Shown here piece after piece: positions 1 through 64,000 of a DNA stretch of 64,000 nucleotides. Every line of letters begins with the position of its first letter. Position 1 is the first letter of the stretch. The translations under genes were made by a program, and so were the position numbers. The notes under the pieces were generated by a model. That model was not told the origin of the DNA. It was given only the letters and a program-made list of their open reading frames with translations, and made no database searches. The DNA is from Evansella clarkii (GTDB lineage Bacteria; Bacillota; Bacilli; Bacillales; Salisediminibacteriaceae). The DNA is taken from NCBI RefSeq assembly GCF_002019695.1, contig NZ_KV917376.1:1691047-1755046 (forward strand). The letters are read 5' to 3'.

Positions 1-2
1 AA

Positions 3-566
3 AAAGGAGCAATTGCAGTCTTTGGCCCGCAGAAGGGTGTCCTGAAAGAAGAAATCCCATTTTTCGAAAATGGTATGGAGCAGTTTGCTGAGTTAACAGT
101 TAAAGCAACAGGTAAAGATTACAGAAACGCTCCAGGAGCAGGTGCTGCGGGAGGGGTCGGTTTTTCCCTTATGTCCTATTTTGAAGGGGAAATGAAAAAT
201 GGTTTTGATTTGATAGCTGAACTGACCAGCCTGGAAGAGAAAATTGAATGGGCGGACCTGGTTATAAGCGGCGAAGGTAAGCTGGACGAACAAACATTTT
301 ATGGGAAAGGGCCAATGGGTGTCGCAAGGACGGCCTTAGCCAAAAATAAAATTGTGCTTTTGTTCGGCGGTTCTGTGTCTGAGTCATTTATAAAAGGAAC
401 ATATGATGAAGAAAATCTGATTCCGGTGTCTCTTACTCATGAAATTATCCCGCTGCAGCAAGCAATGAGTCATGGGAAACAGCTCCTCGAGCTGGCATGC
501 CGGCAATCACTAAAGACACTTTATACCGGGGCTGACAGATTAGGCGGTTTTATTAATGGGGAGTAA
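3..566 (+). CDS. Glycerate kinase, 3' part (5' end outside window)
   Basis: This is the C-terminal part of a GlxK/GarK-type glycerate kinase, which phosphorylates D-glycerate to phosphoglycerate in the cytoplasm. The reading frame is open from the first base, so the gene begins upstream of the window. Visible family blocks are AVFGPQKG near the start, then APGAGAAGGVGF, then VISGEGKLDEQTFYGKGP, which is the conserved GEG-x2-D-x-QT-x2-GK stretch of this fold. It ends just before a bidirectional terminator shared with the convergent nirK. The nearby tartrate-type dehydrogenase could supply D-glycerate, but that link is inference because nirK lies between them on the other strand. Confidence 0.9.
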   Translation, partial: KGAIAVFGPQKGVLKEEIPFFENGMEQFAELTVKATGKDYRNAPGAGAAGGVGFSLMSYFEGEMKNGFDLIAELTSLEEKIEWADLVISGEGKLDEQTFYGKGPMGVARTALAKNKIVLLFGGSVSESFIKGTYDEENLIPVSLTHEIIPLQQAMSHGKQLLELACRQSLKTLYTGADRLGGFINGE

Positions 567-620
567 TCAGTCTTGCTGCTGTGTATTCAAATCGAAGGAA
601 GCCCTCTCTTCCAGCATACA

Positions 621-664
621 AAAGCCCGCCCTTTCCGCTTAGGGGGTAAGCGGGAGGCGGGTTT
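621..664. terminator. Bidirectional terminator between glycerate kinase and nirK
   Basis: An imperfect stem pairs the AAGCCCGCC/CCGCTTA side with the TAAGCGGGAGGCGGGTTT side. It has A-rich and T-rich flanks and lies between the ends of two convergent genes. Confidence 0.75.
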
Positions 665-695
665 CTTCAAAAAGGGGGGGCAGTATTATATTTAC

Positions 696-1790
696 TTACT
701 CTGTTACTTCCAGCAGAGCTGATGCCCCTTTTTCAACATGGTTGAACTGGTGAGTTACGATTGGGTAAGTTCCAGGCTCTTTTACCGTGAATTCAACAAC
801 CGCTCCGCCGCTGGCAGGAAGGATCACCGTCTGGAGCCCTTTCATATGGTTTTCCGGGTTGCCGTCTACATATACATCATCCATTACTGTTCCTACTACG
901 TGGAAGGAGCTGATTTCGTTCGGCCCTACGTTGTTGATATACATGCGGATCTTCTCGCCTACTTTAGCCTGGAGTGGAGCTTCTTTCAGGTCGTATGTTG
1001 TGCCGTTTGTGTTAATATCTCCTTCTTCCAGGGCTTTTGCGGAGAATACTACCTGGCTCGGAACGCCGTTTGTCATGTCATCTAAGTCATTATACTGGTA
1101 CCATTCGTTTTGAATGAGTACGAACTCGCGGTCCACTTCGTCATCTGTTGGATAGCCGTCCTTCGGCATTACAATAATTACCCCGTGCATTCCGTTAGCA
1201 ATGTGAGCCAGTACGGAAGGTGTTCCACAGTGGTACATAAAGACTCCCGGATAATTCGCTGTGTATGTGAAGGTGCCTTCTTCATTCGGCATTACATCGG
1301 CAAAATCACGTTTCGGGCTTGCGTGCACTGCATGGAAATCCATGGAGTGAGGGATAGCAGGGTCATGGTTCTTTAAGTTAAAAGTGATTGTATCTCCTTC
1401 GTTAACAACTACGAGGGGACCAGGGGCTTCGCCGTTAAACGTCCATGCTTTGTAAAGGAGTCCTTTGTCTATTTCGATATCTGTAATCTGAGATGTCATT
1501 TCCACATATACTTCATTTTCTCCGGTGCGTTCCACGATAACTGGTACTGGTTCCTGATGTAATCCATCATGTGCCGCGAATACCGGCATTCCGTTTCGTG
1601 TGTATTCACCATCAGTTTCATGATTTTCTTCAGAAGCTTCAGCGTCATTTTCATTTCCATTCTCGTTGTTTTCTTCAGCGGCATAAACAGTGTCATCGGA
1701 ATTGCTGGTTTCTTCAGCATTACAGGCGACAGAGAGCATCATCAATATAATTCCGGCAAGTAAAAGCTTAAACCATTTAGCATATGACAT
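696..1790 (-). CDS. nirK: Copper-containing nitrite reductase, lipoprotein (NirK)
   Basis: A two-cupredoxin-domain reductase expected to reduce nitrite to nitric oxide on the outer face of the membrane. The N-terminus is a lipoprotein signal with lipobox LSVAC (Cys23), followed by a Glu/Asn-rich linker to about residue 65. Copper ligands can be placed by comparison with known NirK: HSMDFH (H148 and H153, with catalytic Asp151), YHC (H187, C188), H196 and M201 complete the type 1 and type 2 sites of domain 1. In domain 2, FHVVG (H297, catalytic His) and THQF (H347, type 2 ligand) are present. Keeping both Asp151 and His297 argues for NirK over a laccase-like oxidase. It is a single gene, apparently driven from the FNR-like promoter at 1962-2011. 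Confidence 0.9.
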   Translation of the reverse strand: MSYAKWFKLLLAGIILMMLSVACNAEETSNSDDTVYAAEENNENGNENDAEASEENHETDGEYTRNGMPVFAAHDGLHQEPVPVIVERTGENEVYVEMTSQITDIEIDKGLLYKAWTFNGEAPGPLVVVNEGDTITFNLKNHDPAIPHSMDFHAVHASPKRDFADVMPNEEGTFTYTANYPGVFMYHCGTPSVLAHIANGMHGVIIVMPKDGYPTDDEVDREFVLIQNEWYQYNDLDDMTNGVPSQVVFSAKALEEGDINTNGTTYDLKEAPLQAKVGEKIRMYINNVGPNEISSFHVVGTVMDDVYVDGNPENHMKGLQTVILPASGGAVVEFTVKEPGTYPIVTHQFNHVEKGASALLEVTE

Positions 1791-1815
1791 ACTCGATCAC
1801 TCCTACCATTTTATT

Positions 1816-1940
1816 AGGCTCTGTTAAAGTGGAATGTAGTTTATATGCTTGAGCTCCCTTTATCCAATTTTCAACTGGATTCCGCTGCGCTCTGTGTGTC
1901 AGGTCAAGGCTGAAAACCAATCTGTTTCTTAACAAAGCCT
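1816..1940. repeat. MITE-like 125 bp element with 12 bp inverted ends
   Basis: The left end AGGCTCTGTTAA and the right end TTAACAAAGCCT are inverted copies matching at 11 of 12 positions. No coding capacity lies between them. The element sits inside the predicted nirK leader. Confidence 0.5.
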
Positions 1941-1961
1941 TTGGTTAAGGAACGCTTTCCT

Positions 1962-2011
1962 TACCTTTAATATATAGGGGTGGGGGAGCATTCTTGGTGA
2001 TTTGAATCACC
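1962..2011 (-). promoter_or_regulatory. Candidate FNR/CRP-family activated promoter of nirK
   Basis: The 16 bp palindrome GGTGATTTGAATCACC (1996-2011) has the GGTGA-N6-TCACC form close to the Bacillus FNR box TGTGA-N6-TCACA. On the minus strand TATATT (1969-1974) is a good -10. A start near 1962 would put the palindrome centre (2003.5) at about -41.5, the class II activator position. This suits an anaerobically induced nitrite reductase. The regulator itself is not in the window. Confidence 0.55.
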
Positions 2012-2279
2012 TTTGTTAAGTTGTTCACAGGCCGTTCAAGCGTTATTCACAGAAAATTCTTAACTCTATATTGGAAGGGAAAATAGTAAATATACAGAAG
2101 ACAGTCATGGGGAAAATCCTGGAGGAGAAGAGATCTGATCAAGCCAAATGACTGTAATACATACCCAGCCGCCTGCTATCATGGACATAGAAAAGGTCTA
2201 AAATGCTGTCTATGGAATGCAAAATGAAACTAAAGTAGGTGCGAAAATTTTTAAATGAGACAGAGAGAGGAGAATCAGA

Positions 2280-3341
2280 TTGAAAGTTTTAAAGATAGCT
2301 AATATACCAGGTGATGGTGTAGGAAAAGAAGTAGTACCCGCAGCTTCTGAAGTTTTGAAAGCGCTGGAAGAAGTTCACGGAGGAATACAGTTTGAATTTG
2401 AAAATTTTCCATGGAGCTGTGAATATTATTTGGAGCACGGAAGAATGATGCCGGAAGACGGACTGGAAAGGCTCAGGAATTTTGACGCTGTTTTCCTCGG
2501 AGCAGTTGGAAATAAAGAGCTTGTCCCGGATCACATTTCGCTCTGGGAATTACTAATAAAAATTCGCCGTGAGTTTGAGCAGGTTATTAACGTCCGTCCG
2601 GCGAAAAGGTTCGATGGTATTCAGTCCCCGCTGGCTAACCCGAAGGACTTTGACCTTATTGTTGTCAGAGAAAACAGCGAAGGAGAGTACAGCTCCATCG
2701 GAGGAACAATCCACCAGGGCGAGGACGAAATTGCCATCCAGAATGCTGTTTTTTCAAGAAAAGGTACAGAACGGGCAATCCGGTACGCGTTTGAACTGGC
2801 CTCCAGACGGAAAAAGCATGTTACAAGCGCAACTAAGTCCAATGGAATTGTCTATTCTATGCCTTTCTGGGATAAGGTTTTTGAAGAGGTGTCGAGAGAT
2901 TATCCTGGCTTTGAAACAGACTCCCAGCATATCGATGCTCTTGCAGCGTTTTTTGTAACACGCCCGGAAAAATTTGACGTCATCGTTGCAAGTAATTTAT
3001 TTGGAGATATTCTTACAGATATTGGAGCTGCGATTATGGGAAGCATCGGTATAGCCCCGGCTGCAAATATAAATGTGAATGGGAAGCACCCATCCATGTT
3101 TGAGCCGGTGCACGGGTCTGCGCCGGATATCATAGGAAAAGGAATTGCAAATCCGGTGGGCCAGATTTGGACAGGCAAAATGATGATCGACCATTTTGGC
3201 GAGGAAGAACTTGGGCGTGAGCTCCTGGAGATTATTGACAATGTGACCCGGGATGGCTTCCTCACACCTGATGTGGGCGGCAGCCATACAACGAAAGAAG
3301 TAACGGACGAAATCATCACTCGTGTGCGAAAGCTGGGTTGA
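2280..3341 (+). CDS. Tartrate dehydrogenase/decarboxylase-type isopropylmalate dehydrogenase family protein (YcsA-like)
   Basis: An NAD-dependent beta-decarboxylating dehydrogenase of the isopropylmalate/isocitrate family. DHISLWELLIKIRREFEQ and NVRPAKRF match the tartrate/D-malate dehydrogenase branch (YcsA/TtuC) rather than LeuB. The Mg2+-binding Asp cluster is in NLFGDILTDIGAAIMG, and the C-terminal FEPVHGSAPDIIGKGIANP nucleotide-site block is intact. The 353-residue length is normal. The start is TTG at 2280, preceded by GAGAGGAG. Likely substrates are tartrate or D-malate; meso-tartrate decarboxylation would give D-glycerate. The exact substrate cannot be settled from sequence. Confidence 0.82.
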   Translation: MKVLKIANIPGDGVGKEVVPAASEVLKALEEVHGGIQFEFENFPWSCEYYLEHGRMMPEDGLERLRNFDAVFLGAVGNKELVPDHISLWELLIKIRREFEQVINVRPAKRFDGIQSPLANPKDFDLIVVRENSEGEYSSIGGTIHQGEDEIAIQNAVFSRKGTERAIRYAFELASRRKKHVTSATKSNGIVYSMPFWDKVFEEVSRDYPGFETDSQHIDALAAFFVTRPEKFDVIVASNLFGDILTDIGAAIMGSIGIAPAANINVNGKHPSMFEPVHGSAPDIIGKGIANPVGQIWTGKMMIDHFGEEELGRELLEIIDNVTRDGFLTPDVGGSHTTKEVTDEIITRVRKLG

Positions 3342-3355
3342 TCGTTTTACTGAAA

Positions 3356-3490
3356 CGAATTGCGAAAGCGTCTTGCATGCCCGCTTGCGGGAAAAAATAG
3401 AGTGAGCGGTAACGCAAGAGTGTCTTGCATGCCTGTTTAACAGAAAAAATAATATTAAGAGGTAACGCAAACAGTACAGAGGCACCCGGG
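3356..3490. repeat. Mini-array of the 52 bp repeat family (about 2.5 units)
   Basis: Equivalent GCCCGCTT/GCCTGTTT/CACCCGGG points fall at 3379, 3431 and about 3483, a spacing of 52. The unit core GCAAGAGTGTCTTGCAT (3414-3430) matches the cores of the large arrays at 33.4 and 45.5 kb. Confidence 0.8.
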
Positions 3491-3532
3491 CTGGGCCTAA
3501 ACAGAATAAAAGTATAGGAGGCACATAAATAA

Positions 3533-3805
3533 ATGAAGACATTCGCTGTTTTACTGCCAATGAAAGATGAGGAACTGACGAAAAAGTACAGACCGGCACA
3601 TTTGGAGTTTTTGGAAAAAATGCACGAAGAGAAGAAAGTAGTTTTGTATGGAAGATTTGCTGAAGGTACCGGGGGGCTGGTAATCTATCAGGCGGAGGAC
3701 CAGGAGGAAGTGGAAGCCTGGGTGAAAAAGGATCCCTACGTCTTACACGGCGCCAGAGAATATAAAATACATGAATGGGAGCTTGTTATTCCTATTAAAT
3801 CTTGA
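3533..3805 (+). CDS. YciI family protein
   Basis: A 90-residue cytoplasmic protein with the compact ferredoxin-like YciI fold. Recognisable features are the N-terminal FAVLLPMKD strand, RPAHLEFLEKM with the conserved His, GRFAEGTGGLVIYQA, and the conserved Asp in VKKDPYV. The family resembles muconolactone isomerase-like and dehydrochlorinase folds, but most members have no assigned reaction. The start is ATG at 3533 with AGGAGGCAC upstream. It stands alone, separated from the dehydrogenase by a 52 bp repeat mini-array. Confidence 0.8.
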   Translation: MKTFAVLLPMKDEELTKKYRPAHLEFLEKMHEEKKVVLYGRFAEGTGGLVIYQAEDQEEVEAWVKKDPYVLHGAREYKIHEWELVIPIKS

Positions 3806-3880
3806 TAGCCACAGCTTACTTGCCGGCGGTCGCACCGCCTGGCAATTTTTTAATGTATGGCCGTGACTGATTTTACCACG

Positions 3881-3975
3881 TTCGCCGATAAACTATCCGA
3901 TTTCGCCGATAAAATTAAAATTTCGCCGATAAACCTCCCAATATCGCCGATAAAATCACTTTTTCGCCGATATAT
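3881..3975. repeat. Short tandem array, 20-21 bp period (TTCGCCGATAAA)
   Basis: Five copies of TCGCCGATA start at 3882, 3903, 3923, 3944 and 3964. The spacings are 21, 20, 21 and 20 bp, with variable bases between the conserved cores. Confidence 0.9.
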
Positions 3976-3985
3976 CAATCTCTCC

Positions 3986-4276
3986 TCAGGAAACTACTAA
4001 AATATCACCTTTGCTCACTTTATAAATCTTACAATATTCAGTTTTTTGCCATAATGAAGTACCATATTTAACTGGTTAATAAGATATAATTTAATTAAAG
4101 ATAATAAAAATTCAGGCGGCCTTTCTAAAAGAAGGAATTCACCACAAAATACCGATGCAGTGCAACTCCTTGCCTACCTATGAACAAGGCGTACCCACGC
4201 ACCGGCATCCACCCACATCCACCCACACCCACCCAAACTTCTCTAAAGGTCCCATTGTTATCTGGCAAACTGATCC
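3986..4276. other. Intergenic stretch with a 10 bp CATCCACCCA repeat
   Basis: No convincing gene is visible. It is AT-rich to about 4110. At 4206-4235 three 10 bp units (CATCCACCCA, the third CACCCACCCA) give a strongly C-rich top strand, just upstream of an orphan hairpin. Confidence 0.6.
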
Positions 4277-4310
4277 AGCCTGAGTTCCCACTGAACTCAG
4301 GCTTTGCTTT
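4277..4310 (+). terminator. Orphan terminator-like hairpin upstream of the EcsC-like gene
   Basis: A perfect 10 bp stem AGCCTGAGTT/AACTCAGGCT with a 7 nt loop is followed by TTGCTTTT. There is no gene just upstream on this strand, so it may end an unseen small RNA or attenuate the downstream gene. Confidence 0.6.
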
Positions 4311-4342
4311 TAAATAAACGAGCGCAGAAGGGAGGCGGAACG

Positions 4343-5182
4343 ATGCTGAAGAGAGGTGCAGTGGAAGTTTTTGAGAAAATATTAATTAACACGATCAAGA
4401 CACCAGGAATCAGAGTTAACCGGGAAAACTTTCTGAAAGAATCCCTGGGGAAGTATGCCGACACACAGTCACAGCTTGAAACAGCAATAGAAAAAAGCCC
4501 TCTAGCTGCGGGGGTTCAGCTGAGTGTTCTGGATGCGACAGCCGTAAAGCTGATAGAGAAGCGGACAAAACAAACTTCGGCCGCCTCCCTCGTTTCCACG
4601 ATGCCACTTGGAGCACCGATGGCAGCAACTGTACCGGCGGATATGCTTCAGTATATGTCTATATCTATCCGGCTGGCTCAGGAGCTCGCTTATTTATACG
4701 GCTTTAAAGGCTTCTGGGATGGAGAAAACATGAACAGCAGCAGAGTAAAGGAAGAAATCATTCTGTTTCTGGGAGTCATGGCAAAGGTTAAAGGTGCTGC
4801 ATCCATCATCAGGATAATTAAAGCAACTGATGAAGGGCGGACCATCCTCAATTTTCCGCGTAAATCTATCATTAAATTAATGTACTATCCTATTTTACGA
4901 AAAATAACCACACTGATTGTTACTAAACAGTCATTTTCCAAAGGGATTACCAAAGTCGTCCCGATGCTTGGCGGGCCCGTATCCGGCGGCTGGACCTTCG
5001 CAAAGATGAAGGTAATGGGCGAGCGGCTCCGGAAAGTTTTATCCGATGCTTCCCGCAGTTATAAGGAGGAAGACCTTCTCAAGGATCTTCGTGCTGTAAA
5101 ACATGAAGTTCTGACAGAGATTGGATATGAATATACAGGTTACAGACTGGAGGCAGAAACCTCAGCGACGGGAAAACCATGA
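4343..5182 (+). CDS. EcsC-like protein
   Basis: A 279-residue protein that I place tentatively in the EcsC family from the central block PLGAPMAATVPADMLQYM, followed by LAQELAYLYGF and a second glycine-rich stretch VVPMLGGPVSGGW near residue 215. Function in this family is not established; members often sit near transporters. The N-terminus looks soluble and amphipathic, and two moderately hydrophobic stretches (about 70-115 and 140-160) could be membrane-associated. The start is taken at ATG 4343, which has AGAAGGGAGG at the right distance. An in-frame upstream ATG at 4304 lies in the preceding hairpin and has no ribosome site. It is 46 bp upstream of the P-type ATPase and may be co-transcribed with it. 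Confidence 0.6.
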   Translation: MLKRGAVEVFEKILINTIKTPGIRVNRENFLKESLGKYADTQSQLETAIEKSPLAAGVQLSVLDATAVKLIEKRTKQTSAASLVSTMPLGAPMAATVPADMLQYMSISIRLAQELAYLYGFKGFWDGENMNSSRVKEEIILFLGVMAKVKGAASIIRIIKATDEGRTILNFPRKSIIKLMYYPILRKITTLIVTKQSFSKGITKVVPMLGGPVSGGWTFAKMKVMGERLRKVLSDASRSYKEEDLLKDLRAVKHEVLTEIGYEYTGYRLEAETSATGKP

Positions 5183-5228
5183 TAATTACGAGATTTATAG
5201 TGTAAAGAATTGAGAGGAGGTTTTATTA

Positions 5229-7892
5229 ATGAAAGCAACTAAATGGTACACCTACACTTGTGAAGGAGTGATCAAACAACTCAGGACCAATGCTAAAACC
5301 GGATTGACTAAAGAAGAAGCTGTCCGGCGGACGGAAACATACGGTAAAAATGAACTGCCTGAAGCCGAGAAAGACCCTCAGTGGAAAAAATTCATCAGGC
5401 ATTTTCATGATGTTTTGATATATGTCCTTCTCGCAGCGGCTGTGGTCACAGCTGTCCTCGGCCACTATATTGACACAGCTGTTATTCTGCTGGTTGCTGT
5501 CATAAACGCTTTAATTGGCTATATCCAGGAAAATAAGGCGGAGAAGGCTCTCGATGGCATCAGGAATATGCTCTCCCTTAAAGCAAATGTCATCAGGAAT
5601 GGGGTGCGTACGGAGATTCCGTCCAGTGAAGTGGTGCCAGGAGATATCGTTGTACTCAGTGCCGGGGATAAAGTACCAGCGGACATCCGCATCCTCCGGG
5701 CCGATAATTTAAAGGCTGAGGAGTCCCCCCTTACTGGAGAGTCCCTTTCTGTTGAAAAAAAGCAGGATGTTCTTCCTGATGACACTGTCCTTGGCGACAG
5801 GAAAAACATGGTGTTTTCCGGTACATCCATTGCCTCTGGTTCAGGACTTGGAGTTGCTGTGGATACAGGGGAGAAAACGGAAATAGGCAAGATTAACACC
5901 TCCATCGCCGAAGTGGAAAAAATCCAGACACCCCTGCTCAGGCAGACAGCGAAATTTGGAAAAATGATTTCTGTTGTCATCTTGTTTGGAGCAGCTGCGA
6001 TGTTTATTTTCGGCTATGTGTTTCATGATTATGAGGCGGCGGAGCTCCTCCTTGCTGTGATTGGCCTTGCTGTTGCCGCTATTCCGGAAGGACTTCCTGC
6101 CATTTTATCGATAATATTAGCTATAGGTGTGCAGACGATGGCTGGAAATAATGCAATCGTCAGAAGTCTCCCATCTGTTGAAACATTAGGTGCTGTTTCT
6201 GTCATATGTTCTGATAAGACAGGCACCTTGACGAAAAATGAGATGACGGTAACCGCATTGGTTTTACCAGAAGGTGAATATGAAGTTACAGGTACTGGCT
6301 ATTCTCCGGAAGGACAGATCCTTTCTGAAGAAAGAGGGAAACAGGATGACCATGTACTGCAGGAATTTCTTACTTGTGTAAAAACGGTCAATGAGGCGAG
6401 TTTGCAGAAAGACGAAAATGGCAGATGGACAATAAGCGGCGAGCCTACAGAAGGCTGCCTGGTATCCCTTGCTGAGAAGGCTGAGTTCTCTGTGCCTAAG
6501 CTAGAGGCTGTGGCAAAAATTCCATTTGATTCTTCGTATAAATATATGGCTTATCTTACAGAAAAGGATGGAGAAAAGGTCATTTATATTAAAGGCGCTC
6601 CTGACCGTCTTTTTGGCATGGCAGATCTTGAGCCAGGCTCTCCGGAAAGGACCGCCTGGGAAAATAAAATGACCAATCAGGCACAGCAGGGAAAAAGGGT
6701 GCTGGCTGCGGCTATGAAAAAAGTGGATGCAGATAAAATAACTCTTGGCCATGATGATGTATCCTCCGGGCTCACGATCCTTGGTCTCGCAGGAATTATT
6801 GACCCGCCCCGGGAAGAGGCAATCACAGCTGTAAGAGAATGCAGAAAAGCAGGAATAACGGTAAAAATGATTACCGGGGATCATAAAGATACCGCTGTAG
6901 CTATAGGAAGGGAACTGGGAATCGGCGATGGCGTGAAGGCTGTAGAAGGAAGAGAGCTTGATAAAATGTCCCCTGAGGAACTGGCGAAAGCTGCAGCCGA
7001 ATACGATATTTTTGCAAGAACGAGCCCGGAAAATAAACTGCAGCTTGTACAGGCGCTCCAGGAGCATGGGCATATTTGCGCCATGACAGGGGACGGAGTA
7101 AATGACGCACCGGCGCTTAAGCGGGCGGATATTGGAGTTGCCATGGGAATCAAGGGGACCGAGGTTTCCAAAGATGCCTCCCAGATGATTCTCGTGGACG
7201 ATAACTTTAATACAATTGTCAACGCTGTCCGGGAAGGCAGGAGGGTATACGATAACTTGAAAAAGACGATTCTGTTTATCCTTCCTACTAACGGGGCAGA
7301 GGCGTTTCTCATTTTCGCGGCGATTTTATTCGGCACTATGATGCCCCTGACCCCGGTTCAGATTCTCTGGGTGAATATGATAACAGCCGTGACAATCTCT
7401 CTTGCCATCGCATTTGAAAAAATGGAAAAAGGAACGATGGACAGGCCGCCGAGAAATCCAGATACGAAACTGTTAAGCGGGTACTATATTTTCCGGATCG
7501 TCTTTGTTTCTCTCTTAATTGGCGGAGGCATACTCGCCATGAATGCTGACCTGATGACGAATGGGTATGATCCAGCGGTAGTTAACACAGTGACGCTGCA
7601 GGCTCTCGTGATCGCCCAGTTGTTTCATCTTTTTAACTGCAGAAGTGAAAGGAATTTTGCATTCGGTAAAGGTTTCTTCTCAAATAAGATTGCGTTTATT
7701 GTCTCAGGTTTGCTTATCCTGATTCAGCTTGCGGTCACTTATGTGCCGTTTATGAATACGATTCTTGGCACAGTGCCTATCAGTGCAGAATACTGGGTTA
7801 TCCCTGTTGTTATTGGCCTGGCAGTATTCATTATTGTAGAAATAGAGAAATGGATTACGAGAAAAATAACGGAAAAAAGGATGGCAAAGTAA
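5229..7892 (+). CDS. P-type cation-transporting ATPase (type II)
   Basis: An 887-residue inner-membrane pump with the full type II layout: N-terminal cation-ATPase domain (about 1-75), TM1-2 (60-100), actuator domain with TGES (169-172), TM3-4 with PEGLP (286-290), phosphorylation motif DKTGT (Asp329), nucleotide domain with KGAPD, hinge TGDGVNDAP (620-628) and six C-terminal helices. TM5 carries NGAEA where SERCA has NIGE. TM6 reads NMITAVTISLAIAFE, lacking the Asp of the NxxTD site of SERCA-type Ca2+ pumps. The transported ion is therefore uncertain; Ca2+, Na+ or Mn2+ are possible. The start has GAGAGGAGG upstream. Confidence 0.9.
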   Translation: MKATKWYTYTCEGVIKQLRTNAKTGLTKEEAVRRTETYGKNELPEAEKDPQWKKFIRHFHDVLIYVLLAAAVVTAVLGHYIDTAVILLVAVINALIGYIQENKAEKALDGIRNMLSLKANVIRNGVRTEIPSSEVVPGDIVVLSAGDKVPADIRILRADNLKAEESPLTGESLSVEKKQDVLPDDTVLGDRKNMVFSGTSIASGSGLGVAVDTGEKTEIGKINTSIAEVEKIQTPLLRQTAKFGKMISVVILFGAAAMFIFGYVFHDYEAAELLLAVIGLAVAAIPEGLPAILSIILAIGVQTMAGNNAIVRSLPSVETLGAVSVICSDKTGTLTKNEMTVTALVLPEGEYEVTGTGYSPEGQILSEERGKQDDHVLQEFLTCVKTVNEASLQKDENGRWTISGEPTEGCLVSLAEKAEFSVPKLEAVAKIPFDSSYKYMAYLTEKDGEKVIYIKGAPDRLFGMADLEPGSPERTAWENKMTNQAQQGKRVLAAAMKKVDADKITLGHDDVSSGLTILGLAGIIDPPREEAITAVRECRKAGITVKMITGDHKDTAVAIGRELGIGDGVKAVEGRELDKMSPEELAKAAAEYDIFARTSPENKLQLVQALQEHGHICAMTGDGVNDAPALKRADIGVAMGIKGTEVSKDASQMILVDDNFNTIVNAVREGRRVYDNLKKTILFILPTNGAEAFLIFAAILFGTMMPLTPVQILWVNMITAVTISLAIAFEKMEKGTMDRPPRNPDTKLLSGYYIFRIVFVSLLIGGGILAMNADLMTNGYDPAVVNTVTLQALVIAQLFHLFNCRSERNFAFGKGFFSNKIAFIVSGLLILIQLAVTYVPFMNTILGTVPISAEYWVIPVVIGLAVFIIVEIEKWITRKITEKRMAK

Positions 7893-7936
7893 AATAAGCG
7901 AAATCCCCGTCAGTGGCTGGGGATTTTCGCTTATTT
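7892..7936. terminator. Bidirectional terminator, ATPase / alcohol dehydrogenase
   Basis: A near-perfect stem of AAATAAGCGAAATCCCC against GGGGATTTTCGCTTATTT lies between convergent genes and overlaps the ATPase stop region. Confidence 0.85.
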
Positions 7937-7966
7937 GCAAGGATATTTAAGAGAAAAGCTTAATTC

Positions 7967-9046
7967 TTATGCCGATGTGCTGGTGCTGGCTTTGTCAGTA
8001 GCGGGCGCATCGGAAGGAAGGTCATTGACAAGAACAATTCTTCCGTTAATTTTACCTGCCTCCAGGTCTTCGAACACCTTATTTATGTCGCTCAGTGGTG
8101 CAGTGTCCACAATTGTTTTTACTTTGCCCTCGGCTGCAAACTGGAGGGACTCCTGAAGGTCTTTACGGGTTCCCACGATAGAGCCTACAATACTTACCCC
8201 GTTGAGCACAGTGTCAAAAATAGGTACTTCCATCATTTCCGGTGGCAGCCCTACCGCCACACATTTGCCACCTCTCTTAACCGCTCGGTATGCTTCTGAG
8301 AATGCCGGCTTGGAAACAGCTGTGCAAATGGAAGCCTGGACTCCGCCAACTTCCCGCTGGATAAATTCTGCGCTATCCTCTGTCAGAGGGTTAATTACTT
8401 TATCAGCTCCAAGTTCCGTGGCAAGCTGGAGCTTTTCGTCAAATGTATCTACTGCCACAACGTTGTAGCCCATTGCTTTCGCATACTGGACGGCAACATG
8501 TCCGAGCCCGCCAATACCATATATGGCTACCCAGTCTCCTGGTTTTGCCTCTCCAACTTTGAGCGCTTTATAAGTTGTAACGCCGGCACAGAAAATCGGA
8601 GCAGCGTCAACGTACTCAAGGTTGTCAGGAAGTTTAACTACATAATTTGCTTCTGCCAGGCAGAAGTCTGCATAGCTTCCGTCTACAGAATAACCGGCAT
8701 TCTGCTGGCCGTGGCAGAGTGTTTCTCTTCCGGTTAAACAGTATTCGCAGTGGCCGCAGGCGGAATAAAGCCATGGTATTCCTACACGGTCCCCGATTCG
8801 AAGATGATTTACATTTTCTCCAATTTCAACCACTTCTCCTACACCTTCATGCCCTGGGATGAGCGGAAGATTAGGCTTCACCGGCCAGTCTCCGTGAGCG
8901 GCATGAAGGTCTGTATGGCAGACTCCGCAGGCTTTGATCTGGACTAATACCTGTCCGCTGCCAACCTCAGGAACTGGTACTTCCTCTATTTTTAATTCCT
9001 GTTTGAACTCGTGCACAACTGCTGCTTTCATCAACTTTTTCCCCAT
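7967..9046 (-). CDS. adhP: Zinc-dependent alcohol dehydrogenase (AdhP/AdhT type)
   Basis: A medium-chain NAD-dependent alcohol dehydrogenase interconverting primary alcohols and aldehydes. Catalytic zinc ligands are Cys43 (ACGVCHTD), His66 (PGHEGVG) and the Cys of [11 protein letters not shown]. The structural zinc site is Cys97, Cys100, Cys103 and Cys111. The Rossmann motif is [10 protein letters not shown]. The chosen start ([10 protein letters not shown]) has GAGGGGGAG upstream; Met6 is the usual start in homologues and remains possible. The C-terminus carries an extra Ala/Ser/Thr-rich tail ending STSTSA that is not typical. It is divergent from rocA, with a TGTGA-N6-TCACA site between them, so it may respond to redox or oxygen. 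Confidence 0.92.
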
Positions 9047-9407
9047 TTTAAACTCCCCCTCATTAATTAGCTTTCCTGTTTACTGAGGACAGCCTGGAAG
9101 CGGTCCGGCTGTCATAGTTTTATATTAACAGGCAAAGGGAATCAGGAGCAGGTGGGTGTGATTTAATTCACAGAATTGCCATAGCAAAGTATACAGATTG
9201 TGAACATTTTTCAGTAATTCACATGATCAACGATTACAGAAAAACAATTTCTTAGTTTTGCAGATTGCTGTAATCAAATAGTCCCAGGTAATCGCTGGTA
9301 AAGCTATGATATTGTTTGCGCTTTCAGCACGTCTGTGTTACGTTTTCTTATGGAAGAAAAATTTTTGTGAATTAAAAGATTTCTTATTTTTAAAGGAGGG
9401 CTTAGCT
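9047..9407. promoter_or_regulatory. Divergent adhP/rocA control region with a Rex/FNR-type palindrome
   Basis: TGTGATTTAATTCACA at 9157-9172 is a TGTGA-N6-TCACA palindrome, which fits both the Bacillus FNR box and the Rex (TTGTGA-N6-TCACAA) consensus. A weaker TTGTGAACATTTTTCA match starts at 9198. TAATAT (minus strand, 9122-9127) is a possible adhP -10. Nothing else coding is seen. Confidence 0.55.
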
Positions 9408-10955
9408 TTGGTATTACCATTCAAACATGAACCATTTACTAATTTCAAAGATGACCAGAACCGCCAGGATTATAAAGATGCCCTGGAAAAAGTAAAGGGC
9501 CAGCTTGGGCAGGATTACCCACTTGTAATTAACGGCGAGAGGATTTATACGGATAATAAAATCACTTCCTATAACCCTTCCAATAAAGAAGAAGTAATCG
9601 GCCATTCTTCTATGGCTACAAAAGAGCATGTTGACCAGGCAATGGAAGCTGCGAATGAAGCTTTCAAGGAGTGGAGAACATGGAGCGCTCAGGCGCGTGC
9701 AGAAATTATGTTCCGTGCAGCTAACCTGATTCGCCGCCGCAAGCATGAGTTTTCCGCATGGTTATCTTATGAAGCAGGTAAGCCATGGGGACAGGCAGAT
9801 GGCGATACGGCGGAAGGAATTGACTTTCTTGAGTACTATGGCCGCCAGATTCTTGAACTGGACAAAGGGAAGCCATTAGCTGACCGTCCGTTTGAAAACA
9901 ACTCTTATTTCTACCAGCCGTTAGGCCCTGGTGTTACAATCCCGCCGTGGAACTTTGCTTTTGCAATTGTTGCCGGTACTGTTGCAGCGCCAATCGTCAC
10001 TGGTAACACAGTGTTACTTAAGCCATCTGAAAACACGCCTGTAATCGCGTATAAACTGGTGGAAGTACTGGAAGAAGCAGGACTGCCAAAAGGCGTACTT
10101 AACTTCGTCCCAGGGGATCCTGCGGAAATCGGTGACTATCTTGTAGATCACAAAGATACACACTGGATCAACTTTACAGGTTCTGTACCAACTGGACAGC
10201 GTATTTTTGAACGCGCTGCTGTAAGGCAGAAAGGCCAGAACCACATTAAGCGTGTAATCGCTGAGATGGGCGGTAAGGATACAATTATCGTTGATAACGA
10301 TTCTGATCTTGATCTTGCTGCACACTCCATCGCACACTCTGCGTTCGGATTCTCCGGCCAGAAATGTTCTGCATGCTCCCGTGCTATTGTTCATGAGGAC
10401 GTGTATGACGAAGTGCTTGAAAAAACAATCGAGTATACAAAAGAATTCTCTGTCGGCAACCCGGTAGAAGAAGATGTTTATATGGCTGCTGTTGTTAACC
10501 AGAAGCAGTTTGATAAGATTAAAGATTATATTGAGATTGGCAAAAAAGAAGGCGAGCTTGCATATGGAGGCGAAACAGACGACTCTAAAGGCTTCTTCGT
10601 TCACCCAACGATCTTTAAAGATGTGGATCCTGAAGGAAGAATCATGCAGGAAGAAATCTTCGGGCCTGTCGTTGCTTTCACAAAAGCGAAAGACTTCGAC
10701 GAGCTTCTTGATATCGCCAACAACACAGAGTACGGCCTGACTGGAGCGGTTATTTCCAACAACCGTGCCCACCTGAACCGTGCCCGCCATGAATTCCATG
10801 TTGGTAACTTGTACTTCAACCGCGGCTGTACTGCGGCAATCGTAGGATACCACCCATTCGGCGGATTCAAAATGTCCGGAACTGACTCTAAAGCAGGCGG
10901 ACCGGATTATCTCGTAAACTTCCTGAACGCTAAATCCGTTTCAGAGATGTTTTAA
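9408..10955 (+). CDS. rocA: 1-pyrroline-5-carboxylate (glutamate semialdehyde) dehydrogenase
   Basis: This enzyme oxidises glutamate-gamma-semialdehyde to glutamate with NAD+, the last step of proline and arginine breakdown. The start is TTG at 9408, with AAAGGAGGG seven bases upstream. This gives [13 protein letters not shown] and 515 residues, matching the N-terminus and exact length of Bacillus RocA; a longer upstream frame has no ribosome site. The aldehyde dehydrogenase signature [11 protein letters not shown] carries the catalytic Cys320, with the cofactor-binding FTGSVPTG and EMGGKD blocks before it. The C-terminus [16 protein letters not shown] is family-typical. It is monocistronic, closed by a strong terminator. 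Confidence 0.94.
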
Positions 10956-10974
10956 GAGAATAGAAGATAAATAG

Positions 10975-11001
10975 AAAACGGCCGCATTTTGCGGCCGTTT
11001 T
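10975..11001 (+). terminator. Terminator of rocA
   Basis: Stem AAAACGGCCGC/GCGGCCGTTTT with a 5 nt loop and a T run. Confidence 0.9.
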
Positions 11002-11036
11002 TTTAGTGAGTAGGGGGGCAAGATTAGAATTATTTT

Positions 11037-11120
11037 AAGTTGTGCGATCCGCAACTTAAGTCGTGCAAATCCCTCGAGAAGTCGTGCGAACCCCAACCGA
11101 AGTTACGCGATCCTCACTGA
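11037..11120. repeat. Short tandem array, exact 21 bp period (AAGTCGTGCGAACCC)
   Basis: Four units begin at 11037, 11058, 11079 and 11100, each exactly 21 bp apart, with the AAGTCGTGCGA part conserved and the rest variable. Confidence 0.9.
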
Positions 11121-11140
11121 GAACTAGATATCCCCTCTTA

Positions 11141-12532
11141 TTAATACCCTCCAATCGACAAATACTTCGTTTCCAGGTAAGGCTCGATACCTTCAAGGCC
11201 ACCTTCACGTCCGAGGCCGCTTTCTTTCATTCCCCCGAAAGGAGCATGTGCCGCAGAAGGACCTCCGTCGTTCCAGCCAAGTATGCCGAATTTAAGATTT
11301 TCGTGCAGGAAGGTTCCTGTACGGTAATCATTTGTGAAGAAATAGGCAGCAAGCCCATATGGGGTGCTGTTGGCAATATCCACTGCTTCTTCAATGGACT
11401 GGAAGCTAGTAATTGGTGCTACCGGGCCGAAAGTTTCCTCGTGCATGATTGTCATTTCCGTCGTGACATTTTTCAGCACGGTCGGTTTTATAAAGAAGTA
11501 GCCTTTTTCTTTATCACTGTCGTATTCCTGGCCTGCTGCTACTTCTGCCCCTTTTTCCACCGCATCCTCAATATGCTCTTTAATTTTTTCAAACCCTTGC
11601 TCATTAATAATCGGACCAATATCAGTTCCTTCTTCAAATCCGTTGCCGGTTTTCAGTTTATTCGTTGCTTCTGCCAGTTTATCCGCGAACTCGTCGGCAA
11701 TGCTTTCATGTACGATGATACGGTTAGCGCAGACGCATGTCTGTCCTGAATTTCTGAACTTAGTGGAGATCGTCTGCTCTACAGCCAGATCAATATCGGC
11801 ATCTTCCGCCACAATAAGAGGTGCGTGCCCACCCAGTTCCATTGTTACATGCTTAACAGTATCAGCACTGTTTTTTATCAGAGATTTTCCAACAGGTGTA
11901 CTTCCGGTAAAAGTAATTTTGCGAACGTATTCACTGCTTGTGAAGAGATCGCCAACAACGCTGCCCCTGCCGTTCACATATTGCACAGCTTCCTCAGGTA
12001 TGCCGGCTTCATGAGCAAGTTCAATGAACCTCATACCTGATAAAGGAGTCTCAGATGCAGGTTTCACGATAAAAGTACAGCCGGCTGCCAGTGCAGGTGC
12101 CGCTTTTCGCGCCATCATTGCGGCAGGGAAGTTCCATGGAGTAATCGCCGCCACAAGCCCCACAGGCTCCTTTGTTACGATAAGACGCTTTGACTCCATA
12201 TGAGTGGGAATCGTCCGTCCGTATATCCGCTTCGCCTCTTCCGCGAACCAGTCGATGTAAGCGCAGGAATACAACACTTCTCCCTGTGCTTCTTTCAAAG
12301 GCTTACCGTTTTCTTTCGTAATAAGCTCCGCCAGTTCATCTTTATGCTGACGAACTTTTTGAGACCATTTTTGCAGGAGCCGCGCCCGCTTGTGGGCATT
12401 TACGCTGGACCACTCCTTAAAAAACTTATGACCGTTTTCGATTTTCTGTTTAATCTCTTCTTTACTGTCTGCCTGAATCTCTTTGATTACTTCTCCGGTT
12501 GCAGGATTTGTTACCTGGATTGTTTCAGCCAT
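11141..12532 (-). CDS. gabD: NAD(P)-dependent succinate-semialdehyde dehydrogenase
   Basis: A 463-residue aldehyde dehydrogenase that would convert succinate semialdehyde to succinate, feeding GABA or hydroxyphenylacetate breakdown into the TCA cycle. Cofactor and substrate motifs are TPWNFP (131-136), FTGSTPVGK (208-216), general base Glu232 in MELGGHAP and catalytic Cys266 in [11 protein letters not shown], the form typical of GabD. The C-terminal [15 protein letters not shown] block is complete. The start has AAAGGGG upstream. A hydroxyphenylacetate operon lies 50 kb away in this window, and that pathway yields succinate semialdehyde, so a link is possible but unproven. Confidence 0.88.
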
Positions 12533-12767
12533 GCTTAAAAACCCCTTTCTACTGGAAAATTTAATATTCTGTCACTTACATTACTTCTACTAAAACGCCG
12601 TTTTTCCTGTTTAAGGAGAGATTAACTTTTTTTATGGGTATGAAAAGACCTCTTCCGTTGAAATCGTCTCTTTGTTTTTCTATGCTATAAGTACTTAAAA
12701 GCTTTTCTTTCTTTTTTTGAAAAAAAGCATGACACGACAAACTATCAGAAAAGGGGACCAGTATACG

Positions 12768-13490
12768 ATGAAAACAGCCTTTATATCTGACATTCACGGT
12801 AATGCGACAGCTCTCGAAGCAGTCCTGGAGGATATTAACAGGAAGCAGGTGGATAAAATAATCGTTCTTGGCGACATTTGTTACCGGGGACCGGAGCCTA
12901 AAAGAGCACTGGATTTAGTGCGTTCTCTTGATGCCCCTGTTATTAAAGGAAATGCGGATGAATGGGTTGTGAGGGGAATCAGAGAAGGTGAGGTCCCTGA
13001 CAAAGCTTTGGAAATGATGAGAAAAGAGCGGGAATGGACGGTAAGCAAGCTGAATGAGGACGATATTAACTACTTAAAGGACCTTCCGGAGGACTATTCA
13101 TTCGAGCTTTCGGACGGATTAGAGGTTCACTGTTTCCATGCTGTGCCTGGCAATTTGTTTGAAGTTGTCCGCCCTGAGGAGGAAGCAGGAGTGATAGAAC
13201 AGAAGCTGATGGTAAAAACATCGGCGAGCCTTTATGTATATGGGCATATCCACCTTCCATATGTGAGGTTTATTAACGGTAAGACGGTCGCGAATATGGG
13301 GAGTACAGGTTTGCCGTTCGATGGTTTGAATTACGCCTCTTATTTAATTGCGGAAGCTGACGGAGGTCAGTTTCAAACCGGGATACAGCGTGTTTCTTAC
13401 GATACGGAGCAAGCGGGAGAAAAGTACTTTGAAGCAGACTACCCGAATGCAGAGTTTATGGCTAACGTAGTGAGAAACGGGAGATTGTAA
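12768..13490 (+). CDS. Metallophosphoesterase (YfcE/MJ0936-like)
   Basis: A 240-residue calcineurin-type phosphoesterase. All dimetal-site motifs are present: SDIHGN (Asp8, His10), LGDICYRGPEP, KGNADEW, the His of HCFHAVPG and GHIHLPY. NMGSTGLPFDG closes the domain. Such proteins cleave phosphomono- or diesters, and the natural substrate here is unknown. The start at ATG 12768 has AAAGGGGAC upstream and places the first metal motif at residue 7 as in homologues; in-frame upstream codons lack a ribosome site. It is a single gene with no obvious functional neighbours. Confidence 0.88.
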   Translation: MKTAFISDIHGNATALEAVLEDINRKQVDKIIVLGDICYRGPEPKRALDLVRSLDAPVIKGNADEWVVRGIREGEVPDKALEMMRKEREWTVSKLNEDDINYLKDLPEDYSFELSDGLEVHCFHAVPGNLFEVVRPEEEAGVIEQKLMVKTSASLYVYGHIHLPYVRFINGKTVANMGSTGLPFDGLNYASYLIAEADGGQFQTGIQRVSYDTEQAGEKYFEADYPNAEFMANVVRNGRL

Positions 13491-13576
13491 GTTACCAGAG
13501 TGCTGGAAAACGGGTTGCTGAGCTGTTAAACGAAGGAAAAGCGGTTGGGTCATGCGGCCGAAATTGACTATAATCA

Positions 13577-14107
13577 TCAAGAAACAGTCGTACACAGCAC
13601 CCGGACAGCTATAATTACAGAGCAGGTATTTACTGTCAAGTAGCCCTCATCATTATAGTCCCATAATATTTTCCATTCTCTGTTTTCCTTTGTTGCGTAA
13701 ACATCCTGCACAAACTGAAAACGGCCATACTTGCCGTAGTAATTTTTTGTCACTGTTACTTTATAGACTTTGTTAAGCAGCTCGGAGCCTTCGGACATGG
13801 CCCAGCTGCTTTTTCTTTTGGGTTTTCCTGATGAAAAACGAAAGGAGTCAGCTCCGAAGTGATTCATAAAGACATGAGCCCGATCCTGCATGTAAGCATT
13901 CCGTGTAAATTTTTCTTTCATTTGGGTATGGAGCATTTCCCATGATGAAGAAAATTTTCCATCCTGTTCATACGAATATAAAGTGTCCACTGCTTTTTTT
14001 GCCTGCTGAGCAGGAGAGGCAAAATAAGATATTGTTACTATAAGGCCGAAGACTAAGAAAAGTGGGATAATTAAAGATAATATATTATGATTTCTGTACT
14101 TTTTCAC
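13577..14107 (-). CDS. Membrane-anchored protein of unknown function
   Basis: A 176-residue protein not recognised by name. A single hydrophobic helix (residues 9-30) is followed by an extracellular region (ASPAQQAKKAVDTLYSYEQ) of the general kind found in NTF2-like exported proteins, with aromatic residues in KVTVTKNYYGKYGRFQFVQ and WKILWDYN. The start is GTG at 14107, supported by GGGAGG upstream. The C-terminus after about residue 155 is Val/Cys-rich and may be a read-on tail. It is convergent with the phosphoesterase. Confidence 0.6.
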   Translation of the reverse strand: MKKYRNHNILSLIIPLFLVFGLIVTISYFASPAQQAKKAVDTLYSYEQDGKFSSSWEMLHTQMKEKFTRNAYMQDRAHVFMNHFGADSFRFSSGKPKRKSSWAMSEGSELLNKVYKVTVTKNYYGKYGRFQFVQDVYATKENREWKILWDYNDEGYLTVNTCSVIIAVRVLCTTVS

Positions 14108-14219
14108 ATATACCCAGCCTCCCGCAGATGTGCAGTATCAATACATATCCTATTCTTCTTTTCTTATATATATTATTCTTTTAGACGGGCTGTTAAGTGG
14201 AATGCCAATATACACAGGA

Positions 14220-14255
14220 AAGCCCGGGAACTTTTAATTAATAGTCCCCGGGCTT
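14220..14255 (-). terminator. Terminator of the M4 protease gene
   Basis: Stem AAGCCCGGG plus inner ACT/AGT pairs, with an AT loop, just downstream of the stop codon. Confidence 0.8.
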
Positions 14256-14266
14256 AAAGTTAAACC

Positions 14267-16039
14267 TTATTCTTCGTAAATCCCTACCCCGTCAAAACCA
14301 GCTTCAGTCAGTTCAACCACTTCACTGTCTTCTCCGTACAGGTCTTTCGCAGACTGAACGAAAGCAAAACGGGTATCCTGGAAGTCAGAGTTTGAAGTGA
14401 GGTAAACCGTTAAAGCACGGTAAACAATTTGTCCTAATACTTCACGTCCTGTTTCAATACCGATTAAATAGGCGGCATGGTTAATAATAGAGGAATTTGT
14501 GTGAACCCCGCCATTATCAAGGTTTCGAGGCAGGTCATAATATTCATCCATGTGGGAAGGATAACGTCCGCTTCCGTCACCATACTCCCAGTAATCTTCA
14601 TTTACCTGGAACTTCCCTGGCTCTTCAAGGCTGCGAAGGGCTGTTCTTCCTGCTTCTACCTGTGCCGGAGCCATAATATTGTCGCCAACATCCCAGGAAG
14701 AATCATCTACAAGAACACCAAAGATATCAGAAATAGCCTCGTTGACAGCACCTGGCTGGTAACGGTAGACAAGCCCTGCAGTGTGGGCGGTTACGCCATG
14801 GGCGATTTCATGTGCTGCTACATCAAGACCGGCTGACAACGGGATGAAAAATTCTCCGTCTCCGTCCCCATAAGTCATCTGTCTTCCATTCCAGAATGCA
14901 TTATTAAATTCATTTCCGTAGTGGACTGTGGAAACGAGCGGCATACCGTTGTCATCAATGGAATTTCGCCCATGCTCCTCAAGGAAATACTCATAAACTA
15001 TCGTTGAATTATAATGTGCGTCAACGCCTGCGCCGGATCTCTCATCTTTAAAGGAAGCGTTATTGTTTGCGTACGGTACACCCGGAAGGCTTGTCTGATA
15101 TTGAGCATCAAAAGTAAAGATTCCATCCAGATCAGGACGGGAAAAATCGATTAGGTGGAAATCCCTTCCTCTGTCACCGGCAGTATGGGAGATTTTCAAA
15201 TTGCGATGGTCTCCAAGAACGCCGAGTCCTGCACCACCAGAACCTCTGTAGTCAAGAGGGTTAATATCTTCAGGGCTGACCATTATGGAAACTGAAGAAT
15301 CGCTGGCTGTATTAACTGAACTTTCTTCTGAAACTGTTTCAGTACCTTCACTTTGGAGACCTGCTGCATCAGCCATATTATGGATAGTATTATATTTGTC
15401 CAGGACTTCACCTGTTTCCGCATCAATAAATACATACCAGTCCCCTGGCTTTTCAGACAGGAAGTTTACATTGGCTTTATAAGTAAGCGGGACGCTTCCG
15501 CCGATAGGGTAATAGATCAATTCTGCAGAGCTGTCTACCAACTCGTCAGGTGCAGTAACAGCATCAATGGCAGCTTCCAGCGCTTCTGATGCTGTTACTG
15601 CTGGTGAAGGATCGGCCGAAAGCTGTTCAACCTCTGCAAGATAATGGCCGTTCACACTCTGAATATTTCCTTTTTTATCAAAATGGACAATTAGTTCATG
15701 CCCCATGACAGGTACGCCATCTTTAACTTGCTGAAAACGCAGATGTGTCATACCTAAGTCGTCAGTCTGCTCTGAAACTAACTCCAGATTTGAGTTTGCG
15801 TTAGAGATACCGGCATATTGCTGAACAAAGGAAGCGGCCTGCTGCTCCTTTGTCTGGACAGATTGAACACTGAACGTATTCATTGACCCAGCCTGGCTGT
15901 CACCATTTTGTAACTGTATTCTCGTTTTTTCCCCTAATTGTTCTACCACTTTTTCACCGCCAGCTCCTGCGCTTGCTGAGAAGGGAGAAACAAGCATAAT
16001 AGATGCGGCTGCCACAACCATACTCTTTTTAAATCTCAT
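14267..16039 (-). CDS. Secreted neutral metalloprotease, M4 (thermolysin/bacillolysin) family
   Basis: An exported zinc endopeptidase. The Sec signal peptide spans about 1-24 and ends SASA-GAGG. It is followed by the FTP propeptide domain (about 50-130), a PepSY-like domain (about 140-215) and the M4 catalytic domain (about 265-590). The active site is HEIAH (His410, Glu411, His414) with the third zinc ligand Glu434 in NEAISD. The C-terminal NNGGVHTNSSIINHAAYL helix carries the substrate-stabilising His. The 590-residue length suits a preproenzyme. A Ser/Glu-rich linker at 225-255 separates propeptide and enzyme. Single gene, closed by a strong terminator. Confidence 0.95.
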   Translation of the reverse strand: MRFKKSMVVAAASIMLVSPFSASAGAGGEKVVEQLGEKTRIQLQNGDSQAGSMNTFSVQSVQTKEQQAASFVQQYAGISNANSNLELVSEQTDDLGMTHLRFQQVKDGVPVMGHELIVHFDKKGNIQSVNGHYLAEVEQLSADPSPAVTASEALEAAIDAVTAPDELVDSSAELIYYPIGGSVPLTYKANVNFLSEKPGDWYVFIDAETGEVLDKYNTIHNMADAAGLQSEGTETVSEESSVNTASDSSVSIMVSPEDINPLDYRGSGGAGLGVLGDHRNLKISHTAGDRGRDFHLIDFSRPDLDGIFTFDAQYQTSLPGVPYANNNASFKDERSGAGVDAHYNSTIVYEYFLEEHGRNSIDDNGMPLVSTVHYGNEFNNAFWNGRQMTYGDGDGEFFIPLSAGLDVAAHEIAHGVTAHTAGLVYRYQPGAVNEAISDIFGVLVDDSSWDVGDNIMAPAQVEAGRTALRSLEEPGKFQVNEDYWEYGDGSGRYPSHMDEYYDLPRNLDNGGVHTNSSIINHAAYLIGIETGREVLGQIVYRALTVYLTSNSDFQDTRFAFVQSAKDLYGEDSEVVELTEAGFDGVGIYEE

Positions 16040-16305
16040 TTTATCATCCTTTCAATTTAAGTGTTTCCTTCATGCTCCCTGCATTGACGTTTGTTTCTCA
16101 TATCTTTACATGGGAGAACCTATAGGATTTCTGGAGGTATAAAAAGGAAACATTGAGGGTTACTTATATTTTGACATACGAAACATTTCGTTTCATCGAA
16201 CTAATGGTTGAGAAATTATGTAGTAAATTTCTATTTTTCTGACATTTTTACCATATAATTAACAATAGTCCTGCTCCTAAACTCTTAAATTAGCGAAAAA
16301 ACACT

Positions 16306-16338
16306 TAAAAAACCACACTGCTTTTGCAATGTGGTTTA
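16306..16338 (-). terminator. Terminator of the 77-residue ORF
   Basis: AACCACA/TGTGGTT stem with A-rich upstream and T-rich downstream flanks. Confidence 0.7.
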
Positions 16339-16569
16339 TACTGACTCATTTTTTGCTTTTTGAAAGTTTACCATTAACCCTTTTATCTTATTTTTGCCTT
16401 GTTTTCTGTACTTTTCAGCTTTAGAGATTTTAATTTCCAGCAGTTTATCTTCATGATAATATGCTCGTTTTATCAGCTTTCCTCGTTCTTCTGAGTCGCT
16501 GGGACTACAGCAGTTATACCGGCGGAGGTAATACTCAGCCAGCAAATTATGAAAAAAAGCGTTCAGCAT
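16336..16569 (-). CDS. Small basic protein of unknown function
   Basis: A 77-residue, strongly basic, predicted helical protein that I do not recognise. The start is well supported by AGGAGGAG at the correct distance, and a terminator follows the stop, so it is likely a real monocistronic gene. It has two adjacent Cys (YNCCSP) and a Lys-rich C-terminal half with repeated K-x2-K spacing. Nucleic-acid binding is possible but unsupported. Confidence 0.6.
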   Translation of the reverse strand: MLNAFFHNLLAEYYLRRYNCCSPSDSEERGKLIKRAYYHEDKLLEIKISKAEKYRKQGKNKIKGLMVNFQKAKNESV

Positions 16570-17075
16570 AAAGTCTCCTCCTGATGTTATTTAGAAAAAT
16601 GTTCCTGTACTAGTTAAAGATCCTATTCCCAAATAGATAAAAGAGTAATCTATAAAATAGTCCTGCATTAATTCCATAATATCCCTCTTGTTTTTCGCTA
16701 TGAAGTTCGTGCCAGCTTTGAAAGGAAATTATTCTGAGAGAATTTGATGAATTATGACTTTCGTTCCTCCATAACTGTCAAGTTACTGTATTTTTCTGAC
16801 CGAGGAGGTCATCGACTATTTTTTTACAAATAATATATGATTTATACCTGTATAGAAAAATCAACAATTTTCCCGGGAAATATATAGTTTATTAATCAGG
16901 GGAATAAACCTTCCTGCCTACAAATGAGTATAGTTTTTATATTTATAATTCGGGAGAAATCAGCATTTTCCTGTAAGACGATTCCTAAATGATAAGTCGA
17001 CAAAGTGACAAAAAATTCGAGATTTAATTAATATAATAAACTTGCTTTTAAATAAGAAGGAGGTGTGCGTATTAC
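16570..17075. other. 506 bp intergenic region
   Basis: AT-rich, no gene or repeat recognised. It must hold the promoters of the divergent 77-residue protein and M14 carboxypeptidase genes. AAGGAGGTG at 17057-17065 is the ribosome site of the latter. Confidence 0.5.
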
Positions 17076-19472
17076 ATGGGGAAGAGGAGAGAATGGTTTC
17101 AAAAATTAACAGTAATCGCAGTAATTGTCGCTCTTTTTGGTTCTATGCTTTATGCAGGTGTTGGGGAAAGGACAGCTGCAGAACCGGAACCAGGTGAACC
17201 GATTGTGGAAGAGGAACTGCTCCACGCCCAACTGGAAGTGCCTGACGTGGAGGCAGCGATGAAAATCATGGAAATGGGAATTGAGTTTGACCATGGTATT
17301 CATGAGCATGACGGTGTTTACGAAGTGGAAGCAATGGTAACTCCTTCGGAAATTGAAAAACTGGAGAGTTACGGTATTGAGGTACACGACGTGTTGATGA
17401 CACAGCAGCTGTGGGAAGAAAGAGTAGAGGAAATGAATGTAACAATTCAGCAGAATGCAAGCATTCAGGCATCATCGGCTGACAGCGTGCAGATACTTCG
17501 CGCTGACCACTATACAAACCAGGCTGCAACGTTCCTCTATGTGGAAGCGAAGTCAAGTGCAGGAGCTGCATCCAGCACTTCGCTCAGAGCTACATGGATG
17601 GAGAATGGAGAAGAACGATCTGCAACGTTATCCCGCAGGTCCGATTACGGAGAATACTTATACCACTGGTTCGAGCTTACTGTAGACGAGGTTCCTGATA
17701 CAGTAACGGTGACAAGCAACCAGGGTGGATCGGCTACAGCCGAAGTTACGGAATGGCTTGGCGGGGAAAAGAGAGGTAATCCTAAAGAGCATTATGTAAC
17801 TGATTTCATAGATTCCTATATGACGCCAACTATGATTAATGAACGTATTGACCAGCTGGCAGCTGAATTCCCTGATCTCGTGGAAGTTATCGAAATGCCT
17901 CATAAAACGAACGGTTACCGCCGGCATGCTCAGGCAACCATGGGCGGATTCACTAATACGGCAGTAGTTGTTGCGTCGAAGGCATGGGGCCATGAAGGTG
18001 GTAACGGGCTGGAAGTAGAATTTGTAAATCCAGGCGAAGCCAATTCACCGCTGACAGTTACAACTGGGGATAATAAAGTGACTGTCAGCCTGGCAACGAA
18101 TGCTTCCGGAAGTCTGACAAGTACAGCAAGGCAGGTTGCTGAAGCACTTAGCAGAGAAGCGGGAGATCTTGTTTCCGCAAATACTTACCGTGGTAACACT
18201 GGGGCAGGAATTGCACAAGTCTGGTCATCAACTCTTACTGATGGTCTGAACGGACCGGAGTATGTTTCCCGTGAACCTGAAACGGTAAAAGCACTTCGTA
18301 TCGGCAAGACACGTGACGGGTCTAAACCAGGGGTGCTTGGTTATGCACAGGAGCACGCACGTGAGTGGGTAACTCCTCTTGTTGTCGTTGAAACTGCCGA
18401 GCGACTGCTCAGAAACTATGCTCATGACGGAGATACTAAGCGTCTCGTTAACAATCTGGATATTTTCCTGATTCCAATGGTTAACCCGGATGGAGCTAAC
18501 TACAGTTTTTATGATTACAATATGCAGCGAAGAAATATGACGAACTATTGCGGGCCTAACCAGTCAAACGATTTTGGCGCGAGAAATGCCTGGGGTGTTG
18601 ACTTAAACCGTAACCACTCTGTAGGAAGCATTCATGATGGTTTTGTGGGAGCTTCCTTAAGCTGTACGAGCGACACTTATGCAGGGCCGGAGATAAACTC
18701 TGAGCCGGAAGCGAAAAATATCGTATGGCTCGCTGACACATATGACAACCTGAAATTTGGTATGAACATCCACAGCCATGGCGGATATTTCATGTGGTCC
18801 CCTGGCGCATATGACACTAACCGTGAGACATTACCACGACCTACAGCAGGAGAAGAAGCATTCTACTGGGGTGCATCTGAACATATCTTAAAGAGAATTC
18901 AGGAACACCGCGGTACAGTAATTCGTCCTACACGTACTGGTCCTATTCCTGATGTACTTTACTCTGCTGCTGGTAACTCTGCCGACTACCTATGGTATGA
19001 AAAAGGCATCTACACATGGAACTTTGAAGTTGGCGCCCAGCTCTGGAATGGAAGACAATGGGTATCCGTCGGCTTCCAGCCAGCTTATGAAGAGGGGCAT
19101 GAAGAAGCGATGGAGTTCGCTAACGGTCTTATTGGTCTCCTGGAAGTTGCTTACCAGCATTCAAAAGATAAGCAGCCTCCGAAGTCTAACGCGGTACCTG
19201 GTAAAGGAACTTTCTCTGAGCCAGTAGAGGTGGCGTTCGAGCTAAGTGAGCCAGCTACTATCTACTACACACTTGATGGCAGCCGTCCGAACTTTGAATC
19301 TGCGAAACTCCAGCTTTCCGGAACGCGTGAACCAGCAGAGAAGCTCTTAATTGAGAAAACGACTACGATTAACTGGTTTTCTGTTGATCCGGCAGGAAAC
19401 GTAGAAAAGAACTATAACCCGTTAGGGAAAGGGAATAACTTTAATTCTGCAACGATAAGAATTAATAAGTAA
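17076..19472 (+). CDS. Secreted M14 zinc carboxypeptidase with an inserted beta domain and C-terminal chitobiase-type domain
   Basis: A 798-residue exported peptidase. A hydrophobic signal (about 10-28) precedes a propeptide-like region. Zinc and catalytic motifs of M14 are EHAREW (His427, Glu430), IPMVNPDGANYS, DLNRNHS, IHSHGGYF (third His) and the TWNFEVGA Glu. Between the strand VEVIEMPHKTNGY and the strand KALRIGK, about 100 residues (roughly 293-395) are inserted; they read AVVVASKAWGHEGGNG, then VEFVNPGEANSP, then a TSTARQVAEAL helix, and resemble beta domains seen in phage structural proteins. Residues about 705-795 (YYTLDGSRP) match a chitobiase/beta-hexosaminidase C-terminal domain. 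Extracellular peptide degradation is the likely role. Confidence 0.9.
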   Translation: MGKRREWFQKLTVIAVIVALFGSMLYAGVGERTAAEPEPGEPIVEEELLHAQLEVPDVEAAMKIMEMGIEFDHGIHEHDGVYEVEAMVTPSEIEKLESYGIEVHDVLMTQQLWEERVEEMNVTIQQNASIQASSADSVQILRADHYTNQAATFLYVEAKSSAGAASSTSLRATWMENGEERSATLSRRSDYGEYLYHWFELTVDEVPDTVTVTSNQGGSATAEVTEWLGGEKRGNPKEHYVTDFIDSYMTPTMINERIDQLAAEFPDLVEVIEMPHKTNGYRRHAQATMGGFTNTAVVVASKAWGHEGGNGLEVEFVNPGEANSPLTVTTGDNKVTVSLATNASGSLTSTARQVAEALSREAGDLVSANTYRGNTGAGIAQVWSSTLTDGLNGPEYVSREPETVKALRIGKTRDGSKPGVLGYAQEHAREWVTPLVVVETAERLLRNYAHDGDTKRLVNNLDIFLIPMVNPDGANYSFYDYNMQRRNMTNYCGPNQSNDFGARNAWGVDLNRNHSVGSIHDGFVGASLSCTSDTYAGPEINSEPEAKNIVWLADTYDNLKFGMNIHSHGGYFMWSPGAYDTNRETLPRPTAGEEAFYWGASEHILKRIQEHRGTVIRPTRTGPIPDVLYSAAGNSADYLWYEKGIYTWNFEVGAQLWNGRQWVSVGFQPAYEEGHEEAMEFANGLIGLLEVAYQHSKDKQPPKSNAVPGKGTFSEPVEVAFELSEPATIYYTLDGSRPNFESAKLQLSGTREPAEKLLIEKTTTINWFSVDPAGNVEKNYNPLGKGNNFNSATIRINK

Positions 19473-19483
19473 TCAATCCAGTG

Positions 19484-19528
19484 TCTGGCCCTTCAGCATT
19501 ATTGTGGGGCCAGGCACTTTATTTTTGT
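19484..19528 (+). terminator. Terminator of M14 carboxypeptidase
   Basis: AGTGTCTGGCCC pairs with GGGGCCAGGCACT, followed by TTATTTTTG. Confidence 0.85.
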
Positions 19529-19586
19529 GTTAAAATAAGATCCATGAATGCTGATTATTTAGATGCTTCAAAAACGGGGAGTTTTC

Positions 19587-20453
19587 ATGGATAAATTCAA
19601 ACTTTTATTTTTTAATTTACTGCCATTTTTAGTAGTTGCCTCAGTAATTTTTATTGCATCCTCACAGTCATCAGACGAACAGGATATCAGTCCGATTCTG
19701 GACCGGGTATCTGATGAAACAAGTCTGAGGGAAAGTATAGATTTAGGCAGAGGTATACTTGAATCCTTAGTTGCAAGAGGGATATTGTTTACGGAAAGCA
19801 ACCCGCTGCTCGCAGCGGGATTAATAGTGATCTTTCTCGTTATAATTACGGCCATTTTTTATAAATTTACTGATTCAGGGAAGCCTGCAAAAAAACGAAT
19901 AAGAAGTTCCATAGCTTTTACTGTCTTTTTAGGATTTTCTGGTCTGCTTCTCCTGGCCTTACTTAAAAGTGAAGCAGTAATCCTGATATTAAGAAACTAT
20001 ATCTCGTTTGATCATCTGCGTGCTGTTCTTCAGTATATCGATTTTACTTACGCGGGGACACGTGTAAACGTGGATTACTGGGGTGTAGAAGGTTTGCTGC
20101 AGTTCTTTATCAGAAAGTCTGCACACTTTATATTGTTTGCCCTGCTGGCCTTCTTCCTGTTCCTTACTTTGTTCAGGCTCAGCAGAAGAAAGTTCATCTC
20201 GTTTTTTCTAACCATGATATTTGTCGTTGCCTATGCTGCCCTGGATGAATATCGCCAGTCATTTATCCCTACCAGGTCCGCGCTTGTGGAGGATGTGATA
20301 CTGGATAGCGCCGGAGGCTTGTTTGGGGCCACGATAGCTTTTCTCAAGGTTTCCATTTTCAACAGGGGAGGCCGGGGAAAGAAGCCGAAGGGCCGGTCGA
20401 ATCGTGGAGCCGGTAACCCAAATACGAGAGTGGGCAGACGAAAAAAGCGATAA
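19587..20453 (+). CDS. VanZ-like membrane protein
   Basis: A 288-residue integral membrane protein of the VanZ family. The signature pieces are FIASSQSSDEQ after TM1, KSAHFILFALLAFF in the core, and DEYRQSFIPTRSALVEDVILDS followed by a last helix. It has an extra pair of helices (about 70-130) compared with short VanZ proteins. Role unknown; the archetype lowers teicoplanin susceptibility, which should not be assumed here. The start is placed at ATG 19587 (MDKFKLLFF) with GGGGAG upstream; the frame extends 24 bases further without a ribosome site. The basic tail (RGGRGKKPKGRSNRG) is unusual. Confidence 0.82.
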   Translation: MDKFKLLFFNLLPFLVVASVIFIASSQSSDEQDISPILDRVSDETSLRESIDLGRGILESLVARGILFTESNPLLAAGLIVIFLVIITAIFYKFTDSGKPAKKRIRSSIAFTVFLGFSGLLLLALLKSEAVILILRNYISFDHLRAVLQYIDFTYAGTRVNVDYWGVEGLLQFFIRKSAHFILFALLAFFLFLTLFRLSRRKFISFFLTMIFVVAYAALDEYRQSFIPTRSALVEDVILDSAGGLFGATIAFLKVSIFNRGGRGKKPKGRSNRGAGNPNTRVGRRKKR

Positions 20454-20466
20454 AAGTAATACTTGA

Positions 20467-20504
20467 AACAGCCAGGGAGGAGAGTTTCCCGGCTGTTTTT
20501 TTGG
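20467..20504 (+). terminator. Terminator of the VanZ-like gene
   Basis: AACAGCCAGGGA/TTTCCCGGCTGTT stem followed by a run of seven T. Confidence 0.85.
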
Positions 20505-20507
20505 GGT

Positions 20508-20650
20508 TATGAGGGTCTTGCATGCCCGAACTCGGGTATGAACCACGAGAAAGGCAACACTGGAGCATCCATCGTGCCCGAACTCCGTGGAAACTCCAGA
20601 GAAAGGCAACACTGGAGCATCCATCGTGCCCGAACTCAGGAAAAAGCTAA
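20508..20650. repeat. Mini-array of the 52 bp repeat family (3 units)
   Basis: GCCCGAACTC points fall at 20524, 20576 and 20628, exactly 52 bp apart. Units contain GAGAAAGGCAACACTGGAGC and match the first four units of the large array at 33.4 kb. The rest of this 501 bp gap (20651-20954) has nothing else recognisable. Confidence 0.85.
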
Positions 20651-20957
20651 GAGAAGGGTAATAACAAGAATAGTCCCGTGGATGCCCCTGACAATCCCGA
20701 ATGTTGATCTTCATAAAAAACCACTTTTCATAATCGAAAATCCCCTTTATAGAGACCATTACCCGAAAATTACAACCCTTCCAGAATAAAATAGCGGAAG
20801 ACAAATTAACCATACTTTAAGGAAATATCAGGAAATGCCCCGTTACAATTCGACGGGGAAAGTTCACCACTTTCGACACTTGAGAGAGTCCTTGTATTTT
20901 TACTAAAATTGGATAAAGTTAAAAGTTACAAATATTCTTAATTTTTGGAGGGGTTTG

Positions 20958-22427
20958 GTGAAGAAAAAAAGAGGATTGTTTGTAAAAGGTACACTCGTGG
21001 GAGTGCTTGCATTAGGAGCGATGGCCCCAGCAGGGTTTGCTCATGACGCTCTGGATGAGTCTTCAGCTCAGAAAGGTGAGAGATATGTATTCAGCAATGA
21101 TGAGCTCCCGAATTTGAGTGACCCGTACATAGGTGGGAGTAAGCAGTTTTCCAACCTGAGGGAAGCTGCGTCAATTCAGCTTACTGAGCTGGATGGCAGA
21201 CAAAATAACGCAGCAGACGTTTATGCACATAAGGGATTCGCATATGTGGGGACACATACTGCCAACGGTGCTGAAGGCGGAGTAAGAGTATTTGATATGA
21301 AGGATCCGGAAAATCCGGAAGAAGTGGCTGTATTCGGCCATGATGATGTACCAGGCGCCTGGCATGAGAAGGTTATCGTTAAAAGCGTTAACACCCCTGA
21401 CTTTAAAGGAGATCTGGCTGTGGTAAGTGTACAGCAGCTGAACAGAAATGCTGATACTTCCGGCGGCACTTTGCTTTACGATGTGACAGATCCACATAAT
21501 CCGGAAAAACTGGGTTACTGGGAAACTTATGCAGATACCCGCGGTACTCACGAACTATATTTAACAACACAAGGAAACAGAGCATTACTGCTTACTTCTA
21601 ATCCGTATGCTGATTATTACAGCACGACAATTGACGCTGTAGACGAAGAAGAGCGCAGAATGGATTTTGCTATTGTTGATGTATCAAATCCGGCAGAACC
21701 GGAAACATTGTGGGAATTCGACCCAAGAACACTTCCGGAAGTACCTGAAGATTTCAATGGTTATAACTGGGTGGACGAGCATGGGAAAACAAGAGCAGTG
21801 TTCAATCATAGTGTAATCACTGACAATAACGGACAGTATGCTTATGTATCCATGTGGGATCTTGGTACCCTCATTTTCGATATTACAGACCCTGAAAATC
21901 CAGAGTATATCTCCCGTACAGACTATGCTTCTGACCAGCAAGGAGCTGCTCACTCAGCTGCACTTGCAAGAGGCGGAAACATTCTTATTGAAACAAGAGA
22001 AGTATCGAATCCGGTGAGAGAAGGATTTGAATCGGCTTATGGGTACACACGTATTTTTGACATCAGCGACAAGTCCAATCCGGAACTGCTGAGCGAGTTC
22101 AAAACAGATTTAACATACCAGGTAGAGGACGGAACAACATTTGCAAATACGGTTCATGATCCTAAAGTCCGCGGTAACATGCTTTACCTGAGCTATTATG
22201 CCGGCGGCGTCGTAATGGTTGATATTTCTGATCCGGCCAACCCGGAGAAGATCGGACAGTACACACCTGAGCAGGCAGATGTATGGGGAGTTTTCGTGGA
22301 CAGAAACTACATCCTCGCTTCTGACATGGGACAAGGCCTGAAAGTGCTGCAAAGAAACAACGGCGGCGGAAATAACGGAAACAACGGAAACAATGGGAAT
22401 GCTCACGGGCATACACAAGGAAGATAA
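20958..22427 (+). CDS. Secreted LVIVD-repeat beta-propeller protein (paralogue 1 of 3)
   Basis: A 489-residue exported protein with a signal peptide ending near FAHDA and a run of LVIVD repeats, each of the form YVGTH/YVSMWD - GGVRVFDMKDPENP - EVAVFG, typical of choice-of-anchor B proteins that fold as beta propellers. Strongly conserved blocks shared with the two paralogues are NAADVYAHKGFAY, THELYLTTQGNRALL and AHSAALARGGNILIETREV. The C-terminus is an Asn/Gly/His-rich tail. Function is unknown, possibly cell-surface binding. The start is GTG 20958 (TTG 20955 is an alternative) after TGGAGGGG. A terminator follows. Confidence 0.85.
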   Translation: MKKKRGLFVKGTLVGVLALGAMAPAGFAHDALDESSAQKGERYVFSNDELPNLSDPYIGGSKQFSNLREAASIQLTELDGRQNNAADVYAHKGFAYVGTHTANGAEGGVRVFDMKDPENPEEVAVFGHDDVPGAWHEKVIVKSVNTPDFKGDLAVVSVQQLNRNADTSGGTLLYDVTDPHNPEKLGYWETYADTRGTHELYLTTQGNRALLLTSNPYADYYSTTIDAVDEEERRMDFAIVDVSNPAEPETLWEFDPRTLPEVPEDFNGYNWVDEHGKTRAVFNHSVITDNNGQYAYVSMWDLGTLIFDITDPENPEYISRTDYASDQQGAAHSAALARGGNILIETREVSNPVREGFESAYGYTRIFDISDKSNPELLSEFKTDLTYQVEDGTTFANTVHDPKVRGNMLYLSYYAGGVVMVDISDPANPEKIGQYTPEQADVWGVFVDRNYILASDMGQGLKVLQRNNGGGNNGNNGNNGNAHGHTQGR

Positions 22428-22433
22428 CTAAAT

Positions 22434-22475
22434 TAAAAAGCAGGAGCCATTATCAGAAATGGCTCCTGCTTTTAA
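22434..22475. terminator. Bidirectional terminator, LVIVD-1 / xylosidase side
   Basis: AAAAGCAGGAGCCAT pairs perfectly with ATGGCTCCTGCTTTT around a short loop. Confidence 0.9.
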
Positions 22476-22481
22476 CTTTGT

Positions 22482-22632
22482 CCCGATGAAAACGTCCGTA
22501 AAACTCCCACCACAAAACATGAGTTGAACCGGTGATGTTCAGGTGGGAGATAACGGACGCTAACATCCCGATTGGTTCAACTAACAATCAGTGGGGGATG
22601 AACAAACTCCCACTGATTGAAGGTTCACTTTA
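22482..22632 (+). repeat. Two-hairpin dispersed element, copy 1
   Basis: A 151 bp copy of a four-member family. The first hairpin pairs CGTCCGTaaAACTCCCACC with GGTGGGAGATAACGGACG; the second pairs AATCAGTGGGGG with CTCCCACTGATT. Conserved between them is GCTAACATCCCGATTGG, and the element ends TTCACTTTAT. Its right end overlaps the last bases of the xylosidase gene. Confidence 0.85.
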
Positions 22633-24244
22633 TCTTATTTTTTTCCTTGTAAACGAAATAATCAAAATCAGCAGAGAGGTTTTCACCTGATGTGTCCTGG
22701 CACTGCATGCCTACGAATGCCCCAGTGAAGAATCCGCCGCCCTGGATATAGTCATCTGAAAGCTTGTAAGAATGGAAATCAACCGGGATTTCCGTCCAGC
22801 TGCTTCCGTCAAAAGAGTAAGAGTAGCGGTAGGTATTTGTTTTTACATCTACTTTCAGGTGTACATATTCCACATCATCAGGAACCTCAATTTCATTACC
22901 CTTTAATGGCTGGTCAAAGGAAAAATTATCGCATATAGTGATGTCGAGAATTCTTCCTTTATCTTCGTGCCATGTAACCTGGAGGGCTGTCCAGTTCTGC
23001 GTGTTGTAGTAGTTTACAAGGCCTGCTGCCTGCTGGAAAGATTCAGGCTGGAATGCTACCTTTGTTTCCGCTGTGAAGTTAAAGTGCTGCCAGCGTCTTG
23101 CTACAAATGCCTGAGTGTGTTTGGATGTTAAAGATTCTTTTCCGTACAAACGGAGATGGCCAGGATTATCCTTTAAGGACACTGTTTCTTCCCCAAGAGG
23201 TATACGCAGTGTCTGGAAATGCAAGCTTAGCTCGTCTCCATCGAAATCATCCTGAACAACAGGATCCTCATCCCATTTGACTTCTTCAATTGCCGGTCCT
23301 TCGATTTCCATGGACGGCTGGTTTCCACCGACAACATATGGCCAGTCTTCTCTCCACTCAAGGCGCTGGATCGCTGTTTCACGTCCTAACGGGCAGTATC
23401 CTCTAGGGTCAAGAAGCGGCTTGTTTTCCTGAGGCAGCGGTCTTCCTGTTAAGTGAACAAGGAACCATTCATCCGTGTGAGTCTGCACGATGGAAGCATG
23501 TCCGGCTTTTTGAAGCGGATTCCTTGGATAAGGGAAAGACGTAATTAACGGATTTTCCGGATGCACCTCATACGGCCCGCGCAAGTCTTTTGATCTGGCG
23601 ATAGTTGCCTGGTGGTCATATTTAGTACCGCCCTCGGCAGTTAACAGATAATAATAGCCATTTAATTTATATAAATGAGGAGCTTCCGTAAGCATTACAT
23701 CTGTACCTTTAAAAATAATATCCTTTTTACCCACAAGCTTCTGTTCTTCCACACTGTACTCCTGAAGTACAATACCGTAAAAATTATGGTGGGAAATACG
23801 GTGATCCCACACCATGTTAACGAGATATTTTTTCCCGTCATCATCATGGAAAAGGGAAGGGTCGAATCCTGAGCTGTTCAAACGGACAGGCTCAGACCAT
23901 TCTCCATCAATCGTATCGCATGTAACTAAATAGTTATGGCTGTCCTTCCACTGGCCTTCTGTTACTTTTACATCCGTATAGATAAGCCAGAATTTGCCGT
24001 CACTGTAGGAGAGGGCAGGGGCCCAGATACCGCCGGAATCAGGATTTCCTAGCATATTCAGCTGGCTGAGACGGTTCAGCGGGCGTGAAACGAGCTTCCA
24101 GTTTTTCAGATCTTTAGAATGATAGATACCCACGCCAGGGAACCACTCAAAAGTAGAAACAGCAATATAGTAATCTTCGCCGGCACGGCAAATGCTTGGG
24201 TCAGGGTTGAAGCCTGTTAAAATAGGGTTCTGAATTGTTGTCAT
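22625..24244 (-). CDS. xynB: GH43 beta-xylosidase / arabinofuranosidase
   Basis: A 539-residue cytoplasmic glycosidase expected to release xylose from xylo-oligosaccharides. The start at 24244 ([17 protein letters not shown]) has AAAGGTGG upstream; a longer frame lacks a ribosome site. FNPDPSICR near residue 13-21 carries the catalytic base Asp, and [21 protein letters not shown] carries the general acid Glu. The five-bladed propeller is followed by the C-terminal beta-sandwich (about 330-539) typical of Bacillus XynB. It lies beside xylR and the sugar ABC genes. The stop codon lies inside a dispersed repeat element, so the last codons may have been altered by its insertion. Confidence 0.92.
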
Positions 24245-24347
24245 TGTTAACATCCACCTTTGTCTAAAAGTTTCGTTTAGCTTTAATAAAAAAATAATAC
24301 GAGTATCCCTTTTGCTCAGAATCATCATTATTACTTTAAATAAAATG

Positions 24348-24555
24348 TGTTAATGAGCTCTGCACAAACTCGCTTTCCTCGGGCAACGGCTCAGCCTCCT
24401 CGGAAAAAAAGCGTGTCTCTTCCTCTGCGAGCATTTCTTAGAAGCGTATACGTCGAGACAACACGCAGCGGATTCGTGAGGCAACGCTCGTTCCTGCGGG
24501 GTCTTCGGCCGTTGCTTTTCCCGAAGGAGTCTCCTTTGTTCCGATCTCATTAACA
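24348..24555. repeat. Long hairpin-like intergenic element, copy 1
   Basis: A 208 bp element bounded by the inverted pair TGTTAATGAG/CTCATTAACA. The core contains CTTTCCTCGGGCAACGGCTC and, later, CGGCCGTTGCTTTTCCCGAA, which pair with each other. Related cores with different outer arms are at 47.6 and 55.1 kb. Such GC-richer repeats are common between genes in Bacillaceae. The rest of the gap holds nothing else recognisable. Confidence 0.75.
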
Positions 24556-24697
24556 TCTCTGTTATAAATGAATTTTATAGACATTCTGAGCTAATGACAT
24601 AGTCATTAAAAATAAAAGTTGTAAAACCAGTGTCAACCCTTACATAATAAGGAAAAATGATTAAGGCTCTTTTCGTATTAACAGGCTGGGGGCTGAA

Positions 24698-25885
24698 TTA
24701 ATTTTCCTCAAGGTTTACTGAAAGGAAATTCTCGGCCGCAAAAGCAGCGACTCCAAGGGCTGCAGAGCGCTTTTCAAGTTTTGAAAAATGAAGCTGTAAA
24801 TCTTTTTTATGTGTGGCAAGTGCATACTCGCCAACATGCTTTTTTAAAGGTTCCTTCAGCCACTTTTGCAGGACAGCGAGGCGGTTGCCTAAAATAATCT
24901 GTTCCGGATTAAACGTGTTGATAATATTATTAAGCCCCGTAACTAAATTTTTCCCTACTTCTTCTATAACTTGTAAAACCTCCTCGTCTCCTGCTTCAGC
25001 AAGCCTGACGATCTGCTCTAAAGTTAATTCATTTCCATTTTCAGGAGTAATTCCTTTTTTCAGTGCAAGCTGGATCAGAGCCTGTTCAGAGGCATACAAT
25101 TCCCAGCATCCTTTATTGCCGCATTTACAGACAGGGCCTTCAAAGTTAATTGTCATGTGGCCAAGCTCTCCGGAAAGGCCGTTATGCCCCTTGTACAGTT
25201 TTTCGTTTAATATCAGCCCAACACCAATCCCAATACCGCAGCTTACATAAACGATGTCGCTGCATTCTTTCCCTGCTCCGAATTTTTTCTCCCCATAAGC
25301 ACCTGCATTTGCTTCATTTTTAATCTTAACTGGAATTTTATATTTTTCTTCTATCAAACTCTTTAAATCTATGTCTTTCCAGTGAAGGTTAGGTGCCATG
25401 AGAACTTCGCCTGTCATACTGACTGTACCAGGAACCCCGATACCGATGCCGACTACTCCATATGGGCTTGGCGGCATCACGCTCTTTAAATCATCAATAA
25501 TACTGAAAAGAAGTTCAGTCGTCTGCGAGAAAGTGAGATTTTTTACTTTTATCAGTTTTTCTTCGCAGATAGTGCCCTGCAGATCAGTCAGGATAGCGAG
25601 GATATAATTTACGCCAATATCAATACCGATAGAATATCCTGCTGACTGATTGAAAAGAAGCATAACAGGTCTTCTTCCGCCGCTTGATACCCCTGGGCCG
25701 GACTCGAGTATTAAATGCTCTTCCAGCAGTTCATTTACAAGAGAGGATACCGTGCCTTTATTCAGGCCAGTCTGGCTGGCGATATCCGCTCTTGATAGGG
25801 GGGCGGACTCTTTGATAGAGTCCAGCACCAAAGCTTTGTTCCTCTTTTTCACTACATGCTGATTGAAGGTCTGGATCATTTTCAT
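24698..25885 (-). CDS. xylR: Xylose operon repressor XylR (ROK family)
   Basis: A xylose-responsive repressor. The N-terminal winged-helix domain (PLSRADIASQTGLNKGTVSS) is followed by SSGGRRPVMLLFN and a ROK sugar-binding domain with IGIDIGVNYILAILTDL, GIGIGVPGTVS, EANAGAYGEKKFGA and the zinc motif CKCGNKGCWELYASE. Alignment by eye with Bacillus XylR is close throughout. The start is uncertain: 25885 or 25879 gives the usual N-terminus, while a longer frame to 26035 would add a hydrophobic segment foreign to this family. It should bind the palindromes at 26147-26167 and 30389-30415. Confidence 0.9.
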   Translation of the reverse strand: MKMIQTFNQHVVKKRNKALVLDSIKESAPLSRADIASQTGLNKGTVSSLVNELLEEHLILESGPGVSSGGRRPVMLLFNQSAGYSIGIDIGVNYILAILTDLQGTICEEKLIKVKNLTFSQTTELLFSIIDDLKSVMPPSPYGVVGIGIGVPGTVSMTGEVLMAPNLHWKDIDLKSLIEEKYKIPVKIKNEANAGAYGEKKFGAGKECSDIVYVSCGIGIGVGLILNEKLYKGHNGLSGELGHMTINFEGPVCKCGNKGCWELYASEQALIQLALKKGITPENGNELTLEQIVRLAEAGDEEVLQVIEEVGKNLVTGLNNIINTFNPEQIILGNRLAVLQKWLKEPLKKHVGEYALATHKKDLQLHFSKLEKRSAALGVAAFAAENFLSVNLEEN

Positions 25886-26094
25886 TTTTTGTTCCACGCT
25901 TTCCACCATATTTTTGGCTGACCATACAGCCAATATTTTAACTAGACTAACAAAGAAAATTAACAGATGTCCAAGAAAGCTGCCTGTTTTTTGTGAAAAC
26001 TTTGTTAACTTTGCGTCAGGAACATGGACTTTCACTTTACAGGCGGCTTTCAGAATCGGTAACTAAAAATACAGATAGTATATACAGCAGGGGT

Positions 26095-26108
26095 TGTAAG
26101 CGCTATCT
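26095..26108 (+). promoter_or_regulatory. cre-like (CcpA) site upstream of the xylo-oligosaccharide transporter
   Basis: TGTAAGCGCTATCT fits the Bacillus catabolite-responsive element (TGWAARCGYTWNCW) at nearly all positions and lies before the binding-protein gene. Confidence 0.6.
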
Positions 26109-26146
26109 TTCTATTCCAGTATACCAGATATATTTTTATTATATAC

Positions 26147-26167
26147 TTTGTTTATCCACTAGACAAA
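26147..26167 (+). promoter_or_regulatory. XylR-type operator upstream of the sugar-binding protein gene
   Basis: Inverted halves TTTGTTTA and TAGACAAA with a 5 bp centre. The half-sites resemble those of the stronger operator before xylA. Confidence 0.65.
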
Positions 26168-26241
26168 CCATCTTTTACGTGATATTCTATTTTTGAAGTT
26201 AGCAAACGGCTGACTTTTCGAAAAATAAAGGGGGTAACATA

Positions 26242-27591
26242 ATGTTAAAAAGGAAAGCGGTTACATCAATGTGCGCATTGGTAGCAGGTGCTTTAATAGT
26301 TACAGGATGTTCAGACGCAGCTGACGGTGGAAATAACGGGGGAGCAGAGAACAACAATAACGCAGGAAATAACGCTAATGGCGGTTCCGGAGAAAGCGCA
26401 ACAGTTGAATTCATGCACTTATGGCCACAGGGAAGCTCAGCGCAGCACCACAGAATCGTTAATGAAATTATTGAAGACTTCGAAGCAGAAAATGAAAACA
26501 TTACTATAGATCTTTCAGTATTAAGCAACGAGCAGTATAAAGACCAGATTACTATTCTTTCTTCGTCTAACGAACTGCCGGACGTAGGTATGACCTGGGC
26601 AGCGGGTTATCTTGACCCATTCGTAGATGGAAATATGTTCGCACCATTAGATGACATGTTAGAAGACGGTTTAAGAGACGAGTTCGTAGCTGGTACTCTT
26701 GAAGCTTATGAAAAAGATGGACAATCTTACGGACTTCCATTAGAGCTTAACACAGTTTACGTTTACTACAATAAAGCAATCTTTGAAGAGCACGGACTTG
26801 AAGCTCCGGAAACTTATGATGAGCTCGAGAACGTAATCAATGTTTTAAATGAAAACAATGTAGAACCAATCGCATTAGGAAACAGAGACAGCTGGACAGG
26901 TTCAATGTGGTACATGTACTTCGCTGACAGAATTGGCGGATCTGATGTACTGACAAACGCAATCAACCGTTCCGGATCTTTTGAAGACCCAGCTTTAGTA
27001 GAAGCTGCAGCTAAAGTTCAGGAAATGGTACAAAATGATTCCTTTGTGAGCGGGTTCAACGGACTTGCTGACGAAGAAGCGAAAAGCATGTTTATGAACG
27101 AACAGTCTGCAATGTATATGATCGCAACTTGGGATCTTCCTAACTACACAACCAACGAAGACGTACCACAGGAGTTCAGAGACAATGTTGGCTACTTCAA
27201 GTTCCCAACTGTTGACGGCGATGGCGACACTGACAGCTTCGTAGGCGGACCTGGTGTAGGATTATTCGTAGCTGAAAACTCTGATGTAAAGGATGAAGCT
27301 AAGCAATTTGCAGCATACTTTGTTGAGCAGTGGGGTTCAAGAGCTGTAACAGACGCTGGTGTTATCCCTGCGACAGTTGTTGATGGCGATGCATTAGATC
27401 TTCCTGACATGTATGTTGACGTACTTCAGGATCTTAACGACGCGACTAACCTGACCCTTTATGCAGACGTTCAGATGAGCGCTTCTGTAGCACAGACTCA
27501 CCTTGATTCAATTCAGGCGCTGTTCGGTCTTGATATGACACCTGAAGAGTTCGGAGCGAAGCACGAAGAAGCTCTGTCTGAAGAAGAATAA
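26242..27591 (+). CDS. Sugar ABC transporter substrate-binding lipoprotein
   Basis: A 449-residue family 1 extracellular solute-binding protein. The lipobox is VTGC (Cys23), followed by an Asn/Gly-rich flexible linker (about 28-52). The mature domain shows VEFMHLWPQGSS, YKDQITILSSSNELPDV, GLPLELNTVYVYYNKAIF and a C-terminal hinge region. Location between xylR and xylAB suggests xylose or xylo-oligosaccharides as ligand (inference). The permeases follow after a 116 bp gap that contains a hairpin, a usual arrangement giving more binding protein than permease. The start has AAAGGGGG upstream. No ATPase gene is linked; an MsmX-type shared ATPase elsewhere is likely. Confidence 0.9.
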   Translation: MLKRKAVTSMCALVAGALIVTGCSDAADGGNNGGAENNNNAGNNANGGSGESATVEFMHLWPQGSSAQHHRIVNEIIEDFEAENENITIDLSVLSNEQYKDQITILSSSNELPDVGMTWAAGYLDPFVDGNMFAPLDDMLEDGLRDEFVAGTLEAYEKDGQSYGLPLELNTVYVYYNKAIFEEHGLEAPETYDELENVINVLNENNVEPIALGNRDSWTGSMWYMYFADRIGGSDVLTNAINRSGSFEDPALVEAAAKVQEMVQNDSFVSGFNGLADEEAKSMFMNEQSAMYMIATWDLPNYTTNEDVPQEFRDNVGYFKFPTVDGDGDTDSFVGGPGVGLFVAENSDVKDEAKQFAAYFVEQWGSRAVTDAGVIPATVVDGDALDLPDMYVDVLQDLNDATNLTLYADVQMSASVAQTHLDSIQALFGLDMTPEEFGAKHEEALSEEE

Positions 27592-27658
27592 TTCTTAAAT
27601 AACGTAAAAAATATTTACTACTATATAAAACTATAATTCAAACCATCCAGTAGTATAA

Positions 27659-27702
27659 CGAAAAGGGCAGGTCCTTTGCTGGATTTGCCCTTTTCGATTT
27701 TT
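27659..27702 (+). terminator. Partial terminator between binding protein and permease genes
   Basis: AAAAGGGCA/TTGCCCTTTT stem with GTCC/GGAT inner pairing and a T-rich tail. It likely reduces transcription into the permease genes. Confidence 0.75.
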
Positions 27703-27722
27703 CTTTTATGGGGTTGAGTAGC

Positions 27723-28601
27723 ATGAACAAAGTTATGTCCAATAAATGGTTTATTACTTTATATCTTCTCCCTGCATTGCTGCTAGTAGGTATTTTAATA
27801 TTCATCCCCTTAGTCCTGACAGGCTACTATGGCCTGATGAGGTGGGACGGAATAGGGGCCATGGAGTTTATTGGCCTTACAAACTACATCAATGTTATGC
27901 AGGACGGTATGTTCTGGCAGAGTGCCGGACATTCAGGCTTGCTGGCTGTATTCTCCACCCTCAGTCTGGCAATCTATCTGGCAGTTTCAATGATTTTAGC
28001 ATCAAAAATTAAAGGTTCAGATTTATTAAGAAAGATATATTTACTTCCAATGCTGTTATCCTCAGTGGCGATCGCTCAGCTGTGGATAAAGATTTATAAT
28101 CCTTCCAACGGGATGCTGAATGAAATTCTTGCATGGTTTGGAGTACAGAATCCGCCATTATGGCTCGCGGATCCGAATATTGTGCTTTACTCCATATTCA
28201 TTCCGATTTTATGGCAATATGCAGGTTTTTATATCCTTATTTACTATGCTGCCCTTAAAAACATTCCGGAATCTATTATTGAAGCTGCGAAAATTGACGG
28301 AGCTTCCCCATTTCAGATCGCATACAGAATTAAACTGCCTCTGATTATGGGGGTAGTTAAAGTAACTATCGTTTTAGCAATCGTTGGTTCACTTAAATAC
28401 TTCGACTTGATTTATGTTATGACAGGCGGAGGGCCTAACGGAGCAAGTGAAGTTATGGCATCTTATATGTATAAGCTTGCATTCGGTACGAATAACTTCG
28501 GCTATGGTAGTGCCGTAGGTTTCATGCTCCTGATCATCACATTAATCGTCACAGTTATTATCCGTAAAGTAACAGCTGATAAAGAAGAGCTTCAATATTA
28601 A
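27723..28601 (+). CDS. Sugar ABC transporter permease (MalF/LacF type)
   Basis: A 292-residue inner-membrane permease with six predicted helices. The EAA loop motif is EAAKIDGASPFQIAYRIKLP in the C-terminal half, where the ATPase docks. Start chosen at ATG 27723 (MNKVMSNKWF), preceded by GGGGTTGAG. An ATG 15 bases upstream overlaps the hairpin tail and has no ribosome site. It is 15 bp from the second permease, so the two are co-translated and form the heterodimer of the importer. Confidence 0.9.
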   Translation: MNKVMSNKWFITLYLLPALLLVGILIFIPLVLTGYYGLMRWDGIGAMEFIGLTNYINVMQDGMFWQSAGHSGLLAVFSTLSLAIYLAVSMILASKIKGSDLLRKIYLLPMLLSSVAIAQLWIKIYNPSNGMLNEILAWFGVQNPPLWLADPNIVLYSIFIPILWQYAGFYILIYYAALKNIPESIIEAAKIDGASPFQIAYRIKLPLIMGVVKVTIVLAIVGSLKYFDLIYVMTGGGPNGASEVMASYMYKLAFGTNNFGYGSAVGFMLLIITLIVTVIIRKVTADKEELQY

Positions 28602-28616
28602 AGGGAGGTTTTTAGA

Positions 28617-29438
28617 ATGGGGCGTATAGGGTATTTTCTCCTCTATCTATCATTAGGTTTCGTTGCTGTTTTTCAAATCTTCCCTATTGTCTGGCTTTTC
28701 CTTTTCTCTCTCAAAGACAATCGTGAAATTTTTGCCGGTTCACCTTTTGCACTTCCGTCTGAAATCAGATGGGAAAACTATTTAAGAGTTTGGGAAGGCG
28801 GAATAGGGACGTATTTCTGGAACAGTATCTGGATTACAGGTGTGTCTATCCTGTTTACATTATTATTTGCAAGTATGGCTGTATTCGTAATAACCAGAAT
28901 GAAGTGGAAGCTTAGCAAACTAGTACTTGGTTTGTTTATGGTAGGATTGATGATCCCGATCCACTCAGCTTTAATACCACTTTTCAGTATGTTTTTAAGT
29001 GTTAATTTAATTAATAATCCCCTGGCTATTGTAATCACATATACGGCATATAACCTGCCGATTACGATGATGATTCTGCTTGGGTTTTATTACACGATAC
29101 CGCGGGAGATCGAAGAGGCAGCTATCATTGACGGGGCATCGCTTCACAGATTGTTTTTCCGCATACTTCTGCCAATTTCTGCGCCAGTATTATCAACGAC
29201 GGCAATCATTAACATGATCTACAACTGGAACGAGTTCGTGTTTGTTAATACATTTATCAGCTCTGACCGTTATAAGACACTGACAGTAGGAATTAACAAC
29301 TTCGTCGGCCAGTATATGACTGACTGGGGAGCAATTGGTGCTACACTCGTTATCAGCGTACTGCCAATTATCATTGCCTTCATCTTCTTCAGTAACAAGG
29401 TTGTGGAAGGTATTTCATCAAGTGCAGTAAAAGGTTAA
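28617..29438 (+). CDS. Sugar ABC transporter permease (MalG/LacG type)
   Basis: The 273-residue partner permease with six helices and the EAA motif EEAAIIDGASLHRLFFRILL. The start at ATG 28617 follows AAAGGGAGG. It is the last gene of the three-gene importer cluster. A Bacillaceae-type dispersed repeat follows directly after its stop. Confidence 0.9.
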   Translation: MGRIGYFLLYLSLGFVAVFQIFPIVWLFLFSLKDNREIFAGSPFALPSEIRWENYLRVWEGGIGTYFWNSIWITGVSILFTLLFASMAVFVITRMKWKLSKLVLGLFMVGLMIPIHSALIPLFSMFLSVNLINNPLAIVITYTAYNLPITMMILLGFYYTIPREIEEAAIIDGASLHRLFFRILLPISAPVLSTTAIINMIYNWNEFVFVNTFISSDRYKTLTVGINNFVGQYMTDWGAIGATLVISVLPIIIAFIFFSNKVVEGISSSAVKG

Positions 29439-29439
29439 T

Positions 29440-29608
29440 AAAAAGAAAAGCGTAAGCGCCTTGTACACGAGCGACACTCATTATCTGCGACGAGTAATCG
29501 CAGGAGCAAGCACAGGAGGGCTGGTAAGAAGAAGCACGGTTTTCATTCAGCTTCGATTGACGGACCGAAGTGCCCTCGAGCGAGTAGGCGCTGGAGCTAG
29601 ACAGTTTT
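29440..29608. repeat. Bacillaceae dispersed repeat (AAAAGCGTAAGCGCCTTG...GGCGCTGGAGCTAGAC)
   Basis: The edges AAGCGTAAGCGCCTTG and AGGCGCTGGAGCTAGAC resemble a very common intergenic repeat of Bacillus and relatives. The inner CTGCGACGAGTAATCGCAG forms a small hairpin. No coding function. Confidence 0.65.
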
Positions 29609-29639
29609 TGTGATGAAGGTAATAATTTCTGCATAAATA

Positions 29640-29672
29640 AAAAAACCTGGCTTATGTAAAAACCAGGTGGTG
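29640..29672. terminator. Terminator of the DUF624 gene
   Basis: ACCTGG/CCAGGT stem flanked by A and T runs, just beyond the stop of the minus-strand gene. Confidence 0.6.
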
Positions 29673-29683
29673 AGCTTCGGGAT

Positions 29684-30292
29684 TCAGCTGCTCTGCTTTT
29701 TCTGCACTTTTCTGAAAGCATGGAGAGCGAACCAAAGCGTTATGAAGCTGTAAAAGCTGGCTCCGAAAATAAATCCCAGCGGCGGAATAACGTAGACGAG
29801 AATGGTAAATGCACTCAGGCTTATAACCATTAAGAAGGTGTTTACCGGACTGATTAGCATAATAAGCAGCGCATTTTTCATGATCTGTAATATATTCAGG
29901 TCAAAATGGACGTACGCAGGGAACAAATAGAACAGGTAAAACAGGAATAATAGTATTCCCGCGAGGAGCGGGGCGGAAGTCCATGCTAAAAGTTCACCAA
30001 TGTTTGCGTACAAAAAGAAAACATTAAATAAAAAAACGAAAGATACGAGATAAACTGGCAAACCTAACAGGTTGCTTTTCCAGAACTCGCTTCTATAGTA
30101 GTTCCAGTAAGTATGAAATACAGGCAGGTCTGAGTTTCCGTTCAGCCATTGTCTGATGACTGAAAATATGGCGGTTATTGCAGGAAACAGTCCTAAGATG
30201 ATTCCACCTGCCAGGGTGAAAAGAACCCATAATAGATTTATATATGCAAAACGAGTGATCCATTCGAGCATACTGTATAACGCGCGTCCCAT
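29684..30292 (-). CDS. DUF624 (YesL-like) membrane protein
   Basis: A 202-residue integral membrane protein with about five helices, of the YesL/DUF624 family that commonly accompanies binding-protein-dependent sugar transporters in Bacilli. It starts MGRALYSMLEWITRFAYINLLW, with the early aromatic pattern and GLFPAITAIFSVIRQWLNG of the family. The start at 30292 is fixed by GGGAGG upstream; a longer frame has no ribosome site. Its function is unknown. It is divergent from xylA, so the XylR operator between them may serve both. Confidence 0.85.
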   Translation of the reverse strand: MGRALYSMLEWITRFAYINLLWVLFTLAGGIILGLFPAITAIFSVIRQWLNGNSDLPVFHTYWNYYRSEFWKSNLLGLPVYLVSFVFLFNVFFLYANIGELLAWTSAPLLAGILLFLFYLFYLFPAYVHFDLNILQIMKNALLIMLISPVNTFLMVISLSAFTILVYVIPPLGFIFGASFYSFITLWFALHAFRKVQKKQSS

Positions 30293-30388
30293 AACATGTT
30301 CCTCCCGGCTGATTAGAAATCCATATTCTATTATAAGGGAATAATGAATATATACCAAAAGGGATGTGGGTCTTCCAAAAGATTACAA

Positions 30389-30415
30389 CTTAGTTTATCT
30401 AATAGACAAACTAAG
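30389..30415 (+). promoter_or_regulatory. XylR operator of xylAB
   Basis: A 27 bp palindrome with halves CTTAGTTTAT and AGACAAACTAAG, closely matching Bacillus xyl operators (TTAGTTTG...CAAACTAA). It lies 75 bp before xylA. Confidence 0.85.
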
Positions 30416-30437
30416 CAAAACACTGGTAAACTGGGAA

Positions 30438-30451
30438 AGAAAGCACTTACA
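30438..30451 (+). promoter_or_regulatory. cre-like (CcpA) site upstream of xylA
   Basis: AGAAAGCACTTACA resembles a cre with one or two mismatches. The position, between operator and ribosome site, suits glucose repression. Confidence 0.45.
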
Positions 30452-30489
30452 ATTAATATAAAATATTTTACTTTCAGGAGGTAGCCCAC

Positions 30490-31815
30490 ATGGCTTATTT
30501 CACTAATATCGATAAAATCAAGTACGAAGGTTCTAATTCAACTAATCCTTATGCATTTAAATTTTATAACCCGTCAGAAAAAATCGGCGACAAAACGATG
30601 GAAGAATTCCTCCGTTTCGGTGTAGCTTACTGGCACACTTTCACTGCTGATCTGTCTGATCCGTTCGGCGCTGGAACTGCTACCCGCCCTTGGGACAAAT
30701 TCAGCGGTATGGATTTAGCTAAAGCACGTGTAGAAGCAGCATTCGAGTTTTTTGAAAAACTAGGCGTACCATATTTCTGCTTCCACGATGTAGATATTGC
30801 TCCAGAAGGAAACAGCCTGAAAGAAACAAATGATAATTTAGATACTATCGTTGCAATGATTAAAGATTATATGAAAGACAGCAAGACGAAGCTTCTGTGG
30901 AACACAGCGAACAACTTTACTAACCCACGCTTTGTTCACGGTGCAGCTTCTTCTAACAATGCTGATGTATTTGCTTACTCCGCTGCGAAAGTGAAAAAAG
31001 GCCTTGAAGTCGGTAAAGAGCTTGGCGCGGAAAACTATGTGTTCTGGGGCGGACGTGAAGGATACGAAACTCTTCTGAACACAAACCTGAAGCTTGAAAT
31101 GGATAACCTTGGCCGTCTATTCCATATGGCTGTTGATTATGCGAAGGAAATCGGCTTTGATGCGCAGTTCCTAATCGAGCCGAAACCAAAAGAGCCTACT
31201 TCACACCAGTATGACTTTGACGTAGCAAGCGGTTACGCGTTCCTTCAGCATTACGGACTGCAGGACCACTTCAAATTTAATATTGAAGCAAACCATGCAA
31301 CACTTGCAGGACACACTTTCGAGCATGAACTTCGCTACGCGCGTGTTCACGGGATGCTGGGATCTGTGGATGCCAACCAGGGTCACCCGCTGCTTGGCTG
31401 GGATACAGATGAGTTCCCGACTGACCTTTATTCCACTATCTTCGCTATGTATGAAATTATTAAAAACGGCGGACTTGGTACTGGCGGACTGAACTTTGAC
31501 GCGAAAGTGCGCAGAGGTTCCTTTGAGCCGGAAGATCTGTTCCACGCTCACATCGCTGGAATGGACAGCTTCGCAGTAGGTCTCAAAGTTGCCCAGAAAC
31601 TAATCGACGATAAAGTAATGGACGGTGTGATTGAAGACCGTTATAAGAGCTACACTGAAGGAATCGGTAAAGACATCGTTGAAGGCAACACAGATCTTCG
31701 TAAGCTTGAAGAGCATGCGCTTGGCCTGACTGAGATCAAAAACCAGTCCGGAAAGCTCGAACTAATTAAAGCACAGATCAACCAGTACTTGTTAAAAGCC
31801 TACGCTGGTGAGTAA
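30490..31815 (+). CDS. xylA: Xylose isomerase
   Basis: A 441-residue enzyme converting D-xylose to D-xylulose. Conserved blocks are [34 protein letters not shown] (active-site His and Asp), [33 protein letters not shown] (metal-binding Glu) and [18 protein letters not shown], and the later [20 protein letters not shown]. It belongs to the longer class II isomerases. The start has CAGGAGG upstream. It is first in a xylA-xylB operon 30 bp apart, controlled by the XylR operator and a possible cre. Confidence 0.97.
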
Positions 31816-31845
31816 TTAAAACTTTTTTGCAGGAGTGGATATACT

Positions 31846-33345
31846 GTGAAATATGTAATCGGAGTAGACTTAGGAACAAGCGCGGTAAAGATCTTGCTTG
31901 TAAATCAGAACGGTGAAGTAACACAGGAAGTTTCAAAAGACTACCCGTTGATTCAGGAGAAAACCGGACACAGCGAACAAAAGCCGGAAGATTGGGTGAA
32001 TCAGACAGTTGCAGGACTGTCTGATCTCCTCAGGGATTTTGACGGAAGCCCGGAAGATATTGAAGGCATTAGTTTTTCCGGACAGATGCATGGGCTTGTA
32101 CTTCTCGATGAAAATAAGGAATCACTCCGTAATGCAATATTATGGAACGATACTCGTACAACCGCTGAGTGTGAAGAGATATATGAAGCAGTTGGCGAGG
32201 CTAAGCTTCTGGAGCTTACGAAGAATCCTGCACTGGAAGGATTCACTCTGCCAAAAATTCTCTGGGTGAAAAAGCATGAGCCGGAAATTTTTGAGAAGGC
32301 AAGCAGCTTTGTTTTACCAAAGGACTATGTTCGTCTGAAGCTGACTGGCCAGCTCCATATGGAATATTCAGATGCAGCAGGAACTTTGCTGCTGAATGTT
32401 GCTGAAAAGCAATGGAGCGCAGAAATTTGCGAGGTGTTTGGTTTAGATCGTGATTTTTGTCCGCCGCTCCTTGGCTCACATGAAGAGGTAGGTACTCTCC
32501 TTCCTGAGATTGCAGCTGAGACTGGGCTTTCTGCAAGTACACGTGTATTTGCAGGGGGAGCGGATAACGCATGTGGCGCCATTGGTTCCGGAATTCTTGA
32601 AGAAGGCAGAACATTGGCGAGCGTCGGAACTTCAGGAGTAGTACTATCATATGAATCGAGCGACGATAAAGATTTCCAGGGAACTGTGCATTATTTTAAC
32701 CACAGCTCACCGGATGCGTTTTATACGATGGGGGTAACCTTGTCAGCAGGGCACAGCCTGAGCTGGTTTAAAGAGGTTTTCGCTAAAGACGAGGACTTTA
32801 CAGAGCTGCTGGCTGATGTGGGTGCTGTGCCTCCAGGAGCGAACGGACTGTTGTTTACTCCATATCTCGTTGGAGAAAGGACTCCGCATGTGGACTCTGC
32901 TATCCGCGGAAGTTTCATTGGCATGGACAGTGGGCACAGACGAGCAGACTTTGTTCGTGCAGTTCTTGAAGGAATCACTTTCTCCCTGAATGAATCTGTG
33001 GAGATCTTCCGCAGGCATGGCAAGAAAATTGATACAGTGGTATCCATTGGCGGGGGCGCGAAAAATGAAGCCTGGCTGCAGATGCAGGCCGATATTTTTA
33101 ACGCTAAGATCGTCAAGCTTTCAAGTGAGCAGGGACCAGGCATGGGAGCGGCAATGCTCGCTGCATATGGCTGCGGCTGGTTTGACTCCCTGAAGGACTG
33201 TGCTGATTCATTCCTGAAAGTGGAAAAAGAATTCTTGCCGAAAGATGAGAATGTTGGTAAGTACTCAGAGCTTTTCGAGCTATATCAGAAGGTTTACACA
33301 CAAACGAAAGAATTGAACAAAGACCTCGTTAAATTCAGGAAATAA
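31846..33345 (+). CDS. xylB: Xylulokinase
   Basis: A 499-residue FGGY-family kinase phosphorylating D-xylulose. The N-terminal phosphate-binding motif is GVDLGTSAVKILL, and SFSGQMHGLVLLD and ILWNDTRT are xylulokinase-specific. The catalytic Asp is in FAGGADNACGAIGSG, and the ATP-site VSIGGGAKNEAWLQMQADIF is near the C-terminus. Start GTG 31846 with GCAGGAGTGG upstream. It follows xylA closely and ends at a strong terminator. Confidence 0.96.
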   Translation: MKYVIGVDLGTSAVKILLVNQNGEVTQEVSKDYPLIQEKTGHSEQKPEDWVNQTVAGLSDLLRDFDGSPEDIEGISFSGQMHGLVLLDENKESLRNAILWNDTRTTAECEEIYEAVGEAKLLELTKNPALEGFTLPKILWVKKHEPEIFEKASSFVLPKDYVRLKLTGQLHMEYSDAAGTLLLNVAEKQWSAEICEVFGLDRDFCPPLLGSHEEVGTLLPEIAAETGLSASTRVFAGGADNACGAIGSGILEEGRTLASVGTSGVVLSYESSDDKDFQGTVHYFNHSSPDAFYTMGVTLSAGHSLSWFKEVFAKDEDFTELLADVGAVPPGANGLLFTPYLVGERTPHVDSAIRGSFIGMDSGHRRADFVRAVLEGITFSLNESVEIFRRHGKKIDTVVSIGGGAKNEAWLQMQADIFNAKIVKLSSEQGPGMGAAMLAAYGCGWFDSLKDCADSFLKVEKEFLPKDENVGKYSELFELYQKVYTQTKELNKDLVKFRK

Positions 33346-33353
33346 TGCATCGA

Positions 33354-33392
33354 AGAGCACCAGCTGCTAAACAGGCTGGTGCTGTTTTTACA
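33354..33392 (+). terminator. Terminator of xylAB
   Basis: GCACCAGC/GCTGGTGC stem followed by TGTTTTTA. Confidence 0.85.
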
Positions 33393-33409
33393 GGAGGGGC
33401 GCTGGTCGA

Positions 33410-34425
33410 TTGATGCTCCAGCGTGCCCGAACTCTGGGGAAAAGTAGTGGAAAGGTAACGGGGGAGTGTCTCGCGTACCCGAACTTCGGGGAAACTCGGG
33501 AGAAAGGTAACGCTGGAGCGTCCATCATGCCCGAACTTCGGGGAAAGTCCATGAGAAAGGTAACGCTGGAGTGTCCATCATGCCCGAACTTCGGGGAAAC
33601 TCCGGGGAAAGGTAACGCAAGAGGGTCTCGCATACCCGCTTGAGATGAAAAACTGCCCAAGCGGTAACGCAAGAGGGTCTCGCATACCCGCTTGAGAGAA
33701 AAAATCGTCCAAGCGGTAACGCAAGAGGGTCTCGCATACCCGCTCGAGATGAAAAACTGCCCAAGCGGTAACGCAAGAGGGTCTCGCATACCCGCTTGAG
33801 AGAAAAAATCGTCCAAGCGGTAACGCAAGAGGGTCTCGCATGCCCGCTTGTGGGAAAAAACTTCCCAAGTGGTAACGCGAGACGCTCTCACATACCCGCT
33901 CGAGATGAAAAACTGCCCAAGCGGTAATGCAAGAGGGTCTCGCATACCCGCTTGAGAGAAAAAATCGTCCAAGCGGTAACACAAGAGGGTCTCGCATACC
34001 CGCTCGTGGGAAAAAACTTCCCAAGTGGTAACGCGAGACGCTCTCACATACCCGCTTGAGAGAAAAAATTGCTCAAGCGGTAACGCAAGAGGCTCTCGCA
34101 TACCCGCTTGAGAGAAAAAATCGTCCAAGCGGTAACACAAGAGGGTCTCGCATACCCGCTCGTGGGAAAAAACTTCCCAAGTGGTAACGCGAGACGCTCT
34201 CACATACCCGCTTGAGAGAAAAAATTGCTCAAGCGGTAACGCAAGAGTCTCTCGCATGCCCGCTTGAGAGAAAAAATCGTCCAAGCGATAACGCAAGACG
34301 TTCTCGCATACCCGCTTGAGAGAAAAAAACGTCCAAGCGGTAACGCAAGAGGGTCTCGCATACCCGCTCGAGATGAAAAACTGTCCAAGCGGTAACGCAA
34401 GAGTCTCTCGCATACCCAAAAGCAG
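33410..34425. repeat. Large tandem array, 52 bp period, 20 units
   Basis: The ACCCG/GCCCG landmark recurs at 33425, 33477, 33529, 33582, 33634 and then every 52 bp to 34414, with a single 53 bp step. The first four units carry CCCGAACTTCGGGG. The following ones carry CCCGCTTGAGAG..CCAAGCGGTAACGCAAGAGGGTCTCGCAT in pieces, and CCGCTTG can pair with CAAGCGG on either side. Several changes preserve pairing (for example CTTGTGGG with CCCAAG). Open frames through it are an effect of 3 x 52 periodicity and are not called as genes. Confidence 0.95.
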
Positions 34426-34429
34426 AAGC

Positions 34430-34540
34430 AATGCACGAAATGAGGAATCCAAAGTACGAAATCACGTTTCAATGAACACAAAGCAAGCACCAATGAACGA
34501 AACCAGCATCTCAATGAACGAATGCAGAAACAAAGCAATG
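34430..34540. repeat. Short tandem array, 20-21 bp period (AATGAACGAAA)
   Basis: AATGCAC, AAAGTAC, AATGAAC, AATGAAC and AATGAAC start at 34430, 34451, 34471, 34492 and 34513. The array directly follows the 52 bp array and precedes the aldo/keto reductase ribosome site. Confidence 0.8.
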
Positions 34541-34574
34541 GTATGAAGAAGATCAACAACAAGGAGGAATTTAT

Positions 34575-35558
34575 ATGAAATACAACCAGCTTGGAAACAC
34601 AGACCTGAAGATCAGCGAACTAAGTTTTGGCACATGGGCTATTGGAGGAGCATGGGGTAAAACGGATGATGCAGAAGCGTTAAAAGGGCTTGACAGAGCT
34701 ATGGGCGAGGGAGTGAACTTCTTCGATACAGCTGACGTTTATGGTGACGGGCACAGTGAGAGGCTCCTTGCGAAAGCTGCGAAAGGAAAAGAGGATTCGA
34801 TCCATATTGCATCAAAATTCTGCCGTGCCGGTGACATACATGACCTTGCTACCTATTCAGAAGAAAGCGTCCGTAACTATTGTGAACAAAGCTTGCAGAG
34901 GCTTGAGCGTGAGGCCATTGACTTATATCAAATCCATTGCCCGCCTATGGAGGTCCTCCAGGATGGAAGAGTGTTTGAAGTTCTTGAAAAACTGAAGCAG
35001 GAAGGGAAAATTCGCTATTATGGAGTAAGTGTGGAAACTGTTGAGGAAGGATTATTCGTCCTCAAAAACACGAATGCGAGCTCTCTACAGGTAATATTTA
35101 ATCTTCTCCGCCAGAAACCTCTTGAAAAGCTTTTTCCTGAAGCAGTGGAAAAGAAGGCAGGCATTCTTGCAAGAGTGCCGCTGGCAAGCGGACTTCTGAC
35201 TGGTAAATTCACAAGGGATGTTAAATTTGAAGAAGATGACCATCGCAATTTTAACCGGGATGGCCAGGCATTCAACGTAGGGGAAACGTTCGGCGGCCTT
35301 GAGTTTAAAAAAGGCGTGGAACTCAGCAATGAAATTAGCTGGATTGCAGAAGGCAGAGGCAACATGACAAGGGCTGCATTAAAATGGATTATGCAGCAGA
35401 ACGGTGTGACTAGTGTAATTCCAGGGTTTAAGACAGTTAAACAGGCTGAAGACAATCTGGAGGCTGTTAATGTAAAAGGTTTCAGCCAGGAAGAGCAGGA
35501 GCGGCTGGCTAAGTTTTACAATGAGCAGGTTCACGAACACATCAGAGGTGCTTATTAA
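34575..35558 (+). CDS. Aldo/keto reductase
   Basis: A 327-residue NADPH-dependent (beta/alpha)8 reductase. The catalytic tetrad is visible as Asp in FFDTADVYGDG (with Tyr), Lys in HIASKF and His in YQIHCPP. The C-terminal cofactor loop is TSVIPGFKTVKQAEDNL. It is most like bacterial YqkF/YhdN-type reductases. Position between xylAB and galM suggests action on a pentose or its aldehyde products, but this is inference. The start has AAGGAGGAA upstream. A full terminator follows. Confidence 0.88.
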   Translation: MKYNQLGNTDLKISELSFGTWAIGGAWGKTDDAEALKGLDRAMGEGVNFFDTADVYGDGHSERLLAKAAKGKEDSIHIASKFCRAGDIHDLATYSEESVRNYCEQSLQRLEREAIDLYQIHCPPMEVLQDGRVFEVLEKLKQEGKIRYYGVSVETVEEGLFVLKNTNASSLQVIFNLLRQKPLEKLFPEAVEKKAGILARVPLASGLLTGKFTRDVKFEEDDHRNFNRDGQAFNVGETFGGLEFKKGVELSNEISWIAEGRGNMTRAALKWIMQQNGVTSVIPGFKTVKQAEDNLEAVNVKGFSQEEQERLAKFYNEQVHEHIRGAY

Positions 35559-35585
35559 GGGTAACACCCCCCCACCTTAACGAAT

Positions 35586-35624
35586 AAGAGACTGACGGGG
35601 CGGCCCCTGTCAGTCTCTTTTACA
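35586..35624. terminator. Bidirectional terminator, aldo/keto reductase / galM
   Basis: AGAGACTGACGGGG pairs with CCCCTGTCAGTCTCT between two convergent genes. Confidence 0.9.
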
Positions 35625-35625
35625 A

Positions 35626-36663
35626 TCAATCTTCTGTTAAAAATGTAAACACTGTTTTTTTCTTATATGTTTCCCCAGCTTGAAGAATGATTTCAGGAAA
35701 GCCCTCATGCTGCAGCGAGGCAGGAGAACCTTGTGTCTCAAAACACACACCGAGATATTTTTCGGAGGCGCGTTCTGCCAGCTGGAGGCTGCTGTCCATG
35801 CTGTTGGAGGTGTACATTACCATCCCCGGCTGGTCTGTTTCCACAACCATCTTTCTGCCGCTTGCCTCGTCTCGTGCAGTTACTTTTTCGCCCGCTTCTC
35901 TGTCAAAAATAAAGTAATGGTCATAGCCATTTCCGGCAACTTTGTTTTGCTCATAGGACGAGTTAAAGCCTTCGCTAAGGTTTCGTTCCTCACGGAAATC
36001 AAAGGTGGTGCCAGATGTATCCAGCTGCCTGCCAGTTGGAATCAGATTCTCATCAAGCTCAACAAATTTGCTGCTGTCGATTTTCACTTGATGGTCATGG
36101 ACAGTCCTTTTCAGATCGCCTGTTAAATTAAAATAAGAATGATTAGTTAGCGTAAGGGCTGTCGTTTTGTCTGTGTCCGCCTGATAATCTATCTGCAGAC
36201 TGTTACTGTCAGTCAATGTATAAGTTACTTTGACGTCAAGGCTCCCCGGATAACCATCCTTGCCCTCTTTTCGGATGAGAGAAAGCTCAACGCCTGCTTC
36301 TGTATCAGACTGAAACTCTCTGGCATCCCAGATTGCCTGGTGAAAACCTTCTGACCCTCCATGAAGGTGATTCTCTCCATCGTTTTTTTCCAGCTCATAT
36401 TTTTCTCCATTAAGGCTGAACTCAGCATCAGCGATTCTTCCAGCAACTCTTCCGATGATGGCCCCCAGAAAAACAGGGTTCTGAACATAATCTTCGTAGT
36501 TTTTATAACCGAGGACAATGTTTTCCGGCTTTCCGTTCCGGTCGGGGACAGTGATATTAGTTATAATCCCTCCGTAATTTAATATATTTACCTTCATGCC
36601 ATTATCGTTAGAGAGTTCGAATAATTTCCAGTCATTTTTCAACATTTCTGTTTTAATTTTCAA
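35626..36663 (-). CDS. galM: Aldose 1-epimerase (mutarotase)
   Basis: A 345-residue beta-supersandwich enzyme that interconverts alpha and beta aldoses. The substrate-site motifs are NHLHGGSEGFHQ, the catalytic His of LTNHSYFNL and the catalytic Glu of GVCFETQGSP. GYDHYFIFD near residue 240 is also family-typical. Its place in the xylose locus suggests it supplies the alpha-xylose used by XylA. No ribosome site stronger than GAG is visible before the ATG at 36663, so expression may be modest. Confidence 0.92.
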   Translation of the reverse strand: MKIKTEMLKNDWKLFELSNDNGMKVNILNYGGIITNITVPDRNGKPENIVLGYKNYEDYVQNPVFLGAIIGRVAGRIADAEFSLNGEKYELEKNDGENHLHGGSEGFHQAIWDAREFQSDTEAGVELSLIRKEGKDGYPGSLDVKVTYTLTDSNSLQIDYQADTDKTTALTLTNHSYFNLTGDLKRTVHDHQVKIDSSKFVELDENLIPTGRQLDTSGTTFDFREERNLSEGFNSSYEQNKVAGNGYDHYFIFDREAGEKVTARDEASGRKMVVETDQPGMVMYTSNSMDSSLQLAERASEKYLGVCFETQGSPASLQHEGFPEIILQAGETYKKKTVFTFLTED

Positions 36664-37011
36664 AGAGATCAGCTCCAGGGTGAAAGTTAATTTGTCTCCT
36701 TAAATTATAACATTCTTGCGCCCTGAATTTGAACTAAGCCTAGTCCAGGGCTGATAAGAGATAAACTTTCAGCAAATCGATGAAAATATACTACAGCACT
36801 TTGAAACGTTGAAGTTGCGGGGGAACAAAGTGCATATAAAGTTTCAGGCAGTAAGACCTATATTGAAGTCCCGGCCAAAGAAATTTCAGGAGGAATCCTC
36901 TCGTTTTGATTAAAAACTACTAAATTTCTATAGTGATTAATTCACTTTTCTGAATATTATAACGAAAGTAAAATTTAGTAGATTACGATATTAATTAAGA
37001 GGGGGATGTTT
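36664..37011. other. 348 bp divergent intergenic region galM / M28 peptidase
   Basis: AT-rich with no gene or repeat recognised. GAGGGGG at 36999-37005 is the ribosome site for the peptidase. Confidence 0.5.
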
Positions 37012-38388
37012 ATGAAAAAGTTTTTACTGGCCGCAACAGCTGCGGCCACATTAACATTCGGAACAGTTGGCGGGGCTGCTCTGGCTGCAAAGCCTGCAGA
37101 GACAGGTTTTCAATCTGCAATGGACCAGAGAATCATCAATCAGATCAATGTGGACAATATTTACAATGACATTGATCATTTACAGCAGACACCAAGGGTT
37201 GCAGCGTCGGAAGAAGAGTATGCAGCAGTGCAGTATATTAAGGGAAAATTTGAGGAGTACGGGTATGAACCTGAAATTCAGGAGTTTGAGTTTTTTGGAT
37301 ACACAGCGCCTCACACGGTTGAGTTAACAGTAGATGGAGAAAGCCTAAATACTTTGCCGTTTACATATACTCCAAGTGGTGAAGTAACAGCTCCCCTTGA
37401 ATATGTTGGCCTGGCTACAGACTTAACAGGGCACGATTTAACCGGTAAAATCGCTCTCGTTGAGCGTGGAGCAATCAGCTTTGCTGATAAAGTAGTGAAT
37501 GCAGCGGCTGCTGGTGCAGAGGGAGTAATTATTTTCAACAATGCTGCTGGAGTGATTAATGGAACACTGGGTGGTGCGAATGACAATTTCGTTCCAGTCG
37601 TTTCACTTACTCAGGCTGATGGACAGGCTATTTTGTCTAAGCTGAACAGCGGGGAAGGAGTGAGTGCTTCCATCACAATTCTTGGGGCAGAAGCAAGTAT
37701 GAGAACATCCCATAACGTTATCGCTTCAAAGAAGCCTAACAATAAAAACAAAGACAATGGACAAGTAATCACACTTACTTCCCACCATGACTCTGTTCCA
37801 GGAGCGCCAGGTGCAAATGATAATGCCTCTGGTACTGCAATGGTGCTGGAGCTGGCAAGAGTGTTCCAAAATGTGCCTACTGACACAGAAATCCGATTTA
37901 TCACTTTCGGTGCGGAAGAACTCGGTCTGATTGGTTCCAGATACTATGTAAATAACCTGCCGCAAAGCGAGATTAACAGAATTGCCGCTAACTTCAACCT
38001 GGATATGGTAGGTAGCCGCGATGCAGGAGATCTCGTAATGAGAACAGTTAACGGCCAGCCGAACCTTGTAACTGAGCTTTCACAGGCTTCAAGCCTCCGT
38101 TTAAACGGTGCGTCAACTCCATTTGCCCAGGGTGGAAGCAGTGACCATGTGCCATTTGGAGAAGCAGGGATTCCTGCAGCGTTGTTTATCCATGCACCAC
38201 TTGAGCCTTGGTACCACACTCCTGAAGACACTATCGACAAAATCAGCAAGGAAAAGCTTCAGGATGTAGCACAGATCGTAAGTACAGCAATATATGACTA
38301 TGCACGCTTTGACAACAAAGGTCCGAAAGCTAAGAAGGAAAAGGAAACGGTAAGTACACAAATGTACTTCGAGGAAAGCCTGAAATAA
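37012..38388 (+). CDS. Secreted M28 aminopeptidase with PA domain
   Basis: A 458-residue exported di-zinc aminopeptidase. The signal peptide spans about 1-26 (ending ALAAKP). A protease-associated domain (about 120-225; GKIALVERGAISFADKV) is inserted before the catalytic core. Metal-binding motifs are LTSHHDSV, GANDNASGTAMVLELA, FGAEELGLIGS (catalytic Glu-Glu), NLDMVGS, and the C-terminal His of EPWYHTPEDT. The start at 37012 (MKKFLLAATA) is better spaced from GAGGGGG than the ATG two codons upstream. It is monocistronic, closed by a terminator shared with sleB. Confidence 0.93.
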   Translation: MKKFLLAATAAATLTFGTVGGAALAAKPAETGFQSAMDQRIINQINVDNIYNDIDHLQQTPRVAASEEEYAAVQYIKGKFEEYGYEPEIQEFEFFGYTAPHTVELTVDGESLNTLPFTYTPSGEVTAPLEYVGLATDLTGHDLTGKIALVERGAISFADKVVNAAAAGAEGVIIFNNAAGVINGTLGGANDNFVPVVSLTQADGQAILSKLNSGEGVSASITILGAEASMRTSHNVIASKKPNNKNKDNGQVITLTSHHDSVPGAPGANDNASGTAMVLELARVFQNVPTDTEIRFITFGAEELGLIGSRYYVNNLPQSEINRIAANFNLDMVGSRDAGDLVMRTVNGQPNLVTELSQASSLRLNGASTPFAQGGSSDHVPFGEAGIPAALFIHAPLEPWYHTPEDTIDKISKEKLQDVAQIVSTAIYDYARFDNKGPKAKKEKETVSTQMYFEESLK

Positions 38389-38394
38389 ACTTTG

Positions 38395-38441
38395 AAAAAA
38401 GCCTGTCCCCGCGATTAAATTAAAAGGGACAGGCTTTTTAT
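38395..38441. terminator. Bidirectional terminator, M28 peptidase / sleB
   Basis: AAAAAGCCTGTCCC and GGGACAGGCTTTTT pair perfectly. Confidence 0.9.
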
Positions 38442-38444
38442 TAG

Positions 38445-39059
38445 TTACTCCGCAAACAAATGGTTTCCGATTCTTAGTATTGTATCGCGGGTGAAAATCC
38501 ACTCGGATGTAGCAATATCAGGATTATAATAATATGTAGCTCCTCTTGATGGGTCCCACCCTAGCCATGCATCTTTTACTGCCTGGTATGCTGCTGGTTC
38601 AGGGGTTAGGTTATATTGTCCGTCATGCACTGCTGTAAAAGCATTTCTTTGAAAAATAACATTATGGATCGTAGAAGGGAAACCTCTGTCTTCCACACGG
38701 TTCAGAATAACGCTTGCCACAGCAACTTTACCTTCATATGATTCCCCTCTTGCTTCCCCGTGAACCACACGCGCCATTTTTCGTATATCGTCTACGATTT
38801 GATGAGTGACTGGACCGGCAATCCCGTCAACTGAAAGGTGAAAGTCTCTCTGAAGCTGCCTCACAGCGTTCTCAGTCTGACTGCCGTAGTAACCGGTAGC
38901 TGAACCTTCAAAATATCCAAGGTGCGATAAAGTCTGCTGAAGCTCCCGGACTTCTGCACCGCTTTTTCCGTTATGTAGTGTCGTCGCTTCTGTTGTTCCA
39001 TTAAATTGTAAGAAGAATAATCCTGCAAGAATAATTGTAAATACTGATAGTTTTTTCAA
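38445..39059 (-). CDS. sleB: Spore cortex-lytic enzyme, SleB type
   Basis: A 204-residue exported peptidoglycan hydrolase. The signal segment is about 1-23. A peptidoglycan-binding domain (about 30-90; VRELQQTLSHLGYFEGSATG) is followed by the hydrolase_2 domain (about 98-204) with the catalytic Glu in VVHGEARGESYEGKVA and ILNRVEDRGFPSTI. SleB-type lytic transglycosylases degrade spore cortex at germination. The start is TTG 39059 with AAAGGAGAGG upstream; a longer frame lacks a ribosome site. The partner gene ypeB is not adjacent, which is unusual for a true sleB, so a SleB-like paralogue or other lytic role is possible. Confidence 0.8.
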   Translation of the reverse strand: MKKLSVFTIILAGLFFLQFNGTTEATTLHNGKSGAEVRELQQTLSHLGYFEGSATGYYGSQTENAVRQLQRDFHLSVDGIAGPVTHQIVDDIRKMARVVHGEARGESYEGKVAVASVILNRVEDRGFPSTIHNVIFQRNAFTAVHDGQYNLTPEPAAYQAVKDAWLGWDPSRGATYYYNPDIATSEWIFTRDTILRIGNHLFAE

Positions 39060-39312
39060 TGTGCTACCTCTCCTTTGTAGTTTTATTCGCTTCAGTGCAT
39101 AAAGGCACTTAGAGAGGAAGTTACCCTTCTGGTTTTTCAATAAAACTTTTTTTAATAAAGAAACAAGAATATTCCCTTATTTCCTTGGTAAAAAACGTCG
39201 GATGTTTGAGCAGAAAGTCCTTAACCATGGAGGAAATAACCTTTTTCAGATTAGCTGTAGGAGCACCGGGGCAATATGATATATAAATACTCAAAACAGG
39301 GAGGTGCTTTAC

Positions 39313-39894
39313 TTGGGAACTCAGGATAAAGACATCATTGAATACTTCAGAAATCTGGACAGGAGTTTTTTCATGGATGTGGATAAAAACCTTGCGAAGT
39401 GGGACCGCCCCTTGTCTATCGGCCATGGGCAGACAATTTCCCAGCCATCGCTCGTACTGGATATGACACTCGCGCTCGATCTTCAGCCGGACTCAAAGGT
39501 GCTGGAAATCGGGACGGGCTCAGGTTACCAGACAGCACTGCTCGCAAAATTTTCCAGGGAAGTGTTTACAATAGAGCGAATTGAGCAACTCCACGAAAGG
39601 GCAAAAGATCGCCTGAAAGAAGCAGGGTTTGAAAATGTACACTTAAAACTGTCAGACGGAAGTGAAGGATGGAGTGACCATGCGCCATTCGACCGAATTA
39701 TGGCCACAGCAGCTGCTTCTTCTGTACCGAGGGAACTGCTGGACCAGCTTACGGACGCCGGAAAGATGGTCATTCCTGTCGGAGGAGAGGGACTGCAAGA
39801 ACTACGGCTTATCGAAAAGTTTGGTGAGGGCGAATATAAATCCACAGTTCTTGAACAAGTACAGTTTGTCAGGTTTAAAGGGAAGTACGACTAA
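39313..39894 (+). CDS. pcm: Protein-L-isoaspartate O-methyltransferase
   Basis: A 193-residue SAM-dependent enzyme that methylates damaged isoaspartyl residues for repair. The substrate loop is PLSIGHGQTISQP, the SAM-binding motif I is VLEIGTGSGYQTALLA, and ERIEQLHERAKDRL, PFDRIMATAAASSVP and GKMVIPVG are the later conserved parts. The start is taken as TTG 39313, eight bases after GGGAGG. It is a single gene; relation to the neighbouring spore hydrolase is unclear. Confidence 0.9.
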   Translation: MGTQDKDIIEYFRNLDRSFFMDVDKNLAKWDRPLSIGHGQTISQPSLVLDMTLALDLQPDSKVLEIGTGSGYQTALLAKFSREVFTIERIEQLHERAKDRLKEAGFENVHLKLSDGSEGWSDHAPFDRIMATAAASSVPRELLDQLTDAGKMVIPVGGEGLQELRLIEKFGEGEYKSTVLEQVQFVRFKGKYD

Positions 39895-39940
39895 AAAAGT
39901 GACTGGGCTTCTGAAGACAAGAGGCCAGTCACTTTTTAAT
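39893..39940 (+). terminator. Terminator of pcm
   Basis: AAAAAGTGACTGG and CCAGTCACTTTTT pair around an interrupted loop. Confidence 0.9.
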
Positions 39941-39959
39941 TATTTTATTTCTTATTCAT

Positions 39960-40101
39960 CCCAATGTAATCGTACGTAAAACTCCCACCTCCAAACATGA
40001 GTGGGAGCGAAGGTGTTTAAGTGAGATAACGTGGACGCTAACATCCCGATTGGTTCAGCTAACAATAAAGAAAGCCCCCAACTGATTGAAGGTTCACTTT
40101 A
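39960..40101 (+). repeat. Two-hairpin dispersed element, copy 2
   Basis: A 142 bp copy, the most diverged (CGTACGTAAAACTCCCACC, later GCTAACATCCCGATTGG). It ends TTCACTTTAT three bases before the stop codon of the minus-strand DUF1906 gene. Confidence 0.8.
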
Positions 40102-40104
40102 TGC

Positions 40105-41334
40105 TTACCAGAACACCTCAAGAGCGTCACCATTATAATGGACTGTATCAATATTGCATGTTTCTGCGTCAATACCATATTGCCATCCGGCGATTAAGGA
40201 GCCTTCTGGTGCTTCAGGGTTATATTCAGGCGCGTTTTCCTCTGTTGTGATTCCTACATTCGGAGCGGCGGTCCAAACCCAGTTGTTTTCCATCAAATCA
40301 GCATTTTCCTCTGCAGCAGTTTCATAGGCGATGTAAAGCTCCTCGGAAGGGTCAAAAATTCCGTATACTCCAGATTCATAAGGAGATTCTGCAAGAGTTT
40401 CGTACCAGCCCAGGAGGAAGCCGGAATCTATCGGATAGATCGGTTCCACGTTCGCAAAGAGGGCAACCCCCTCCGGAATGCCGAAATCCTCCGCCATTTC
40501 TATTGCAGCCTGAGCCTCACTCTGGCCTTTCTCATAGCTGGTTGCATCCTCGAAGTGATTCCAGATAACAAGTATCTGAATGTCTTCCGAGTTGAGAAGT
40601 TCCACTTCTTTCTGGGTCAACCCGTAGGAAACACCTTCCTTATCTCCAAGATACCGCCCCCATACTTGTGGGTCGCCGAAATGATCCCTTACACACATCA
40701 GCATGTCTTCTGTAGTAAGACTCGCGGAATCAACACCCCACACTGTGTCAGGAACCTCTCCATTTGTTCCTTCGCCGTTTTCATCTCCATTGGTATCCGT
40801 ACCATTGTCATTTTCTCCGTTGCCATTATTATCGCCATTACCATTTCCTTTTTCTTCTGAGTCATCCTTACTCTTTTTGCTGCCATCCACGTTATTAGTT
40901 ATATTATTCGTAACGTTTACATCGACTTTTACCTCAATATTATTAGTTATATTGTTTTCCAGCTGATTATTTGATCCGCCCTTAATGTCATTAACTATAT
41001 TATTTCCCAGATCCGCATTTTTCCCGTTAATATCATTATCAATCTGGTTGTTAACCTCAGCCCCGCTATTGCTCGAGTCTGAATTTTTACTGTTTATGTT
41101 ATTGCTTATTGCGTTATCAGTGGTGACATTGCTGCCGTTAATGTTGTTGTCAATGATATTGGAAACGTCCGCATCTCCGCCATTTCCTTCGTTTTCGGCC
41201 GTTTCGCTTTTCGTAGATGCTTCGGCAGGTTCTGCTTTATCCAGATTGCCGAACATGTAGAATATAGCCGCAGTGAAAAAAATAAGGAGAAACCCCGCAA
41301 TAAACGGAATAAACCGTTTCAGATGAGCCACCAT
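40105..41334 (-). CDS. Exported DUF1906 (glycoside hydrolase-like) protein with Asn-rich repeat linker
   Basis: A 409-residue protein with an N-terminal membrane anchor or uncleaved signal (about 9-30). Next comes a low-complexity region (about 50-150) in which a short I-x2-N-I-x-G-like motif (NNINGSN, NDINGKN, NDIKGGS, NNITNN) recurs, then a Gly/Asn/Asp-rich spacer to about 190. The C-terminal domain (about 200-409; VWGVDSASL, WGRYLG, IWNHF, GIPEGVALFANVEP, WVWTAAPN, GWQYG) matches the Rv2525c-like DUF1906 TIM-barrel family, possibly cell-wall directed. The start follows AAAGGAGG. The repeats may form a surface stalk or small beta solenoid; that is inference. Confidence 0.8.
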   Translation of the reverse strand: MVAHLKRFIPFIAGFLLIFFTAAIFYMFGNLDKAEPAEASTKSETAENEGNGGDADVSNIIDNNINGSNVTTDNAISNNINSKNSDSSNSGAEVNNQIDNDINGKNADLGNNIVNDIKGGSNNQLENNITNNIEVKVDVNVTNNITNNVDGSKKSKDDSEEKGNGNGDNNGNGENDNGTDTNGDENGEGTNGEVPDTVWGVDSASLTTEDMLMCVRDHFGDPQVWGRYLGDKEGVSYGLTQKEVELLNSEDIQILVIWNHFEDATSYEKGQSEAQAAIEMAEDFGIPEGVALFANVEPIYPIDSGFLLGWYETLAESPYESGVYGIFDPSEELYIAYETAAEENADLMENNWVWTAAPNVGITTEENAPEYNPEAPEGSLIAGWQYGIDAETCNIDTVHYNGDALEVFW

Positions 41335-41481
41335 TATTCAACCTCCTTTCATCCATCTATAGTACGTGCAGGAGGCTGAAGTGTGTGTTATAACGAGGTT
41401 TTTAGACAGATGACCAAAAAAGGCCTTACACAGTATCAAAACTATGCAGGGCCGGTGGTTTTTCCTTAATGTTTAGTTTGT

Positions 41482-42894
41482 TTACTTTTTTGAATTCCCA
41501 TTGTTTCCATTGTTCCCATTCCCGGTTCTTTGCAGGACCTTCAAGCCGGATTCCATGTCGGAAGCAAGGATATAGTTGCGGTGTGCAAAAACTCCCCAGA
41601 TGTTTGATTTTTCCGGTACATACGCACCAATTTCCTCAGGTTTTGCCGGATTAGTAATATCTACAATCCTTACACCATCGAAATAGTGTGACAGGAAGAG
41701 TGTATTACCCTGAACTTTAGGGTCATGTACTGTAAAGCCTGGATAAGCTTGTCTCATGTTTGCAGAATTGTCGGTCTGGAATGTGCTGATTAATTTTGGA
41801 TTGGACTTATCTTTAGTATCATAAATTCTCACATAGCCAAAACCTTCTTCATAACCATGTCTTTCAGGATTGAACACTTCCCGGGTTTCAATCAGTACAT
41901 TGCCGCCTTTAGCAAGAGCTGCAGAGTGGGCGGCACCCTGAACTTCTTTTTCGTAGGAGGTACGGCCGACATATTCAGGTTTTTCAGGGTCGCTGATATC
42001 AAGTATCACTGTTCCCATATCCCATGCGGATAAGTAGGCATACTTACCAGTCGTATCTGCGATGACACTGTGAACACTGATAGAACGAGTCTGGCCATGC
42101 TCGTCGACAAAACGGTAGTTGTTATCCACGTTAGGAAGGACAGATTTCGGGTCAAACTGATAAAGCTCTTCCGGTTCAGACGGGTTACTTACATCTACGA
42201 TTACGAAATCATGAATTGCTCCGCCTGATCGTCGGTAAGAGCCTGAGTTAGCTGCAAGGAGCAGTGCTCTGTTTCCTTGTGTTGTTAAGTAAAGCTCATG
42301 AGTTCCTCCACCGTTAAGATGTGCTTCAGGGGTCTCCCAGAAACCGAGTTCCACTGGGTTTGTCGGATCGGTTACATCATATATAGCAGTACCTACTTTT
42401 TCGGCTGCACCACTGAATCGCTGTACACTGACAACAGCCAGATCGCCTTTAAAGTGAGGGGTGTTTACAGATTTAACAATAATTTTTTCCTGCCATGTAC
42501 CAGGCATATCGTCTCCAAACTTAGCTACTTCAACCGGGTTGGATGGATCTTTCATATCAAATACCCGGACCCCTTCATTGGAGCCTGAACCGAGCCGGTG
42601 AGTACCCATATAGGCGTAGCCTTTGTGAGCATACACATCAGCACCTGTTACCGGAAGGCCTGCATCTGAAGTTTGCAGGGGAACGGCAGCACTTTCATTT
42701 AAAAATTTAAAGTTTTTGCTGCCTTCCATGACAGGTATCTCGTTCATACCTTCATCACCGTATCGGTATGAAGCATTGGCGTCATATTCATAGTCGCTTT
42801 TACCAAGCCCGTCAATATCACATGCTAAAGCGGGTGTTGCAAACATTAGTGAAGCCAGTGCTGTCATTGAGTATACTTTCAATTTCTTTTTCAA
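41482..42894 (-). CDS. Secreted LVIVD-repeat protein (paralogue 2 of 3)
   Basis: A 470-residue paralogue of the protein at 21 kb, exported (signal ends TPALACDID). It has the same order of LVIVD units: DVYAHKGYAYMGTH, GVRVFDMKDPSNPVEVA, THELYLTTQGNRALL, YAYLSAWDMGTVILDISDP, AHSAALAKGGNVLIETREV and WGVFAHRNYILASDM. It is more diverged than the other two, with a different N-terminal segment (YEYDANASYRYGDEG). The start is TTG 42894 after CTGGAGGG. The C-terminal Asn/Gly tail is short. It is divergent from paralogue 3. Confidence 0.85.
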   Translation of the reverse strand: MKKKLKVYSMTALASLMFATPALACDIDGLGKSDYEYDANASYRYGDEGMNEIPVMEGSKNFKFLNESAAVPLQTSDAGLPVTGADVYAHKGYAYMGTHRLGSGSNEGVRVFDMKDPSNPVEVAKFGDDMPGTWQEKIIVKSVNTPHFKGDLAVVSVQRFSGAAEKVGTAIYDVTDPTNPVELGFWETPEAHLNGGGTHELYLTTQGNRALLLAANSGSYRRSGGAIHDFVIVDVSNPSEPEELYQFDPKSVLPNVDNNYRFVDEHGQTRSISVHSVIADTTGKYAYLSAWDMGTVILDISDPEKPEYVGRTSYEKEVQGAAHSAALAKGGNVLIETREVFNPERHGYEEGFGYVRIYDTKDKSNPKLISTFQTDNSANMRQAYPGFTVHDPKVQGNTLFLSHYFDGVRIVDITNPAKPEEIGAYVPEKSNIWGVFAHRNYILASDMESGLKVLQRTGNGNNGNNGNSKK

Positions 42895-43369
42895 TAAATT
42901 TCCCTCCAGTTTATGTATAATTAACAAAATATTAAGACGATTCTTACACTTAAGGCAATGTATTTTTATCTATTAGAAGCATCAGGCAGAATAGTCGGAC
43001 ATATATGGACGATTTCAAGAACGTAATCGTGTCAATGTAACTACACAGAGCAGGACATCAGCACTGTTTTTTGCCAGGACGTGTTTTGTTGCTGGGACGG
43101 GTGAGGGGATTGTCAGTAACAGCCAGTCAAAATCATATAACCAGGGAAGATAGAACTGTTTATTTAGTAATAAAATGGATATTTACATTGGGAGAAGGGC
43201 TGTACTTACACAAGAAATACGGAATTCTGGTGAAAAAGTAACAAAAAATGTGTAATAGTCCTTGTGTATAAGTCGAAATTTTCCGAAAACTATTTATAGC
43301 ATATTGTAAACAAGTTATATAAACTAAAAACGTTATTAAACTTTGAAAATTGAATAGGAGGAAGATTCA
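42895..43369. promoter_or_regulatory. 475 bp divergent region between LVIVD paralogues 2 and 3
   Basis: AT-rich, no gene or repeat recognised. It must carry both promoters. AGGAGGAAG before 43370 is the ribosome site of paralogue 3. Confidence 0.5.
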
Positions 43370-44803
43370 TTGAAAAAGAAAAAGAAGCTGATAGTTAATT
43401 CGGTGTTGGTCAGTACTCTGGCATTATCTGTTTTATCTCCGACGGCTTTCGCGCATGATGCAATGGAAATTGGCGGTATAGGTAAAGAAGCTTATGTATT
43501 TTCCAATGAAGAAATAGGAAACCTGGGGAAAGCAGAAACAAATGGCAGCAAGAACTTAAAGCATTTAAGGGAAGCAGCAGCGGTGCAGATTGAACTTGGG
43601 GAAGACGGAAGGCAGAATAATGCTGCTGATGTATATGCACATAAAGGTTTTGCCTATTTAGGGACACATACAGCAAACGGGGCAAATGGCGGTGTCCGTG
43701 TTTTTGACCTGAAGGATCCGTCAAACCCCGTGGAAGTAGCACAGTTCGCTCACGAAATTCCACATACATGGCAGGAGAAAGTAATCGTAAAAACGGTAAA
43801 CACTCCTGATTTTAAAGGAGATCTGGCAGTAGTCAGTCTTCAGCAAACTGGCAGAAACAGAGCAGACAGACCGGACAGTTTTGGCGGAGTGCTGTTATAT
43901 GACGTGACTGATCCATATAATCCGGTTCGCTTAGGATTCCACAAGCTTGAGGATAGAAGGGTTACAGGAACCCATGAACTATATTTAACAACCCAGGGTA
44001 ACAGAGCGCTTCTGTTAACATCCAATCCTTATGCTGATTACTATACACATAACGGGCAGTATCAGGATTTTGAAATAATTGATGTAAGTAACCCAGCAGA
44101 ACCTGAAAAGCTATGGGGATTCGATCCTCGTGATCTGCCGGAAGTCCCGGCAAACTTTAACGGATACCACTGGAATGCACCAGACGGCCATACTAGACCA
44201 GTATTTAACCATAGTGTAATCACTGACAATAACGGTCATTATGCTTATGTTTCTATGTGGGATTTAGGAACGGTTATTTTTGATATCCGGGATCCTGAAA
44301 ATCCGCAATACTTAGGCCGTACTGATTACAGAGATGATCAGAAAGGTGCTGCACACTCTGCGGCTCTTGCAAGAGGCGGAAACATCCTTATTGAAACTCG
44401 TGAAATTGCAAATCCTCATGGTGCTGGTTACGAGAGCGCTTACGGGTATACAAGAATTTTTGATATAAAAGATAAATCGAATCCTGTATTATTGAGTGAA
44501 TTTACTACTGATTTAACGTATGATTTCAGCGCACCGGTACAAACGTTTGCTAAAACAGTACACGATCCGAAAGTTCACGGAAATACACTATATTTATCCT
44601 ATTACTCTGGCGGTGTTATCTCAGTAGATATCACTGATCCCGCAAATCCTGTAGAAATCCACCGCTATACTTCTGACCAGGCAAACGTCTGGGGAGTATT
44701 CGTAGACCGAAACTATGTACTTGCCTCTGATATGGGACAAGGTCTGAAGGTGTTACTGAAGAACAATGGCAATGGGAATGCCAACGGGCAACAACCTAAA
44801 TAA
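43370..44803 (+). CDS. Secreted LVIVD-repeat protein (paralogue 3 of 3)
   Basis: A 477-residue exported paralogue, closest to the copy at 21 kb (shared NAADVYAHKGFAYLGTHTAN, NPYADYY, PEVPANFNGYHWN and FNHSVITDNNGHYAYVSMWD). The signal peptide ends FAHDA. LVIVD propeller units run through the whole mature protein, and the tail is Asn/Gly-rich. The start is TTG at 43370 with AGGAGGAAG upstream. A strong terminator follows. The function is unknown; three copies within 24 kb point to recent duplication and some selected surface role. Confidence 0.85.
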   Translation: MKKKKKLIVNSVLVSTLALSVLSPTAFAHDAMEIGGIGKEAYVFSNEEIGNLGKAETNGSKNLKHLREAAAVQIELGEDGRQNNAADVYAHKGFAYLGTHTANGANGGVRVFDLKDPSNPVEVAQFAHEIPHTWQEKVIVKTVNTPDFKGDLAVVSLQQTGRNRADRPDSFGGVLLYDVTDPYNPVRLGFHKLEDRRVTGTHELYLTTQGNRALLLTSNPYADYYTHNGQYQDFEIIDVSNPAEPEKLWGFDPRDLPEVPANFNGYHWNAPDGHTRPVFNHSVITDNNGHYAYVSMWDLGTVIFDIRDPENPQYLGRTDYRDDQKGAAHSAALARGGNILIETREIANPHGAGYESAYGYTRIFDIKDKSNPVLLSEFTTDLTYDFSAPVQTFAKTVHDPKVHGNTLYLSYYSGGVISVDITDPANPVEIHRYTSDQANVWGVFVDRNYVLASDMGQGLKVLLKNNGNGNANGQQPK

Positions 44804-44812
44804 TTTTTCTGA

Positions 44813-44872
44813 TGAAAAGCCTGCTCCTGGTGTGGTTCTTTACCGTACCAGGGGGCAGGCTTTTTTCCTTTT
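44813..44872 (+). terminator. Terminator of LVIVD paralogue 3
   Basis: AAAAGCCTGC..CTGGT pairs with ACCAG..GGCAGGCTTTT, then a T run. Confidence 0.85.
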
Positions 44873-44932
44873 CATGGTTTAAAGCGGAAGGCACTTGCCA
44901 ACACTTCTAAAAAAAGGAAGGAAGTGGTGGCT

Positions 44933-45034
44933 ATGAAAAGTGAACTTGATTTTTTTATCGGACTTATATGGGCTTCCGTTCTTAGTCTTCCATTATGGGG
45001 AATTATCTTGTTTTTAGTGTGGCTTGCTGTTTAA
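44933..45034 (+). CDS. Small single-span membrane protein (33 residues)
   Basis: A short open frame read directly from the sequence: it begins MKSELDFFIG and ends LFLVWLAV, with a hydrophobic helix covering residues 7-33 and one Pro in the middle. GGAAGGAAGTGGTGG lies just before the ATG, and a strong hairpin follows the stop, so it looks like a complete small transcription unit. I do not recognise a family. The charged N-terminus (Lys2, Glu4, Asp6) and hydrophobic rest are those of small membrane regulators or stress peptides, but no role can be assigned. Confidence 0.55.
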   Translation: MKSELDFFIGLIWASVLSLPLWGIILFLVWLAV

Positions 45035-45057
45035 GGTGAGGTTACCGTCACTAAAGA

Positions 45058-45124
45058 AGTAAGCCGCCAGATCTGGAATGCCTCCTTTAACAAAAGGAAG
45101 AACCAGCACTTTGACGGCTTACTT
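45058..45124. terminator. Terminator between small membrane protein and minus-strand ORF
   Basis: AAGTAAGCCG/CGGCTTACTT outer stem with further inner pairing. It can serve both convergent units. Confidence 0.7.
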
Positions 45125-45133
45125 AACTGAATG

Positions 45134-45433
45134 CTAAATCCACTCAATTATTTCGTCATCGTCCTCTGAATTATCACTGACCTTTACTTTAGCCAGGCGG
45201 ATCATGTTGACATTATGCAGATTGATTATTGCCTTATCCAGGCGGATCCACTGATTTTTTTCCCGCTCAAGCCAGTCATTTACCCTGTGGCTTGGATTTT
45301 CTGTGAAATATGCTGTTTCCTGCTCGCCATTTGTAAAAGTGAAAAAAAGCTTATACCTCTCAGTCAACGGATACAACTCCTTGTTTGTTAAAATTCTGTT
45401 CAGATAAGGTATACCCTCTGGAAGCCCCTTCAT
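45134..45433 (-). CDS. Protein of unknown function
   Basis: A 99-residue soluble protein not recognised by family. It looks folded (alternating strand-like FFTFTNGEQETAYF and helix-like VNDWLEREKNQWIRLDKAIINL) and ends in an acidic tail (SDNSEDDDEIIEWI). No clear ribosome site precedes the ATG, so the start is uncertain. The terminator behind it supports a real gene. Confidence 0.5.
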   Translation of the reverse strand: MKGLPEGIPYLNRILTNKELYPLTERYKLFFTFTNGEQETAYFTENPSHRVNDWLEREKNQWIRLDKAIINLHNVNMIRLAKVKVSDNSEDDDEIIEWI

Positions 45434-45548
45434 ATCATAAATATAATGTTTTTTTTAACAAAATTTGTGTGGAAATATTGAAAAAAATGGAATTGGAGGA
45501 GGGCACTTTAATTAAAGGGGCACATTATCGAGTGCCTTTTTATCTTGG

Positions 45549-46000
45549 GAGTTGACCTACCATTCAAGTAGTGCAAGGCCGCCTTGCATCCCTTGAAAGT
45601 GAGTTGACCTACCATTCAAGTAGTGCAAGGGCGTCTTGCATCCCTTGAAAGTGAGTTGATCGTCCACTCAAGTAGTGCAAGGGCGTCTTGCATCCCTTGA
45701 AAGTGAGTTGACCGTCCACTCAAGTAGTGCAAGAGCGTCTTGCATCCCTTGAAAGTGAGTTGATCGTCCACTCAAGTAGTGCAAGGGCGTCTTGCATCCC
45801 TTGAAAGTGAGTTGACCGTCCACTCAAGTAGTGCAAGAGCGTCTTGCATCCCTTGAAAGTGAGTTGACCGTCCACTCAAGTAGTGCAAGGGCGTCTTGCA
45901 TCCCTTGAAAGTGAGTTGATCGTCCACTCAAGTAGTGCAAGAGCGTCTTGCATCCCTTGAAAGTGAGTTGACCGTCCACTCAAGTAGTGCAAGAGCGTCC
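45549..46000. repeat. Tandem array, exact 52 bp period, 9 units
   Basis: GAGTTGA landmarks fall at 45549, 45601, 45653, 45705, 45757, 45809, 45861, 45913 and 45965 (52 bp each), the last unit cut off near 45999. Each unit has TCAAG/CTTGA and TGCAAG/CTTGCA nested inverted repeats around GCAAGAGCGTCTTGCAT. Units differ at only a few sites (GGG/GAG, ACC/ATC). Confidence 0.95.
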
Positions 46001-46019
46001 AGGGGTTCAGAATAAGCAT

Positions 46020-46215
46020 CCGATTCAATAAATAGACGGAATAATTCCGCTTAATTCGTAACTATTATAAAAAAGCGGTTAAATAGACGGAGAGATTCCG
46101 CCTATTAACTCGAAAAATACAAAAATGGTTGATTTTAAGATACATAACCGGAAAGCTTCCCCTTAAATCCCAACAAACGGGCTGCTATCTGTATTTAAGC
46201 GGAAAATATCCGGTT
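46020..46215. repeat. Degenerate AATAGACGG / ATTCCG repeat region
   Basis: AATAGACGGAATAATTCCGC (46031) and AATAGACGGAGAGATTCCGC (46082) are 51 bp apart; looser ACCGGAAAGCTTCC and AGCGGAAAATATCCGG copies follow. No gene. Confidence 0.55.
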
Positions 46216-46217
46216 AT

Positions 46218-46373
46218 CCCGATGTAACCGTCCGTAAAACTCCCGCCTCAAAACATGAGTGGAAGCGAAGATGTTCTTTATGCGTAAGATAACGGACGCT
46301 AACATCCCGATTGGTTCAACTAACAATCAGTGGGGGATGAATAACTCCCACCACTGATTGAAGGTTCACTTTA
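46218..46373 (+). repeat. Two-hairpin dispersed element, copy 3
   Basis: A 156 bp copy with CGTCCGTAAAACTCCCGCC, GCTAACATCCCGATTGG, an AATCAGTGGGGG/CCACTGATT hairpin and the TTCACTTTAT end. Confidence 0.85.
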
Positions 46374-46435
46374 TTTTACTTTTATTGACTACCCACTTAA
46401 GGAACCGACATCTTAATTAAAGGGGAGTGAGCATG

Positions 46436-47485
46436 TTAAACAGAGGTGTCATGGTTCCTTCCAGGAACGTTTAATTTCCTGTCCTGATTTCTGCTGCTGA
46501 CTCTCCGTTCATTGTGCTGCTGTTTGATTCTGTTTCTGTAATTTTCTCTTTTTGTGTTTGAACCATATGCTTCTTGCTTCTTCTTTTGCTTATTGTCATC
46601 TGATTTTTTATCATTTGCTTCCAGTACGGTTTCTCCTTCCACTTCCTCATCAACTTTAGAGAGAGGGAGACCCATTTTTCTTCGGTAAAGGACAGCGTTA
46701 ATTTCTGCGCCAGTAACAAGGATAATGCCTATAATAAACAGCCAGAGCATCAGAACGATGATACCTCCAAGGCTTCCGTACGTCTCGTTGTAATTTCCGA
46801 AGTTGCTTACATAAATGGAAAAACCAAAGGAAACAACTTGCCAGGCGAGAGTAGCGAAAACAGCCCCTGGTATTGCCAGTTTAAAAGGAACTTTTTTATT
46901 GGGTGCAAAGTGATACAGTGCAGACATGATCGCTGCTATAACTACGAAACTAATGGTCCAGCGAAGGACATGCAGTAAAAACTCCATTTGCTCCGGCACA
47001 GGCACCACTGCGTTTATCCCATCAATGATGACATCCCCGAATATTGGGAGAACGAGTGCAATTACTAAAGCAACGATTATTCCTAGCGTTAACGCCATGG
47101 AGACCAGTCTCGCTTTTAGAAAAGGCCGGTCGCTTTCTACGTTATAAGCCCGGTTCTGCGCCTTCATAAACGCATTCATCCCTGTGGATGCTGACCAGAG
47201 AGTACCGAGGATCCCGATAGTCAGAAGACCGCCCCTTTGTTCTGTGACGATATCGTAAATCTGGTCCTCGAATAAATTAGCTACCTCTTCAGGGACAGCG
47301 CTGTTAACCAGTTCCATCGCTCTTTGAGGATCAATATTTAAGTAAGGCACAATGGATATAATTAAAATTAGCAGAGGTATTAATGCCAGTAAATAATAAT
47401 AGGCCTGCGCAGCTCCGAGAAGGGGGACACTATCATTCTGAAACTCTTTTATCAATGCTTTTACATAACGAACTGCTTTATTCAT
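46436..47485 (-). CDS. YihY/BrkB family membrane protein
   Basis: A 349-residue integral membrane protein of the YihY family (once misnamed ribonuclease BN). Typical pieces are AAQAYYYLLALIPLLILI in the first helix, NLFEDQIYDIV, GILGTLWSASTGMNAFMKAQNRAY and the last helix before TGAEINAVLYRR. Six helices are expected. The C-terminal 75 residues are charged and Lys/Asn/Arg-rich, presumably cytoplasmic. Function is not established. The start has AGGGAGGC upstream. Confidence 0.9.
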   Translation of the reverse strand: MNKAVRYVKALIKEFQNDSVPLLGAAQAYYYLLALIPLLILIISIVPYLNIDPQRAMELVNSAVPEEVANLFEDQIYDIVTEQRGGLLTIGILGTLWSASTGMNAFMKAQNRAYNVESDRPFLKARLVSMALTLGIIVALVIALVLPIFGDVIIDGINAVVPVPEQMEFLLHVLRWTISFVVIAAIMSALYHFAPNKKVPFKLAIPGAVFATLAWQVVSFGFSIYVSNFGNYNETYGSLGGIIVLMLWLFIIGIILVTGAEINAVLYRRKMGLPLSKVDEEVEGETVLEANDKKSDDNKQKKKQEAYGSNTKRENYRNRIKQQHNERRVSSRNQDRKLNVPGRNHDTSV

Positions 47486-47569
47486 GTCTTTGCCTCCCTG
47501 TCTTTTAATCTATATGTATATCCCCTCAAATAGTAATGATTAATCACTTAAGTCAGACAGAGCAGAAAA

Positions 47570-47602
47570 AACGGCAGGGACATAGAGTCTCTGCCGTCAT
47601 TA
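47570..47602 (-). terminator. Terminator (minus strand), likely of the large protease gene
   Basis: ACGGCAGGGACATAGAGTCTCTGCCGT forms a stem; read on the minus strand it ends in a run of T. Confidence 0.65.
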
Positions 47603-47609
47603 ATTTTAT

Positions 47610-47868
47610 TAAGCTTTGAGGCTGCTATTTATTTAAATCAATTTCTTTATGCAAGATCTCAATCATTAACACGAACATTATCTTAAAGGTTGCTTTGTTG
47701 TTCGATTTACGCTTCAGACAGTCGCGTTCTGCGGGCACGGCTTCAACTAATTTTTGATGGCTGAACGCCGTCAAAAATGGATTTTCAGCTTCTCATGCTT
47801 TTCCCGCCAGAGTCGCCGTCTTACGCTGCAATCGAAAAGTAATGTTTGTCTTTTTTATTCAAAGCTTA
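47610..47868. repeat. Long hairpin-like intergenic element, copy 2
   Basis: Bounded by the inverted pair TAAGCTTTGA/TCAAAGCTTA, with inner TTCGATT/AATCGAA. The core (TTCTGCGGGCACGGCTTC and CTTTTCCCGCCAGAGTCGCC) is related to the elements at 24.3 and 55.1 kb. Confidence 0.65.
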
Positions 47869-47890
47869 TATAGGAAATTCGTTCATTTAT

Positions 47891-50800
47891 TTAATCCTGC
47901 CAGTTTTCCATCAGCTGTTCAGCATTGCTTCTTAATAGTTCTTTTGTTTCCTCTGAAGCATCGCGCAAATGGTTGCTGTCGATGAGGGAAATAAATCTTT
48001 CCAGCTGACTTAGTGCCTGCCTGACTCTGCCATTGTTGTAATGCTGTTCGGCATTCTCAAGCGTGCCGGCTAACTGGTTGGCGGCCTGTCTGCTGATTTT
48101 TCCTTCTTCATATAAGCTGTCGATCAGCTGATAGAGAGATTCTGCAGTTACAGGAGCGAGCACAGTAATTTTACCATCTGCGTTGGCGCTTGACGTATTT
48201 CCGGCTGTGTCGGTAATAGATATCGTTACAACAGCCCCTTCAAAGTAAGCATCAGGCGCAGTCCAGGTGCCAGTGTAAACTCCAGGCTCTGTTTCTTCCA
48301 TAGAGTTACTATGGGCAGAAGCTGGCTGATTTGCCCCTGGGATACTTACAGTAAAGCTTGCTTCGCCTCCTTCTTTGTCACTTTCGAAAGATACAGTAAC
48401 TGTTTCACCAGGTTTGACGGCCATATCTTCGGCAGGCTCTACATTCTCAATCGCCGGCGCAGTGGTGTCCACAAAAATAGTCAGTTCCTCTGTTGTTGTA
48501 TTTCCTGCCAGGTCCGCAGCTTCTACAAGTATAGTGTTTTCTCCTTCATCGAGAAGAACTCTTTCAGAGAAGGATCCGTCTTCATCAAAAGCTGCTTCGC
48601 TGCCATTTATAAGAACAGAAGCGAGGTTTTCGTCAGATGCTGTACCTGCTACTGTGGCCACTTCCCTGTTCGTAATGGAGCCATCGGCAGGGGAGTCGAT
48701 ACTTATTTCCGGCAGGACGGTATCTCTGATAACAGTAACTGTCCCGGAAGGATCTGATACTCCGTCAGGAATTTCCGCAGTAACATAGATTTCGTTGTCA
48801 CCTTCGGCTAAATCAATTTCAGCACTGAACCTTCTGTCTTCTGATTCAACTACAGCAGCTGGTTCACCGTTATTATAAACAGTTACTTCACTTTCAGCTG
48901 TCACTGAACCGGTTACTTCGATTGTTTCTTCTGCTGTATATGTCTGGTCGGCAGGTGTTTCAATTACCGGAGCTTCAAGAGAATACGCTACATTAGCACG
49001 TATCATGAAGTTTCCGTTGTCAAAATGAGGCTGGAAAGCTCCCTGGATGTACAGGTAGGAACGTTCTGCATTTGGATGTTCTTCATCGGTTCCTACCGCA
49101 GGAGACAGATCGCCGATTTGATCCTGCAGCGTTGTAATAAAGAAGTCACGGTCAGTAACAAAGCCGAACTCGGAAAGGTCGATATAGTTCCAGCCGCCTC
49201 GTTCAACTTCTACCGGTACTGGGCCGATAACCCTGCTGTCTGGATTGCCGTTCGCATCTGTATCGTAAACAACGATATTAATTTCATTCCCGCCAGGAGA
49301 AGGGAAGTCAGTACCCCAGATGTACATATTCACTCCCCTGAGCTGAGCCATATCGTCCGGAGTAAACTTAACCCCGAGTCCGTTGCCTGCAGCATTCAGT
49401 ACAAGGGCGTTTTCGGCGACACCGGTATCATAGGCGATTTCATCCTCATAGCCAATGAATGGGCGAAGCTCCACTGTAAGTTCTGTAACTTCCCCGCCGG
49501 AAATTTCAACAGGCACTTCCTCCAGATTATATCCGTCCGCACTAATGCGAAGCGTGTACTCTCCTTCAAAAAGGGTTAAATCAAACGCTCCTGTTTCGTC
49601 AGAAGTCACTTCAGAAACCCGCGGATCTTCTAAAACCCGAATAGCTGCATCTGCCACAGGCTCCCCAGTACGCTGATCCACAATAGCTCCCTCAACGGTG
49701 CCTGACGGAAGCGGCTCCATCATAAAGTTTTGAACAGTTGTAGTATCTTCTTCTACAGTAACTTCAGCTTCCTGCGGATAGTAGCCATAGGCTTCAGCCC
49801 GCACTGTCCATGATCCCCCGTCTTCATTTGCAGCATGGCGAAGATCGTACGTGCCGTCTACAGGATTTGTGCGTGCTGTGCGGTTCGTTTCCAGTACAGT
49901 AACAGTACCTGAAACCGGAAGGCCGCTTTCTGACAACATAAGCTGGCTGCTGTTGCTGACTTTTTCAAAATTGTAAGCTGATGAATCTTTCTGTATTTTA
50001 TAATCGATTACAGGCGAAGCAGGTTTTTCATCCTTTACTTCCATGTCTGATTTTTCCGTTTGTTTTGGTTCGGAAATATAATCCACATTGTCCGTTGTTC
50101 TAGTGACAAGGACTTCGTCGATATACCAGCCAGGATAGGTAACGGATCCGTCTGTATCGAAATGAAATCTTAACTGGATTGTTTCATCTGTATAGTCTGA
50201 GAGAGAGATTTCGTCATGCCCCCAGGCTTGTGCCCTGCCTGTATAAGTGGCCAGAGTATCCCAGGAGTCCCCTCCGTCGCTGCTTGCCTGGACATAGCCG
50301 TAATCCCAGTTGTTTTCGATATCCTGCCAGTAGGAGAAGCTCAGCTCAGCGGAGGTCTGCCCGCTTAAATCAATCTCAGGGCTCATAATCCAGCTGTCTT
50401 CATTATTGTTATAATTTCCTGTCAGATTTGTTCCCCATAAGTTACCGCCTGTAAGCGACTCTCCAGGACCGGATACAGGGTCGCCCCAAGCCCAGGAATT
50501 ATTGGATCCGCCTGTTGTAAATCCACCATCGTCTTCCCCGAAGTTACTGTGATAAACAACTTCAACGGAAGGAGCCACTGCGGAAGCTTCATTGGAACGG
50601 TCACTTTCATTATTGGAAAAATCGTAAGCTGTTACGGTATAAAAATACTCCTGGCCGCCCTCTGTATCTGAATCTGTGAATCTGGTATTTGAGGTAGACC
50701 CGAGCAATTCATAATTGTCTCCGCCGTCGGTAGAGCGGTAGACATTATAACCAGCTACATCCATATCGCCTGGAGCCTCCCAATTAAGGGTAATTCCGAT

Positions 50801-53200
50801 AGAACTCGATAAGGCTTCCAGGTTTTCAGGAGCGCCTGGTGGATCCGTATCTGCTCCCACAAGGTTTACATCATCAACATACCATCCATTGTAGGCTACG
50901 CTGTGATCTGTAACGTGAAGAAAAGCAACAAATACCGGGTCAGATGAACCAGCGTAGTCATTGAGGTCAATGAATAAGTCTCTCCATTGCTGGTCCCTGC
51001 TCGTTACTTCATGAACGATTTCCCAGTTTTCGCCGTAATCGCCACTGACAGCTGCAACACCAAAGTCCCAGCCATTTTCATAGTCAAACCAGTGGCTCAG
51101 GCGTACAGACGCTTCGTCTGTGTCCCGAAGATCCAACGGTGGAAGCAATAGCATATCGTCCGCATTATGTGAATAAGAACCATCAAGGTTTGTGCCTATA
51201 AGCCGGCTTCCCGCCACTGGATTCGGACTTGCACCGGATGGTTCTCCCCATTCCCAGTCGCCTTCCATCATCCAGCCAACAGGGAAATTCTCAAAGTCCT
51301 GCTGGTATTCATCCGGCACTACACCGAATTCTATTGTAACGGAGTACCGGTCGGTAGCTGCGGTATTACCGCCAAAGTCTCTTGCGATAACCTGGTACTC
51401 AAAGCCAGGCTCCTGTACAAACATATACGGGATATATCCTTCGTAGCTGCCTTCCAGGTGATCGCCTGATTTTCGTTCCATAGGGATGAGGACATCATAA
51501 TTGTGGTCCTCATGGCTTACTAGTATTTCAGCCCTTGTCACAGCGATATCGTCTGTAATTTTTGCTTCCACAAGAAGGTCAAGCCCAGCGAAAGCAAAAT
51601 CAAAAGGTGTATGTTCAATTTCCGGTGGTGTATCATCCGTGCCTTCTGTTAATACACTGCCGGAAATCCTTCCAAGTCCATCTGCGATACTTGCAACAGC
51701 ATCGTATGCATTGATCAGCCCAACCCCATAACCATCATTGGGAACGGAGGTATACTGGCTGTCTGTTAACGGAATAGCTGTTTCGTCCATGATTTCTTCC
51801 AGTTCATCAATTGTTAAGGAAGCATCAATGGATAAGAGTAAAGAAGCGACTCCGGCTATGTGCGGTGAAGCCATAGATGTGCCATTCCAGCCGCCTTCAT
51901 ACCCGTTTCCTGGTACGGCAGATCGGATATTTACTCCTGGAGCTGATATGTTTGGCTTCTGGTCTCCATCATAGTTTGCCGGCCCGCGGCTGGAGAAGCT
52001 GGCAACGGCATCATTGCTGTCAGTAGCTGCAACCGCATAGCTTTCCGGATAGTTTGATGGAGGTGTAACTGTCTGTGCTCCCGGTCCTGAGTTGCCGGCG
52101 GAGAATACAGGTAGTATGCCGGAATCACGCCAGGCCTGTACCATTGGACGGAACCATTCACTTATACCTGGCGAGCCGCCCCATGAGTTTTGCACGATAT
52201 CAGGCGCGAGGTTCGGATCCCCGTTTGGTGCAAGCATGAATTCACCAGATGCAAGAAGGTCGGCCTGGCTTCCTCCTAAGGCAGAAAATGCCCGGGCCGC
52301 AATCCACTGTGCATCAGGTGCAACCCCAATAATATTTGTTCCATCTGGTCCTTGCCCCATCACTGTACCAGTAACATGGGTACCGTGTTCCAGGGTATCC
52401 ACAGGAAGGGAAGAACTGCCAATCCGGTCCAGCCAATTGCCGGACGGGTCAGGGTTATCAGGGTCTTCAGGGTTATATCCACGGAAATTTTCCTTCAGTG
52501 CTTCATGGTCCCACTGGACACCTGTGTCGATGACACCGACTACAATTCCCTGTCCTGTAGCTCCAAAGGCCTCCCATGCTTCAGGTGCCTGTACTCTGTC
52601 AATATTCCATTCGATATTATCGTCAGTAACGGACAGAGGAGGTTCATCCGTTTTCTCCGGTAAAACTAATTCGATCATCTCGTTTTCAGTTATTCTCTCT
52701 ACTTCTGGAAAAAATGATAGTTTTTCTACTACCTCTTTTGTAGCTGTTACTGAAATGACATTCATAATGTAGAAGCTTTCGTACTCTTTTACATCTCCCT
52801 GATCGAGAGCCTGTTCTAAGGTGGACAGGAGAGGGGCTTGAGTAGTTTCTGCAGTTGTCCGTAACGCGTCAACTACCGCATATCTTGCTGCCATTTTTTG
52901 ATTATATGCTGTTGTTTCCGGACCAGCCTGCTGTTTAGCTTCGGCTGCAACTTTAGAGGTATCAACCTGTTCGGACAATTCAATGAGTACGTCCACATAT
53001 TCTTCTTTTTCAAATTCTTTTTTGACCTTATTGTCGATCTTAGAAGAGGCTGCTGACTTTGTTGATTCTTTTAAGGTGGTGATTTCTGAGGCATTTCCTG
53101 GTGAGTTGGCGCCTGCTGTTAAAGCTGTAAATGGTGTCAATAGCAGCAGCAGGGTAAGGAGAACTGCAATACGTTTTGTAAAGCGGTGATTAATTACCAT
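47891..53200 (-). CDS. bpr: Giant secreted subtilisin-like protease, bacillopeptidase F type
   Basis: A 1769-residue exported S8 protease. Signal peptide about 1-30; I9-type propeptide about 60-175; catalytic domain about 200-500 with Asp225 (VIDTGVQWDH), His272 (EHGTHVTG), oxyanion Asn370 (FSAGN) and Ser442 (NGTSMASPHIAG). Downstream are two beta-sandwich domains starting YQQDFENFPVGW (about 665) and VVYHSNFGEDDGGF (about 895), a fibronectin III-like domain between them, two carboxypeptidase-regulatory-like domains (about 1115-1290), a galactose-binding-like region, bacterial Ig-like domains (about 1425-1690) and a C-terminal FIMAH-like domain (LYQLIDSLYEEGKI). Very acidic. Longer than the roughly 1430 residues usual for Bpr. 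The start has AAAAGGGAGG upstream. Confidence 0.93.
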   Translation of the reverse strand: MVINHRFTKRIAVLLTLLLLLTPFTALTAGANSPGNASEITTLKESTKSAASSKIDNKVKKEFEKEEYVDVLIELSEQVDTSKVAAEAKQQAGPETTAYNQKMAARYAVVDALRTTAETTQAPLLSTLEQALDQGDVKEYESFYIMNVISVTATKEVVEKLSFFPEVERITENEMIELVLPEKTDEPPLSVTDDNIEWNIDRVQAPEAWEAFGATGQGIVVGVIDTGVQWDHEALKENFRGYNPEDPDNPDPSGNWLDRIGSSSLPVDTLEHGTHVTGTVMGQGPDGTNIIGVAPDAQWIAARAFSALGGSQADLLASGEFMLAPNGDPNLAPDIVQNSWGGSPGISEWFRPMVQAWRDSGILPVFSAGNSGPGAQTVTPPSNYPESYAVAATDSNDAVASFSSRGPANYDGDQKPNISAPGVNIRSAVPGNGYEGGWNGTSMASPHIAGVASLLLSIDASLTIDELEEIMDETAIPLTDSQYTSVPNDGYGVGLINAYDAVASIADGLGRISGSVLTEGTDDTPPEIEHTPFDFAFAGLDLLVEAKITDDIAVTRAEILVSHEDHNYDVLIPMERKSGDHLEGSYEGYIPYMFVQEPGFEYQVIARDFGGNTAATDRYSVTIEFGVVPDEYQQDFENFPVGWMMEGDWEWGEPSGASPNPVAGSRLIGTNLDGSYSHNADDMLLLPPLDLRDTDEASVRLSHWFDYENGWDFGVAAVSGDYGENWEIVHEVTSRDQQWRDLFIDLNDYAGSSDPVFVAFLHVTDHSVAYNGWYVDDVNLVGADTDPPGAPENLEALSSSIGITLNWEAPGDMDVAGYNVYRSTDGGDNYELLGSTSNTRFTDSDTEGGQEYFYTVTAYDFSNNESDRSNEASAVAPSVEVVYHSNFGEDDGGFTTGGSNNSWAWGDPVSGPGESLTGGNLWGTNLTGNYNNNEDSWIMSPEIDLSGQTSAELSFSYWQDIENNWDYGYVQASSDGGDSWDTLATYTGRAQAWGHDEISLSDYTDETIQLRFHFDTDGSVTYPGWYIDEVLVTRTTDNVDYISEPKQTEKSDMEVKDEKPASPVIDYKIQKDSSAYNFEKVSNSSQLMLSESGLPVSGTVTVLETNRTARTNPVDGTYDLRHAANEDGGSWTVRAEAYGYYPQEAEVTVEEDTTTVQNFMMEPLPSGTVEGAIVDQRTGEPVADAAIRVLEDPRVSEVTSDETGAFDLTLFEGEYTLRISADGYNLEEVPVEISGGEVTELTVELRPFIGYEDEIAYDTGVAENALVLNAAGNGLGVKFTPDDMAQLRGVNMYIWGTDFPSPGGNEINIVVYDTDANGNPDSRVIGPVPVEVERGGWNYIDLSEFGFVTDRDFFITTLQDQIGDLSPAVGTDEEHPNAERSYLYIQGAFQPHFDNGNFMIRANVAYSLEAPVIETPADQTYTAEETIEVTGSVTAESEVTVYNNGEPAAVVESEDRRFSAEIDLAEGDNEIYVTAEIPDGVSDPSGTVTVIRDTVLPEISIDSPADGSITNREVATVAGTASDENLASVLINGSEAAFDEDGSFSERVLLDEGENTILVEAADLAGNTTTEELTIFVDTTAPAIENVEPAEDMAVKPGETVTVSFESDKEGGEASFTVSIPGANQPASAHSNSMEETEPGVYTGTWTAPDAYFEGAVVTISITDTAGNTSSANADGKITVLAPVTAESLYQLIDSLYEEGKISRQAANQLAGTLENAEQHYNNGRVRQALSQLERFISLIDSNHLRDASEETKELLRSNAEQLMENWQD

Positions 53201-53350
53201 AAGATCCTCCCTTTTAATTTATTTACAGGGACAGCGGTTTTACAAAATGACCACTCCTCTCTCTGCCAGATTACCTGTATATGATTGCTGAATATTTCCA
53301 GGGGAAGCAGGATGGGGAAAAGGGAGAGCCGCCACGCGCTGCTGAAATAA

Positions 53351-53644
53351 TTACTTAAAGAGCAAGTAACGCTCAATGCCTGCTGGCGAACGGATATATT
53401 GGGTAAGGGATAACAGCTGCAAACTCTCCGTTATTCCACCCATTTTCCCCAACTTTAAGCCCTCTTCAGCAATGTAGTTATTATAGTATTTGTAATTTTC
53501 TAATAACACAAATTGGTTATTTCGGGCAATTTCTTCCAAATAGGCTAAATCAGACGAGATTATGATAAGAGAAGTTCTATCAATATCTGGAAAAATGATT
53601 TTTTTGAGGAGAAAAGCCAAATAACCACGAAAACAAATTTCCAA
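53351..53644 (-). CDS. Possible small ORF, function unknown
   Basis: A 97-codon frame upstream of the large protease gene. The product is not recognised (ISSDLAYLEEIARNNQF, GGITESLQLLSLTQYIRSP). It would need a TTG start with no ribosome site, so it may be chance or a remnant of a degraded gene. The surrounding 53201-53806 holds no other recognisable feature. Confidence 0.2.
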   Translation of the reverse strand: MEICFRGYLAFLLKKIIFPDIDRTSLIIISSDLAYLEEIARNNQFVLLENYKYYNNYIAEEGLKLGKMGGITESLQLLSLTQYIRSPAGIERYLLFK

Positions 53645-53806
53645 TTTAATGGGGAAATACTATTGGTGATAGTCGATAAAGCCCTATTTAATTACCTATA
53701 TTTGTATTTTTTAGGATTTAAAATAATAGTTTTTTATGACAAAAACATTCCAGGTGTTCAATTAAACCCGTGTTAGAAGATATAATAGAAAAAAATACTA
53801 TTTTTT

Positions 53807-53957
53807 CCCGATGTAACCGTCCGTAAAATTCCCGCCTCAAAATATGAGTGGAAGTGAAGATGTTCAGGCGGGAGATAACGGACGCTAACATCCCGATTGG
53901 TTCAGCTAACAATCAGTGGTGAGGAACAAAATCTCCACTGATTGAAGGTTCACTTTA
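53807..53957 (+). repeat. Two-hairpin dispersed element, copy 4
   Basis: A 151 bp copy (CGTCCGTAAAATTCCCGCC with GGCGGGAGATAACGGACG, GCTAACATCCCGATTGG, AATCAGTGG/CCACTGATT, TTCACTTTAT). It ends immediately before the ribosome site of the M42 peptidase. Confidence 0.85.
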
Positions 53958-53975
53958 TAATTGGAGGAGATTAGT

Positions 53976-55019
53976 TTGGTATATCCTGACACGAAAGAAA
54001 CGGTGCAATTAATAAAAGAACTCGTATCCATTCCGAGTCCTTCGGGCAATACAGACAAAGTGATTACCTACGTGGAAAACTTTTTGTTGGAGCATGGTGT
54101 GGAAACAAAGCGTAACCGAAAAGGAGGACTTATCGCGGTTTTACCGGGAAAGGACAACAATAACCATCGGATGCTCACAGCCCATGTTGATACTTTAGGA
54201 GCGATGGTTAAAGAAATAAAACCGAGCGGCAGGCTGAAACTGGATCTTATTGGAGGCTTTAAGTACAACTCTGTAGAAGGAGAGTATTGTGAGATTGAAA
54301 CGTCAGCTGGAGAAAAGTTTACTGGAACGATCCTGATGCATCAGACTTCTGTCCATGTTTACAAGGATGCAGGAAAAGCGGAACGGAACCAGGATAATAT
54401 GGAAGTCCGGATTGACGAAAAAGTACATAGTGCGGAGGAAATAAGGTCGCTCGGCATTGAAGTTGGGGATTTTGTTTCTTTTGATCCGAGAGCAGAGGTG
54501 CTGGATAACGGGTATATCAAATCCCGCCATCTTGATGATAAGGCGAGTGTGGGCATTCTTTTGCAGCTTATCCGCCAGATAAAAATGAATAACATTGAGC
54601 TGCCATATACAACACATTTTCTTATCTCAAATAATGAAGAAATTGGTTACGGCGGCAATTCGAATATAACTCCGGAGACAGTAGAATATCTGGCGGTGGA
54701 TATGGGAGCGATGGGCGACGGGCAGTCAACAGATGAGTATACCGTTTCCATCTGCGTAAAGGATGCGAGCGGACCGTATAATTACGGCCTCCGAAAAAAG
54801 CTCGTTCAGCTGGCTAAAGACAATGGAATAGATTATAAGCTGGATATTTATCCTTACTACGGATCCGATGCCAGTGCAGCAATCAGGTCGGGCCATGATA
54901 TTGTTCATGGGCTTGTCGGACCGGGGATCGATTCGTCTCACGCCTTTGAAAGAACCCATACTGATTCCATAGACAATACGACAAAGCTGCTCTATCACTA
55001 TCTTCTCTCTGCAATTTAA
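53976..55019 (+). CDS. M42 family glutamyl/deblocking aminopeptidase
   Basis: A 347-residue cytoplasmic metallo-aminopeptidase (FrvX/YsdC/PepA type). Metal ligands are in TAHVDTLGAM (His, Asp), SRHLDDKASVG (bridging Asp), NNEEIGYGG (catalytic Glu and ligand Glu), VDMGAMGDG and the C-terminal SSHAFERTH (His). The start is taken as TTG 53976, six bases after GGAGGAG. A TTG 15 bases upstream would overlap the ribosome site. These enzymes form tetrahedral dodecamers and trim peptides. The leader is directly adjacent to a dispersed repeat element, so its promoter lies in or before that element. Confidence 0.92.
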   Translation: MVYPDTKETVQLIKELVSIPSPSGNTDKVITYVENFLLEHGVETKRNRKGGLIAVLPGKDNNNHRMLTAHVDTLGAMVKEIKPSGRLKLDLIGGFKYNSVEGEYCEIETSAGEKFTGTILMHQTSVHVYKDAGKAERNQDNMEVRIDEKVHSAEEIRSLGIEVGDFVSFDPRAEVLDNGYIKSRHLDDKASVGILLQLIRQIKMNNIELPYTTHFLISNNEEIGYGGNSNITPETVEYLAVDMGAMGDGQSTDEYTVSICVKDASGPYNYGLRKKLVQLAKDNGIDYKLDIYPYYGSDASAAIRSGHDIVHGLVGPGIDSSHAFERTHTDSIDNTTKLLYHYLLSAI

Positions 55020-55049
55020 ATGCCAGTTACGCGACCAGACCCCATACTA

Positions 55050-55251
55050 ATCAAGTTAAGAGGATTGGACGATAATTTGCACTTAAATATGTGGTTTGAG
55101 CGTCGGGCAGCCGACTCCTTCGGAAACAGCAATAGGTGAAGAGCCATTCGGGAGCGATTTTCGTTCCCGAATTAGCTGAAGCATTGCCCGAGGAAAGCGG
55201 CTGCCTGGAGAGAAAGCCAGCATTACGATAACCAAGATTTATTAACTTGAT
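55050..55251. repeat. Long hairpin-like intergenic element, copy 3
   Basis: Bounded by a perfect inverted pair ATCAAGTTAA/TTAACTTGAT. The core (CCGACTCCTTCGGAAACAGC and GCATTGCCCGAGGAAAGCGG) is the reverse orientation of the element at 24.3 kb. A GATGGCAACGGGGCC duplication follows at 55250-55280. Confidence 0.75.
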
Positions 55252-55354
55252 GGCAACGGGGCCTGATGGCAACGGGGCCAGACCCCGCACGATTTTGTGA
55301 ATTTTTCTTGTATGTCATGTAATGGAGGAGATTGAAGGGGAGGGGGGATTTTAC

Positions 55355-57400
55355 TTGCTTAAGAAATTATTTGAGGATAACAGAGATGAATTTATAAACT
55401 TCATAAATTACATGTCTGATGCTATTTTCGTCATGGAAGTGGAAAATGAAGGAACTGCTTTCAGGTATCTGGCTGTTAACAAGGCAGCGGAAAACCAGGC
55501 GGGTTTCACAGGAAATGTTATTGGTTTACTGATCGAAGACGTCATGCCGGAAACGCCGGCCAGGGAGCTAAACGAGCAATATGAAAAAGTAGCCAAGTCG
55601 GGCGAAGAGGCAGTATTCGAACATGGAGGAGAAAACGGCATGATTGGCGAGTCTGCATTCACTCCTATATATGATGACGAAGGAAGGATCAGGCAAATCC
55701 TCTCAGTGACAAGAGACATTACAAAACGGAAGAGAGCCGAAGAGAAGCTCCAGGAAAGTGAACAAAAATACCAGTCACTTTTTGAATATAATTCCTCAGC
55801 GGTCTTTCTCCTTGATATGGATGGACGGCTGCAGAGTATAAACAAAGCTGCTGAAAGTCTTATAGGGTATGAGCCTCAGGACTTGTTGCAGCAGTCATTC
55901 GTCCCGTTCGTCCATACAGAGGAACTGGAAAAGGTTCTCGCTAAATTTTTCCAGGCAAGAAATGGAGAAGCACTGGAATATGAGACAACTCTCATTCATC
56001 AGAACAAGCACGAAATAGACTGCTCTATTATTAACCTCCCTGTTAAAGTAAACGGAGAAGTTGTAGGTATTTATGGGATAGTTAAAGATGTGACGGAAGA
56101 GAAACGGATGATCAGAGCTATCAGGGACAGTGAAGAAAGATTCAGCCGCCTGATTAATCACTCCCCCGACGCTATCCTGATTCACAGCGAAGGGTTCATT
56201 GATTACGCGAATGAGGCAGCGATAAAATTACTGGATGCTCCAGGTTTAAGCAGTCTCATGGGAAAATCAGTATACGATTTTCATCCAATCCGTATGAGAA
56301 AAGAGGTAAAAGGACATATTCTTGACCTTGAAGAAAATGAAAAAAAGCAAAACCTTTTTGAAGAAAAAATTCTTACCTTCGACGGAAAAGAGGTAGATGT
56401 GGAAGTCTCCCGAATTGCAATCGAGGATAGGGGGAAACAGGCAATTCATTCCTCTATACGTGATATCTCTGGCCGTAAGAGAATGGAGAGGGCTCTGAGA
56501 GACAGTGAGGAAAGATACAGGCTTATCGCAGATAATGCGACTGACCTTATCGAACTGACAGATATACACGGTACCTTTCTTTATATATCACCATCACATA
56601 AACGTGTTCTTGGTTATGAAATCGAAGCACTTAAAGAGTATTCAGCGATTGGCGAGTGTATCCATCCCCAGTGGAAAGAAGAGTTTCAGGAAAATTTCCA
56701 GGAAATTTGCCATTCCGGCGGCTACAAGTCAATGGAAGTGAAAGTGAAGCATGCTGATGGGAGCTGGCTCTGGCTGCACGTAGATCTTATTTCTATTAAT
56801 AATACAGACGGGGAAGCAGAAAAAGTACTGCTGGTAGGGGAAGAAATAACGGAGAAAAAACAATACCAGCTAAAAATCCATCAAATGGCTTTTTTCGACC
56901 AGTTAACAGGCCTGCCAAACAGGAGTCTGTTTAAGGAAAAGCTGGAGCACGCGATGAAGGAAGCTGACGATAAAAATAACCAGTTTGCCGTCCTGTATCT
57001 CGACTGTGATAATTTTAAGCCGATTAATGATGAACTCGGCCATGACGCTGGAGACCTTTACCTGCAGTCCCTTGCCAAACTTTTAAAAGATAGTATTGGT
57101 GAGGAGGATACGGCTGCAAGGATCGGGGGAGATGAATTTAATATTCTCCTTAAAGGGATAACCAGCCAGGCTGAAATAGAAGGAAAAATAGAAAGGATCC
57201 TGGATCTTATAAGGGAGCCGTGGCAGCATGGTGGGACAAGCTGGCAGGTGACTTCCAGTATTGGAGTCGCCGTTTATCCTCATGATGGGCGGACTGTCCA
57301 GGAGCTCATAAAGAATGCAGACAAAGCTTTGTATATGGCTAAGGAAGAAGGAAAAAATAATTATTCCTTTTACACTTCAGCCTGCCAGAGCCGTCTTTAA
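55355..57400 (+). CDS. Multi-PAS diguanylate cyclase
   Basis: A 681-residue cytoplasmic signalling protein with four PAS/PAC units (about 8-130, 135-260, 265-380, 385-510; each ends in an I-x-DIT/VT-E-R/KKR-type PAC strand) and a C-terminal GGDEF domain (about 515-675). The active site GGDEF is intact (ARIGGDEFNILL), with DQLTGLPNRSLF and LDCDNFKPINDELGHDAGD before it, so synthesis of cyclic di-GMP is expected. The inhibitory RxxD site upstream of GGDEF is replaced by GEED. No membrane helix and no EAL domain. Start TTG 55355 is chosen for the GGAGGGGGG just upstream. Confidence 0.9.
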   Translation: MLKKLFEDNRDEFINFINYMSDAIFVMEVENEGTAFRYLAVNKAAENQAGFTGNVIGLLIEDVMPETPARELNEQYEKVAKSGEEAVFEHGGENGMIGESAFTPIYDDEGRIRQILSVTRDITKRKRAEEKLQESEQKYQSLFEYNSSAVFLLDMDGRLQSINKAAESLIGYEPQDLLQQSFVPFVHTEELEKVLAKFFQARNGEALEYETTLIHQNKHEIDCSIINLPVKVNGEVVGIYGIVKDVTEEKRMIRAIRDSEERFSRLINHSPDAILIHSEGFIDYANEAAIKLLDAPGLSSLMGKSVYDFHPIRMRKEVKGHILDLEENEKKQNLFEEKILTFDGKEVDVEVSRIAIEDRGKQAIHSSIRDISGRKRMERALRDSEERYRLIADNATDLIELTDIHGTFLYISPSHKRVLGYEIEALKEYSAIGECIHPQWKEEFQENFQEICHSGGYKSMEVKVKHADGSWLWLHVDLISINNTDGEAEKVLLVGEEITEKKQYQLKIHQMAFFDQLTGLPNRSLFKEKLEHAMKEADDKNNQFAVLYLDCDNFKPINDELGHDAGDLYLQSLAKLLKDSIGEEDTAARIGGDEFNILLKGITSQAEIEGKIERILDLIREPWQHGGTSWQVTSSIGVAVYPHDGRTVQELIKNADKALYMAKEEGKNNYSFYTSACQSRL

Positions 57401-57440
57401 AAACCCCTGCAGGGCAGATAACTGCCCTCAGGGGTTTAAT
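57400..57440. terminator. Bidirectional terminator, diguanylate cyclase / M28 peptidase
   Basis: AAACCCCTGCAGGGCAG pairs with CTGCCCTCAGGGGTTT. Confidence 0.9.
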
Positions 57441-57442
57441 TT

Positions 57443-58417
57443 TTACTTTGCCGTGCTTGTTTTATTCATAAATTTGATCAGGTCGGTAAGCAAAATACTG
57501 TAGCTGGAAAGATGTTTTTCCACTCTCCCAGGAAATTCACGTTCAATAAACTCGAGAGTATCCATGTTGGTGTGCCAGATGCCCCCATGTTTTTCAGTTT
57601 GTGTATATCCGTCGAAAGCACCGATTTCCCAGTTCGTTGCTTCCATGTAACCATATGGAATACCAAGTCTCTTAAATGGCGCATGGTCGCTCCAGTCACC
57701 GGTCGTTCCCTCAGGATAGGAAGGATTTAAACCAGGGTTAATTCGAATATCGAGCTTCTTTTTATCAGCAATATTCAGTGCCTGGTCCCTGATAAAACCA
57801 TCTTCTCCTTCACTGCCGTGCATATACATATAATCACCGGCAATCAGGCTGTCCAGGTTGATCATACCTACAGTACTATTAATTTCATCCTCTGTCATAT
57901 TATTAGCATAGTAGTTAGAACCTTGCAGGCCAACTTCTTCCGCGCCGAATGCGATGAAGACGACAGAATAAGGCGTGCTCACTTTGTGGAGCTTCTCTGC
58001 CACTTCCAGCATGATACCTACACCGGAAGCGTTGTCGTCAGCGCCAAGCCCAGCGCTTACAGAATCATAATGTGCACCTACGATGAGCTGTTCACTCGAT
58101 CTTCCAGGTTTATAGGCTATTACGTTAGAAGACTCTGTTGTTACCCCACGTCTCGTATAGCTGAACTCCTGCACTTCTGTTTCAAAACCCATTCTTTCAA
58201 ACTGGCTGCGGATGTATTCTTCCGCTTCCCGTTCCGCCGCACTACCTGCAACACGGCGTCCGATTTCCTGTGATAAATATTTCGTGTGCTCATAGGCCAT
58301 AGCTCCAGGCTTATGTACAAGGGAAGGATGAAACGTGACTGTCTGAGCCGAAACACCACCGAAAGTAACAATAAGTAAAATTAGCGCCAGAATACTTGCA
58401 GTTACTTTTTTCTGCAA
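57443..58417 (-). CDS. Secreted M28 aminopeptidase (YwaD-like)
   Basis: A 324-residue exported di-zinc aminopeptidase without a PA domain. Signal peptide about 1-24 (ends SAQTV). Zinc and catalytic motifs: GAHYDSV, GADDNASGVGIMLEVA, FGAEEVGLQGSNYY, INLDSL, DWSDHAPF and WHTNMDT. It is a shorter relative of the M28 enzyme at 37 kb. The start is TTG 58417 after AAAAGGAG. It probably trims extracellular peptides produced by the M4 and S8 proteases (inference). Confidence 0.93.
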   Translation of the reverse strand: MQKKVTASILALILLIVTFGGVSAQTVTFHPSLVHKPGAMAYEHTKYLSQEIGRRVAGSAAEREAEEYIRSQFERMGFETEVQEFSYTRRGVTTESSNVIAYKPGRSSEQLIVGAHYDSVSAGLGADDNASGVGIMLEVAEKLHKVSTPYSVVFIAFGAEEVGLQGSNYYANNMTEDEINSTVGMINLDSLIAGDYMYMHGSEGEDGFIRDQALNIADKKKLDIRINPGLNPSYPEGTTGDWSDHAPFKRLGIPYGYMEATNWEIGAFDGYTQTEKHGGIWHTNMDTLEFIEREFPGRVEKHLSSYSILLTDLIKFMNKTSTAK

Positions 58418-58887
58418 AACAACTCACTCCTTTTAAGATAAGTTTAACAACTTCATAGCATGTTCGTTATTAAGTACAAATTTATGGGGTATTTTTTAAA
58501 AATTTCGAAAAATAGTTCACTAGTCTTTCATCACGCATTAGAATACAACCGGGACTTTTCCCTGAATGTACTCTTGGGAATACAGCCATTATGGACGTGG
58601 ATAGCATGGAGAGGGGTTAGTCGTATCACTTGAGGAGGAAAATTGGCCTGTTTTTTTCATACAAACATCAATATTTTATTTCTGAGTATCCAAGAATTGT
58701 AATTTGAAGCGACCTGACAATAAAGGGCCTATTACTCCGGAACTAAAATTCAGATAATTCAGAAACTAGTACTTTTTTTGAGATTTATTTTGGTACACTA
58801 AATATTAAAGGAGGTGATTCCCCAGGTTGACGCAGCAAGGTTTTACATAAGTAAGTTAAATCTGATTTAAACAGAGGAGGCGTTAAA
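58418..58887. promoter_or_regulatory. 470 bp region with extended Shine-Dalgarno and possible leader ORF
   Basis: AAAGGAGGTGAT (58808-58819) is a 12-base complement to the 16S rRNA 3' end. TTG at 58828 then opens a 7-codon frame (MTQQGFT, stop at 58851) ending 36 bp before the M14 gene, which has its own GAGGAGG. The rest is AT-rich and unremarkable. Confidence 0.4.
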
Positions 58888-60120
58888 ATGAAAAAAACAT
58901 TTAGTTTATTATTGACCTTAGTTCTCGTAATGTCTATGAGCATTTCTGTTTTTGCTCAGCCTCAATCGAAACCTAACGGTCCGTGGATCCAGCCAAACCA
59001 GACAGTGAAGCTTGAGAGCATGGCATCACCTGAAGATCTTGAGAAAGCACTCTTCCAAATTAATGATCGTGCGCGGGAAGGTCGTATGGAGCTGGAGGTA
59101 GTTGGTCATTCAGCGACATATGAGTACCCAATTTATGCTGTTAAATTTGGTGAAGCGGACACGGATAATCCAAAAATCTTCATTCAGACTCAAATTCACG
59201 GAGACGAGCAGCTTGGCACAGAAGCTTCTATTGACCTCATTCAGCAGTTAGCAATGAGCAACCATCCTGATATTAGGGAAATCCTTGATAACGTGACAGT
59301 TTGGTTTATTCCAATGTTGAACCCTGATGGTGCAGTGGTGTTTGAAACACCGCAGGGTCAATCCAAGCAGCGTCAGAACCTGCAAATTTGGGATCCGGCA
59401 GAGTTTGGGTTAGCAGAGGATACTCCGGCACCTTGGTATTATCGTCCTGATGCTGTAAGCAGAGAAATGGGTTTTGACGTGAACCGGGATTTCCATCCGG
59501 CGCTTGACTTTGATATTTCAACAGAATACACAGCTGGTTTGACGCCAGGGAGAAGTACAGCTCCAGGATTTTATGTCACACCTGAAGCAAGAGCTTCAAG
59601 AGCAGTATTTGAAGAGTTGCAGCCGGATTTGTTTATCGATCACCATCACCGGTACAGTAATGTAGTATCTGAAGATGACGACCGACTGAATACTCTTCAG
59701 CTAATCGCTCAGGTAGTAGATCAGGATAATGTAGTGGAGCATAACGGTGTGGAATATCGTGTAGACGATGAGTCACTTGCGTTGTCAAAACAAGTAAACA
59801 GCCTTGTGTATCAAGTGCTGCAAAAAGGAAACTCTCCATTTGGCGCTGTTTCCAGATATCCAGAAGTAAACCTTCCTGGTACTGCCCTTGGAAGTTACTC
59901 CATGAATGGTGCGGCGATTATGCTTTATGAAACTCGCGGCCAGCAGCATCCTGGAGGGCATACTGGCCAAAAAGCAAACGGCCAGTATACGAAGCAATCC
60001 TTTATCGGACTTTATGAAACGTTAAGAGGATTTGCTTCTGGGGAAGTGTATGAAATCGACCCTGCATTCTATGATGAGGAAATCCCATACGGAAGCCCTA
60101 GGATCGGTCGACCGAACTAA
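58888..60120 (+). CDS. Secreted M14 zinc carboxypeptidase
   Basis: A 410-residue exported peptidase. The signal peptide spans about 1-24 (ends VFAQPQ). M14 motifs: QIHGDEQLGTEA (zinc His and Glu), FIPMLNPDGAVVF, MGFDVNRDFHPAL, the HHHR cluster in FIDHHHRYSN (third zinc ligand) and MLYETRGQ with the catalytic Glu. It is unlike the larger M14 protein at 17 kb in lacking an insert and an accessory domain. The start follows GAGGAGG. Ends at a strong terminator. Confidence 0.9.
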   Translation: MKKTFSLLLTLVLVMSMSISVFAQPQSKPNGPWIQPNQTVKLESMASPEDLEKALFQINDRAREGRMELEVVGHSATYEYPIYAVKFGEADTDNPKIFIQTQIHGDEQLGTEASIDLIQQLAMSNHPDIREILDNVTVWFIPMLNPDGAVVFETPQGQSKQRQNLQIWDPAEFGLAEDTPAPWYYRPDAVSREMGFDVNRDFHPALDFDISTEYTAGLTPGRSTAPGFYVTPEARASRAVFEELQPDLFIDHHHRYSNVVSEDDDRLNTLQLIAQVVDQDNVVEHNGVEYRVDDESLALSKQVNSLVYQVLQKGNSPFGAVSRYPEVNLPGTALGSYSMNGAAIMLYETRGQQHPGGHTGQKANGQYTKQSFIGLYETLRGFASGEVYEIDPAFYDEEIPYGSPRIGRPN

Positions 60121-60140
60121 GGTTTTCAGTGCTTTAAAGT

Positions 60141-60182
60141 GGAAGCCACCCGTTTTTATACATAGCGGGTGGCTTCTTTGAA
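60141..60182 (+). terminator. Terminator of M14 carboxypeptidase
   Basis: GAAGCCACCCG/CGGGTGGCTTC stem with a T-rich tail. Confidence 0.9.
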
Positions 60183-60224
60183 TTCCCAGTTAAATACTCT
60201 TTAATATTATAAAGGGGGGGGGGC

Positions 60225-60700
60225 GGTGAATCTGGACAAATATTGGCTCAACAAGCAAAATTTGTCCAGCAAACGGGAGAATCTGGACAAATCTTCTTCG
60301 AAAAGTGAAAATTTGTCCAGCAATGGCAGGTTAGACCGGTAATATAATGAAATGCAACCACATTAAGTTACATTTAAGGAATTTTATGTAAAAATAATCG
60401 ATAAATCAACGGTGAATCTGGACAAATATTGGCTCAACAAGCGAAATTTGTCCAGTAAACGGGAGAATCTGGACAAATCTTCTTCGAAAAGTGAAAATTT
60501 GTCCAGCAAAGGCAGGTTGGACCGGTAATTTATTGAAATGCAACCACAGTAAATTACATTTAAGGTATTTTATGTAAAAATAATCGATAAATCAACGGTG
60601 AATCTGGACAAATATTGGCTCAACAAGCGAAATTTGTCCAGTAAACGGGAGAATCTGGACAAATCTTCTTCGAAAAGTGAAAATTTGTCCAGAAAGGATG
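60225..60700. repeat. 186 bp tandem repeat (2.6 copies) made of paired ~51 bp hairpins
   Basis: GGTGAATCTGGACAAAT recurs at 60225, 60411 and 60597, exactly 186 bp apart. Each unit holds two TCTGGACAAAT..ATTTGTCCAG hairpins about 51 bp apart, then a spacer with GTTACATTTAAGG. The third copy is cut after its second hairpin. Confidence 0.92.
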
Positions 60701-60775
60701 CCCCTTTGATAACCAGTGCCTGCCTTACTTATAAATATGGGAGATTACAGCTCCCCCCATATTATAGTCAGAATC

Positions 60776-62317
60776 TCAATAAGCCCTCCCTTTCCTGTCC
60801 ACATACACAGTTTTGACTGCTGTACGCTGTATTTTTTCCCCGGAAGGTGTGAAGCCTTCAATGTTTATCGTTGTGTTATAGGTTCCTTCTCCTTTGTCAG
60901 GCAGTGTAATAGTTAATTTCTCGTCCTCAGCAGACTTGGAGGAGACAAAATAATTATGATGTGCAGTTGCTGAAGGGCGTTTTGCTGCCTGTCTTCCATT
61001 CACTGATGGTTCGAAATCGACTTCGTAAGTAACGTTAAAGTTTCTGGAAGGGAGCCTGTAGGAAGCAGCTTCCGGGACAGCAATCTGCCAGCTCTTTTTA
61101 TCAAGTGCGGGAACGAGTCTGTAAAGGTTGTTTTGAGCAGAATGAAACTTTACGAGAAACAGATAAGCAGACTCTTCCTCAGTAAAAACGGAGATATTCC
61201 ATTCCCCTTGCTCCGGTGTATCCAGCTCTATGCAATGATGCCAGGCTCCGTAAAAATACGCATCATCACGAACTGGGTTCACATCATAGGCTTTCTTTTT
61301 GTTAGAGCGGGGACTTGCTAAAATTATTTTGCTGACTTCCTGTGAGCATACCCAATTTAGTACAACCCGCTCCACTCCGTTTTCCACAAAAAAGGACTCT
61401 GCTGCTGTCCCCGCCTGTTTACCCCCTCGTGCAAATATAGCCAGTGCCTCATCGCTTTCTTCCTGAATAAAACTATGGTTTTCACTATGCGGAAATGGAG
61501 TTTTTAAAGTTTCCCTGAAAACCGGGAAAACATTAGTGCCGAGACGCACTTCAGCATGGTTCCAGTCTCCAACGGCGAGTTCGTTGCCATAAGGAAGACG
61601 GCTGCTTGAAACAGAGACGACACCGTCACTGGGACCCTGGATAAACATTCCGCCGATGCTGTACAAACTTAACAATGGACCAGCTTTATCGCCAGCAATC
61701 GTATAATACTTGTTACGTCCCGCTTCAGAAAGTCCGTCTGTTATCGCCCGGAAGTGATTCATGACGCCAGTCTGCAGGCTTTTCGTCCCTTCATTATTTG
61801 CCCCGATGAGATTTGCGAGCCACCCGGCCGGCCTGCTGTTTGCCAGATCAGCAAGTTCGCTTCCATAGTGAGGGGCAGCGATAGAAACGACCCCTTCCAC
61901 TAGGTGATGTTTTCCAAAATGAATGAGGGCCGTCTGTGCATCTACAGCTCCTTTGCTGTAACCGATAAGAAAAAGTTTCCTGCCTTCGAAATAAGAAAAT
62001 ATTTGTTCCAGCTGGCTGGCCAGAAGTTCACCATTTTCCCAGTTGCTTTTCGGAACGCCGGCTGTGTCGTGAAGTTCAAGAAAAACAGTTTGAAACTGTG
62101 CCCCCGCAAGGCCATACATATCATTATCCCTGTACCAGAGAGCGGAGTCGTTTCTGAGCCCCTGAATAAAAACGATGACCGGCAGGGAAGAATCCAGGCC
62201 GGAAGGGGCATTGCCGATCATAATAGTCCCAGGCTTCATTGGCTGGCCAATGATCTCTGCAAAATCGTCCCTGTTAAATACAGTTTGTGGCATGTTTACA
62301 CTCCGGTTATCGTCCAT
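60776..62317 (-). CDS. Alpha/beta hydrolase, lipase-like
   Basis: A 513-residue cytoplasmic protein with an N-terminal alpha/beta hydrolase domain: strand and oxyanion loop VIVFIQGLRNDS, nucleophile elbow LFLIGYSKGAVDAQ (GxSxG), acidic residue in GPSDGVVSVSSS and a likely catalytic His in GDWNHAEVR. The C-terminal 230 residues are a beta-rich region of unknown type. No signal peptide is seen with the chosen start (62317, MDDNRSVNMPQ, AGAAAGGAAA upstream); the frame extends 65 codons further without a ribosome site. The fold is close to triacylglycerol lipases (PGAP1/LipA-like), but the substrate is unknown. Confidence 0.75.
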   Translation of the reverse strand: MDDNRSVNMPQTVFNRDDFAEIIGQPMKPGTIMIGNAPSGLDSSLPVIVFIQGLRNDSALWYRDNDMYGLAGAQFQTVFLELHDTAGVPKSNWENGELLASQLEQIFSYFEGRKLFLIGYSKGAVDAQTALIHFGKHHLVEGVVSIAAPHYGSELADLANSRPAGWLANLIGANNEGTKSLQTGVMNHFRAITDGLSEAGRNKYYTIAGDKAGPLLSLYSIGGMFIQGPSDGVVSVSSSRLPYGNELAVGDWNHAEVRLGTNVFPVFRETLKTPFPHSENHSFIQEESDEALAIFARGGKQAGTAAESFFVENGVERVVLNWVCSQEVSKIILASPRSNKKKAYDVNPVRDDAYFYGAWHHCIELDTPEQGEWNISVFTEEESAYLFLVKFHSAQNNLYRLVPALDKKSWQIAVPEAASYRLPSRNFNVTYEVDFEPSVNGRQAAKRPSATAHHNYFVSSKSAEDEKLTITLPDKGEGTYNTTINIEGFTPSGEKIQRTAVKTVYVDRKGRAY

Positions 62318-62438
62318 ATAGATTTCCTTTCTGGTTAATGACATTTGAAATTCGCAGTCAAGCATGGTCAACTTCTTCCTGCAAAAGCAGTCCCCGCCTT
62401 GGAGGGGGGACAAGACGGGGGCTATACGAGTATGAATA

Positions 62439-62828
62439 TTATTTGTTTTTAAATCTCTGATGAATATTATTATGTTTATACGTCCCTGCTTCGCTGAATT
62501 CAATGAGTTCAAGGGACAGGGCCAGATAACGTTTTTCGTATAGTACAGAGAAGTGACTTTTCATCGTCTCAAACAGTTCCTCGCAAACGGAATCTTTGTC
62601 GTCTTTCGAGCGGCCTGCTCCAATTTTCAGGGAGGCATGGACAAAGGCGTCATTTTCTTCTCCATCAGCTATCTCGTAATCTTTCAATTCTATTGCCCGT
62701 GAGCGGATGCCCCCGGGGGGAAAAATATCCTTTCGGGACAAAAGCACCGTGTTCACTTTTTTCAGCAGCTCAGGTATGTTTCCGTCTTCTTTAATGTTAT
62801 CTGTGTATTCAAGAATGAAGTGGGGCAC
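62439..62828 (-). CDS. hpaF: 5-carboxymethyl-2-hydroxymuconate delta-isomerase
   Basis: A 129-residue tautomerase-fold isomerase of the homoprotocatechuate meta-cleavage pathway. The catalytic Pro directly follows the initiator (MPHFILEYTDN), and AFVHASLKIGAGRS and YLALSLELIEF match the family. The start is GTG 62828 with AAAGGAGGC upstream. It is the third gene of a minus-strand operon (two fumarylacetoacetase-family genes lie upstream), 51 bp after the second. Confidence 0.85.
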   Translation of the reverse strand: MPHFILEYTDNIKEDGNIPELLKKVNTVLLSRKDIFPPGGIRSRAIELKDYEIADGEENDAFVHASLKIGAGRSKDDKDSVCEELFETMKSHFSVLYEKRYLALSLELIEFSEAGTYKHNNIHQRFKNK

Positions 62829-62879
62829 GGAAATTCAGCCTCCTTTTAAAATTGCCCAGAGTATGTGTCCATCCAGGCG

Positions 62880-63638
62880 TCACGTTCTTAGTGCTTCGTC
62901 TGAAATAATCGTGTTTTCAAGCCTGCCGACACCTTCCACTTCGGTGACTACATTATCGCCAGGTTTTGTATCCACAGAGCCTTTAGGGGTACCTGTCAGG
63001 ATGATGTCTCCTTCGTTAAGCGTCATGAAACTGCTCAAGTATTCGATTAAATAGGGGATGGAAAATATCATATCTTTCGTGTTGCCCTCCTGAACTAACT
63101 CCCCGTTAATATATGTTCGTAATGACAGATTCATAGGATCTGCAATGTCTGAAGCATCCACAAACCAAGGACCTAGCGGCGTGCATGTATCCCGGTTTTT
63201 GACACGGAGGTTCGGGCGGTAATAGTTTTCAAGATAATCTCTTAAAGCATAATCATTTGCAACCGTATAGCCTGCCACATAGTTATAGGCATCCTCCCGG
63301 GAAACATTCCGGGCCTGGCGCCCGATAAGTACAGCGAGCTCACATTCATAATGCATATAGGTGACATCAGAAGGCCTGACTGTTTCTCCCCGGTGGCCAA
63401 TGAACGTGTTCGGCCCCTTTAAAAATACAAGTGGTTCGGCAGGCGCATTGAAATCGAGTTCCTTCGCATGATCCGCATAATTCAGCCCCAGTGCAAAAAC
63501 AGTCCCAGGCTCCACAGGCGGAAGCCAGGCTACTTCTTCCTGTGAGACAGTACGCCCATCCGCCAATCTGAGAGAATTGCTGTCCTTTTCTGTAGCGGAG
63601 TGGACAGTGCCTCCGTATACTACACGTGCTCGTTTCAT
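62880..63638 (-). CDS. hpaG2: Fumarylacetoacetate hydrolase-family protein (HpaG, C-terminal-type subunit)
   Basis: A 252-residue protein for decarboxylation/isomerisation of homoprotocatechuate ring-cleavage products. Core motifs are VFALGLNYADHAKEL, FLKGPNTFIGH, YECELAVLIGR (metal-binding Glu), VAGYTVANDYALRD, and ILTGTPKGSVDTKPGD. It begins within the stop of the upstream gene (ATGA overlap), so the two are translationally coupled, reflecting the two halves that are fused in enteric HpaG. Confidence 0.85.
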   Translation of the reverse strand: MKRARVVYGGTVHSATEKDSNSLRLADGRTVSQEEVAWLPPVEPGTVFALGLNYADHAKELDFNAPAEPLVFLKGPNTFIGHRGETVRPSDVTYMHYECELAVLIGRQARNVSREDAYNYVAGYTVANDYALRDYLENYYRPNLRVKNRDTCTPLGPWFVDASDIADPMNLSLRTYINGELVQEGNTKDMIFSIPYLIEYLSSFMTLNEGDIILTGTPKGSVDTKPGDNVVTEVEGVGRLENTIISDEALRT

Positions 63639-64000
63639 TTTGCCACCTCCTCTAAGTACTGCTTTTCCGGAACGATCTGATTTTTCAGCTGACCTATTTT
63701 TTCAATAACGATTTTCACTTCATCCCCGGCTTTTACAAGAGGAGGATCTTCCGGGACGCCTGCGAGGAGGACATCTCCTGTTCTGAGTGTCATAAACCCG
63801 GTGACATCAGCGATAAGGCGGGGGACAGAGCGAATCAGGTTTTCTGTATTGTTTTTCTGGCGGAGCTCGCCATTTACAAATACCTGTATGCCAAGTTTTC
63901 CAGGATCTCCGGCATCTTCTGCCTTTACGATCCACGGTCCGGCAGGGCAGAAACCGTCACGGCATTTCTCTTTAATGGCCGGCCGGAAAAAGCTGTCGTG
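63635..64000 (-). CDS. hpaG1: Fumarylacetoacetate hydrolase-family protein (HpaG, N-terminal-type subunit), 5' end outside window
   Basis: The last 121 codons of a gene that starts beyond the window. The visible part (FRPAIKEKCRDGFCPAGPW, GIQVFVNGELRQ, FMTLRTGDVLLAGVPEDPP, VKAGDEVKIVIEKIGQL) is the C-terminal half of a fumarylacetoacetase-like fold. It ends TGA overlapping the next ATG by four bases. With hpaG2 and hpaF it indicates a 4-hydroxyphenylacetate degradation operon running leftwards from outside the window. Confidence 0.85.
   Translation of the reverse strand, partial: HDSFFRPAIKEKCRDGFCPAGPWIVKAEDAGDPGKLGIQVFVNGELRQKNNTENLIRSVPRLIADVTGFMTLRTGDVLLAGVPEDPPLVKAGDEVKIVIEKIGQLKNQIVPEKQYLEEVAK

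Follow-up and report, generated by a model that had tools for sequence, protein, structure and literature searches.

AIMS, KOPS, the SRS of SpoIIIE and Chi are short single motifs whose orientation follows the direction from origin to terminus on both chromosome arms. RTP/Ter of Bacillus and Tus/Ter comprise an asymmetric site of about 20–30 bp that is polar relative to the replication fork. The BOX elements of Streptococcus pneumoniae are intergenic and contain tandem internal modules able to pair; we know of no replication polarity in them. The accessible part of PMC2267715 describes bacterial stem-loop families, including Bhal-1 and Bcr1, as stem-loop repeats in bacilli. According to the accessible part of PMC2817692 and to PMC3733652, a GTAG or CGTC tag at the 5' end is a feature of REPs.

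The window analyzed here, a stretch of 64,000 nucleotides from Evansella clarkii, contains an array of 52-bp units that belongs to a superfamily of non-coding arrays found in one bacterial order. These arrays exhibit the same polarity as AIMS, KOPS, SRS and Chi but consist of tandem 52-bp units with a dyad instead of short single motifs. Unlike RTP/Ter and Tus/Ter, they occur chromosome-wide, comprise up to 20 units or more and run with the normal fork on both arms. They differ from BOX elements in unit sizes, unit order and clade, and from the Bacillus stem-loop families covered in the accessible part of PMC2267715, which are 72–167 bp long; the main text of that paper does not use the word "tandem". 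REPs and BIMEs with RAYT are similar in that they are intergenic, palindromic and constant at the foot, and occur in tandem blocks and many copies; the complementary changes that characterize their palindromes are likewise observed in our arrays. In contrast to these elements, the arrays adopt a fixed 52-bp lattice, are replication-polar and do not always coexist with a RAYT match. They also lack the conserved 5' tag, with GGTMA...TRCCC as the constant foot, and their units stand head to tail in one orientation, whereas REPs alternate in orientation within BIMEs. Since none of the known kinds compared here combines all of these features, we regard the arrays as a new kind. No description of them was found in an open-access literature library, and the family is apparently undescribed.

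The array between xylB and an aldo/keto-reductase-like gene

The array extends from 33417 to 34417 of the window. Upstream and co-oriented with it lies xylB, encoding xylulokinase (31846–33345, plus strand; TIGR01312, E 3.9e-190), followed by its intrinsic terminator, a hairpin with a T run (33357–33390, plus strand), and the array starts about 26 bp downstream of this terminator. The downstream gene (34575–35558, plus strand) is only aldo/keto-reductase-like, as every NCBIfam match of its protein falls under the respective cut-off (best E 1.7e-32). The array contains 20 T[AG]CCC landmarks, the first at 33424 and the last at 34413, not counting three additional matches to this motif within units. 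Eighteen of the 19 steps between landmarks are 52 bp and one, from 33528 to 33581, is 53 bp. Self-identity within the array is 0.78 at lag 52 and 0.80 at lag 156, while the best value for the whole window among lags 1–399 is 0.29. Tandem Repeats Finder divides the array into two subtypes on the plus strand: sub-array A2 (33417–33618), with four units of the CCCGAA...GGTAACG type (3.9 copies, period 52 with one step of 53), and sub-array A (33611–34417), with fifteen units of the CCCGCTYG...AGCGGTAACGCRAGA type (15.5 copies, period 52) and a higher-order period of 156. The landmarks, the lag identity and Tandem Repeats Finder thus bear out an earlier note on this DNA, which had described twenty units of two subtypes in a 52-bp register with a single 53-bp step, separating xylB from an aldo/keto reductase gene, and had proposed autocorrelation at lag 52 as a check. 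The whole unit recurs, with no constant repeats alternating with unrelated spacers, and the array is therefore not a CRISPR array. A degenerate 21-bp repeat of the CAATGAACGAAA type (34428–34530) immediately follows it on the 3' side.

Related sequences recur in the window and beyond. A short second type A array lies at 3370–3470 (L026) and a type A2 array of 2.6 copies at 20523–20655, both on the plus strand. The family B array at 45549–45999, also on the plus strand, shares the 52-bp period but has a different sequence without the core (8.7 copies). In the genome of the window, blastn matched the array at 31 places, so that it is no isolated local feature; within this genome (G000), 29 array clusters belonging to the family of the array and one related family were examined. 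Among 39 relatives, eight of them of the same genus, only G003 gave a match to the array. A consensus of 52 bp was derived from 311 units at 39 loci, with two dyad centers 26 bp apart; the Watson–Crick fraction is 0.52 at the dyad and at most 0.36 at other centers. The xylB locus of G003 (L077), a genome of the same genus, carries a near-identical terminator followed by an array of the same build, with approximately 6+6 units against 4+15 in G000, so that comparison of array length, a further check proposed in the earlier note, revealed a difference in copy number between orthologous arrays. By our reading of the alignments, 12 loci appear orthologous between the two genomes, with unit variants private to each array and changed copy numbers. 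No conserved boundaries of the mobile-element type were seen in this comparison. The array also had no match among 72,556 plasmid and 50,697 phage records, a set from which records near this genome were possibly excluded, and a plasmid or phage origin was rejected on this basis. Among 50 of the 55 listed flanking proteins in G000, no Pfam family was common to more than two, and a shared flanking gene family was likewise rejected.

Several other repeats were encountered in the same searches. A period-186 array at 60224–60697 of the window contains a 51-bp sub-unit formed around the inverted repeat CTGGACAAAT...ATTTGTCCAG, for which Tandem Repeats Finder reports a 51-bp period at 60414–60510, and a 185-bp array at L166 carries a motif resembling it. 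A 33-bp tandem element with the sequence TGCTCCTGCGGTTACTCGTCGCAAAAAGAGTTT or the complement of this is dispersed over several loci (L167 4267, L173 11826, L178 19598, L084 10382), in copies matching at 91–100%. At L059 (5228–5527), 42-bp GGCGCGATAA repeats and a short 52-bp array piece from the core family alternate, resembling a block duplication.

The earlier note also held that the spacing of the units is constrained more strongly than their sequence, and that frequent non-52 spacings in close relatives would count against this. In G000 and G003 together, 333 of the 354 steps of 41–63 bp (longer gaps being uncounted) are exactly 52 bp; 11 steps are 51 bp, eight are 53 bp, and one each is 45 and 46 bp. 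Comparison of nearest units differing by at most eight substitutions (955 substitutions in total) revealed a net length change in 20 of 264 cases, or in 25 of 291 when the substitution limit was lifted. The orthologous intergenic flanks of 12 locus pairs were divided into 50 windows of 52 columns, with 231 substitutions in total, and 21 of these windows differ in length. Expressed as odds, a net change in unit length is thus about nine-fold less likely than one in flanking intergenic DNA of comparable divergence (odds ratio 0.11 and P 9e-9 for the 264 comparisons). The contrast fails when every alignment gap event is counted, including pairs that cancel each other (0.090 versus 0.121 per substitution, P 0.09), so that the greater constraint on spacing is borne out in net length. 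In-register unequal recombination could also remove units of odd length.

The core dyad and its range

The units share a 27-bp core dyad, GGTNA-N17-TNNCC, exemplified by GGTAACG...CATACCC at 33611–33637 on the plus strand of the window; it recurs every 52 bp and is also found in other genomes of the order. The core ends are constant and slightly asymmetric, mostly GGTMA and TRCCC, and the arms vary among arrays yet remain self-complementary. When one core per array was compared across 74 arrays (including four chance matches, L245–L248), the covariation at pairs 7–21, 8–20, 9–19, 10–18 and 11–17 lay beyond all 2000 shuffles in each case, and that at pair 6–22 was matched by one of 2000, with shuffles that carry no correction for kinship. 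Over pairs 6–22 to 12–16, 57% are Watson–Crick in register, against at most 36% when the arms are slid by up to 4. The T·C mismatch beside the constant GG/CC is retained in 365 of 448 distinct cores. The compensatory pairing anticipated in the earlier note therefore holds for the 27-bp core dyad, as judged across many genomes. It does not hold for the CCGCTTG/CAAGCGG stem named there, which is nearly invariant in the subtype of the window and whose pair 9–27 covaries negatively (87 Watson–Crick pairs versus 126 expected).

On the array strand, G–T combinations number 36 and A–C combinations 45 (one core per array). Since G–T is not above A–C, folding of this strand as RNA or single-stranded DNA is not indicated. 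Folded as single-stranded DNA, the unit of the xylB array is unremarkable (z −1.6 and −2.5), as is the 29-nt core stretch (z −0.9 and −0.2). Among the 448 distinct cores, A–C exceeds G–T at pairs 6–22 (171 versus 32) and 9–19 (98 versus 14), mostly due to type A arrays; this excess would be compatible with G–U pairs on the minus strand.

Among named genome records, only Anaerobacillus arseniciselenatis (10 stretches) and Cerasibacillus terrae (one stretch) contain the exact pattern spanning the unit joint, in a search from which records of the window's own genome were possibly excluded. These stretches form 52-bp arrays in Anaerobacillus and a 51-bp array in Cerasibacillus, and a loosened pattern revealed that other genera have different arms between GGTAACG and CGTGCCC. 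The exact pattern finds nothing in G007, a genome of the same genus. Judged by this pattern, the presence of the arrays is patchy even inside one genus, indicating that their function is not essential. Several 52-bp arrays of Anaerobacillus have a common 3' tail, ATAAGGAACCYAACTAC, and a separate 51-bp array family of this genus is built on the inverted repeat ATTACTCTTCT...AGAAGAGTAAT (L125 2372, L128 4504, L133 328).

Array periods were surveyed in evenly placed stretches of G000 (400 kb) and G007 (400 kb), in the window, and in 160 kb of G146, where two of the eight surveyed stretches were picked because they bear arrays. Of the intergenic array periods above 21 bp, 52 bp is the most frequent in this survey, with eight entries in G000 (five in the window), ten in G007 and three in G146; the other intergenic periods are 21, 33 and 42 bp and longer. 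A helical quantization of the periods 21, 33, 42 and 52 bp was seen informally, with 33 bp fitting poorly. Twenty arrays have a consensus of 52 bases and 2.3 copies or more; 11 of them contain the pattern GGNNA-N17-TNNCC, against a mean of 0.2 and a maximum of 2 for shuffled units. Leaving aside the window and the two chosen stretches, six of 14 arrays carry it (G007 5/9, G146 1/1, G000 0/4). The nine arrays without the core include all four from the evenly placed G000 stretches, and the period-52 arrays are thus not shown to be one family.

Of the 397 genomes sampled from the order, 62 have matches to two consecutive units of the core (GGTNA-N17-TNNCC repeated after 52 bp); they represent 26 of 135 genera, with up to 236 matches per genome when symmetric cores are counted on both strands. 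At least six matches occur in 45 genomes, all exceeding the reversed control pattern, which is found in 15 genomes with at most five matches each. In 398 genomes of the phylum, more than one match was obtained only in G000 and G106, both belonging to the order; eight others have a single match, and the control gives one or two matches in nine genomes. Outside the order, core matches are therefore chance-level singles in this sample, and the arrays are restricted to the order in the samples searched. In L224 of G058, a symmetric core array has a Bacillaceae-1 RNA (1877–1943) about 300 bp away, surrounded by other dispersed repeats.

Array orientation and replication

The arrays are intergenic, frequently 3' of a terminator and seldom between divergent genes. 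Of 42 arrays in G000 (29) and G003 (13), two of which (L060 at 9203 and L065) are of the family B type, 22 lie in tandem gaps with the genes and three in tandem gaps against them, 15 between convergent genes, one between divergent genes and one in an unknown context. The upstream gene is co-oriented with the array in 38 of 42 cases and the downstream gene in 23 of 42. A terminator finder places a terminator ahead of the array at 18 loci; behind the array, it places one on the array strand at nine loci and on the other strand at 19. Arrays from other genomes, the majority belonging to different genera, have a co-oriented upstream gene in 31 of 33 cases and a co-oriented downstream gene in 19 of 35. 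All 42 arrays of these genomes are free of overlap with called ORFs; this number counts a single place twice, as L137 and L219, both lacking an upstream call, and also includes L130, a named record that probably contains the same array.

Array direction follows the replication fork. With the terminus placed from dnaA, 26 of the 29 arrays in G000 point along the fork; GC skew sets the terminus nearer 3.4 Mb, which makes L071 an extra exception and gives 25 of 29. All 13 arrays of G003 follow the fork, bringing the two genomes to 39 of 42. In G007, all 17 listed arrays do so, with six reverse matches lying outside the list, and the same holds for 15 of 15 arrays in G136 and 14 of 15 in G260, where the exception is near the terminus. 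The array strand in G007, G136 and G260 switches only near the origin and the terminus, with dnaA at the switch and GC skew in agreement. G092 (four arrays), in whose first 20 kb no dnaA was found, is outside this count. Pooled over the five genomes, 85 of 89 arrays point along the fork, an orientation skew on both arms like that of replication-polar motifs of the AIMS, KOPS and SRS type (P 5e-6 against a rate of 0.78); four are against it, or five with the skew-defined terminus. By our own ORF caller, 71–78% of ORFs are oriented along the fork (248 of 347 in the fetched G000 and G003 regions, 205 of 264 in the G007 samples).

Gene direction is neutral between convergent genes, and only convergent gaps therefore separate the fork from the genes cleanly. 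Here, 14 of 15 arrays point along the fork (P 0.001). In the three tandem gaps whose genes run against the fork, the arrays at L051 and L079 follow the fork and that at L063 follows the genes. Accordingly, the cause of array orientation appears to be replication, and the co-orientation with the upstream gene can be accounted for by fork orientation together with the avoidance of divergent gaps.

Other repeat families were scored similarly. Family B loci of at least 300 bp and at least 76% identity follow the fork in seven of seven cases in G000 and nine of ten in G003, and its clusters defined by motif do so in five of six; weaker matches (64–75% identity) are on mixed strands. Clusters of the core motif are along the fork in 33 of 33 cases. 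The same is true of all nine clusters of the 21-bp CAATGAACGAAA repeat, so that the polarity may stem from a general process. A 33-bp family is along the fork in two of five cases. A tandem TTCGCCGATAAA family of 20/21 or 41/42 bp (3881–3972 of the window, L055, L067, L079 and L082) exhibits no replication polarity (2/5).

Possible roles and origins of the arrays

Since the arrays nearly always point in the direction in which the DNA is copied, they suggest a signal to something moving along the chromosome. We tentatively favor, with somewhat less than even confidence, a replication-polar lattice of asymmetric dyads that operates at the DNA level and is probably read by a machine running from origin to terminus. 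The arrays would act as duplex DNA, and the 52-bp unit, corresponding to approximately five turns of B-DNA, would present the same helix face to a protein at each unit. Such a protein may read the asymmetric dyad itself, or hairpins or cruciforms extruded from it, and the tandem lattice could then serve as a polar signal or barrier for the replisome, an SMC complex or a DNA pump of the FtsK/SpoIIIE type. Unequal recombination would homogenize the units within each array while the sites stay fixed between the two species. The asymmetry of the dyad, with GGTMA on the left and GGGYA on the other strand at the right, suffices to convey direction; in some arrays the core is symmetric (GGTNA/TNACC, for example L231 and L223) and can carry no polarity. 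The freely changing arms also count against this lattice reading, because a sequence-specific duplex-binding protein would not need them, and the flanking proteins yielded no candidate partner. A narrower version, which we consider possible but rather doubtful, is that the unit sequence drifts while the dyad geometry, the period and the origin-to-terminus direction are selected, making the arrays helically phased road signs or one-way barriers for a traveling machine.

The main rival to the lattice is a REP/BIME-like origin, which we judge unlikely, though well short of negligible. The 27-bp dyad would be a single-strand hairpin handled by a Y1 transposase (RAYT or IS200/IS605-like), and tandem units would arise by circle replication or recombination. 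Y1 enzymes of these types act on single-stranded DNA of the lagging-strand template, so that new copies would insert in one fork orientation. Covarying arms, a constant foot and intergenic tandem blocks resemble REPs and BIMEs as presented in the accessible part of PMC2817692. Matches to the RAYT model NF047646 (E ≤ 0.001) are enriched in genomes with core matches, occurring in 53 of 62 against 195 of 335 others (odds ratio 4.2, P 2.6e-5, uncorrected for kinship). In opposition to this, nine core-match genomes contain no such match, which speaks against RAYT as an obligatory partner: G238 with 161 core matches, G177 (80% complete) with 99, G106 with 90, G212 with 47, G147 with 34, and four others with one to four. 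Only 82 of the 397 genomes pass the NF047646 cut-off. Moreover, the units carry no GTAG or CGTC tag and all run in the same direction, G–T is not favored over A–C on the array strand, and the common 52-bp length of unlike sequences is left unexplained. The twelve loci common to G000 and G003 further indicate that array movement is slow.

A functionless satellite is a comparably weak candidate. Here, 52-mers would persist and expand only in the replication-stable orientation and otherwise drift. On this view, the 52-bp period would go back to a single ancestral array and would have been preserved by the need of recombination for register. The private unit variants of each array, the varying copy number of orthologous arrays (as at the xylB locus), the patchy occurrence and the lack of conserved ends between G000 and G003 are all in line with a satellite. 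Against it, the core ends persist in arrays that are otherwise unlike, and the 52-bp period is retained in nearly all steps. The arms also stay complementary while the T·C mismatch is kept, whereas correction by template switching would erase the mismatch.

The pairing stem in the earlier note had implied an RNA reading, in which transcripts reading through from the upstream gene, or a transcript of the minus strand, carry a chain of hairpins. We consider this improbable. The strong co-orientation with the upstream gene, and the much weaker one with the downstream gene, would suit it, as would the A–C excess at pairs 6–22 and 9–19, which would be G–U on the minus strand. However, the co-orientation is accounted for by fork direction and the avoidance of divergent gaps, fork orientation is maintained even between convergent genes, and the array strand shows no wobble signal. 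At the 18 loci with a terminator between gene and array, the array lies outside the transcript. Rfam gave no match at the gathering score in the window; in eight loci searched at E up to 1, it gave eight matches, three above the gathering score, all outside the core arrays.

A coding repeat is hardly credible. A minus-strand frame of 354 codons (33388–34452) spans the whole xylB array, since type A units lack stop triplets in this direction. Of the 34 arrays in G000 and G003 that measure 300 bp or more, 12 are open over at least 90% of their length, all antisense, but the other 22 are not, which refutes coding for most arrays; in addition, 52 is not divisible by 3.

Should the arrays turn out to be made by a RAYT, they would instead belong with REP elements. 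If the narrower lattice reading is true, their logic would resemble that of the oriented boundary sites of loop extrusion. Bacterial tandem arrays are often taken as typing markers or junk; those described here form a family identifiable chiefly by its geometry, which in five genomes is stricter than the genes in following the direction of replication. They offer a concrete, testable case of a directional DNA signal, in which natural inversions, gains and losses of arrays can be used to ask what on the chromosome senses direction.
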